Assembly: GCA_019115345.1 (NCBI GenBank)
Contig: DXDV01000228.1
Coordinates: forward strand, 1 to 33,238
Source of the DNA: Candidatus Intestinimonas stercorigallinarum
Lineage (GTDB): Bacteria > Bacillota > Clostridia > Oscillospirales > Oscillospiraceae
Length of the DNA stretch: 33,238 bases
Direction of reading: 5' to 3'
Positions 1 through 33,238 of the stretch are shown in pieces. Made by a program: the position numbers and the translations under genes. Within the stretch, counting starts at the first letter, position 1. Each line of letters starts with the position of its first letter. Below the pieces are notes generated by a model. The model was given only the letters and a program-made list of their open reading frames with translations, was not told the origin of the DNA and did not search any database.

Positions 1-53
1 TCTATGCCAACCATCTCGATTACGTTACGATCCATTTTCCCGCGTTCCAGCAT
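1..53 (-). CDS. Possible start of a gene running off the left edge (partial)
   Basis: An ATG on the minus strand is preceded eight bases upstream by AGGTGG and reads openly to the window edge, beginning MLERGKMDRNVIEMV. An in-frame TAG lies just upstream at 69-71, so the frame really begins here. Only 17 codons are visible, too few to name a family. The codons are less G/C-biased than in the neighbours, which may only reflect the short length. A weak TAAAAT box (about 74-79) overlaps the upstream terminator and could serve as its promoter. Confidence 0.3.
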   Translation of the reverse strand, partial: MLERGKMDRNVIEMVGI

Positions 54-93
54 CTTTCTCACCACCTGCTACTTATTTTACCTCTTATGAACG

Positions 94-121
94 AAAAAGC
101 CCAGCTTTCGCTGGACTTTTT
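94..121 (-). terminator. Bidirectional intrinsic terminator
   Basis: A near-perfect stem (AAAAAGCCCAGC / GCTGGACTTTTT, one G-T wobble) closes on a TTTC loop and has an A-run on one side and a T-run on the other, so it can stop transcription from either strand. It most likely ends the minus-strand SLH/Cys-rich transcript. Its GAAAAAGCCCA...CTTTTTCGACA look recalls the hairpins in the intergenic repeats near 25.6 and 28.8 kb. Confidence 0.7.
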
Positions 122-132
122 CGACAGCCTCT

Positions 133-162
133 CGCGGGCGGGGCATATATGCCCCGCCCGCG
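133..162. repeat. 30-bp perfect palindrome
   Basis: CGCGGGCGGGGCATA is followed directly by its exact reverse complement with no spacer. It lies 12 bases beyond the stop of the Cys-rich gene and just before the T-rich terminator at 94-121. As RNA it forms a very stable GC stem with an AU-rich tip. It lacks its own T-run, so it is probably a 3'-end protective stem or the first half of a double terminator. Confidence 0.6.
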
Positions 163-174
163 TCTTATGTCTCC

Positions 175-357
175 TCAGCAGCAGCCGTTGCTGCTGCCGC
201 AGCCGCAGTTGTTCCCGCAGCCGCAGCCGTTGCCGCAGCCATTACCGCAGCCGCCCCAGCTCCCGCCGCAGCAGCAGATGAGGATGATGATCAGAATGAT
301 CCACAGGCAGCTCCCGCCGCCAAAGCCGCCAAATCCGCAGCCGTTGTTGCACCCCAT
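175..357 (-). CDS. Cys/Gly-rich microprotein with a hydrophobic core
   Basis: A 60-residue protein begins with ATG eight bases after GGGAGGT. The ORF track only shows it as the tail of a spurious 224-residue frame. The N-terminal part is Gly/Cys/Phe-rich (MGCNNGCGFGGFGGG). A strongly hydrophobic segment (LWIILIIILI, residues 18-27) follows, and then a tail of CG, NGCG and GCGC units. Cysteine is about a quarter of the tail. The design resembles small sporulation- or coat-associated Gly/Cys-rich peptides of Clostridia and Bacilli, but no specific family is assigned. It could bind metal, form disulfides, or sit in a membrane or spore layer. It lies 89 bases after the SLH gene, has no visible promoter of its own and is probably co-transcribed with it. 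Confidence 0.65.
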   Translation of the reverse strand: MGCNNGCGFGGFGGGSCLWIILIIILICCCGGSWGGCGNGCGNGCGCGNNCGCGSSNGCC

Positions 358-372
358 AACGAAGTACCTCCC

Positions 373-409
373 GATGAGATGGTAGGCCGTCTCCGGCCTC
401 CATCTCATC
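373..409 (-). promoter_or_regulatory. Hairpin abutting the ribosome binding site of the Cys-rich gene
   Basis: GATGAGATGG and AGGCCG pair with CGGCCT and CCATCTCATC (16 bp, one bulged base, TCTC loop). On the minus strand the last stem base at 373 is followed at once by the GGGAGG Shine-Dalgarno (372-367). There is no T-run, so it is not a classical terminator. It could be an intercistronic processing or stability element that sets microprotein level apart from SLH protein level. Confidence 0.5.
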
Positions 410-446
410 CTATGCGCGGCGGCCCGTTTCGTGTCTGCCTCCGGCG

Positions 447-1589
447 TTACAGCCGCTCCACGCTCACCCCGGAGCGGGCCAGAAGCGCCACCGCCTGGTC
501 CACCGCCCCCTGGGAGATCAGCCGGTCCAGCAGGGCGCCGGAGCCGTCCCGCTCCTGGGCGTCCAGGGCGAAGTAGGAGAGATAGACCACATGGGCCCGG
601 AGGAAGTCGCCGCTCTCCAGAAGCTGCCGCTCTCCGGCCGTCAGCAGCCCCAGCTCCTCCCCCCGCTGGAGGGCGGTGTCCCAGGTAAAGTCGGGCTGCG
701 CCCCGCTGTCGGTGTAGCCCAGGGCCCGCAGGAGGAAGGTCACGTACTGCCCGGCGGTGAGGGTGTCGTTGGTGCCGAAGATGCGGGCGGCCTCGTCCAT
801 GCCCTTGGTGTATCCCTTCTCGTAGGCGTAGGCCACATAGCTCTGGCACCAGGCCGGCACGTCGGTGAAGGGACAGGCGGCTGTGGTAGCCAGGGCGGCG
901 TCCTCCTCCCCGATGAGGCGGAGGAACATAATGAGCCCTTGTATCCGGGTGGGGGCCTGCTCCAGGTCATAGCCCGAGCCGTAGCCCGTGCCGCTGCCCT
1001 GGAAGAGCCCCATGATGCGCATGGCGTCCGCCAGGGCGTTGTAGTCGGTTTTGGCGCTCTCGGTGAGGGTGTACCACCCCTCCAGGGAGAGCACCGCCGT
1101 GGGCGAGGTCACCGTGACGGTGGCCGTGGTCTCCTCCATCACCAGATACCGCCGCCCCTGCGTCAGGGCGCCGGACCCCTTCTCCCAGCCATTGGAGAGG
1201 TCGATGGTCTTTTTCCCGGTACAGGAGAGGTCCCCGCTGCCGGCCAGCAGCATCAATCCGGAGCCCGCCGTCACCTGGACGGTGTCCCCCTCCTTGACCC
1301 GAATATCCGCAAAGGCCCCATGGTAGCTCCCGCCGGACGCCACGCCCCCCAGCTGGGTCACATAGGCGCCGTGCTTCGTCTGCAGGTCCGCCGCCGCCTG
1401 CTGATAGAGGGCGTCATGACACTGATCCACGGCGGCCCCGGCCTTTTCCACCGCCTGGGCGGTGTAGGTCTCATCCACGTAGCTTTTGGAGACCAGCGGG
1501 TCCTCCGCCCCGCCGCCCACGGCCAGCGCCACCGAGGCGCAGAGCAGCGCTCCCGCCGCTCCCACGGCCGCCAGTACTCGTTTCTTCAT
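447..1589 (-). CDS. Exported S-layer homology (SLH) domain protein
   Basis: The 380-residue start (MKKRVLAAVGA...) was chosen because AAGGAG lies six bases upstream and a promoter ends at 1720. The longest ORF adds 70 implausible residues. A signal peptide covers roughly residues 1-26, with cleavage after an ALA motif likely. Residues 30-170 form an unassigned extracellular region with many small and Thr residues. From about residue 195 to the end there are SLH-type repeats, for example CPFTDVPAWCQSYVAYAYEK followed by GYTKGM, and YVTFLLRALGY. SLH domains attach proteins to pyruvylated secondary wall polymers, so this is likely a cell-surface protein. The last SLH unit is degenerate. Several cysteines in the repeats are unusual for SLH proteins. 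It is first in a unit with the Cys-rich microprotein. Confidence 0.85.
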   Translation of the reverse strand: MKKRVLAAVGAAGALLCASVALAVGGGAEDPLVSKSYVDETYTAQAVEKAGAAVDQCHDALYQQAAADLQTKHGAYVTQLGGVASGGSYHGAFADIRVKEGDTVQVTAGSGLMLLAGSGDLSCTGKKTIDLSNGWEKGSGALTQGRRYLVMEETTATVTVTSPTAVLSLEGWYTLTESAKTDYNALADAMRIMGLFQGSGTGYGSGYDLEQAPTRIQGLIMFLRLIGEEDAALATTAACPFTDVPAWCQSYVAYAYEKGYTKGMDEAARIFGTNDTLTAGQYVTFLLRALGYTDSGAQPDFTWDTALQRGEELGLLTAGERQLLESGDFLRAHVVYLSYFALDAQERDGSGALLDRLISQGAVDQAVALLARSGVSVERL

Positions 1590-1719
1590 GCAAAGCTCCT
1601 TTAGAACCTGTATTCCCAACCGCTGCACGCCGTCCGGGCGGCCTTTTCCCCGCCATCCGGCATCCCCGGTCATACTATTTCCGTCGTTCCCGCCGCGCCC
1701 CGTGCGCGGCTTCCCGTCC

Positions 1720-1748
1720 AGTATACCAGACCTGTCCCGGCCTTGCAA
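1720..1748 (-). promoter_or_regulatory. Sigma-A promoter of the SLH gene
   Basis: Reading the minus strand, TTGCAA and TATACT are separated by exactly 17 bases, and TGG precedes the -10 box (extended -10). Transcription would begin near 1713 and leave a leader of about 120 bases before the ATG at 1589. Confidence 0.75.
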
Positions 1749-1766
1749 TCCCCAGGAAACGCGAAT

Positions 1767-1794
1767 CCCGCCCCGGGCGCATGCCCGGGGCGGG
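1767..1794 (-). terminator. GC-rich hairpin after the radical SAM pair
   Basis: CCCGCCCCGGGC and GCCCGGGGCGGG form a perfect 12-bp stem with a four-base loop, just after the DUF2344 stop codon. Only a weak T-rich stretch follows on the minus strand, so termination is likely but may need help. Confidence 0.5.
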
Positions 1795-1802
1795 TCCATC
1801 GG

Positions 1803-2471
1803 TCAGAAAAAGGGCCGGAAGTCCTTGTCCAGGACCTGCTTGCGGTGGTAGCTCACGTAGTCGGGCGCGGCCTCCGGCCAGTGGTTCCGGATGGTCTCCA
1901 CCAGCAGAGCCGGGTTGAGGCCCGGGTTCTGGGCCCGGAGGACCACGTCCAGGACGATGGCGTCCCGGCGGCCCTCATAGTCCACCTTGTGGATGAGGGG
2001 GATGAGGTCCACCTGGACCTGGCCGCTCTTGGCCTTTTTGGACTTCTTGGTCACCACCAGGCTCTCCCGGCTCAGCAGGGCGCGGATGGCGTTTTCCGCC
2101 CCCACCGGAGCGCCGGCGTCGTATTCCAGGGTGATGATATAGTTCACCCAGCACAGCTCCCGCACCGGGCGGCCGCCGCCATAGCAGCGGGTGACGGTGA
2201 TCCCCTCCGGCAGGGCCCGGGTGAGCCGCTCGGGCACCTGGCTCCGGTCGGCCCCCTCGGGGAGCCCGAACTCCAGGATCTCACACTGGCTGGAGTAGCC
2301 CACCGACAGCGGCAGGGCGATGGATACATAGGCGTGGGGGTTGAAGCCCTCGGTGTGCCGGACCTGAAGGCCCGAGCGGAGGAAGGCCCGCTGGAAGGTC
2401 CGCATCAGATCCAGATGGGAGATATACCGGGCCCGGCCCGTCTTGACAAACTGGATGCGCTCCTCACTCAT
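1803..2471 (-). CDS. TIGR03936 / DUF2344 radical-SAM-associated protein
   Basis: The 222-residue product opens with the family signature: an RIQFVKTGRARYISHLDLMR-type start followed by the FQRAFLRSG and HTEGFNPH blocks. These are typical of DUF2344 (TIGR03936) proteins, which are encoded beside or fused to TIGR03960 radical SAM enzymes. The ATG overlaps the stop of the upstream enzyme by eight bases (ATGAGTGA) and has GGGGAGGG just upstream, so the two are translationally coupled. The biochemical role is not established. Conserved neighbourhoods in other Clostridia place the pair next to RNase G and L21 genes, suggesting RNA or ribosome modification (established association, inferred role). 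Those partners are not downstream here. Confidence 0.85.
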   Translation of the reverse strand: MSEERIQFVKTGRARYISHLDLMRTFQRAFLRSGLQVRHTEGFNPHAYVSIALPLSVGYSSQCEILEFGLPEGADRSQVPERLTRALPEGITVTRCYGGGRPVRELCWVNYIITLEYDAGAPVGAENAIRALLSRESLVVTKKSKKAKSGQVQVDLIPLIHKVDYEGRRDAIVLDVVLRAQNPGLNPALLVETIRNHWPEAAPDYVSYHRKQVLDKDFRPFF

Positions 2472-4302
2472 CGCACACCCTCCCCTTCTCCAGCAGGTGA
2501 TTGGCGCCGCAGCCGGTGCACTGCTTCCGGCAGTCGGGGGTGATGACGGCCTCGTAGGCCCGCTCCCGCTCCCGCCACAGGAAGGCGGGCGTCACCCCGG
2601 TGGAGATCCGGCTCCAGGGCAAAACCTCCTCCCTGCTCCGGACCCGGTTGGCGTAGAAGGCCGGGTCCAGGCCGCGGGACGCAAAGGCCCGCAGCCACCG
2701 CTCCAGGTCGAAGTACTCGCTCCAGGAGTCGAACTTGGCCCCCTCCCGCCAGGCCGTCTCGATGACGTCGGCCAGCCGGCGGTCGCCCCGGGCAAAGACG
2801 GCCTCCAGGAAGGAGGTGTCCGGATCGTGCCAGTGGTAGACGATGGACTTCTCCCGCATGTTGTCCCGCAGCAGCTTCACCCGGCGGAGGTACTCCTCCC
2901 GGGTGACCTGCCCCTCCCACTGGAAGGCGGTGTGGGGCTTGGGGACGAAGCAGGCGGTGGACACGGTGATCCGGCAGCCCCGGCGCTTGTCGGGGGCGGT
3001 CTCCCGCCAGAGCTGGAGCACCTTTTTGGCAAGGTCCGCGATGCCCAGCACATCCTCGTCGGTCTCGGTGGGCAGGCCCAGCATGAAATAGAGCTTCACC
3101 GTGTTCCACCCGCCCAGGAAGGCGGTGCGGCAGGAGTTCATCAGGTCGGCCTCGGTGACGTTCTTGTTGATGGCGTCCCGCAGGCGCTGGGTGCCCGCCT
3201 CGGGGGCGAAGGTGAGACCGCTCTTGCGGACGTGCTGGAGCCGCTGCATGAGGCCCATGGAGAAGTTGTCCGCCCGCAGAGACGGAAGGGACAGGGAGAC
3301 CTTGTTGGGCTCGCACCACTCCAGCAGGCCGTCGCACAGCCCCTCCAGGGGCCGGTAGTCGCTGGTGGACAGGCTGGAGAGGGTCATCTCCTGATAGCCG
3401 GAGTCCTTGCAGGCGGCGATGCCCTGCTCCACCAGGAGCTTGGGGCTCCGGGCGCGGACGGGCCGGTAGGCGTAGCCCGCCTGGCAGAAGCGGCAGCCCC
3501 GGATGCAGCCCCGAAAGACCTCCAGCATGACCCGGTCGTGGACGATCTCGGTGGAGGGCACGATGGTCTTGACCGGGAAATAGGCCTTGTCCAGGTCCTG
3601 GACGATCCGCTTGGTCACCAGCTCAGGGGCCCCCTCCTTCGGCTCGATGGCCGCCACCGTCCCGTCCTCGTGGTAGACGGCGGTGTAGAGGGAGGGCACG
3701 TAGAGACCCGGCACCCCGGCCGCCGCCGCCAGCAGGTCCTGGCGGGACCAGCCCTCCCGGCGGGCCCGCTGGTAGAGCCGGATGAGCTCCACGGTGACCT
3801 CCTCCCCCTCTCCCAGGGAGAAGATGTCCACAAAGGGAGCCAGGGGCTCCGGGTTGTAGGCGCAGGTGCCGCCGGCGATGACGAGGGGGGCGTCCTCGTC
3901 CCGGTCGGCGGAGCGCAGGGGCACGCCGGCCAGGTCCAGCATGTTGAGGACGTTGGTATAGGCCATCTCGTAGCCCAGGGAGAAGCCGATGATGTCAAAG
4001 CCGGAGATGGGGTCTCCGCTCTCCAGTCCGTAGAGGGGCAGGCCCTCCCGGCGCATCTCCTCCTCCATATCCCCCCAGGGGGCGAACACCCGCTCGCACC
4101 ACACTCCGGGCAGCTCGTTCATCAGTCCATACAAGATCCGCACGCCCAAATTGGACATGCCGATCTCATAGGTGTCGGGAAAGCACATGGCCACCCGGGT
4201 GTCCACCCGCTTGGGGTCCTTCACCACTGCGTTATATTCTCCTCCGGTATATCGGGCGGGCTTCTGCACCCTGGAGAGAATTGCTTCCATCGTCCGGTCC
4301 AT
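2464..4302 (-). CDS. TIGR03960 B12-binding-domain radical SAM protein
   Basis: The 612-residue start (MDRTMEAILSRVQKPARYTG) was chosen because GGAGG lies about six bases upstream. The longer frame adds 12 residues without support. Residues 30-200 form the B12-binding-like region (FPDTYEIGMSNLG, IIGFSLGYEM, VIAGGTCAYNPEP). Cysteines 266, 270 and 273 in RGCIRGCRFCQAG form the C-x3-C-x2-C ligand set for the 4Fe-4S cluster. The C-terminus ends with a further cysteine-containing stretch (CRKQCTGCGAN), possibly a second metal site. The substrate is unknown. The enzyme acts with the overlapping DUF2344 partner. A good promoter lies 43-71 bases upstream. Confidence 0.9.
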   Translation of the reverse strand: MDRTMEAILSRVQKPARYTGGEYNAVVKDPKRVDTRVAMCFPDTYEIGMSNLGVRILYGLMNELPGVWCERVFAPWGDMEEEMRREGLPLYGLESGDPISGFDIIGFSLGYEMAYTNVLNMLDLAGVPLRSADRDEDAPLVIAGGTCAYNPEPLAPFVDIFSLGEGEEVTVELIRLYQRARREGWSRQDLLAAAAGVPGLYVPSLYTAVYHEDGTVAAIEPKEGAPELVTKRIVQDLDKAYFPVKTIVPSTEIVHDRVMLEVFRGCIRGCRFCQAGYAYRPVRARSPKLLVEQGIAACKDSGYQEMTLSSLSTSDYRPLEGLCDGLLEWCEPNKVSLSLPSLRADNFSMGLMQRLQHVRKSGLTFAPEAGTQRLRDAINKNVTEADLMNSCRTAFLGGWNTVKLYFMLGLPTETDEDVLGIADLAKKVLQLWRETAPDKRRGCRITVSTACFVPKPHTAFQWEGQVTREEYLRRVKLLRDNMREKSIVYHWHDPDTSFLEAVFARGDRRLADVIETAWREGAKFDSWSEYFDLERWLRAFASRGLDPAFYANRVRSREEVLPWSRISTGVTPAFLWRERERAYEAVITPDCRKQCTGCGANHLLEKGRVCDE

Positions 4303-4344
4303 TCCTAACCTCCGCGCGCGCTCTTTCTCTGATAGCAAATAATT

Positions 4345-4373
4345 ATTTTAACCTGTGGGCGTAGGAATGGCAA
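4345..4373 (-). promoter_or_regulatory. Promoter of the radical SAM pair
   Basis: On the minus strand TTGCCA and TAAAAT are separated by 17 bases. This places transcription start near 4338 and leaves a short leader to the ATG at 4302. Confidence 0.65.
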
Positions 4374-4401
4374 GTACTAATTCGTGGATTTCTCGGATTT
4401 C

Positions 4402-4605
4402 TCACCAGAAATGGCGAAAATCTTCGATGACGTCCCAAAAATGCGCGGGGGAAAGCCCGTTCCGGTTGAGGGCGTCCACCAGCCGCTCCGCCTCGGCGCG
4501 GTCGCTGGTCAGGCGCCGGGCCTCCAGGCCCTCCCCGCCGGCCACTCCAAACAGCATAGGGGAGTCCTTCTCCTCCACCAGGACCTCGTAGCGTGTCTCC
4601 ATCAT
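4402..4605 (-). CDS. Small unknown protein (possibly DUF6514-like)
   Basis: The 67-residue start (MMETRYEVLVEE) was chosen because AGGAG lies nine bases upstream. Upstream in-frame starts lack a binding site. The protein looks like a small alpha/beta fold: an N-terminal strand region (YEVLVEE), then SDRAEAERLVDALNRNGLSP, then AHFWDVIEDF. The Leu-Ser-Pro-x-His and Val-x-Glu-Asp-Phe pattern resembles small Clostridial proteins labelled DUF6514, but this assignment is from memory and uncertain. No function is known. It lies downstream of the divergent region shared with the XRE regulator gene and only 29 bases before the radical SAM promoter. Confidence 0.6.
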   Translation of the reverse strand: MMETRYEVLVEEKDSPMLFGVAGGEGLEARRLTSDRAEAERLVDALNRNGLSPAHFWDVIEDFRHFW

Positions 4606-4725
4606 CTCTACCCTCTCCTCTTTACTCATTCTCAGCAGGGGCTCCAGGTCCCGCCCCCCTTTCTCCGGCAAGCCCTTTCCCCTCTCCAAAAATGGCCCGC
4701 CGGTCCCCGCTCCGGGTACTTTTTA

Positions 4726-4734
4726 TGATATAAT
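4726..4734 (+). promoter_or_regulatory. Extended -10 promoter candidate
   Basis: TGATATAAT matches a perfect TATAAT with the TGn extension, without a recognisable -35 box. It would give a 220-base leader before the XRE regulator at 4962. The rest of 4606-4961 holds GC-rich sequence with no convincing ORF, plus a CCAAATTTGG palindrome at about 4916-4925 that could be an operator for the regulator itself. Confidence 0.45.
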
Positions 4735-4961
4735 AGAGAGATACAGCTCCCCCCGCCGCGGGAAAACAGGACCCTTGGCGGCGCCCCATCCCCTCGGCGG
4801 GAGCCCAAGCCTCTCTGGCTCCGCTCCGGCGGCGTCGTCCCTAAAAATATGGTGTATTTCTCCGTGCTTGTCAATCGCTTTCCCCGGAACTGGCCTCTTT
4901 GCCGGCAGATTTTTGCCAAATTTGGATAATCCGTGTCGAATTTTGGAGGGAGGTCTATTTT

Positions 4962-5735
4962 ATGTCCATATCCACCAAGCTGATCCTGGCCAAGCAGCGC
5001 TGCGGCTTTACCAGCGCCGTGCTGGCCCAGCGCGCCGGCGTGCCTGTGAGCACGGTCAATAAGATCCTCTCCGGTCAGACCCGCAGGCCCTCGCCCCAGG
5101 CCCTGGAGCGGCTGTGCCGGGTGCTGGGCATCTCCCTGCCCTACCTGCTCAACGACAACATCGGGGACGAGCGGTTCATCGCCGCCCTCTGCGAAGGGGA
5201 GGGCCTGCGCTACCTCTCCAGCCAGGAGTGGGCCATGGTCCGGGACTACGGCATTTTGACGGTCCAGGGCCGTGAGATGGTGGACGTCCTTTTGGAGCTG
5301 CTCCTGGCCCTCTCTCCCCTCCCCCTGCCCACGGGAGCGCGGCGGATGCTGCTGTGCTTCCAGCCGGTGGCCCAGGGCCAGCGGGGCCCGCTGATGGACG
5401 GCTTTCAATACGCCCCGCTGGATGTGGCCCTGGACAGCGTCACCCAGCAGGCCGACTTCACCATCCTCCTCACCGACCGCTCCATGGTGCCGGTCTACGC
5501 CCCCGGCACCATGCTGGCCGTCAAGCGGGAACAGGCCGCCCCCAGACAGCTGGGGCTCTTTCTCCTGGGCCGGGAGCTCTTCGTCCGCAAGCTCTCCCGC
5601 TCCTCCGGCCGGACCAAGCTGGTGGCCATCAATCTGGAGTACAAGGACATCCCCGTCCACCCGAAGGATGAATTTCGCTGCCTGGGGACCATCCTCGGCA
5701 CGGTGCGGGATTATGTCCGGCTGACCCCCCGGTGA
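4962..5735 (+). CDS. XRE-family regulator with an S24/LexA-like C-terminal domain
   Basis: The 257-residue start (MSISTKLILAKQR) has GGAGGGAGGT about seven bases upstream. Residues 1-60 form a Cro/CI-type helix-turn-helix (AQRAGVPVSTVNKILSGQT). Residues 150-255 resemble a LexA/CI S24 domain: DRSMVPVYAPGTML carries Ser174, and LFVRKL carries Lys210. The 36-residue distance is close to the 37 residues between the Ser and Lys of the LexA dyad. No Ala-Gly or Cys-Gly cleavage site is evident between the two domains, so self-cleavage is doubtful, and the domain may instead dimerise or sense a signal. It is 74 bases upstream of the FHA-FtsW/PBP genes and may control them, though those have their own promoter. 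Confidence 0.85.
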   Translation: MSISTKLILAKQRCGFTSAVLAQRAGVPVSTVNKILSGQTRRPSPQALERLCRVLGISLPYLLNDNIGDERFIAALCEGEGLRYLSSQEWAMVRDYGILTVQGREMVDVLLELLLALSPLPLPTGARRMLLCFQPVAQGQRGPLMDGFQYAPLDVALDSVTQQADFTILLTDRSMVPVYAPGTMLAVKREQAAPRQLGLFLLGRELFVRKLSRSSGRTKLVAINLEYKDIPVHPKDEFRCLGTILGTVRDYVRLTPR

Positions 5736-5773
5736 GGGCGCGGCGATTTTTGCTGTCCCTCCCGCCGGAACTG

Positions 5774-5782
5774 TGGTATACT
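5774..5782 (+). promoter_or_regulatory. Extended -10 promoter of the FHA-FtsW/PBP unit
   Basis: TGGTATACT is an extended -10 element (TGn plus TATACT). Transcription would start near 5789, about 21 bases before the TTG start codon. No clear -35 box is visible at 17 bases. Confidence 0.55.
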
Positions 5783-5809
5783 GCTTGCATCGAAAAGGAG
5801 GGTTGTCCC

Positions 5810-7603
5810 TTGTTCCTGCTTTCCGCCGGAGCCCAGGCGCTCACCGGAGGTCTGGCCGCCTTTTTGAGCGACCAGGCCGCCGTGTCGGCCTGGTATACCG
5901 CCGTGGCGCGGTTTCTCTTCCCCGCCCTGGCCATCCTGATTTTGGCCCGGACCATCCGCTCCCTGCTCACCGTCCCCCACACCCCCGAGGTGTGGGCCCA
6001 TCTCTCCCTGCCCAACGGGGGCACGGAGCCCCTCACCCACTGGGAAAACATTCTGGGCCGCTCCGACGCCTCCGACGTGGTGCTGAGCTACCCCACCGTC
6101 TCCCGGCAGCACGCCGCCCTCATCCGGGACGAGACCGGCAGCTGGACCGTCTACGACCTGGACTCCAAGGGGGGCGTCACCGTCAACGGCGCCGCCGTGG
6201 AGGGCTCCGCCTCCCTGCGCTATGGGGACGTTTTGGCCCTGGGCGGCGTGGAGACGGTGCTCCTCCCCGTGCCGCCCGAGGAGCGGGAGGCCCGCCGGGC
6301 CCGCCGCCAGGCCCAGGAGCGGCCGGTCTCCCCCTGGACGAGTCTGCTCTTCCTCACCCTCTTCCAGCTCCTCACCGCCCTTCAGCTGGTGGCCGCCGGC
6401 GGCAGCGGCGTCCCGCCGGCCGTCCCCGCCGCCTTCTTCTGCCTCGCCGCCGTCATGTGGGGCTACTTCCTGGCCATGCGGGCCATCCGCCGGGTGGGCT
6501 TTGAGATGGAGACCATCGCCTTCTTCCTCTCCACCCTCTCCCTGGCCGTCACCGCCTCCTCCGCCCCCGGCGACCTCTTCAAACAGCTCGTCGCCCTGCT
6601 GCTGGGGCTGGTCCTCTTCGTGGTGCTGGGGGTCTTTCTCCGGGACCTGGACCGGGTCAAGCGCATCCGCTGGCTGGCGGCGGGCGCAGCCATCGTCCTG
6701 CTGGCGGCCACCCTGGTGCTGGGCACCGGGCGGTACGGAGCCAAAAACTGGATCATCCTGGGGCCCCTCTCCTTCCAGCCGTCGGAGCTGGGCAAGCTCT
6801 GCTACATCTTCGCCGGCTCGGCCACCCTGGACCGGCTCTTCCGGAAGCGGAACCTGGGGCTGTTCATCCTCCTCACCGTGGTGTGCATGGGGTGCCTGGC
6901 CCTCATGAGCGACTTCGGCACCGCCGCCATTTTCTTCGTCACCTTCCTGGTCATCGCCTACCTGCGCTCCGGGGACTTCGCCACCCTGGCCCTCATCACC
7001 GGAGCCTGCGTCGCCGGGGCGGGGGTGGTGGTCACCATCAAGCCCTACATCCTCCAGCGCTTCGCCACCTGGGGCCACGCCTGGGAGCAGGCCAACGCCG
7101 GCGGCTACCAGCAGGTGCGCACCATGTCGGCCGCCGCCTCCGGCGGCCTGGTGGGGGTGGGGGCCGGGGAGGGCTGGCTCCACAACGTGGCCGCCGCCGA
7201 CACCGACCTGGTCTTTGGCATGCTCTGCGAGGAATGGGGGCTCCTCATCGGGGCCCTGGCCGTCCTCTCCATCGTCACCCTGGCCGTCTTTGCCGTCCGG
7301 GCCTGCCGGGCGGGGCGGTCCAGCTTCTACACCATCGCCGCCTGCGCCGCCACCTCCCTGCTGGTCTTTCAGACCTGCCTCAACGTCTTTGGCTCGGTGG
7401 ACCTCCTCCCCCTCACCGGCGTCACCTTCCCCTTTGTCTCCAACGGCGGGTCGTCCATGCTCTCCTCCTGGGGGCTGCTGGCCTTCCTGAAGGCCACCGA
7501 CACCCGCCCCAACGCCAGCTTCGCCATCCGGCTCCCCGGCTGGGGAGAGCCGGACCCGCCGGGACCGGCCCGCCCGGAAGAGGAGGTGGATCCCCATGCG
7601 TAA
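5810..7603 (+). CDS. FHA domain-FtsW/RodA/SpoVE fusion protein
   Basis: The TTG start at 5810 (597 residues) follows AAGGAGG by eight bases. Upstream in-frame codons lie across the promoter, so they cannot be coding. A first membrane helix (about residues 31-49) precedes an FHA phosphothreonine-binding domain (about 72-152) with the conserved GR (83-84), SRQH (98-101) and NG (126-127) positions. The rest is a multi-pass SEDS glycosyltransferase with the hallmark WIILGPLSFQPSELGKL and a terminal FVSNGGSSML. SEDS proteins polymerise lipid II into glycan strands and work with a class B PBP, which is the next, overlapping gene. FHA-SEDS-PBP order recalls the actinobacterial fhaB-rodA-pbpA cluster, where Ser/Thr kinases tune wall growth. 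No kinase is encoded in this window. Confidence 0.9.
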   Translation: MFLLSAGAQALTGGLAAFLSDQAAVSAWYTAVARFLFPALAILILARTIRSLLTVPHTPEVWAHLSLPNGGTEPLTHWENILGRSDASDVVLSYPTVSRQHAALIRDETGSWTVYDLDSKGGVTVNGAAVEGSASLRYGDVLALGGVETVLLPVPPEEREARRARRQAQERPVSPWTSLLFLTLFQLLTALQLVAAGGSGVPPAVPAAFFCLAAVMWGYFLAMRAIRRVGFEMETIAFFLSTLSLAVTASSAPGDLFKQLVALLLGLVLFVVLGVFLRDLDRVKRIRWLAAGAAIVLLAATLVLGTGRYGAKNWIILGPLSFQPSELGKLCYIFAGSATLDRLFRKRNLGLFILLTVVCMGCLALMSDFGTAAIFFVTFLVIAYLRSGDFATLALITGACVAGAGVVVTIKPYILQRFATWGHAWEQANAGGYQQVRTMSAAASGGLVGVGAGEGWLHNVAAADTDLVFGMLCEEWGLLIGALAVLSIVTLAVFAVRACRAGRSSFYTIAACAATSLLVFQTCLNVFGSVDLLPLTGVTFPFVSNGGSSMLSSWGLLAFLKATDTRPNASFAIRLPGWGEPDPPGPARPEEEVDPHA

Positions 7604-8969
7604 GATCGAACGGCGGGCCATGCTCTGCCTCCTCCTGGCCGCCGCCCTCGCCCTGGGCCTGGCGGTGTTCTGCTTCCGCTTCTTCCTCAGCGGCGGGCGG
7701 TGGGTCTCCTTCGCCGCCAACCGGCACCTCTACAACAGCCAGGGGGAGCTCTCGGTGGGCCGGGTGCTGGACCGGGACGGGGACGTCCTCTCCTGGGTGG
7801 ACGAGAACGGAGACCGGGTCTACTACGGCGACGCCACCGTGCGGAAGGCCACCCTCCACGTGGTGGGGGACCCCCAGGGCAGGATCGGCTCCGGGGCCCT
7901 GGTGGCCTTTGCCGACAAGCTCTCGGGCTACAACCCCGTCACCGGGGCATACAGCCTCACCGGGGCGGGCAACGACCTCTACCTCACCATCGACGCCCGG
8001 CTCAACTACGCCGCCTACACCGCCATGAACGGTAAAAAAGGGGCGGTGGGGGTCTACAACTATGAGACCGGGGAGGTGCTCTGCCTCCTCTCCACCCCAA
8101 CCTACGACCCCGCGGACCCGCCGGACATCCAGGAGGGGGACCCGCAGTACGAGGGGGTCTACGTCAACCGCTTCCTCTCCGGCACCTTCGTCCCCGGCTC
8201 GGTGTTCAAGACGGTGACGCTGGCCGCCGCCATCGAGACCCTCCCCGACCTCTTCGGCCGCAGCTTCACCTGCACCGGCTCCTGCCAGGTGGGGGACGAC
8301 GTGGTGACCTGCCCCTCCGCCCACGGGGAGATGGACATCGCCGGGGCCTACGCCAAGTCCTGCAACGGGGTCTTTGCCCAGCTGGCGGTGGAGCTGGGGC
8401 CGGAGGTCCTGGAGCGATATTCCCAGCAGGCCGGCCTTACCGGCCGGTACAGCGTCAGCGGGCTGCGCACGGCGGCGGGGAGCTTCGACTTCTCCGGCGC
8501 CACGGAGAACCAGCTTGGCTGGGCCGGAGTGGGCCAGGACGACGACCGGGTCAACCCGGCGGCCATGATGGTCTACATGGGAGCCATCGCCAACGGCGGA
8601 AAGGCCGCCGTCCCCCAGCTGGTCCTGAAAACGGTCACCTCCCTGGGCTTCCCCCCCTCCCTCTACCTCAGCCATAAGACGGGAAGGCTCATCGACGCCG
8701 ACACGGCGGCCACCCTGGCCGACCTGATGGCCCGGAACGTCACCGAGAGCTACGGCGCCGGCCGGTTCCCCAACATGGACCTCTGCGCCAAGTCGGGCAC
8801 CGCCGAGGTGGGGGGCGGCAAGGCCCCCACCTCCTGGTTCACCGGCTTTCTCCGCAACGAGGACGCCCCCTACGCCTTCGCCGTGGTGGTGGAGGAGGGG
8901 GGCAGCGGCGCCCAGGCCGCCGGAAACGTGGCCGCCGCCGTGCTGGACCTGCTGGTCAACGGCTATTAG
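7596..8969 (+). CDS. Penicillin-binding protein, class B transpeptidase (PbpA type)
   Basis: The 457-residue protein overlaps the SEDS gene by eight bases and has GAGGTGG ahead of its ATG. One N-terminal membrane helix (residues 9-31) anchors it outside the cell. The transpeptidase motifs are all present: SVFK at 202-205 (catalytic Ser202), SCN at 255-257, and KSGTA at 399-403. It lacks a large N-terminal dimerisation module, so it is shorter than elongation or division PBPs and closer in size to mycobacterial PbpA. It should cross-link the glycan made by the FHA-SEDS partner. Whether the pair serves division, elongation or sporulation cannot be read from sequence. Confidence 0.9.
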   Translation: MRKIERRAMLCLLLAAALALGLAVFCFRFFLSGGRWVSFAANRHLYNSQGELSVGRVLDRDGDVLSWVDENGDRVYYGDATVRKATLHVVGDPQGRIGSGALVAFADKLSGYNPVTGAYSLTGAGNDLYLTIDARLNYAAYTAMNGKKGAVGVYNYETGEVLCLLSTPTYDPADPPDIQEGDPQYEGVYVNRFLSGTFVPGSVFKTVTLAAAIETLPDLFGRSFTCTGSCQVGDDVVTCPSAHGEMDIAGAYAKSCNGVFAQLAVELGPEVLERYSQQAGLTGRYSVSGLRTAAGSFDFSGATENQLGWAGVGQDDDRVNPAAMMVYMGAIANGGKAAVPQLVLKTVTSLGFPPSLYLSHKTGRLIDADTAATLADLMARNVTESYGAGRFPNMDLCAKSGTAEVGGGKAPTSWFTGFLRNEDAPYAFAVVVEEGGSGAQAAGNVAAAVLDLLVNGY

Positions 8970-9085
8970 CAGCATGAAAACAAAAATTCCGGCGGGAGAC
9001 TCGACAGACTTGAGCCTGAAGGAGGGACGGCCCCCAGGAGGCGGCGGAGCAGCGGGAGTGGGCAGCGGACGCTGCGGAGGCACTG

Positions 9086-9427
9086 ATGAAATGGCAGAAC
9101 CTCCTGTGAAGGAAAACTGCTTTGCAGAATTTTGGAGGGACACTTGCCTTCCGAGACGCCCTGCCCCACCCCCTGGACCCGGAGGACCTGGTCCGCCGGG
9201 CGAACGCCGCCCTGGACGGCCCCTCCTCGGGAAGGAGACTATCTTTGGGGCAAAAACTCCGTTTTTCGGTTGTTTTGGCCGCCGTTCTGGCGGCGGCCAT
9301 CCACTTCAACGTGCTGGACGCCCTTCTTCCTGGGAGATGCCTCCTCCGCTGATGCCCTGGTGGAGCGGGTGGTCCAGCCGGTTATTGACAAGGATCACGC
9401 CTTTACAGTCGGACGGTCATCCCCTGA
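9086..9427 (+). pseudogene. Probable frameshifted gene remnant
   Basis: G/C-ending codons typical of this genome run in one frame from about 9155 to 9330 (DALPHPLDPEDLVRRANAALDG, shown here only in part, then LRFSVVLAAVLAAA) and stop at a TGA. The same pattern then resumes in another frame (GDASSADALVERVVQPVID). Upstream, ATG AAA TGG CAG AAC CTC CTG TGA follows a GGAGG. Together this suggests a small membrane protein with a soluble N-terminal helix and one membrane helix, broken by at least one or two frameshifts. The remaining sequence from 8970 to 9085 shows no supported gene. Sequencing error is an alternative. The family was not recognised. Confidence 0.35.
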
Positions 9428-9438
9428 CACACGAACAG

Positions 9439-9495
9439 AAAAAGCCCCCCTCCGGGCGGCGCGGGTCTCCCCGCCGCCGCCCCGGAGAGGGGCTT
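9439..9495 (-). terminator. Terminator of the DUF1538/PII unit
   Basis: On the minus strand GCCCCTCTCCGGGGCGGCG pairs with CGCCGCCCGGAGGGGGGC and is followed by TTTTTC. It lies 18 bases after the PII-like stop codon. Confidence 0.75.
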
Positions 9496-9512
9496 CCATC
9501 GTTTTGTTTTTC

Positions 9513-10199
9513 TCAGCTCTCCCGCCAGGAGAGGCCCATGGCGTGCTCCACGGGCAGGGAGAAGAGGACGCCCCGGCTCTCTGTGGCCGCGCCGGCGGCG
9601 TGGTTCACCGCCTCCATGATGGGCTGGCGCAGTTCCCGGGGGACCAGGATGGTCACGATGTCCTTTTCCGGCCAGACGCCGCTCTCGCCGCTCTTCTCGT
9701 CGGCCTCCCCCATCCGGCGGCCGTGGAGGACGGTGCCGCCTCTGGCCCCGGCCGCCTTGGCGGCCTCCATGACGGCGTCGGTGCAGCCGCCGTTGACGAC
9801 GGCCACGATGAGATCGTTTTTCCACTGCTCAGGCATGGCTTCCTCCTGTTCCTTTCCGGCCCTGTGGGCCTGACCGCAGATGTGCCGCGCCGCCGCGCCG
9901 CCGATGGCGGACAGCGGTACGGTAAACAAGATCCCCTTCCCCGGCACAGCCAGCTGGAGCTTTTCCGCCGCCATGCCCAGCAGGGCCGGGATGGTGTGCC
10001 CGGGGGTCAGGGTAAAGACCACGTCCTTCTCCGTATCTCCCAGGCCCAGGTAGTCCAGCAGCTCGGAATTGGCCGTGCCCCGGCCCGGGGTCCCGTAGTG
10101 GAAGGGCAGGCCGCAGCCGGCGAAGAGCTCGGCGGCCCGGACTCCCTTCCCACGGTCCAGGACGATGACCATGAGTCTCACGCGCGTATCCTCTCTCAT
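9513..10199 (-). CDS. Tandem PII-like signalling protein
   Basis: The 228-residue protein begins with an ATG that overlaps the DUF1538 stop by four bases (ATGA), with GGAGGGG upstream, so translation is coupled. It contains two PII/GlnB-like ferredoxin folds. Unit 1 is about residues 8-107 (LMVIVLDRGKGVRAAELFAG ... GKGILFTVPL). Unit 2 is about residues 128-223 (DLIVAVVNGGCTDAVMEAAK, PEKDIVTILVP, ESRGVLFSLPV). Unit 2 carries a longer T-loop-like insertion rich in Gly, Glu and Lys. PII proteins bind nucleotides and plug or gate membrane transporters, such as GlnK on AmtB and SbtB on SbtA. Here the obvious partner is the coupled DUF1538 membrane protein. Ligand and target are inferred. Confidence 0.8.
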   Translation of the reverse strand: MREDTRVRLMVIVLDRGKGVRAAELFAGCGLPFHYGTPGRGTANSELLDYLGLGDTEKDVVFTLTPGHTIPALLGMAAEKLQLAVPGKGILFTVPLSAIGGAAARHICGQAHRAGKEQEEAMPEQWKNDLIVAVVNGGCTDAVMEAAKAAGARGGTVLHGRRMGEADEKSGESGVWPEKDIVTILVPRELRQPIMEAVNHAAGAATESRGVLFSLPVEHAMGLSWRES

Positions 10200-11728
10200 A
10201 GACGCCCCTCCATCCAGTCGGCCTCGTCGTAGACGAGGATGTCATCTCCGGCCTCCGGCAGTCCGGTCCGCGCCTCGCGGAGGGACTTGCGCTCGTACAC
10301 CAGGCCCAGGACCTGGATGGTCACCAGCGGGGTCATGGCCACCATGGCCACCACGCCGAAGGCGTCGGTGAGGACGTTGCCCCCCACCGCCTCGCAGGCC
10401 CCCATGGCAAAGGGCAGGAGGAAGGTGGCGGTCATGGGCCCGGAGGCCACGCCGCCGGAGTCGAAGGCGATGGCGGTAAAGACCTTGGGCACCCGGAAGC
10501 TCAGACCCAGGGCGATGGCGTAGCCGGGGACCAGGAACCACAGGATGGAGACCCCGGTGAGCACCCGCAGCATGGCCATGGCCAGGGCCGCCGACATGCC
10601 GATGGACAGGGCGGTCCCCATGACCTTTTGGGAGATGGCGCCGCCGGTGAGGGTCTCCACCTGCTGATTGAGCACATGGACCGCCGGCTCCGCCGCCACG
10701 ATGAACCAGCCCACCACCATGCCGATGGGGATGAGCACCCAGTTGTACTGAAGCTGGGCCACCTGAGCGCCGATGAAGTGGCCCGCCGGCATGAAGCCTA
10801 CGTTGACCCCCGTCAGGAAGAGGACCAGACCTACATAGGTATAGATCAGTCCCACCACGATCTTGATGAGCTGCCGCCGCCGCATGCGCAGGGCCGCGAT
10901 CTGGAAGATCCCGAAAAAGATCACGATGGGGGCAAGGCCCAGGGCCACCTCCTCCACATAGGTCGGAAAGCCGGAGAGGAAATACCGCCCCACATCGGCG
11001 GTGGTCTCCAGGTCGGGGATGGCGAAGGGTGTGTAGCTCAGATCGGAGGAATTGTAGCACAGGCCCAGGATCATCACCGCCAGGATGGGCCCCACGCTGC
11101 ACAGCGCCACCACGCCAAAGCTGTCGGCCTCCGAGTCGGCGTGCTTTCGCAGGGCCGCGAGCCCGGCGCCCATGGACATGATGAAGGGGACCGTGATGGG
11201 GCCCGTGGTCACACCGCCGGAGTCGAAGGCCACCGCCAGGAACTCCTTGGGGACCAGAAAGGCCAGGAGGAACACCACGGCGTAGCAGCCGATGAGCAGC
11301 CGGTTCAGCGACCAGCCGTACTTGGCCCGCAGCAGCGCCACCACCAGGAAGAAGCCCACGCCGGCCGCCACCGTGAGGATGATGACCAGGTCGGGCACCG
11401 CCGGCACCTGCCGGGCCAGCACCTGAAGATCGGGCTCGGCAATGGTGACGAAGGCCCCGATGAGAAAGCACAGGGGGGCCAACAGCCAGAGCCTGCGTCC
11501 GTTGGCGATCTGTCCGCCGATGCCGTCGCCAATGGGCATCATGGCGATGTCCGTGCCCAGGGAGAAGAATCCCACGCCCACGATCAGCAGCAGCGCCCCC
11601 ACCAGAAAGAGCATCAGAGAGGCCACCGGCATGGGGGCCGCCGTGAAGCTGAGGATGAGGACGATGCCGGTGATGGGCAGCACCGACGAGAGGGCTTCCA
11701 ACACCTTTTCCTTGAGTTTTTTGTTCAT
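10196..11728 (-). CDS. DUF1538 multi-pass membrane protein, probable transporter
   Basis: The 510-residue start (MNKKLKEKVLEALSS) has GGGAGG seven bases upstream. The protein is an internal duplication of two DUF1538 halves. AFDSGGV...GP..T occurs at residues 167 and 421, AEP..(Q/H)VL..QV at 97 and 346, and FGVVA at 204 and 457. This regular spacing of about 250 residues is the hallmark of inverted- or tandem-repeat transporters. A charged C-terminal tail (about residues 480-510, ending DEADWMEGRL) would be cytoplasmic and available to a regulator. The substrate is unknown. It is coupled to the tandem PII protein and lies downstream of a MarR gene. Confidence 0.85.
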   Translation of the reverse strand: MNKKLKEKVLEALSSVLPITGIVLILSFTAAPMPVASLMLFLVGALLLIVGVGFFSLGTDIAMMPIGDGIGGQIANGRRLWLLAPLCFLIGAFVTIAEPDLQVLARQVPAVPDLVIILTVAAGVGFFLVVALLRAKYGWSLNRLLIGCYAVVFLLAFLVPKEFLAVAFDSGGVTTGPITVPFIMSMGAGLAALRKHADSEADSFGVVALCSVGPILAVMILGLCYNSSDLSYTPFAIPDLETTADVGRYFLSGFPTYVEEVALGLAPIVIFFGIFQIAALRMRRRQLIKIVVGLIYTYVGLVLFLTGVNVGFMPAGHFIGAQVAQLQYNWVLIPIGMVVGWFIVAAEPAVHVLNQQVETLTGGAISQKVMGTALSIGMSAALAMAMLRVLTGVSILWFLVPGYAIALGLSFRVPKVFTAIAFDSGGVASGPMTATFLLPFAMGACEAVGGNVLTDAFGVVAMVAMTPLVTIQVLGLVYERKSLREARTGLPEAGDDILVYDEADWMEGRL

Positions 11729-11785
11729 TGACGCCTCCCTTTTTCCATTTTTTCCGTATCGGGCCATACAGCCGGAAGGCTCCGC

Positions 11786-11845
11786 CCGAGCAAAGTCGAT
11801 GGGCTTTGAGCGCCGGGGCGTTCAAGGCCCATCGATTTTGCTCGG
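11786..11845. repeat. Long inverted repeat upstream of DUF1538
   Basis: Two 24-base arms (CGAGCAAAGTCGATGGGCTTTGA and its complement, plus one outer pair) are separated by 12 bases. Both mismatches are transitions that give G-U pairs on one RNA strand. It lies between the MarR stop (11868) and the DUF1538 start (11728). There is no T-run, so it is either a stable leader structure, a factor-assisted terminator, or a binding site. Confidence 0.6.
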
Positions 11846-11867
11846 CTCGCGGGGCACAAAGCGGGAC

Positions 11868-12326
11868 TCAGCCGCCGGAGCCGTCCCGATCTTCCCCCTC
11901 CAGCGCCAGTATGGCGTTTTCAGCGATGCGGACGAGCAGCCCCCGGGCCGCCTCCGCCTCCTCCGGGGTCATGCCCCGGGTGAGCAGCGCGATCCACCGT
12001 CTCCTGGCGTCGTACGACGCCTGGACCACCGGCTCGGCAAGCTCCGTGGGGTACAGCCGCCGGACGCGCTTGTCGCTCCCGTCGGCCTCGGAGCGGACAT
12101 AGCCCAGCTCCTCCAGCTTCTGCACCGCCCGGGTGGCCGTCCCCTTGTCGAAGAGGCCCATCCGGGCCAGGTCATACACGCTGCTGCCCCGGTTTTCATA
12201 GATGCGCAGGAGGAAAAACTGCTGCCCGCAGCCGATCCCCCAGCGGGCGAGGGCCCGGTCATAAAAGCGGTTGGCCATCCGATAGGCGATGGAGATGCTC
12301 CGGCCCAGGTATATCAATTCATCCAC
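11868..12326 (-). CDS. MarR-family transcriptional regulator
   Basis: The GTG start at 12326 (152 residues, VDELIYLGRSISIAYRMANR) was chosen because a strong promoter ends at 12372 and AAGGGGG lies about ten bases upstream. The ATG of the longest ORF sits inside that promoter. The central winged helix is visible in SVYDLARMGLFDKGTATRAV and QKLEELGYVRSEADGSDKRV, with the Asp-x-Arg wing region. Such regulators usually repress genes linked to small phenolic or drug-like ligands. Given the position, it may control the DUF1538/PII genes or itself. Confidence 0.85.
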   Translation of the reverse strand: MDELIYLGRSISIAYRMANRFYDRALARWGIGCGQQFFLLRIYENRGSSVYDLARMGLFDKGTATRAVQKLEELGYVRSEADGSDKRVRRLYPTELAEPVVQASYDARRRWIALLTRGMTPEEAEAARGLLVRIAENAILALEGEDRDGSGG

Positions 12327-12371
12327 GCCAACCCAGCCCCCTTCCTCCGACGCTCCAGCAGGTCCGTTTTC

Positions 12372-12400
12372 AGCATACCACAAAATGGTTGCGCAGTCAA
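12372..12400 (-). promoter_or_regulatory. Promoter of the MarR gene
   Basis: On the minus strand TTGACT and TATGCT are separated by 17 bases, and TGG precedes the -10 box. It fixes the MarR start at the downstream GTG. Confidence 0.75.
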
Positions 12401-12419
12401 CGATGAGGCCGTCGGGACC

Positions 12420-13490
12420 TCATCCCTGGGCCTGGAAATACGCCGCGTTCCACTGATAGCACGGGTCATCCGGCTTGTAGCCGCCCGCCCGCCGGTTCCA
12501 CGCCTCGGCCTCGGCGCGGCGGCCCAGCCGGTCCCAGCACACGCACAGCTGGATGCAGGGGAGAAAGCCGTAGCAGTCGGGCTGGACAAAGCCGCCCCTC
12601 CGGTCGTCCCTCGGCAGGCCAAGGGCCAGCTCATACCAGAAAATGGCCCGCCGCCACACCTCCCGCCCCTGGAACCAGGCGCCCAGGGCGCAGCAGATCT
12701 CCGCCCGCGGGTCGTCGTAGCGGAAGCTGTCCAGCAGGGCCTGGAGGGCGCCGGAGCTGTCCCCAAGGCTCTGCCGGCACTGGGAGAGCAGCCGGCAGGC
12801 CTCGATCTCGTCCTCCACCCAGCCGCCGCCCCGGGCCAGAAAGCCCTCCAGCTCCCTGGCCCCGTCGGCGTACCTCCGGTGGTCCATGAGCTCCCGGGCA
12901 TAGTAGAACCGCTCCCGTGGGGAGAACGCCTCCCCGCGGGCCAGCTTGCTTTCATAGATGCGCAGGTTCCGGTCCGGGTCGCCGGGCCCCTCCTTCCGGT
13001 GGGTCACCGCCGCCTGGGACCAGATCACCCTTCCGAAGGGGGAAATGGCCTCGTGGACCGCCCCCTCCCACAGGTCCCGGCCCAAATTCCGCACCACCCG
13101 CTCCCGGAAGCAGGTGTAGGTGGGGCGTCCCTCCCCGTCCAGGCCGCTGTGGTAGGGCATCATCACCACGTCCACATCGGGCTCAAGGCTGTCCTTGAGG
13201 GTCAGGAAGGCCGCCCGGTCCTCCGGCAGGAGCACATCGTCGGCGTCCAGCCACATGAGATAGTCCATCCGCCCCTTGGAGAAGGCGAAGTTCCGGGCCG
13301 CCGCGAAGTCATCGGTCCAGGGGAAGTCGTATACCCGGTCGGTGTAGGACAGGGCCACTCCTTTTGTGCCGTCGGTGCTGCCGGTGTCCACGATGACCAC
13401 CTCGTCCACCAGACCGGCGGCGCTGTCCAGACAGCGGCCCAGCACCTCCTCCTCGTTCTTCACGATCATGCACAGGCTGATCGTCGCCAT
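12420..13490 (-). CDS. Family 2 glycosyltransferase with a helical-repeat C-terminus
   Basis: The 356-residue start (MATISLCMIVKNEEEVLGRC) has GGAGGAGGT about five bases upstream. Residues 1-200 are a GT-A fold: IVDTGSTDGT binds the nucleotide sugar and WLDADDVLLP carries the acidic metal-binding motif. From about residue 220 there are TPR-like helices (YYARELMDHRRYADGARELE, LLSQCRQSLG). This is the common layout of Clostridial glycosyltransferases that modify peptides, flagellin or teichoic-type polymers, but the acceptor is unknown. It lies 75 bases after uridine phosphorylase and may be read through from it. Confidence 0.85.
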   Translation of the reverse strand: MATISLCMIVKNEEEVLGRCLDSAAGLVDEVVIVDTGSTDGTKGVALSYTDRVYDFPWTDDFAAARNFAFSKGRMDYLMWLDADDVLLPEDRAAFLTLKDSLEPDVDVVMMPYHSGLDGEGRPTYTCFRERVVRNLGRDLWEGAVHEAISPFGRVIWSQAAVTHRKEGPGDPDRNLRIYESKLARGEAFSPRERFYYARELMDHRRYADGARELEGFLARGGGWVEDEIEACRLLSQCRQSLGDSSGALQALLDSFRYDDPRAEICCALGAWFQGREVWRRAIFWYELALGLPRDDRRGGFVQPDCYGFLPCIQLCVCWDRLGRRAEAEAWNRRAGGYKPDDPCYQWNAAYFQAQG

Positions 13491-13564
13491 GGGACCACCT
13501 CCTCCATCCAGCGTATGCGCCGGAGTCCGAGGAGGTGACAACAGCCTCTCCGGGGGGCCGGGAC

Positions 13565-14332
13565 TCAGCCCTTCCGGTCCGCCTCGATGAGGAGCTTGAG
13601 GGCCTCGACGCCCACCTCGATGGCGGCGGAGAGGTCGTGGCTCTCCTTCTGGTCCAGGCCGGCGGCCTCCCGCTCCTGGTTCCAGATCACGTGGAAGCAG
13701 GAGCCGCAGCGCACCCCCAGGGCGGCGGCGCAGCAGAAGAGGGCGGCCGACTCCATCTCGGAGGCCAGGACGCCCAGGCGCTTCCACGCCTCCCACTTGG
13801 CCTGGAGCTCATAGCTCACCGGCATGCGGGCGGGGTCGTGCTGGCCGTAGAAGGAGTCCTTGCACTGGACCACCCCGGCGTGCCAGGGCTTGCCCAGGTT
13901 TTTGGCCGCCTGGACCAGGGCCTCCTGGACCCGGTAGTCGGAGACGGCGGGGAACTCGATGGGGGCGTACTCCCGGCTGGCCCCCTCGTGGCGGACGGCG
14001 CCGGTGGCGATCACCACGTCGTCGCTCTGGACCTGGAGGGCGATGCCCCCGCAGGTGCCCACCCGGATGAAGGTGTCGGCCCCGATGGCCCGGAGCTCCT
14101 CCATGGCGATGACGGCGGAGGGGCCGCCGATGCCGGTGGAGCAGACCGAGACCTTCTCCCCCAGCAGCGTGCCGCTGTAAACCGTGTACTCCCGGTTGGA
14201 CTGGACCTTCACCGGGTCGTCGAAATAGGCGGCGATCTTCTCGCACCGGCCGGGGTCCCCCGGCAGGATGCAGTACCGGCCCACGTCGCCTTTTTTACAT
14301 TGGATGTGAAATTGAAGCGTATGCTGCTGCAT
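13565..14332 (-). CDS. udp: Uridine phosphorylase
   Basis: The 255-residue start ([18 protein letters not shown]) has AGGAGGAG directly upstream. The nucleoside phosphorylase-I fold is clear: [15 protein letters not shown] for phosphate binding, [28 protein letters not shown] and EMESAALF near the C-terminus. It cleaves uridine to uracil and ribose-1-phosphate in the cytosol for pyrimidine salvage. The length is usual for Udp. A close relative with purine preference cannot be fully excluded, but overall match favours uridine. Confidence 0.85.
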
Positions 14333-14409
14333 CTGCTCTCCTCCTGAAGCGTTTGGTATGGTTTCACTGCGACAATGGCTGAATTCCACAAAAGCGGCTG
14401 CCGCCGCGG

Positions 14410-14434
14410 GAATAAACCGCTTTGGGGTTTATTC
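14410..14434 (-). promoter_or_regulatory. Hairpin or operator at the udp transcription start
   Basis: GAATAAACC and GGTTTATTC are perfect inverted 9-base arms around a 7-base loop. On the minus strand the element begins within a few bases of the predicted transcription start (about 14438). It may be an operator or a 5'-protective RNA stem. Confidence 0.45.
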
Positions 14435-14444
14435 AGCAGATATC

Positions 14445-14473
14445 ATTGTACCACCTCCCGCCGTTTTTTGCAA
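14445..14473 (-). promoter_or_regulatory. Promoter of udp
   Basis: On the minus strand TTGCAA and TACAAT are 17 bases apart, with TGG before the -10 box. The leader to the ATG at 14332 is about 105 bases. Confidence 0.7.
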
Positions 14474-14512
14474 GGAATCCGCCATGACCGCCCCGGTTGT
14501 AACCATTTGTAA

Positions 14513-14541
14513 TTGCAATTTTTCCTGCGTTTCGGTAGAAT
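14513..14541 (+). promoter_or_regulatory. Promoter of the exported unknown protein
   Basis: TTGCAA and TAGAAT are separated by 17 bases. It is divergent from the udp promoter, with 39 bases between the two -35 boxes. The leader to 14645 is about 97 bases. Confidence 0.65.
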
Positions 14542-14644
14542 GTAGAATGATCATGGGGCATTGTCCCCTGCCCGTCTCTCCGTGAGACCGGCGCTCTCAT
14601 TTCAAAAGACGCGGCGGACCTCCGCCGTTGGAAAGAAGGCTGTT

Positions 14645-15337
14645 ATGAAACGAAGCGCTCTCCTGTGCGTGCTGGCCCTGCTGCTGGGGACGCTGGCCGG
14701 TCTGCTCCTCAACGTCAGCCGGCTGGGCGGACAGGGGCTTTTGGCGTCGGGTGCGCCCGCCGCCACGCCGGCGGCCAACGCCGCCCTCCAGATCTCCCCC
14801 GGCATGGCCGCCGACTCAGACGCCGAAAGCAACCTCCCTCTGCTGGACGCGGCAAGCCAGGTCCTGACGGCCCTCAAGGAGGGCAACATCCAGAGCCTGG
14901 CCGCCCTCATCGACCCGGAGCGGGGCGTCACCTTCACCCCCTACTCCACGGTAGACCCCCACAGCGACCTCACCTTCACCCCCGATCAGCTCTCCCAGGC
15001 CACCGTCAACGGCACCCGCTACGTCTGGGGCTACACCCAGGGGAAGGGGGACGCCATCACCATGACCCTGCCGGAGTATCTGGGGGCCTACGTCTTTGAC
15101 GCCGACTATACCCAGGCCCCCATCATCGGCGTGGACCACGTCATCGCCTCCGGCAACTCCCTGGAAAATGTGGAGGACGCCTACCCGGAGGACCGGTTTG
15201 TGGAGTTCTATTTTCCCGGGCAGGACCCCGCCTCCGGCGGCCTGGATTGGAGCGCCCTCAAGCTGGTCTTCAGCGACCCGGAGCACGCCGGCGATCACCG
15301 GCTGGTGGGCGTCATCCACAGCGAGTGGACCATCTGA
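14645..15337 (+). CDS. Exported or membrane-anchored unknown protein
   Basis: The 230-residue start (MKRSALLCVLALLLGTLAGL) has AGAAGG five to six bases upstream. The long hydrophobic N-terminus is a signal anchor or signal peptide. No lipobox is evident. A low-complexity Ala/Pro linker (residues 38-50) leads to a soluble domain: DAASQVLTALKEGNIQSLAA, HSDLTFTPDQLSQATVNGTR and a C-terminal LDWSALKLVFSDPEHAGDHR. The alternating helix-plus-barrel look resembles NTF2/SnoaL-like extracellular domains, but no family was recognised. It stands alone between its own promoter and a terminator. Confidence 0.7.
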   Translation: MKRSALLCVLALLLGTLAGLLLNVSRLGGQGLLASGAPAATPAANAALQISPGMAADSDAESNLPLLDAASQVLTALKEGNIQSLAALIDPERGVTFTPYSTVDPHSDLTFTPDQLSQATVNGTRYVWGYTQGKGDAITMTLPEYLGAYVFDADYTQAPIIGVDHVIASGNSLENVEDAYPEDRFVEFYFPGQDPASGGLDWSALKLVFSDPEHAGDHRLVGVIHSEWTI

Positions 15338-15346
15338 CACGACAGG

Positions 15347-15378
15347 AAAAGACCCGGATGCCAGCATCCGGGTCTTTT
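15347..15378 (+). terminator. Bidirectional terminator between convergent genes
   Basis: AAAAGACCCGGATG and CATCCGGGTCTTTT form a perfect 14-bp stem around CCAG. It ends the plus-strand unknown gene, and its last base touches the histidine kinase stop codon, so it also ends the minus-strand transporter locus. Confidence 0.85.
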
Positions 15379-16265
15379 CATTTTGCGCACTGCCAGCGCA
15401 CCGACACCTGGAAGAGGTCCCCCTCCAGCCCGGCGGAGACACTGTGGCCCATCCGCTCCGCCAGGGCCTTCACGATGGCAAGGCCCAGGCCGGTGGACTG
15501 GCCGGTGCGCATTTTGTCGGCGGTATAAAACCGGTCAAAGACGTGGTCCACGTCCTCCTGGGTGAGGCCGGGGGCGTCGTTGGCAAAGGTGGAGACCACC
15601 TGCCCGCCCTCCCGGCGGAGGAGAATGGACATCCGGGTCCGGCCGTGCTCCAGGGTGTTGCGGATGAGGTTGGTAAAGATCCGCAGCACCCCGGCGGGGT
15701 CGGCCATCACCGGAGGAAGGCCCTCCTGGAGCTCCACCGTCATCTGGAAGCCCGAACCCTCGAAGTCATTGTAAAACTCGGCCACCAGCTGGCTGAGGAC
15801 GTGGTAGAGGTCCACCCTCTCCCGGGCAAGGGGGTACTCGCCCCCCTCCAGCCGGGAGAGGTCATAAAAGCTCACGATGAGGCTTTGCAGGGTCTTCGCC
15901 CGGCCCTGGACGATGCCCAGGTACTCCCGACGCTCCTCCGGCGTCAGGGTGTCCCCCTCCAGGAGCTGGAGATAGCCCAGGATGGAGGTGAGGGGGGTGC
16001 GCAGGTCGTGGGAGATGTTGGCGATCTGCTGCCGGATGGCCCGCTCCTGACGGCGGTAGTCCCCCTCTTCCTGCTCCCGCAGGTCCAGCAGGGCGTTGAC
16101 GGCGGTGAGCAGCTCCTCCGCCGCGGCGTTGGGGGCCGCCATGGACACCCTGGGCCGTCCGGAGCGGAGCTGCCGAGCGCAGGAGCGGATATCCCGCTCC
16201 AACGCATAGAGCCGCAGGCCCAGCCCCAGACATAGCAGCACCAGCAGTGCCAGCAGGATGAGCAT
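15378..16265 (-). CDS. Sensor histidine kinase of the ABC transporter locus
   Basis: The 295-residue start (MLILLALLVLLCLGLGLRLY) follows AAGGAG by ten bases. A GTG six bases further upstream is also possible. It has a single N-terminal membrane helix and almost no extracellular part. Residues 28-75 are a helical linker, followed by the H-box with phospho-accepting His86 (ISHDLRTPLTSILGY), the N-box (IFTNLIRNTLEHG) and the G-box (GQSTGLGLAIVKALAERMG). The minimal sensor suggests that it reads the state of the adjacent transporter rather than a free ligand, as in antibiotic-sensing Firmicutes systems (inference). It is last in the transporter cluster, 17 bases after permease 2. Confidence 0.9.
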   Translation of the reverse strand: MLILLALLVLLCLGLGLRLYALERDIRSCARQLRSGRPRVSMAAPNAAAEELLTAVNALLDLREQEEGDYRRQERAIRQQIANISHDLRTPLTSILGYLQLLEGDTLTPEERREYLGIVQGRAKTLQSLIVSFYDLSRLEGGEYPLARERVDLYHVLSQLVAEFYNDFEGSGFQMTVELQEGLPPVMADPAGVLRIFTNLIRNTLEHGRTRMSILLRREGGQVVSTFANDAPGLTQEDVDHVFDRFYTADKMRTGQSTGLGLAIVKALAERMGHSVSAGLEGDLFQVSVRWQCAK

Positions 16266-16282
16266 GCTCACTTTTCTCCTTT

Positions 16283-17047
16283 CTATCGGATCTCCCGACG
16301 CCGGAGCAGGAGGAGCCCCAGTCCGGTGGTAACCCCCAGCCACAGCGCTCCCGTCAGCCAGCTGTTGCCCAGCGTGGGGGGCACATTCCCGTAGCTATAG
16401 ACAAAGTAGGCATTGGTGAGCAGGAAAGGCCGCACAGCCTTGGCCAGGTGGTTGAGCATATTTCCCACCACCCCCATGCCCATCACACGGACAGCGGCCA
16501 AGGTCAGCTCCCCTATGGTGATGTAGAGGTAGTAGAGTATGGTGCCCGCCCCGGCGGGACGAAGGGTGAAGACCAGAAAATAGGCCAGGGACACCGCTCC
16601 CACATACCGGGGCAGGGAGTGGAGCATGGAGATCAGCAGGTCCATACTCACCAGCGCCCTGTCCTCCTCGCTCAACTCCAGTACAGCAGAGGGAGAGAGC
16701 GCGCCCAGGAAAAAGACCGCCGTGGTGAGCAGGAAGAGGAGCACCCCCACAAGCAGGGCGGCGGAGAGCTTACCCAGGTAGATCCGGACCCGAGGCAGTC
16801 CAAAGGAGACCTCATTGGTCAGGCTCCCCGCCCGGACCGCCCCGCCGATGGCCCAGTCCGCCAGGGAAAAGGCCAGATAGATCCCCATGAGCATGAAGTT
16901 CCGAAAGTTCTCGAGGGCGGTCATGGCGCCGGTCCCCCGGAGGGTCAGGCCGATGAGAAAGACCAGCAGCAGGTAGATCCCCCAGAGCAGCAGCGCGCTC
17001 CGGCGGCGGGTCATCCGCCACAGCTCGGCGCTGAGGTAGTTGAGCAC
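16283..17047 (-). CDS. ABC-2 permease subunit 2
   Basis: The GTG start at 17047 (254 residues, VLNYLSAELWRMTRRRSALL) follows AAGGGGGTG. The ORF track extends it falsely through the neighbouring gene. It has about six membrane helices. The motif NEVSFGLPRVRIYLGKL is shared with permease 1 (NEVAWGLPRTRIYLGKL), so the two are paralogues. They should form the channel driven by the ATPase upstream, as in LanEFG or BcrAB-type immunity exporters. Confidence 0.85.
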   Translation of the reverse strand: MLNYLSAELWRMTRRRSALLLWGIYLLLVFLIGLTLRGTGAMTALENFRNFMLMGIYLAFSLADWAIGGAVRAGSLTNEVSFGLPRVRIYLGKLSAALLVGVLLFLLTTAVFFLGALSPSAVLELSEEDRALVSMDLLISMLHSLPRYVGAVSLAYFLVFTLRPAGAGTILYYLYITIGELTLAAVRVMGMGVVGNMLNHLAKAVRPFLLTNAYFVYSYGNVPPTLGNSWLTGALWLGVTTGLGLLLLRRREIR

Positions 17048-17061
17048 GGCGGGACACCCCC

Positions 17062-17835
17062 TTAGCTGATCTCTTTTTTCTGGAAGGTCCAGAGCCCCAG
17101 AGCGGTGGCGCCCACGCACCAGCCCATCCCCACAGCCCAGGCCCAGGCCACACGGTTCCAGTCCCCGATGGCGTCGGTGATGCCCTCCAGCGGGGTGGTG
17201 AGGAGGAGCTTCTGCACCCCCAGCAGGATGTCCGCCAGGGCGGGAGCGGAGGCGCCCGTCAGCAGGGCCAGGAAGGTGAGGAGCTGGCCCAGGATGGCCA
17301 GGATGCCGATGCCCAGGAAGGCGGCGGCGGTGCTGCCCCGAATGGAGAAGAAGCACAGGAAGTAGAGGGCCTGGGACCCCAGCCACACCGGGAAGGCGCA
17401 CAGCAGGCCAAAGCCCACCGTCCTGAGGGCCTCCGCCGCCGCCCCGTCCCCGGGGAGGAGCAGGGCGCACAGCAGGGCGTACCAGGCCAGGATCACCACG
17501 CAGGCCGCCGCCGACAGCAGGCTCCCGGCCAGCAGCTTGCCCAGGTAGATCCGGGTCCGGGGGAGGCCCCAGGCCACCTCATTTTTCATGGTGTTGTATT
17601 TGTACTGCTCGGAAAAGACGATGTCGGTGGTGATGGCGGTGGCGTAATAGCCCATGGAGAGGAGATAGAGCACCATGGTGAAGGCCACGGAGGCCGTCAT
17701 GTGGACCACGTCCCCGTTGAGACCGGCCCACAGCAGCACCAGCGCCAGCTCCAGGCCGCAGACGATCAGAAGGGCGATCCACAGATAGGACCGGCGGAGG
17801 AGCTTATAGCACTCGGCGCGCAGGTAGTCAAGCAT
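17062..17835 (-). CDS. ABC-2 permease subunit 1
   Basis: The 257-residue start (MLDYLRAECYKLLRRSYLW) follows GGAGGTG by six bases and overlaps the ATPase stop by eight bases. The GTG used by the ORF track lies inside the ribosome binding site. About six membrane helices are present, with the shared NEV..GLPR.RIYLGK loop after helix 2. Together with permease 2 it resembles lantibiotic or bacitracin protection transporters. Confidence 0.87.
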   Translation of the reverse strand: MLDYLRAECYKLLRRSYLWIALLIVCGLELALVLLWAGLNGDVVHMTASVAFTMVLYLLSMGYYATAITTDIVFSEQYKYNTMKNEVAWGLPRTRIYLGKLLAGSLLSAAACVVILAWYALLCALLLPGDGAAAEALRTVGFGLLCAFPVWLGSQALYFLCFFSIRGSTAAAFLGIGILAILGQLLTFLALLTGASAPALADILLGVQKLLLTTPLEGITDAIGDWNRVAWAWAVGMGWCVGATALGLWTFQKKEIS

Positions 17836-18751
17836 GGTGGACACCTCCGATCAGGCTCAGGAAGTAGTCCTCCAGGTTGGCGTTCTTGCTCTCCAGGCCC
17901 AGAATGGCCACGCCGGCCTCCGCCAGGGCGGCGGCCACCGCCTGGGGCCGGTCCAGGAAGTCATAGAGCCGCAGCACGTTGCCGGGGAGCACCTCGTACT
18001 CCCGGGTCTCCAGCCGCTGCTCCAGGGCCAGGGCGGCGGCGGAGGCGTCTCCCACCGTGAGCTGGAGGCAGGCCCGGCACTTCTCCCGGAGCTTTTGGGC
18101 GGAGATCTGCTCCAGCATGTGGCCCTTGTCCAGAAAGCCGTAGTGGGTGGCCACGTTGGAGAGCTCCGAGAGGATGTGGCTGGAGATGAGGATGGTGGTC
18201 TCCCGCTGGCGGTTGAGCTCCAGCAGCAGGCTCCGGAACTCCACGATGCCCTCCGGGTCCAGACCGTTGATGGGCTCGTCCAGCAGCAGCAGGTCCGGCT
18301 GGTTCATGAGGGCCAGGGCCAGGCCCAGCCGCTGCTTCATGCCCAGGGAGAACTGCTTGAATTTCTTTTTCCCCGCCTCCTGGAGCCCCACCCGCTCCAG
18401 CGCCTCGGCCACGCAGCCGGCGCCGGGGATGCCCCGCTGCCGCCGGTAGTACTCCAGGTTCTCGGCGGCGGTGAGGTAGGGGTAGAAGCTGGGGATCTCC
18501 ACCATGGCCCCCAGCCGGGCCCGGGCGGCGGAGAGGCCCTTGGGGGTGGTCTCCCCGAAGAGCTCGATCTCCCCGGAGGTGGGCACGGTCTGGGCGGTGA
18601 GCATGCGGATGATGGTGGTCTTGCCCGCCCCGTTGCGGCCCACCAGGCCGTAGATCTGGCCCTTTTCCAGCCGGAGGCCCACGTCCTCCACCGCCAGGTT
18701 GGAGCCGTACTTTTTGGTGAGCCCGCGGGTCACCAGAATGGGTCCTGACAT
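17828..18751 (-). CDS. ABC transporter ATPase (BcrA/LanF type)
   Basis: The 307-residue protein has the Walker A loop GRNGAGKTT, the Q-loop region (MVEIPSFYPYLTAAENL), the signature FSLGMKQRLGLA, the Walker B LLLLDEPINGLDP and the H-loop SSH. The C-terminal 80 residues are an extra regulatory-like domain, as in BcrA/CcmA-type ATPases. It powers the two permeases downstream, most likely to expel or displace membrane-acting peptides such as lantibiotics or bacitracin (family knowledge). It starts 96 bases after the response regulator, across a spacer with possible binding repeats. Confidence 0.9.
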   Translation of the reverse strand: MSGPILVTRGLTKKYGSNLAVEDVGLRLEKGQIYGLVGRNGAGKTTIIRMLTAQTVPTSGEIELFGETTPKGLSAARARLGAMVEIPSFYPYLTAAENLEYYRRQRGIPGAGCVAEALERVGLQEAGKKKFKQFSLGMKQRLGLALALMNQPDLLLLDEPINGLDPEGIVEFRSLLLELNRQRETTILISSHILSELSNVATHYGFLDKGHMLEQISAQKLREKCRACLQLTVGDASAAALALEQRLETREYEVLPGNVLRLYDFLDRPQAVAAALAEAGVAILGLESKNANLEDYFLSLIGGVHHA

Positions 18752-18818
18752 ATGGCATCAGCCTTTCCTTTTGATCTTGGCATTAGCATAGCGGAAAGGC
18801 AACAATCCATCTTAAAGC

Positions 18819-18835
18819 AAAGATGAAGAAAAGAT
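18819..18835 (-). promoter_or_regulatory. Candidate response-regulator binding repeats
   Basis: Two ATCTTT hexamers on the minus strand lie exactly 11 bases apart in the spacer between the response regulator and the ATPase gene. OmpR-family regulators bind direct repeats of about one helical turn, so this may be the site through which the regulator boosts the transporter genes. No strong -35/-10 pair was found beside it. Confidence 0.35.
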
Positions 18836-18847
18836 TAAATTCATCCT

Positions 18848-19537
18848 TCACGCCTCATTCATCTTGAAGCCGATGCCCCACACCGTCTTGATGTACTCCC
18901 GGTCGGAGGCCTTGGCCAGCTTGGAGCGCAGGTTGGAGATGTGGACGTTCACCGTGTTGTCGTCCCCCATGTACTCCCCGCCCCAGGCGCTCTCATAGAG
19001 CTGCTCCCTGGTAAAGACCTTCCGGGGGTGGGACATGAGGAGGGAGAGGATCTCAAACTCCCGGGCGGTGAGGGCCACCTCCCGGCCTCCGGCGGTGACC
19101 CGGATGGCCTCCCGGTCCAGCTCCAGGTCCCCGCAGCGGAGGACCTGGCCCCCGCCGGGGGTGGAAAACTGCTTGTACCGCCGGAGCTGGGCCTCCACCC
19201 GGGCCAGGACCTCGTCGTTGTCGAAGGGCTTGGGGATGAAGTCGTCGGCGCCCAGCCGCAGCACGTTCACCCGGTCCTCCAGCCCCGCCTTGGCGGAGAG
19301 GACGATGATGGGCATGGTCTTGCGCCTGCGCATCCGGGCGATGAACTCCTCCCCGGTGAGGCCGGGGAGCATCAGGTCCAGCAGCACCAGATCGTAGTCA
19401 TACTGCTCCGCCCACAGCACCGCCTCGCTGCCGGAGAAGGCGGGGCGCACGTCGTAGCCGCCGTCGGTGAGGATGCGGCACAGGAGCCGGTTGATGTCCT
19501 GGTCGTCCTCCACCACCAGGATGTGACAGGTCTCCAT
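18848..19537 (-). CDS. OmpR-family response regulator
   Basis: The 229-residue protein has a receiver domain (VVEDDQDINRLLC, phospho-acceptor Asp54 in LVLLDLMLPGL, conserved Lys in FIPKPFDNDEVLARV) and a winged-helix output domain (ALTAREFEILSLLMSHP, VHISNLRSKL, VWGIGFKM). Its partner is the histidine kinase at the other end of the transporter genes. Its ATG overlaps the stop of the zinc-ribbon gene by one base (TGATG), which implies translational coupling. Confidence 0.92.
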   Translation of the reverse strand: METCHILVVEDDQDINRLLCRILTDGGYDVRPAFSGSEAVLWAEQYDYDLVLLDLMLPGLTGEEFIARMRRRKTMPIIVLSAKAGLEDRVNVLRLGADDFIPKPFDNDEVLARVEAQLRRYKQFSTPGGGQVLRCGDLELDREAIRVTAGGREVALTAREFEILSLLMSHPRKVFTREQLYESAWGGEYMGDDNTVNVHISNLRSKLAKASDREYIKTVWGIGFKMNEA

Positions 19538-19860
19538 CAGAGCCGCTTCCCTTCCCGGTGACTGACGGCCTCCCGGTTGTAGAGGGACAGCCCCAGCAGC
19601 ACCATGGCCAGCCCCACCGCCAGGGCGAACAGCACCGACAGGACGGCGTAGGTGGTAAAGCTCATATATTTGTCCACCAGGTTGTCATAGCCCCAGAACA
19701 CGCCGCCGAACATCAGCACAAACCCGGCAATGTGGCTGGAGCTGGCCAGAGGCGCCCGGCTGAGCTTCAGCTCCCCGCCGCAGTGGGGACACTTCTTCTG
19801 CACCGCCCGGAGCATATCATAGTGGTTTTCTCTGCCGCACTCCCAACAGATCCATTTCAT
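19537..19860 (-). CDS. Zinc-ribbon membrane protein coupled to the response regulator
   Basis: The 107-residue protein starts with ATG ten bases after GGGAGG. The N-terminal 30 residues form a zinc ribbon with two CxxC knuckles (CWECG and CPHCGG). Two membrane helices follow (about residues 42-60 and 70-93), with a short loop between them and a basic cytosolic tail. No enzymatic motif is visible. The one-base stop/start overlap with the response regulator ties its expression to the regulatory pair. It could be an accessory sensor or simply a neighbour. The upstream gene rqcH ends 42 bases before it. Confidence 0.75.
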   Translation of the reverse strand: MKWICWECGRENHYDMLRAVQKKCPHCGGELKLSRAPLASSSHIAGFVLMFGGVFWGYDNLVDKYMSFTTYAVLSVLFALAVGLAMVLLGLSLYNREAVSHREGKRL

Positions 19861-19902
19861 CGCGCACGCGCCTCCCGCTTCATTTTTCTCTCTCCCAGCG
19901 GC

Positions 19903-21534
19903 TCATTTTACCCGCAGCCGCTGGGCCAGCGTCCCGTCCGGGTCCACATAGGCCGTCTGATAGGTGGTGTAGACCACCATGCCCGGCCTGGCCCCGGCGG
20001 GTTTTTTCACATATTTCACCGGCGTGTAGTCCACCGGCACCTTTTTGCCCTCCCGGGCCTGGGAGAACCAGGCCGCCAGCCTGGCCGCCTCCTCGATGCT
20101 CCCGGCGTCGGGAGTACGGCCCTCCGTCCACAAGATCACGTGGGAGCCGTGGATCTTCTGGGTGTGGAGCCACAGGTCCCCCTTCCCCGCCTGCTTGGTG
20201 GTGAGCAGGTCGTTCTGGGTGTTGTTCTTCCCCACCGAGATCCGCAGACCGGCGGTGGAGCGGAACTCCATGGGCTTGGCCGCCGCCTTCATCCGCTTGG
20301 CCGCCTTGGCCCCCCGGCGGAGGTAGCCGGTGTCGGTGAGCTCCTGCCGGATCTCCAGCAGGTCCCGCTCTCCCTCGGCCAGGGCGATGGCCTCCAGGAC
20401 GCTCCCCAGGTACTCCAGCTCCCGCTTTCCCTTTTCGATCTGCTCCCCCAGCACCACCTCCGCCGTCTTGGCCTTGTTGTACTCCTTATAGTACCTGGCG
20501 GCGTTCTGCTGGGGGGTGAGGAGGGGGTCCAGGGGCACGTCCACCTCCCGGCCCTCCGGGTCGTAGTAGTCGGTGAGGCGCACCGTCTTCATGCCCTTCT
20601 GAAGGGCGTAGAGGTTGGAGGTGAGGAGGTCCCCCAGCTCCCGCTTGCGCTCCCGGTCCCTGGTGGCCTCCCGCTCCAGCTCCTGCTGGGCCACCCGGCG
20701 CCGGACCCGGTCCCGGGCCCGGCTCACCGCCTTCTGAAGGTCGGCCCCCCGCTGGCCCACCTTCTCCGCCGTGGCACGCCCGGCGTAAAAGTCGTCCAGC
20801 AGCCTGGAAAAGCTCTCATAGCGCCGGAGCTGGGTGTCCGGCCCGTATTGGAGGATGGGCAGGAAGGTGAAGTCCACCAGCTTGTCCTCCCGCGCCAGGC
20901 CGTAGGGCACACAGCCCTCGGGGCCGACCGCCTCTTTTAACCGCGCCAGCTTCCCGGCCAGGTCCTCCTCCCGGCTCTCGCCGTTGGAGCGGAAGTCCAG
21001 CTCCCGCTCCAGCAGGGGGGGCAGGCCGGGCTTGGGCTCCGGCAGGCGGTAGAGCAGCCCCGGCACCACGCCCCGCTGCCCCGTGGCCACGTCCCCCTCC
21101 ACCCGGCGGACGCAGTCGATGACCCGGTCCTCCCCGTCCAGCAGGATGAGGTTGGCCCGGCGGCCCATGGCCTCCAGCACCAGGGTGCGGAGCACCTTGT
21201 CCCCCAGCTCGTCGGTGGCCTCCAGCCGCAGCAGCACGATGCGCTCCAGCTCCGGCTGCTCCAGCCGGAGGAAGCGGGCGCCGGTGAGGTGCTTGCGCAG
21301 GAGCATGCAGAACATGGGGGGCTGGGCCGGGTTCTCCCGGACCTCCTTGGTGAGGTGGAGCCGGGGACCGTTGGGGCTGGCGGAGAGGAGGAGCTTCACA
21401 TTCTCCCCCGCCCCCCGGACCGCCAGGACGATCTCGTCCCGGCTGGGCTGGTAGACCTTGTCGATCCGTCCCCCCACCAGCACGTCCCGCAGCTCATCCA
21501 GCACCGCCCCCAGGCAGATCGCATCCAATGCCAT
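19903..21534 (-). CDS. rqcH: NFACT-family ribosome rescue factor RqcH
   Basis: The 543-residue protein matches NFACT proteins, formerly called fibronectin-binding proteins: an N-terminal NFACT-N domain (AVLDELRDVLVGGRIDKVYQ, VLEAMGRRANLILLD), a central helix-hairpin-helix and coiled-coil region (about residues 250-420, rich in Arg/Glu) and a C-terminal NFACT-R domain (DLWLHTQKIHGSHVILWTEG, PVKYVKKPAGARPGMVVY). RqcH binds stalled 50S subunits and recruits tRNA-Ala to add C-terminal alanine tails that mark incomplete chains for degradation. Its GGAGG site lies in the last codons of mrnC, so the two are one unit. Confidence 0.92.
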   Translation of the reverse strand: MALDAICLGAVLDELRDVLVGGRIDKVYQPSRDEIVLAVRGAGENVKLLLSASPNGPRLHLTKEVRENPAQPPMFCMLLRKHLTGARFLRLEQPELERIVLLRLEATDELGDKVLRTLVLEAMGRRANLILLDGEDRVIDCVRRVEGDVATGQRGVVPGLLYRLPEPKPGLPPLLERELDFRSNGESREEDLAGKLARLKEAVGPEGCVPYGLAREDKLVDFTFLPILQYGPDTQLRRYESFSRLLDDFYAGRATAEKVGQRGADLQKAVSRARDRVRRRVAQQELEREATRDRERKRELGDLLTSNLYALQKGMKTVRLTDYYDPEGREVDVPLDPLLTPQQNAARYYKEYNKAKTAEVVLGEQIEKGKRELEYLGSVLEAIALAEGERDLLEIRQELTDTGYLRRGAKAAKRMKAAAKPMEFRSTAGLRISVGKNNTQNDLLTTKQAGKGDLWLHTQKIHGSHVILWTEGRTPDAGSIEEAARLAAWFSQAREGKKVPVDYTPVKYVKKPAGARPGMVVYTTYQTAYVDPDGTLAQRLRVK

Positions 21535-21540
21535 CTTCTC

Positions 21541-21942
21541 TCACTCCTCCATCATCCGGGTGAACAGCTCGTTGAGCCGCTCGGTGCGCCCCTGGAGGTA
21601 GAGGTAGCCAAAGAGGGCCTCCAGGGCGGTGGCCGTCTGGTACTCCTCCCGGCTGGCCGCCTTGGGCACCGTGTGGGGGCTGGTGTTGCGCCCCCGGCGG
21701 AACACGTCGGCCTCCTCCTCGGTGAGGACGCCCTCCAGCTTTTTGCCCATGGCCGCCTGGGCGGGGGCCGCCACGAAGCGGACGGTGGCCTTGTGGAGGC
21801 CCCGGGAGGTGGCCTTCCCGCGGAGGACCAGCCAGGAGCGCACCATCAGTTCAAAAACGCCGTCCCCCAGATGGGCAAGGCCCAGACTGCTGACGGCCCG
21901 GATCTCGTCCGGGGAGGCGTTGAGGTGAAAATAGTCGGTCAT
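21541..21942 (-). CDS. mrnC: Mini-ribonuclease 3
   Basis: The 133-residue start (MTDYFHLNASPDEIRAVSSL) has GGAGAAG about eight bases upstream. It is an RNase III catalytic domain without the double-stranded-RNA-binding domain. LAHLGDGVFELMVRSWLVLR carries the catalytic Asp (residue 27), and the C-terminal EYQTATALEALFGYLYLQG holds the second acidic cluster. Mini-III matures 23S rRNA ends in Firmicutes. In many relatives it lies next to cysS, but here it sits before rqcH. Confidence 0.92.
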   Translation of the reverse strand: MTDYFHLNASPDEIRAVSSLGLAHLGDGVFELMVRSWLVLRGKATSRGLHKATVRFVAAPAQAAMGKKLEGVLTEEEADVFRRGRNTSPHTVPKAASREEYQTATALEALFGYLYLQGRTERLNELFTRMMEE

Positions 21943-21990
21943 TCGTGATCTTCTCCAATCGTACTCTGCACCGGGACCGGCGGACCGCAC

Positions 21991-22019
21991 CCGATATGAC
22001 ACCGTACAGTGTATCACAA
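21991..22019 (-). promoter_or_regulatory. Weak promoter with a palindrome in its spacer, upstream of mrnC
   Basis: On the minus strand TTGTGA and TATCGG are 17 bases apart. The -10 box is poor. The spacer contains the near-perfect palindrome ACACTGTACGGTGT (21999-22012), which could be a repressor site. The call is tentative. Confidence 0.3.
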
Positions 22020-22032
22020 CGCCGCCGGGCGG

Positions 22033-22593
22033 TCAACAAACACCGGCGCCGTCTCCCCTTCCGGGGAGTTTGGGCCAGCCCCCTTCGTCAAAGCGGTAGA
22101 CCACATACCGCCGCCCCTCCATGGTGGCCAGAGCGGCCAGGCAGAAGAGCCCCGTCAGGGGAAAGGGCCGGGCGCAGGAGAAGGGATAGGCCAGGGCAAA
22201 GCCCGCCCCCGATCTCCGGCAGAGGACCTGCCCCCCTTCGGAGACCATGCGCTCCAAGAGCCCCTCGCCGAAGGTCAGCTCCGCCGGCTCCCGCCAGCCC
22301 CACCCCGGCGGCGGCGGGTCCCGGCCAAAGGAAAAGGCCAGCTCCACCGCCCCGCCCACCGGCGGCCAGGCGCCCTGGCGGCGGAGATCGTCCAAGCTGA
22401 GGGTCCGCCGCACCCGAAGCCTTCCCGCCTCCGGCGCCAGGGTCCCCAGCAGAGCCCGCCCCGACGGGCCCACCAGATACGCCTTGTAGAGTCCACGGCC
22501 ATCCGCCGGGCGCTCCGCCGCCGCCACGGCCCGCAGTCCCGCTTCCCGGACGGTAAGGCTTCCGCCGCCCTCCAGCGCAAAACGCCGCTCCAC
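22033..22593 (-). CDS. Unknown soluble protein
   Basis: A GTG start at 22593 (186 residues, VERRFALEGGGSLTVREAGL) was chosen because AGAGGGGGTGA lies seven bases upstream. An ATG at 22620 with a poor binding site would give 195 residues. The N-terminal half is a likely beta-rich domain (LYKAYLVGPSGRALLGTLAP, GRLRVRRTLSLDDLRRQG). The C-terminal half contains LLERMVSEGGQVLCRRSGAG and a hydrophobic stretch (FPLTGLFCLAALATMEG), then YVVYRFDEGGWP. It looks like a conserved Clostridial hypothetical of domesticated-repeat type, but no family name can be given. It shares a 192-base divergent region with the HD-GYP unit. Confidence 0.6.
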   Translation of the reverse strand: MERRFALEGGGSLTVREAGLRAVAAAERPADGRGLYKAYLVGPSGRALLGTLAPEAGRLRVRRTLSLDDLRRQGAWPPVGGAVELAFSFGRDPPPPGWGWREPAELTFGEGLLERMVSEGGQVLCRRSGAGFALAYPFSCARPFPLTGLFCLAALATMEGRRYVVYRFDEGGWPKLPGRGDGAGVC

Positions 22594-22682
22594 CCCCCAG
22601 TCACCCCCTCTTTTTTTCATTCTATGCGCGTCTAGGAAAGATTTTCCTGTCATAAATCCTTGGGATATTGCGCAAAACCCTA

Positions 22683-22711
22683 TTGCACCTGTCGGTCGAA
22701 TCTTGTATAAT
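22683..22711 (+). promoter_or_regulatory. Strong promoter of the HD-GYP unit
   Basis: TTGCAC and a perfect TATAAT are separated by 17 bases. Transcription would begin near 22718, inside a CTCAGC-AA-GCTGAG inverted repeat (22716-22729). In the leader GCCTCC (22744-22749) can pair with GGAGGC (22774-22779), which is the ribosome binding site of the first gene. Confidence 0.75.
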
Positions 22712-22785
22712 AAGCCTCAGCAAGCTGAGTGATCCCATACCATGCCTCCGGCAGGTGGATACTCGCTCCGAATGGAGGCGGACCC

Positions 22786-23451
22786 ATGACCGTAAAACCT
22801 CAAGGCTCTTCCGATGTAACGGCATGGAAAGAGCTGATTACCCAACTCCCTGGCATCCTGGGCGCTGAATTCAGCCTGGAGGATGGCGCGATCCGCGAAG
22901 TTCACATCCTCTCCGACCAGTCCCGGGGACCGAAGCAGATCGTGCGGGACGTCCAGTCCGCCCTGCTGGCCCGCTTTCAGGTAGAGCTGGACCACCGGGT
23001 GGTCAGCGTGGCCCAGGTGCCCGGCCATATCGCCCGGCCGGGCCGCCTCGTCTGCGACCGGCTGGAGCTCTCCACCGGCCGCTCCGGCGCCTCCGCCTCC
23101 GTCTACCTCAATCTGGAGGACCACATCTACCATGGCAGCTCCCAGTGCGATCTGTCCACCACCGGCCGGTTTCGCTCCATCGCTCTGGCCACGGTGGACG
23201 CCCTCAATCAGGTCTTGTCCAGCGGCTGTTCCTTCTCCCTGGAAGAGATCCGCTCCACCGCCCTGGGCGCTCAGCAGGCCATGCTGGTGGGTCTGATCCT
23301 GAAAAACGGCGGCAAGACCGAGGCCCTCCTGGGGGCCTGCTACGAGGGAGAGGACCCCAACTTCTCCGCCGTTCTCGCCACCCTGGACGCCGTCAACCGG
23401 CGGCTCCCCACTCTGCCCCGCCGGGAACACGGCGACGGTCTCTCCTCATAA
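22786..23451 (+). CDS. Unknown protein, first gene of the HD-GYP unit
   Basis: The 221-residue start (MTVKPQGSSDVTAWKELITQ) has GGAGGCGG six bases upstream. Two domains can be seen. Residues 15-75 form a small alpha/beta unit (LPGILGAEFSLEDGAIREVH, then ILSDQSRGPKQIVRDVQSAL) that resembles ACT-like or asp23-like folds. Residues 100-200 form a second repeat-like region (LVCDRLELSTGRSGASASVY; FRSIALATVDALNQVL; AQQAMLVGLILKNGGKTEAL). No enzyme motif is evident and no family was recognised. Its position ahead of a c-di-GMP phosphodiesterase suggests a shared signalling role. Confidence 0.7.
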   Translation: MTVKPQGSSDVTAWKELITQLPGILGAEFSLEDGAIREVHILSDQSRGPKQIVRDVQSALLARFQVELDHRVVSVAQVPGHIARPGRLVCDRLELSTGRSGASASVYLNLEDHIYHGSSQCDLSTTGRFRSIALATVDALNQVLSSGCSFSLEEIRSTALGAQQAMLVGLILKNGGKTEALLGACYEGEDPNFSAVLATLDAVNRRLPTLPRREHGDGLSS

Positions 23452-23506
23452 ACCGGAGCTCTTTTTCTATTTTGTTAGCGAAGCGGATATAGCCTGTCTT
23501 TAGCGG

Positions 23507-23524
23507 TTGACAGAGTACTGTCAA
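23507..23524. repeat. Palindrome before the 27-residue peptide gene
   Basis: TTGACAG and CTGTCAA flank AGTA, 16 bases ahead of the peptide start codon. The left arm equals a perfect -35 box, but no -10 box follows at a workable distance, so it is more likely an operator or small RNA stem. Confidence 0.4.
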
Positions 23525-23540
23525 TAGGGGGCTGTATTCG

Positions 23541-23624
23541 ATGAATAAGGCGAAACTCATGATGGCTCTGACCTCTCTGGTTTCCCTGATCCTGGCCAGC
23601 GGCGCTTACTTCCGCATCCGCTGA
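23541..23624 (+). CDS. 27-residue hydrophobic peptide
   Basis: Too short for the ORF track. ATG is preceded by GGGGGCT about 8 to 14 bases upstream. The product has a basic N-terminus (MNKAKLMM), one membrane-length hydrophobic stretch (ALTSLVSLILASGAYF) and a basic end (RIR). The architecture fits a single-helix membrane microprotein that could bind the HD-GYP membrane domain encoded next. It has no Cys or Ser in a cyclisable position typical of AgrD peptides, so it is not called a pheromone. Alternatively it is a leader peptide. Confidence 0.45.
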   Translation: MNKAKLMMALTSLVSLILASGAYFRIR

Positions 23625-23640
23625 CCACGCCTTCCGCTCC

Positions 23641-23661
23641 GGGCGGCCGATGCGGCCGCCC
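23641..23661 (+). promoter_or_regulatory. Hairpin between peptide and HD-GYP genes
   Basis: GGGCGGCCG and CGGCCGCCC form a perfect 9-bp stem with an ATG loop, 35 bases ahead of the HD-GYP start. There is no T-run. It may block RNA decay or modulate read-through from the peptide gene. Confidence 0.45.
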
Positions 23662-23696
23662 AGGGCGGTCCGCACTTCCTTACGCTGGAGGCTGCT

Positions 23697-25016
23697 ATGA
23701 GTCGTATCGGAAAATGGTATATGCGTTTGATCGGCGCCATTGGAATTGTCATCGCCCTCCATTCCGCTTGGCGCTTCTTCTTTTCGCCGTCTCCTCTCTG
23801 GTCGCCTGAAAAGCTGCCTACCTTCTGTAGCCTCCTGCTCCTCTCCTGGATCTGCTACTGCCTGCCCCTCTATGTCCGCGACGACTGCACGGTAGACCTC
23901 TCTTTTATCAGTATTCAGGCCTCCATCCTGACCCTGGGACCGGAGGCCGCTGTGATTATCAGCCTGATTTCCTATCCCATCTCCATCAGCTCCACCCCGG
24001 GCGGGAAGGAGTATATCCATATTTTCAACACCGCGCCCATCAAAACCTTCTTCAACATCGGCAACTGCAATATTTCCCTCTGGGTGGGCGGCTTGGCCTA
24101 CTACGCTTTTGGGGGCACGCCCGGCAACATCACCCTTCCCGGCGTCCTCCCTCCCGCCTTTTTCTACATCGCCGTCTCCATGGCGGCCAATGTGGCCGTC
24201 ATTTTTTTCTATTATCGATTCAGCCACGACGGGGACCTCTCCAACGTCCTCATCCCCTTGATCCTGGGTCTCCTGCCCAGCATCGCCCTCTCCTCTCCCA
24301 TCGGCTACTTCCTGGCCATGCTGCTGGTCATGGACAACGGCGTCTGGCTGGCATTGCTGTTCATGCTCCCCCTGCTGCTGGCCCGGTATTCCTTCAAGCT
24401 CTATCTGGACGGCAGGCGGCAGCAGTTCAGCATCATCAAGGCCTTCGCCGCCGCTCTGGACGCCAAAGACGCCTACACCCAGGGCCACTCCAGCCGGGTG
24501 GCCGCCTACACCGTCCAGATCGCCACCGCCATGCATCTCCCGGAGCGCCGGGTGCGCCGTCTGGCCGACGCCGCTGTGTTCCATGACATCGGAAAGATCG
24601 GCGTTCCCGACTCCATCCTGCAAAAGCCGGGCGCGCTGACGCCCGAGGAGCGGGCCGTCATCCAGCGCCATCCCCAGACCGGCGTGGACATTCTGCGGGA
24701 GCTGGACTCCTATCAGGAGCTCCTCCCTCTCATCCTCCATCACCACGAGTTTTACGACGGCAGAGGCTATCCCGACGGCACCAAGGGCGACGAGATCTCC
24801 CTGGACACCTATATCCTGGGGGCGGCCGACGCCTTCGACGCCATCACCAGCGACCGTCCCTACCGGCATGGACGATCCACGCAGGACGCTGTGGCCATTC
24901 TTCTGGAAGAATCCGGCAAGCAGTTCCACCCCGACGTGGTGGCCGTGGTGGCCGACATGGCGGCCCGGGGAGAGCTGGGGCCGGACGCCCTCGAGGAGGA
25001 GGACGCCTCATGCTGA
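23697..25016 (+). CDS. Membrane-bound HD-GYP phosphodiesterase
   Basis: The 439-residue protein has GGAGG seven bases before its ATG. Residues 1-235 hold about six to seven membrane helices forming a MASE-type sensor region. Residues 245-420 are an HD-GYP domain: HSSRVAAYTVQIA, HDIGK with metal ligands His296-Asp297, the HHH cluster at 348-350 and DGRGYPDG with the GYP triplet (357-359). HD-GYP enzymes hydrolyse c-di-GMP to GMP or pGpG, so this protein would lower c-di-GMP in response to a membrane signal. All catalytic motifs look intact. No GGDEF partner is present in the window. It overlaps the DUF5317 gene by seven bases. Confidence 0.9.
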   Translation: MSRIGKWYMRLIGAIGIVIALHSAWRFFFSPSPLWSPEKLPTFCSLLLLSWICYCLPLYVRDDCTVDLSFISIQASILTLGPEAAVIISLISYPISISSTPGGKEYIHIFNTAPIKTFFNIGNCNISLWVGGLAYYAFGGTPGNITLPGVLPPAFFYIAVSMAANVAVIFFYYRFSHDGDLSNVLIPLILGLLPSIALSSPIGYFLAMLLVMDNGVWLALLFMLPLLLARYSFKLYLDGRRQQFSIIKAFAAALDAKDAYTQGHSSRVAAYTVQIATAMHLPERRVRRLADAAVFHDIGKIGVPDSILQKPGALTPEERAVIQRHPQTGVDILRELDSYQELLPLILHHHEFYDGRGYPDGTKGDEISLDTYILGAADAFDAITSDRPYRHGRSTQDAVAILLEESGKQFHPDVVAVVADMAARGELGPDALEEEDASC

Positions 25017-25558
25017 TCCTGGCGGTCCTCTGCGCCATCTGCGTGGGCTATCTCGCCGGGGGCCGGCTCTCCCGATTTGAAGGGGCGGGGCTCGCCTGGC
25101 TGGGTCTGCCGGTGGCCGCTCTTCTGCTCCAAGAACTGCTTCTCCCCCGTCTCACCGGCCTGCATTTCCTGCTGGTCCCCCTCTCCTACGCCCTGCTCTT
25201 TCTCTTCCTCTGGAGGAACCGGCACCTGGTCAAGACCGCCCTGCTCTGCGGCCTGGGCTGGGGCTGCAACGCCCTGGTCATCTGCGCCAACGGCTTCCGC
25301 ATGCCGGTGTCCGCCGGCGCGGCGGCCCACCTCTCCCCTCAGGGGCTCGCCGCCCTGACGGCGGGCGAGATCCCCATGTACGCCCTGGCCGGTCCGGAGA
25401 CCCGGCTCCTCTTTCTGGGCGATGTGCTCTACTGCCCCCTGCCTCTGTTGGGCGGCTTTGCCAGCGTGGGGGACCTTCTCCTGGCCGCCGGACTCTTTTT
25501 CTGTCTGCTCCGGGTCATGGACCCCACCCGCCTGCCCCGCTGGATGAAAAGCGGTTGA
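25010..25558 (+). CDS. DUF5317 membrane protein
   Basis: The 182-residue protein starts with ATGCTGA overlapping the HD-GYP stop and has GGAGGAGGA upstream. It has about five membrane helices. The DUF5317 hallmarks are visible: NGFRMPVS, then MYALAGPETRLLFLGDVLYC followed by FASVGDLLLAAGL. DUF5317 genes often accompany membrane HD-GYP genes in Clostridia and Actinobacteria. The function is unknown. A role as a membrane partner of the phosphodiesterase is inferred from overlap and co-occurrence. Confidence 0.85.
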   Translation: MLILAVLCAICVGYLAGGRLSRFEGAGLAWLGLPVAALLLQELLLPRLTGLHFLLVPLSYALLFLFLWRNRHLVKTALLCGLGWGCNALVICANGFRMPVSAGAAAHLSPQGLAALTAGEIPMYALAGPETRLLFLGDVLYCPLPLLGGFASVGDLLLAAGLFFCLLRVMDPTRLPRWMKSG

Positions 25559-25566
25559 ACCAAGCT

Positions 25567-25604
25567 AAGCTGAAACGGCTGCCCATTAGGGCAGCCGTCA
25601 GCTT
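25567..25604 (+). terminator. Terminator of the HD-GYP unit
   Basis: AAGCTG-ACGGCTGCCC pairs with GGGCAGCCGT-CAGCTT around ATTA (16 bp, two unpaired A). It is eight bases after the DUF5317 stop. The following repeat hairpin supplies the T-run GGCTTTTTCT. Confidence 0.65.
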
Positions 25605-25762
25605 GTAGAAAAAGCCCACTTTGGCTTTTTCTGCAAGCTGCTGACTTTTTCGATTTCATCGAAAAAGTTCCTGACTACACGCGAAAGTGGGGGCTCACCG
25701 CCCCCCTTTCACACTTTTCCCCCGTGGCTTGTTTTGCGTGGTGCCACTTTTTCGACAAGCTG
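25605..25762 (+). repeat. Modular hairpin-rich intergenic repeat, copy 1
   Basis: This stretch contains two consecutive hairpins (AGAAAAAGCC...GGCTTTTTCT and ACTTTTTCGAT...ATCGAAAAAGT), then a conserved string (CACGCGAAAGTGGGGGCTCA, CACTTTTCCCCCGTGGCTTG) and ends in TTCGACAAGCTG. The same modules occur in inverted orientation at 28673-28873. It lies between the convergent DUF5317 and MATE genes, and codes for no protein. Confidence 0.75.
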
Positions 25763-25790
25763 AAACGGCTGCCCATTCGGGCGGCCGTTT
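25763..25790 (-). terminator. Terminator of the MATE gene
   Basis: AAACGGCTGCCC and GGGCGGCCGTTT pair (one G-U) around ATTC, 28 bases after the MATE stop. It is nearly identical to the stem at 25567-25604, giving direct repeats on both sides of copy 1. Confidence 0.6.
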
Positions 25791-25818
25791 TCTGTCTCCG
25801 CATTCTCCGCATTTGATT

Positions 25819-27180
25819 TTACAGGCGGGGCGCCGCCTCCAGGCGTCCCATGGGCCGGTAGACCACAAAGTACATGGTGGTGAAGCAGGCCAGGCCCCCC
25901 AGGAACTGTGAGGCCGCCTCAGCCATGAACACGCCGTTGGTGCCGAACAGGAGGGGCAGCGCCAGCGTGAGAGGGGCGTTGATGAAGGCCTTCCGCAGGA
26001 GGGAGAAGAAGATGGCGTGCCGGGCCTTGCCCAGGGCGGTGAAGATGGACTGGCCCGCCAGCTGGAGGGACATGAACATGAAGAGGGCGAAGTAGGTCCG
26101 CAGGGCGGGGATGCCCGCCTGGACCAGGGCCTCCTCGGTGGTAAAGAGACGGATGAGGGGCTCGGGCAGGGCCATGATGACGGCCCAGGCCGCCACCGAG
26201 TAGGCCACCACCACCGCGCTGGTGAAGCGGATGCCCGTCCGCACCCGGCCATACTGCCCGCCACCGTAGTTGAAGCCCAGCACCGGCTGGGCGCCGTTGG
26301 AGACGCCGGTGAGGGGCATGACCACCACCTCCCGGATGGAGTTGACGATGGTCATGACCCCTACGTAGAGGTCGCCGCCCCAGGTCTGGAGGGTGGCGTT
26401 GCACACCACCTGGACCAGGCTGTTGGTGAGGTTGACGAAAAAGCCCGCCAGGCCCAGGGAGAGGATGCGCTTCACCCGCCGGGAGGTGAGGACCATCCGG
26501 CTCAGCCGCAGGCGCAGGATGGCCTTTTTCCCGGTGAGGAAATGGAGGACCCACACCGCCGAACAGCCCTGGGCCAAAATGGTGGCCAGGGCCGCCCCCT
26601 GGACCCCCAGGTCCAGGACAAAGATAAAGATGGGGTCCAGCACGATGTTGACCACCGCCCCCAGGCCCACCGTCATCATGCCGGTCTTGGCGAAGCCCTG
26701 GGAGTTGATGAAGGGGTTGAGGCCCAGGCTCACCATGACGAAAATGGTGCCCAGGAGGTAGATGGTGAGATAGGCGTCGGCGTAGGGGAAGGTGGCGTCG
26801 CTGGCCCCGAAGAGGTAGAGCATGGGCTTTTTGATGAGGAGGCAGACCGCTGTGGCCAGCACGCCCAGGATGAGGAGGAGGGTGAAGGAGTTGCCCATGA
26901 CGTACTCGGCCTCCTCGTTCTCCCCCTTGCCCCGGTAGATGGAGCACAAGGGGGCGCCGCCCATGCCGCAGAGGTTGGCAAAGCCCATGAGGATGGAGAT
27001 GATGGGCATAGTGAGGCCCAAGCCGGTGAGAGCCAAATGGCCCGGCAGACGGCCCAGGTACATCCGGTCCACCACGCTGTAAAGGACGTTGATGAGCTGA
27101 GCCATGGTCATGGGGGCGGCCAGGGACAGGATGGTCTTTGGGATGCTCCCTTTGGAAAAATCGTTTCTCTGCTGTGCCAT
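25819..27180 (-). CDS. MATE-family multidrug/cation exporter
   Basis: The 453-residue start (MAQQRNDFSKGSIPKTILSL) has GGAGGAG eight bases upstream. About 12 membrane helices in two halves are typical of MATE proteins, with the N-terminal LSLAAPMTMAQLINVLYSVV, a DRMYLGRLPG loop and NPFINSQGFAKTGM in the first half. MATE exporters use Na+ or H+ gradients to expel cationic drugs or metabolites. The substrate cannot be predicted. It is divergent from the M20 amidohydrolase, and a palindrome in its leader may be a regulator site. Confidence 0.9.
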   Translation of the reverse strand: MAQQRNDFSKGSIPKTILSLAAPMTMAQLINVLYSVVDRMYLGRLPGHLALTGLGLTMPIISILMGFANLCGMGGAPLCSIYRGKGENEEAEYVMGNSFTLLLILGVLATAVCLLIKKPMLYLFGASDATFPYADAYLTIYLLGTIFVMVSLGLNPFINSQGFAKTGMMTVGLGAVVNIVLDPIFIFVLDLGVQGAALATILAQGCSAVWVLHFLTGKKAILRLRLSRMVLTSRRVKRILSLGLAGFFVNLTNSLVQVVCNATLQTWGGDLYVGVMTIVNSIREVVVMPLTGVSNGAQPVLGFNYGGGQYGRVRTGIRFTSAVVVAYSVAAWAVIMALPEPLIRLFTTEEALVQAGIPALRTYFALFMFMSLQLAGQSIFTALGKARHAIFFSLLRKAFINAPLTLALPLLFGTNGVFMAEAASQFLGGLACFTTMYFVVYRPMGRLEAAPRL

Positions 27181-27204
27181 CCCGGCCTCTCCTCCTTGTG
27201 CAAC

Positions 27205-27218
27205 GTCCCATTTGGGAC
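27205..27218. promoter_or_regulatory. Palindromic operator candidate in the MATE leader
   Basis: GTCCCA-TT-TGGGAC is a perfect dyad 25 bases upstream of the MATE start codon and downstream of its promoter. A second dyad, CACCCGC-CT-GCGGGTG, lies at 27238-27253. Either may be an operator or a leader RNA stem. Confidence 0.4.
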
Positions 27219-27272
27219 TATACTGTAAGCGGAAGCACACCCGCCTGCGGGTGAAAAATTCATGTAAAAATT

Positions 27273-27301
27273 ATTATAGTACAAAATCCGGGCGGACACA
27301 A
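27273..27301 (-). promoter_or_regulatory. Promoter of the MATE gene
   Basis: On the minus strand TTGTGT and a perfect TATAAT are separated by 17 bases. The leader to the ATG at 27180 is about 86 bases. No equally clear promoter was found for the divergent amidohydrolase. Confidence 0.7.
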
Positions 27302-27363
27302 CTGTCGTGCGGCACAAAAAGCGCCGTCCCGCCCCGCGGCATTTGAGAAAAGAGGGTATGCAA

Positions 27364-28548
27364 ATGGACATCTTGTTGGAGCAGGCCACGGCCCTTCTCC
27401 CCGAACTGAAGGCCCTGAAGGAGGACCTCCACCGCCACCCGGAGCTGAGCTGGCGGGAAAGGCGCACCACCGCCCTTTTGAGGGAACGGCTCGCCGCCCT
27501 GGGCCTGGAGCTCATCGACCTGGGCATGGAGACCGGCTGCGCCGCCCTCCTCCGGGGCGGGAGGCCGGGGCCCACCGTGGCCCTCCGGGCCGACATCGAC
27601 GCCATCGTCCAGGAGACCCCGGAGGAGGGGGAGGTGGTGTCGGAGGCGCCCGGCGTCATGCACGCCTGCGGCCACGACTTCCATACCGCCGGACTCTATG
27701 GGGCCGCCCGCCTGCTCTCCGCCATGCGGGATGGGCTGGCCGGAAACGTGGCCTTTCTCTTCCAGCCCGCCGAGGAGACCACCGGCGGGGCCCGGGCCAT
27801 GCTGGCCCACGGCCTGTGGGAAAAGCTGCCCGCCAAACCGGCCTGCGTCTTTGGCCTCCACAACCGGCCCCAGCTCCCCACGGGAACGGTGGCCGTCCAG
27901 GAGGGGCCCCTCATGTCGGAGAAGGCCAACTTCACCGTCGTCCTCCACGGCCGCACCGGCCACGGCGGCACTCCTCAAAAGTGCGTGGACGTCATCGTCC
28001 CGGCGGCGGCCATCGTCCAGGCCGTCCAATCCATCGTCAGCCGCAACACCGCCCCGGAGGACCCCCTGGTGTGCGCCGTCTGCTCCATCCACGCCGGAAC
28101 CCCGGAGAACTTCGCCCCCGACCTCCTCACCATGACGGGGAGCATCCGGGCCTTCTCCCATGAGACCAGGATGATGGCCCAGACACGGCTGGAAGCCATC
28201 GTCCGGGACATCTCCGCCGCCTACGGCTGTACCAGTGACTTCGACTGCCGGGAGGCCGCCCCCCTCCTCTCCAACTCCCCCGCCATGACCGCCCTGGCCC
28301 GGCGGGCGGCGGCCTCGGTGCTGGGGGAGGACCACATCGTGGGCGCCGCCCCGGAGATGAGCTCGGAGGATTTCCCGGAATTCGGCCGGGAGGTCCCTTA
28401 CTTCTTCTACTGGCTGGGCTCCGGCTTTCCGGACCGGGAGAACGCCGGCTGGCACAGCCCCAAATTCCGCACCGACGATTCCGCCCTGCCCATCGCCGCC
28501 GCCCTGCTGGCCCGCTCCGCCCTGGAGGGGCTGGCCTGGACGCCATAG
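27364..28548 (+). CDS. M20-family amidohydrolase (aminoacylase/hippurate hydrolase-like)
   Basis: The second ATG (27364, 394 residues, MDILLEQATALLPELKALKE) was chosen because AGAGGGT is seven bases upstream and too close to the first. The two-metal M20D core is visible: DLHRHPELSWRE, VALRADIDAI, VMHACGHDFHTA with metal ligands, FQPAEE with the catalytic Glu and a C-terminal SSEDFPEF. A dimerisation lid domain lies at about 185-300. Such enzymes hydrolyse N-acyl amino acids or dipeptide-like amides in the cytosol. Divergence from a MATE exporter is compatible with detoxification or release of an N-acyl compound (inference). Confidence 0.88.
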   Translation: MDILLEQATALLPELKALKEDLHRHPELSWRERRTTALLRERLAALGLELIDLGMETGCAALLRGGRPGPTVALRADIDAIVQETPEEGEVVSEAPGVMHACGHDFHTAGLYGAARLLSAMRDGLAGNVAFLFQPAEETTGGARAMLAHGLWEKLPAKPACVFGLHNRPQLPTGTVAVQEGPLMSEKANFTVVLHGRTGHGGTPQKCVDVIVPAAAIVQAVQSIVSRNTAPEDPLVCAVCSIHAGTPENFAPDLLTMTGSIRAFSHETRMMAQTRLEAIVRDISAAYGCTSDFDCREAAPLLSNSPAMTALARRAAASVLGEDHIVGAAPEMSSEDFPEFGREVPYFFYWLGSGFPDRENAGWHSPKFRTDDSALPIAAALLARSALEGLAWTP

Positions 28549-28560
28549 AGGGAGAAAAAC

Positions 28561-28601
28561 CGGCCCGGCGCTCATTTGAGAGCGCCGGGCTGGCCGCTTT
28601 T
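28561..28601 (+). terminator. Terminator of the amidohydrolase gene
   Basis: GCCCGGCGCTC and GAGCGCCGGGC form a perfect 11-bp stem around ATTTGA, followed within eight bases by TTTT. Confidence 0.75.
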
Positions 28602-28630
28602 CATCAGGGTCCATGAACGTTTCTTTCGCC

Positions 28631-28654
28631 TGCTTTTCTTTTCAAAGAAAAGCA
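28631..28654. repeat. Perfect A/T-rich hairpin
   Basis: TGCTTTTCTTT and AAAGAAAAGCA flank a TC loop. It lies between the amidohydrolase terminator and repeat copy 2 and may be an outer module of the same intergenic element. Confidence 0.55.
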
Positions 28655-28672
28655 GAGCGAGACTGCGGAAAG

Positions 28673-28873
28673 AGTGGCACTACGTAAAACAAGCCACGGG
28701 GGAAAAGTGTGAAAGGGGGTCAGGACTGCCGGTGGCAGTCCTGATGCCTTCGGGCGAAGCCACACTGGAACAGGTGAGCCCCCACTTTCGCGTGCAGTCA
28801 GGAACCTTTTCGATGAAATCGAAAAGGTCAGCAGCTTGTCGAAAAAGCCCAACTTGGCTTTTTCGACAAGCTG
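28673..28873 (-). repeat. Modular hairpin-rich intergenic repeat, copy 2
   Basis: Reading the minus strand, this contains the same succession as copy 1 at 25605-25762: two hairpins (CTTGTCGAAAAAGCC... and TTTTCGATTTCATCGAAAA), CACGCGAAAGTGGGGGCTCA, and the CACTTTTCCCCCGTGGCTTG module. Relative to copy 1 it has an extra segment of about 53 bases (28729-28782) containing the perfect hairpin CAGGACTGCC-GGT-GGCAGTCCTG. It abuts the cysS stop codon and sits between convergent genes. Confidence 0.75.
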
Positions 28874-28874
28874 G

Positions 28875-30323
28875 TCAGATGCGCTTCCAGACGGCGCCGC
28901 CGGGCACGTCGGTGACCTCGACGCCCATGGCCTTGAGCTGGTCGCGGATGGCGTCGGCCTCGGCGAAGTTCTTGGTCTTCTTGGCCTCGCCCCGGCGGAG
29001 GACCAGGGCGTCGATCTCGGCGTCCCCCTCGCCGGTGACGGTGTAGCCGCCGGCGGAGGCGGTGGTGGTGGCCTTGGCCTGCTCCGCCCGCTTGGCCTCG
29101 GCCTTTTTCAGCAGGTCCAGCCCCAGCACCTGGTCGAACCTGCCCGTCAGGGCCAGCTTGTCGGCGTCGGAGAGGTCCTTGGCCTTGAGGACGTCGTAGA
29201 GCCGGGTGACGCCCAGGGAGGTGTTGAGGTCGTTGCCCAGGGCCTCCTTGAAGGCGTCGTCGTACTTGGCCATGGCGGCCTCGTCGGCGGTCCCCTCCGT
29301 CTTGAGGGCGGCCACCCGGCCCACCAGCTTCTCGTAGGCGGCCTTGGCGTTGTCCAGGTTCTCGTAGGAGAATACCAGGGCCTTCCGGTAGTGGGACTGG
29401 AGGCAGAAGAGGCGGTAGACCAGGGGGTCGTAGCCCTTCTCCTCCAGGGTGGAGACGGTGGTGAACTCCCCCTTGGACTTGCTCATCTTGCCGCCGGTGG
29501 TGTCCAGGTGGGCGATGTGGACCCAGTACCTGCACCAGGGGTGGCCCAGATAGGCCTCGGACTGGGCGATCTCATTGGTGTGGTGGGGGAAGGCGTTGTC
29601 CACGCCGCCGCAGTGGATGTCCAGGTACTCCCCCAGATATTTCATGGAGATGCAGGAGCACTCGATGTGCCAGCCGGGGTAGCCCACTCCCCAGGGGGAA
29701 TCCCACTTGAGGGCCTGGTCCTCGAACTTGCTCTTGGTGAACCAGAGGACGAAGTCGGTCTTGTTCCGCTTGTTCTCGTCGGCCTCCACGCCCTCCCGGA
29801 CGCCCACCGCCAGGTCCTCCTCGTCGTGGTCGTTAAAGACGTAGTAGTGGTCCAGCTTGGAGGTGTCGAAGTAGACGTTGCCGCCGGCGAAGTAGGCGTA
29901 GCCGGTGTCCATGAGCTTGGTGATGACCTTGATATAGCTGTCGATCATGCCGGTGGCAGGCTGGACCACGTCGGGGTACTTGATGTTGAGCTTCCTGCAG
30001 TCGGCGAAGAAGGCGTCGGTGTAGAACTGGGCGATCTCCATGACGGTCTTGTGCTCCCGCTGGGCCCCCTTGAGCATCTTGTCCTCGCCGGTGTCGGCGT
30101 CGGAGGACAGATGGCCCACGTCGGTGATGTTCATGACCCGGGTAACGTCGTAGCCGTCGTACCGGAGGAACTTCTCCAGCACGTCCTCCATGAGGTAGCT
30201 GCGCAGGTTGCCGATGTGGGCGAAGTGGTAGACGGTGGGGCCGCAGGTGTACATGCTCACCTTGCCGGGGGTATGGGGGACGAAGTCCTCCCGGGTGTGG
30301 GAGGCGGAATTGTAGAGTTTCAT
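28875..30323 (-). CDS. cysS: Cysteinyl-tRNA synthetase
   Basis: The 482-residue protein starts with ATG eight bases after GGAG. Class I signatures are intact: HIGN at 36-39 (the CysRS form of HIGH) and KMSKS at 279-283. Zinc ligands Cys27, Cys222, His247 and Glu251 are in place. It charges tRNA-Cys in the cytosol. The C-terminal part, after a Lys/Ala-rich linker, ends with the usual anticodon-binding EADAIRDQLKAMGVEV. It is second in a two-gene operon 18 bases after cysE, behind a T-box leader. Confidence 0.96.
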   Translation of the reverse strand: MKLYNSASHTREDFVPHTPGKVSMYTCGPTVYHFAHIGNLRSYLMEDVLEKFLRYDGYDVTRVMNITDVGHLSSDADTGEDKMLKGAQREHKTVMEIAQFYTDAFFADCRKLNIKYPDVVQPATGMIDSYIKVITKLMDTGYAYFAGGNVYFDTSKLDHYYVFNDHDEEDLAVGVREGVEADENKRNKTDFVLWFTKSKFEDQALKWDSPWGVGYPGWHIECSCISMKYLGEYLDIHCGGVDNAFPHHTNEIAQSEAYLGHPWCRYWVHIAHLDTTGGKMSKSKGEFTTVSTLEEKGYDPLVYRLFCLQSHYRKALVFSYENLDNAKAAYEKLVGRVAALKTEGTADEAAMAKYDDAFKEALGNDLNTSLGVTRLYDVLKAKDLSDADKLALTGRFDQVLGLDLLKKAEAKRAEQAKATTTASAGGYTVTGEGDAEIDALVLRRGEAKKTKNFAEADAIRDQLKAMGVEVTDVPGGAVWKRI

Positions 30324-30341
30324 GCTTCTAGCTCCTATTCT

Positions 30342-30995
30342 TCAAACATTTTCCGCTCTGTGTTGCTCGTCGATATATTTCTCCAGCCACTCCAGCCGGG
30401 AGGAGAGGGCCTGGAGCTCCTTCTGCACCGGGTCGGTGACGTGGATCTGGTCCACGGAGGAGGCGTAGTCCACCTTTTCCCCGGCGATGCGGACCACCCG
30501 GGCGGGGACGCCCACGGCGGTGGCCTCCGGGGGGATCTCGGTGAGGACCACGGCGTTGGCGGCGATGCGGGCGCCGTCCCCCACCTTAAAGGGCCCCAGC
30601 ACCTTGGCCCCGGCGGAGACCATCACGTTGTTGCCCAGGGTGGGGTGGCGCTTGCCCTGGTCCTTGCCGGTGCCGCCCAGGGTGACCCCGTGGTAGATGA
30701 GGCAGTCGTCCCCGATCTCGGTGGTCTCGCCGATGACGATGCCCATGCCGTGGTCGATGACGAAGCGGCGGCCGATCCGCGCGCCGGGATGGATCTCAAT
30801 GCCGGTGAGGTGCCGGGCCAGCTGGGAATTGAGGCGGGCCAGGAAAAAGCACTTGTGCCGGTAGAGCCAGTGGGACACCCGGTGGAAGATGAGGGCGTGG
30901 ACGCCGGGATAGAGGAGAAAGATCTCCAGCTTGCTCCGGGCCGCCGGGTCTCGGGCCTGATATGCGCCCAGGGTCTCAGATAGTCGTTTGAACAT
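30342..30995 (-). CDS. cysE: Serine O-acetyltransferase
   Basis: The 217-residue start (MFKRLSETLGAYQARDPAAR) has GGGAGGT five bases upstream. The longer ORF runs through the T-box. An N-terminal helical part (residues 1-60) precedes a left-handed beta-helix of hexapeptide repeats (IDHGMGIVIGETTEIGDDCL, YHGVTLGGTG, VGDGARIAANAVVL). It transfers acetyl from acetyl-CoA to serine, giving O-acetylserine for cysteine synthesis. The short N-terminus is the epsC/Firmicutes type. A C-terminal helical tail (about 178-217) is longer than in the E. coli enzyme. Pairing with cysS links cysteine supply to tRNA charging. Confidence 0.93.
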   Translation of the reverse strand: MFKRLSETLGAYQARDPAARSKLEIFLLYPGVHALIFHRVSHWLYRHKCFFLARLNSQLARHLTGIEIHPGARIGRRFVIDHGMGIVIGETTEIGDDCLIYHGVTLGGTGKDQGKRHPTLGNNVMVSAGAKVLGPFKVGDGARIAANAVVLTEIPPEATAVGVPARVVRIAGEKVDYASSVDQIHVTDPVQKELQALSSRLEWLEKYIDEQHRAENV

Positions 30996-31035
30996 GGGGT
31001 ACCTCCCGTTCTGGGGGGGACCGCAGGGGGACGCG

Positions 31036-31071
31036 AAAAGCGCCTCCCATGCCCGAAGGCATGAGAGGCGC
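31036..31071 (-). terminator. T-box regulatory terminator
   Basis: On the minus strand GCGCCTCTCATGCC and GGCATGGGAGGCGC pair around TTCG and are followed by TTTT. This is the conditional terminator of the T-box leader. It lies about 41 bases before the cysE start. Confidence 0.85.
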
Positions 31072-31274
31072 CGTATCCACGCACGCGGTTCCACTCTCGT
31101 TTCTCGCTCATGGGCCGGTAACGGGGCCAGCCGTGGGGCATTACGCCCCCGCGCTCCCGGATGCACTTCACACGGGACTGCCGTGGGACCGCTTTCAGCC
31201 GGTGACGGTCCCTCTCTTTCCGGTGTGCCCCCCGCGCTACTCTTTCCGTTCCTCGCGCCGGTTTCTCCTATGTC
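31036..31274 (-). promoter_or_regulatory. T-box leader, cysteine-specific
   Basis: The minus strand carries the invariant T-box sequence GAGTGGAACCGCG (31098-31086) ahead of the terminator. Upstream, the S-turn of Stem I is visible as AGTA (31241-31238) and GAA, followed by TGC at 31165-31163 then A. TGC is a cysteine codon, which fits the cysE-cysS genes it controls. GTG (valine) one base earlier is the alternative reading. Uncharged tRNA-Cys should bind and stabilise the antiterminator, so the operon is expressed when cysteine is scarce. Confidence 0.9.
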
Positions 31275-31280
31275 TCTAGT

Positions 31281-31309
31281 ATATTATCATCCCCGCCCGG
31301 CGGTGTCAA
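31281..31309 (-). promoter_or_regulatory. Promoter of the T-box cysE-cysS operon
   Basis: On the minus strand a perfect TTGACA and TAATAT are 17 bases apart. An alternative TATACT box three bases downstream would have a 20-base spacer. Transcription begins near 31274. Confidence 0.7.
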
Positions 31310-31347
31310 GTCCCGCCCCCGCCCGGGCCCGGCCAAACTTTTGCCGG

Positions 31348-31375
31348 CCCGAGCCACCCCTTGACCCGGCTCGGG
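31348..31375 (-). terminator. Hairpin after the unknown 378-residue gene
   Basis: CCCGAGCC and GGCTCGGG flank a 12-base loop, 36 bases after the stop codon. There is no T-run, so it is only a possible terminator. Confidence 0.35.
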
Positions 31376-31411
31376 CGGTCTATGGCAAGCCCGGCATTCC
31401 TGCCGGCCGGC

Positions 31412-32548
31412 CTACCAAAGCCGCAGGCGGCGAAACGCGCCGCAGCCCATGCTGCCGTAAGAGCGGTCCTCCGCAGCGGCAGAAATGACGTCCCGAAAGG
31501 CATGCCAGGGGTGAGGGCCGTAGCAGTCGGCATCCGCCGAACCGCATCGGGCAATGGTTCCTTCCCCCATGGCGGAATAGACCTTCTCGATCTCCCACTG
31601 CGCCGGCATGGAGAACACCACATTGCCCAGGGGATCAAAGCCGAAAAAGAAAAACACACAGTCTGAGTACCGCCGGAGGAAGGCCCGCTCGATCCGAAAT
31701 CCCTGGAGGGCAAGTTCCGCTTCCAAGCCGTTCCATGGCACATCGGCACGGAAGAACACCGGGGATGTCCGGAAGGGACCTAGGCGGTGATATTGCGCGT
31801 AGTCATCCAAATAGAGACAGACCACGCCGGAATAAGCATTGAGCAGATGGCGGAGATCCTCCAGGTCCGCGGCATAGGCATCGCTGAAGGTTCGCCCGGC
31901 ATGGGTATCCGTGAACCGTAGGACTGCGGAGCGTGGACTGGAAGGGAGGGTCTGATAGATCTCGGGGGAGAACAGAAGCTCCGGCTCCAAAAAGATGTAG
32001 AGAACATTGCGCTCCGAACGGAAAATAGGGGGCTCATTCGTATGAAGCTCGAAACGGGGCTCCAGGGCGCCGGGAATGACGCAGTCGGACAGGGAGAGGC
32101 GGAAGGAAGTCTCCAGATTCTCCGCCGTAGGCGCGGGATAGGGCGCGGCACTGAGGCGCTGGAGATTGCCCAGCAGGAGAGCCTGAAGCATGGGCCTGGA
32201 CGGAAAGGCGGCGGCCATCCGCCGGAAGAACCGTTTCATGGACCGGGTGGAAAGCGGCGTGCAGGAGAGCCCAGCCTCCCTGGCCAGACGCTTCTCGGTG
32301 ATGCATTCCGGTGGATCACGTTGGAGCAGGGAGGAGAACGCCTGGAGGAGGAGCGCCAGACGGTGATCGGGGTAAACGTCCTCCGGGCGGGAGAGCATGA
32401 GGGACTGAAGCTGCGGAAGGCGCTCAAAGCCGCAGTCCAGCAGCGGGGCCGCCTCAATTTCGGCAGCCATGAGAAAGAGGCGGTCCGGGAAGATCGGACA
32501 TCGGGCGGCCAGGTCGTATTGGCGGAGAATGGGCTCCAGGCGCTCCAT
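31412..32548 (-). CDS. Unknown 378-residue protein
   Basis: The frame is open over 1.1 kb, but the ATG has no clear binding site, and the true start may be at the internal Met near residue 27. The N-terminal third is helical (LDCGFERLPQLQSLMLSR; EKRLAREAGLSCTPLSTRSM may be a helix-turn-helix-like segment). The C-terminal two thirds look beta-rich (RNVLYIFLEPELLFSPEIYQ, SGVVCLYLDDYAQYHRLGPF, DCVFFFFGFDPLGNVVFSMP). No known family or motif was recognised. Its codons are less strongly G/C-ending than the neighbours, with more A/T-ending Phe, Ile and Arg codons, which may indicate recent acquisition. A CAACTGGCAGTTG palindrome (about 32583-32596) lies upstream. Confidence 0.6.
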   Translation of the reverse strand: MERLEPILRQYDLAARCPIFPDRLFLMAAEIEAAPLLDCGFERLPQLQSLMLSRPEDVYPDHRLALLLQAFSSLLQRDPPECITEKRLAREAGLSCTPLSTRSMKRFFRRMAAAFPSRPMLQALLLGNLQRLSAAPYPAPTAENLETSFRLSLSDCVIPGALEPRFELHTNEPPIFRSERNVLYIFLEPELLFSPEIYQTLPSSPRSAVLRFTDTHAGRTFSDAYAADLEDLRHLLNAYSGVVCLYLDDYAQYHRLGPFRTSPVFFRADVPWNGLEAELALQGFRIERAFLRRYSDCVFFFFGFDPLGNVVFSMPAQWEIEKVYSAMGEGTIARCGSADADCYGPHPWHAFRDVISAAAEDRSYGSMGCGAFRRLRLW

Positions 32549-32664
32549 ATGGTAGCGGCTGTATCGCAGTTTCTGAATTTAGCGCAACTGCCAGTTGACC
32601 GTGGCGCGCACATACCTTATGCTGGTCATGCTTTTGGTTTTGTTGCACACCTCAATTTTCAGCA

Positions 32665-32714
32665 AAAAGGAGAGCTTTGGAACCCCTAAAGAGGGGTTCT
32701 AAAGCTCTCCTTTT
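32665..32714 (-). terminator. Terminator of the EF-G-like gene
   Basis: AAAAGGAGAGCTTTGGAACCCC pairs almost perfectly with GGGGTTCTAAAGCTCTCCTTTT around TAAAGA, with one G-U. On the minus strand it is followed by TTTTTGC. It is 62 bases after the EF-G stop codon and shields the downstream unknown gene. Confidence 0.85.
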
Positions 32715-32775
32715 GTTGATGGGCTTATTTTGCAACGCGCCCCCCGAGGAAGCCCCTCCGGGAAACGTGGGTATC

Positions 32776-33238
32776 TTACTCGGCGTCCTGCATGGCCTTG
32801 GCCGCCTCGATGGCCTTCTCCTGGGCGGCAGGAGGGGCTTCCTCGTAGCGGACGAAGTGATAGGTGAAGGAGCCTCTGGACTGGGTGATGGAGCGCAGGT
32901 CGATGGCGTAGGAGGTCATCTCGCCCATGGGGACCTCGGCCTCCACGATCTGGTTGCCGTCGTGGTCGGGATTCATGCCCATGATGCGGCCCCGGCGCTT
33001 GTTGAGGTCGCCGATGACGTCGCCCATGTAGCTGTCGGGGATGGTGACCTTCAGCTCGCCGATGGGCTCCAGCAGCACCGGGTTGGCCTGGGCCAGGGCG
33101 GCCTTGTAGGCCAGCTGGGCGGCCGTCTTGAAGGCCATTTCGGAGGAGTCCACGGGGTGGTAGGAGCCATCGTACAGGGTGGCCTTCAGGTACACCACGG
33201 GATAACCCGCCAGCACGCCGTGCTGGACGGCCTCCCGG
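32776..33238 (-). CDS. EF-G-like translation factor, C-terminal part (partial)
   Basis: The coding frame runs off the right edge. The ORF-track start at 33216 is only an internal GTG. The visible 153 residues cover domain IV-V of [58 protein letters not shown] and [18 protein letters not shown] drives ribosome translocation with GTP. The sequence, including [13 protein letters not shown] and the insert MNPDHDGNQ, looks more like the second EF-G-type paralogue (FusA2-like) of Clostridia than the main fusA product of the rpsL-rpsG cluster. The G domain is outside the window, so this is uncertain. Confidence 0.88.

Follow-up and report, generated by a model that had tools for sequence, protein, structure and literature searches.

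The window (the whole stretch of 33,238 nucleotides that was analysed) carries on its minus strand a gene for a fused DUF1538 membrane protein and, downstream of it, a gene for a tandem PII-like protein (Table 1). The start codon of the first gene, at nt 11728, is backed by a GGGAGG sequence just 5', and the two genes overlap by the bases ATGA (10199–10196 on the minus strand), as a preliminary description of this DNA had stated. A strong hairpin followed by Ts was found 3' of the PII gene; the unit therefore probably consists of just these two genes, and the layout suggests that they are co-transcribed. A MarR-type gene lies upstream of the DUF1538 gene, with a second large hairpin in between. 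The hairpin at 11788–11843 is near-perfect, with an interrupted stem of about 25 bp (z -7.1) and no T run directly after it on the minus strand, and may be a terminator or another element. No Rfam ion or pH riboswitch was found near DUF1538 in 30 sources, and an upstream RNA element was consequently dropped as a clue to the signal. Elsewhere in the window (5732–8969), a gene for an FHA-FtsW/RodA-like protein is followed, with an 8-base overlap, by a penicillin-binding transpeptidase gene, i.e., a SEDS-PBP pair to which an FHA domain is fused.

Table 1. Features of the DUF1538-PII locus in the window.
Feature	Position (nt)	Strand	Basis
DUF1538 (UmpA-UmpB-like, fused) membrane protein, 510 aa	10196..11728	-	PF07556 x2, UmpA/UmpB profiles, AlphaFold2 pLDDT 86.7
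N-terminal DUF1538 half, UmpA-like, N-terminus predicted inside	11009..11728	-	alignment, charge bias
C-terminal DUF1538 half, UmpB-like, C-terminus predicted inside	10259..11002	-	alignment, charge bias
Shine-Dalgarno-like GGGAGG of the DUF1538 gene	11734..11739	-	read in sequence
ATGA stop/start overlap, DUF1538 to PII (translational coupling)	10196..10199	-	sequence
Tandem PII-like protein, 228 aa	9513..10199	-	Pfam P-II in second half, AlphaFold2, Foldseek PDB
First PII unit, residues 7-95, divergent, GRGTANSE kept	9915..10181	-	model secondary structure; P1 clade of tree
Second PII unit, residues 128-217	9549..9818	-	model secondary structure, alignment
Strong hairpin then T run, likely terminator	9440..9498	-	z -6.4

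The DUF1538 protein matches PF07556 in two stretches (whole-protein E 5e-138; 457.8 bits against a Pfam gathering cut-off of 22.6). The internal duplication previously noticed, with paired motifs about 250 residues apart, was confirmed: AFDSGGV (167/421), AEP (97/346) and FGVVA (204/457) recur at a spacing of 249–254 residues, and the halves are homologous with 34% identity (BLASTP of half against half, E 4e-35). In the alignment of fused proteins, the conserved acidic residues are E98 (AEP) and D169 (AFDSGG) in the N-terminal half and E347 and D423 in the C-terminal half, and in the confident AlphaFold2 model (pLDDT 86.7, pTM 0.85) the helices are broken at the AEP and FDSGG motifs of each half. 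Foldseek retrieved no solved structural relative at E<=0.001, the best TM-scores being about 0.2 or lower, and sequence search found none either. Against the NCBIfam profiles of UmpA (NF041627) and UmpB (NF041628) the protein reaches 159 and 151 bits, the equivalog cut-offs being 490 and 500. Judged by these scores, it is a homologue of UmpA and UmpB and not an equivalog by NCBI's rule; as such a distant relative, it may have a substrate different from that of UmpAB. An acidic D-D-I-I-(E/D) tail (residues 495–510, nt 10196–10246) is common to part of the aligned fused proteins and is a possible docking peptide, in a region where the confidence of the model is low.

Membrane orientation was approached by tallying the positive charges (K+R) of the loops on alternating membrane sides. 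Where DUF1538 is encoded by gene pairs, 45 of 46 first units carry their positive bias on the N-terminal side, the exception probably being L121, a contig-edge locus whose sole unit is in all likelihood a second one, and all second units have a negative bias (42/42). The same holds for the fused proteins, with a bias of +6.0 for the N halves (32/32 positive) and of -8.9 for the C halves (32/32 negative), while loci with a single DUF1538 gene have a bias near zero (+0.4, n=13). The charge bias thus points to an opposite membrane orientation of the two units. Seven helices per unit are reported (PMC5484666) and, taken together with the charge series, this is the signature expected when a dual-topology ancestor is followed by an antiparallel pair and this in turn by a fused inverted repeat. 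The DUF1538 tree agrees in part with such a series: first and second units fall into separate clans, both well supported, to which the UmpA/UmpB assignment corresponds consistently across the family, the fused forms cluster, and the single units lie beside the first-unit clan. The tree was built without an outgroup, so that the direction from single to paired to fused is inferred.

For the PII-like protein, Pfam P-II matches the second half only (E 3e-6, above cut-off), and the two halves resemble each other weakly (E 7e-5). The AlphaFold2 model (pLDDT 85.8, pTM 0.83) consists of two beta-alpha-beta-beta-alpha-beta units and, in Foldseek, matches GlnK/PII structures, including 2ns1, with a TM-score by target length of up to 0.72. 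The model thus predicts the PII superfamily fold (double beta-alpha-beta, ferredoxin-like, with T-, B- and C-loops) in both of the fused domains that had been proposed, and excludes that PII folds are absent. The ligand pocket was read from an alignment to solved PII proteins, with counts over 285 units. K58, K90 and R101 bind ATP and 2-oxoglutarate in GlnK (PMC8395244), and R103 belongs with them to the ligand residues of classical PII. In the family of the window protein, the position of K90 is occupied by I in 73–91%, that of R101 by G in 69–100%, and that of K58 is mostly not lysine, in all PII classes; R103, at the edge of the profile, was left out of the count. The family does not, therefore, carry the ligand residues of classical PII proteins (GlnB/GlnK). 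It retains the positions T29, G35, G37, G87, G89 and F92, so that the glycines and the aromatic residue of the adenine pocket remain, while the phosphate-binding residues are gone. A ligand changed from that of classical PII is likely on these grounds. The family has a motif of its own, R-G-T-G-x-H-E plus E-P-E-K, best preserved in single and second units, the first units of the fused class being the most divergent; within the genus of the window, the T-loop motif GxGTGIHE of the second unit is eroded.

The two families occur together in five or more groups of bacteria and archaea. Among 300 genomes sampled from the phylum of the window, DUF1538 was found in 101 and the PII homologue in 101, with both present in 100. 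In the other samples a PII threshold of E<=1e-12 was used, picked to exclude ordinary GlnK. In the archaeal phylum of Methanoculleus, DUF1538 was above cut-off in 16 of 120 genomes, and the PII subfamily adjoined it in the same 16. In the Desulfobacterota-type phylum of Pseudodesulfovibrio, DUF1538 was present in seven of 148 genomes, five of them with the PII subfamily; at the remaining two loci adjacent PII units were seen on inspection, one being cut by the contig end. In the Bacillales-type order of Sutcliffiella, 30 of the 32 genomes with DUF1538 above cut-off (200 sampled) had the PII, and no genome of the 200 had the PII subfamily without DUF1538. Gene order is constant, with DUF1538 5' of PII, overlapping or separated by a short gap and nearly always adjacent. 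Close relatives of UmpA/UmpB (315–360 bits, E 1e-94 to 1e-108) have a PII gene directly 3', and alphaproteobacterial plasmids keep the same order, with the PII annotated as 'P-II family nitrogen regulator'. This near-obligate adjacency in bacteria and archaea excludes that the genes are rarely neighbours.

A few loci depart from this arrangement. Three Bacillaceae (L099, L102 and L114) have paired DUF1538 genes and no PII of the same subfamily anywhere in the genome, and in a fourth (L290) no PII gene adjoins the pair. At L288 (3333–3653, minus strand) a PII of the same subfamily stands alone, with no neighbouring DUF1538; the same genome carries a full set as well. At L169 (378–3507) roughly 2.5 kb of inserted DNA splits the first DUF1538 gene, the PII genes and the second DUF1538 gene looking intact, and on a Chelativorans plasmid (L282, 3678–3950) the first DUF1538 gene is truncated, while the second one and the PII gene next to it are intact. 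The sole candidate for a DUF1538-PII gene fusion, which would have been direct proof of partnership (L260), was rejected, since masked bases and frames account for it. In the literature covered, with most subscription papers and bioRxiv preprints outside it, neither a tie of DUF1538 or UmpAB to PII nor a description of tandem PII regulators was found.

Architectures were counted in 169 clusters from two sets, some genomes being in both. A single DUF1538 gene stands with a single PII in 11; two DUF1538 genes are accompanied by one PII in 31, by a fused PII in 34 and by two PII genes in 14; fused DUF1538 is accompanied by a fused PII in 68 and by two PII genes in 11. No other combination was found among the 169. 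Two Desulfobacterota-type loci (L284, 2324–3448; L286, 2388–3548) encode three PII-like units in one protein, the third weak by profile and readable in the sequence, which could be a covalent PII pseudo-trimer; the neighbouring DUF1538 proteins, of more than 700 residues from stop to stop, bear a large insertion. Because loci with two DUF1538 units and one PII, as well as loci with three PII units, exist, the number of PII units is not tied one to one to the DUF1538 halves. According to the tree, DUF1538 was fused in approximately one event, plus an independent case (L108), so that the lack of fused DUF1538 with a single PII is weak evidence.

One member pair of the DUF1538 family has a published function. 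UmpA and UmpB of Halomonas zhaodongensis, co-expressed in antiporter-deficient E. coli, carry out Na+(Li+,K+)/H+ antiport that depends on pH; each is inactive alone, and the pair works there without a PII protein. The paper makes no mention of PII and lists no ORF after umpB in the cloned insert (PMC5484666). DUF1538 is also among the families informative for bacterial growth pH (PMC13255231). A precedent for the regulator is SbtB, whose gene accompanies that of SbtA; it attaches to this transporter from the cytosolic side and, in E. coli, makes SbtA less active (PMC10117731). We consider the unit in the window to be an operon of a UmpAB-type monovalent cation/proton antiporter and a dedicated PII-like regulator, analogous to SbtA-SbtB, with a probability of roughly 0.6. 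In the mechanism we propose, the membrane protein would be an inverted repeat of two homologous seven-helix units in opposite orientation, with the acidic residues at the AEP and FDSGG helix breaks carrying the ions. At other loci the two units come from separate genes, umpA and umpB, or rarely from one unbiased gene whose product probably inserts both ways. The PII protein would be cytosolic, its units assembling into trimers or pseudo-trimers, and by analogy with SbtA-SbtB it is expected on the cytosolic face of the antiporter. In one ligand state the T-loops would enter this face and restrain transport, as in SbtB-SbtA and GlnK-AmtB. The ligand is probably adenine-containing or another small metabolite, held without the classical phosphate contacts, and the PII would set the activity of the antiporter according to it. 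Beyond the observed gene pair, folds, conservation, architecture series, orientation signal and lost residues, we infer the antiport by the window protein, the direct contact, its inhibitory sign and the class of ligand.

A PII-gated antiporter is favoured by the co-occurrence, adjacency and fixed order of the genes, by the PII fold, the orientation series and the antiport of UmpAB, and by the growth-pH listing and the SbtB precedent. Against it, a pseudo-twofold transporter and a trimeric regulator have no obvious match, the second PII unit of the window is without part of the family T-loop motif, and the window DUF1538 is distant from UmpA/UmpB; moreover, UmpAB is active in E. coli without PII and a few Bacillaceae have DUF1538 but no such PII, so that transport does not depend on the regulation. 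The cargo could be another one, e.g., a different cation or a Na+-coupled metabolite moved by the clostridial fused DUF1538 under PII gating: a single DUF1538 pair has been assayed, the window protein scores far below the equivalog cut-offs and its model has no solved relative. We regard this as unlikely, since the acidic residues of AEP and FDSGG show no or almost no variation in the aligned fused proteins and the assignment of UmpA and UmpB units is consistent family-wide. Somewhat less probable is a constitutive role of the PII-like protein, as structural subunit or assembly factor of the transporter, in place of ligand sensing, as the near-obligate pairing, the ATGA overlap and the lost classical ligand residues might suggest. 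Because UmpAB works in E. coli without PII, which a few Bacillaceae also lack, the PII appears to be a modulator and not an essential subunit, and the conserved pocket and T-loop motif of single and second units (R-G-T-G-x-H-E, PGxGI) point to a ligand site that has been kept.

The preliminary description had assigned each PII unit to one DUF1538 half. Such symmetric matching would agree with the loci counted, where two PII units invariably go with fused DUF1538, and one with single DUF1538, but it does not accommodate the 31 loci with two DUF1538 and one PII, or three PII units beside two DUF1538 units. Moreover, DUF1538 was fused essentially once or twice, and the halves are not equivalent docking sites, because with opposite orientations they would present two different surfaces to a cytosolic regulator; we therefore give this scheme very little credence. 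Even less is to be given to classical nitrogen regulation, with a GlnB/GlnK-like sensor of ATP/ADP/2-oxoglutarate acting on a transporter of nitrogen compounds. It could invoke the Pfam P-II match above cut-off and the automatic annotation, against which stand the replacement of the K58, K90 and R101 positions that bind ATP and 2-oxoglutarate in GlnK (PMC8395244) and the cation antiport of the tested family member. What holds of the earlier reading is its PII folds, its gene neighbourhood and its SbtA-SbtB-like operon, which the gene layout supports; the transport is no longer uncharacterised, given the published antiport of UmpAB (PMC5484666), and the pairing of one PII unit with each half is not supported.

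The pairing suggests a widespread signal-controlled ion antiporter. We see an even chance that it represents a widespread, undescribed class of PII-controlled cation/proton antiporters, in which a PII-like subfamily of new ligand specificity would gate an inverted-repeat transporter whose fold has no solved relatives, and in which the PII copies (one, two, fused two, fused three) would have grown alongside the duplication and fusion of DUF1538. Nitrogen and carbon metabolism is where PII proteins are most familiar; if the reading is true, PII signalling would reach pH and ion homeostasis, and a transporter family whose characterisation comes from a single organism would gain a dedicated regulator. 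Many 'P-II family nitrogen regulator' genes beside DUF1538 would then be unlikely to regulate nitrogen. Single, paired and fused DUF1538 also offer a clean natural series for the evolution of inverted-repeat transporters.

Among known systems, UmpAB belongs to the same Pfam family as the window protein and has its paired units in the same order, both needed for activity, which we count as a likeness to the two DUF1538 halves; the window protein differs in being fused and in scoring far below the equivalog cut-offs. With SbtA-SbtB the locus shares a transporter and a PII-like protein in one operon, as seen in the ATGA overlap and in the adjacency at nearly all DUF1538 loci, and a PII-superfamily regulator whose ligand range departs from the classical one. 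SbtA, however, is a homotrimer performing Na+/bicarbonate symport and SbtB has a single domain. AmtB-GlnK likewise joins a membrane transporter to a PII-family partner of the same fold, but the window PII is tandem, with K90 and R101 replaced, and its partner is not an ammonium channel. NifI1/NifI2 of nitrogenase resemble the window PII in setting two different PII units side by side; their target is a soluble enzyme and not a transporter. Finally, the dual-topology families EmrE/SMR and Fluc comprise an unbiased single gene, an oppositely oriented gene pair and a fused inverted repeat, the same series of genes as in DUF1538; they differ from it in fold and size and lack a PII partner.
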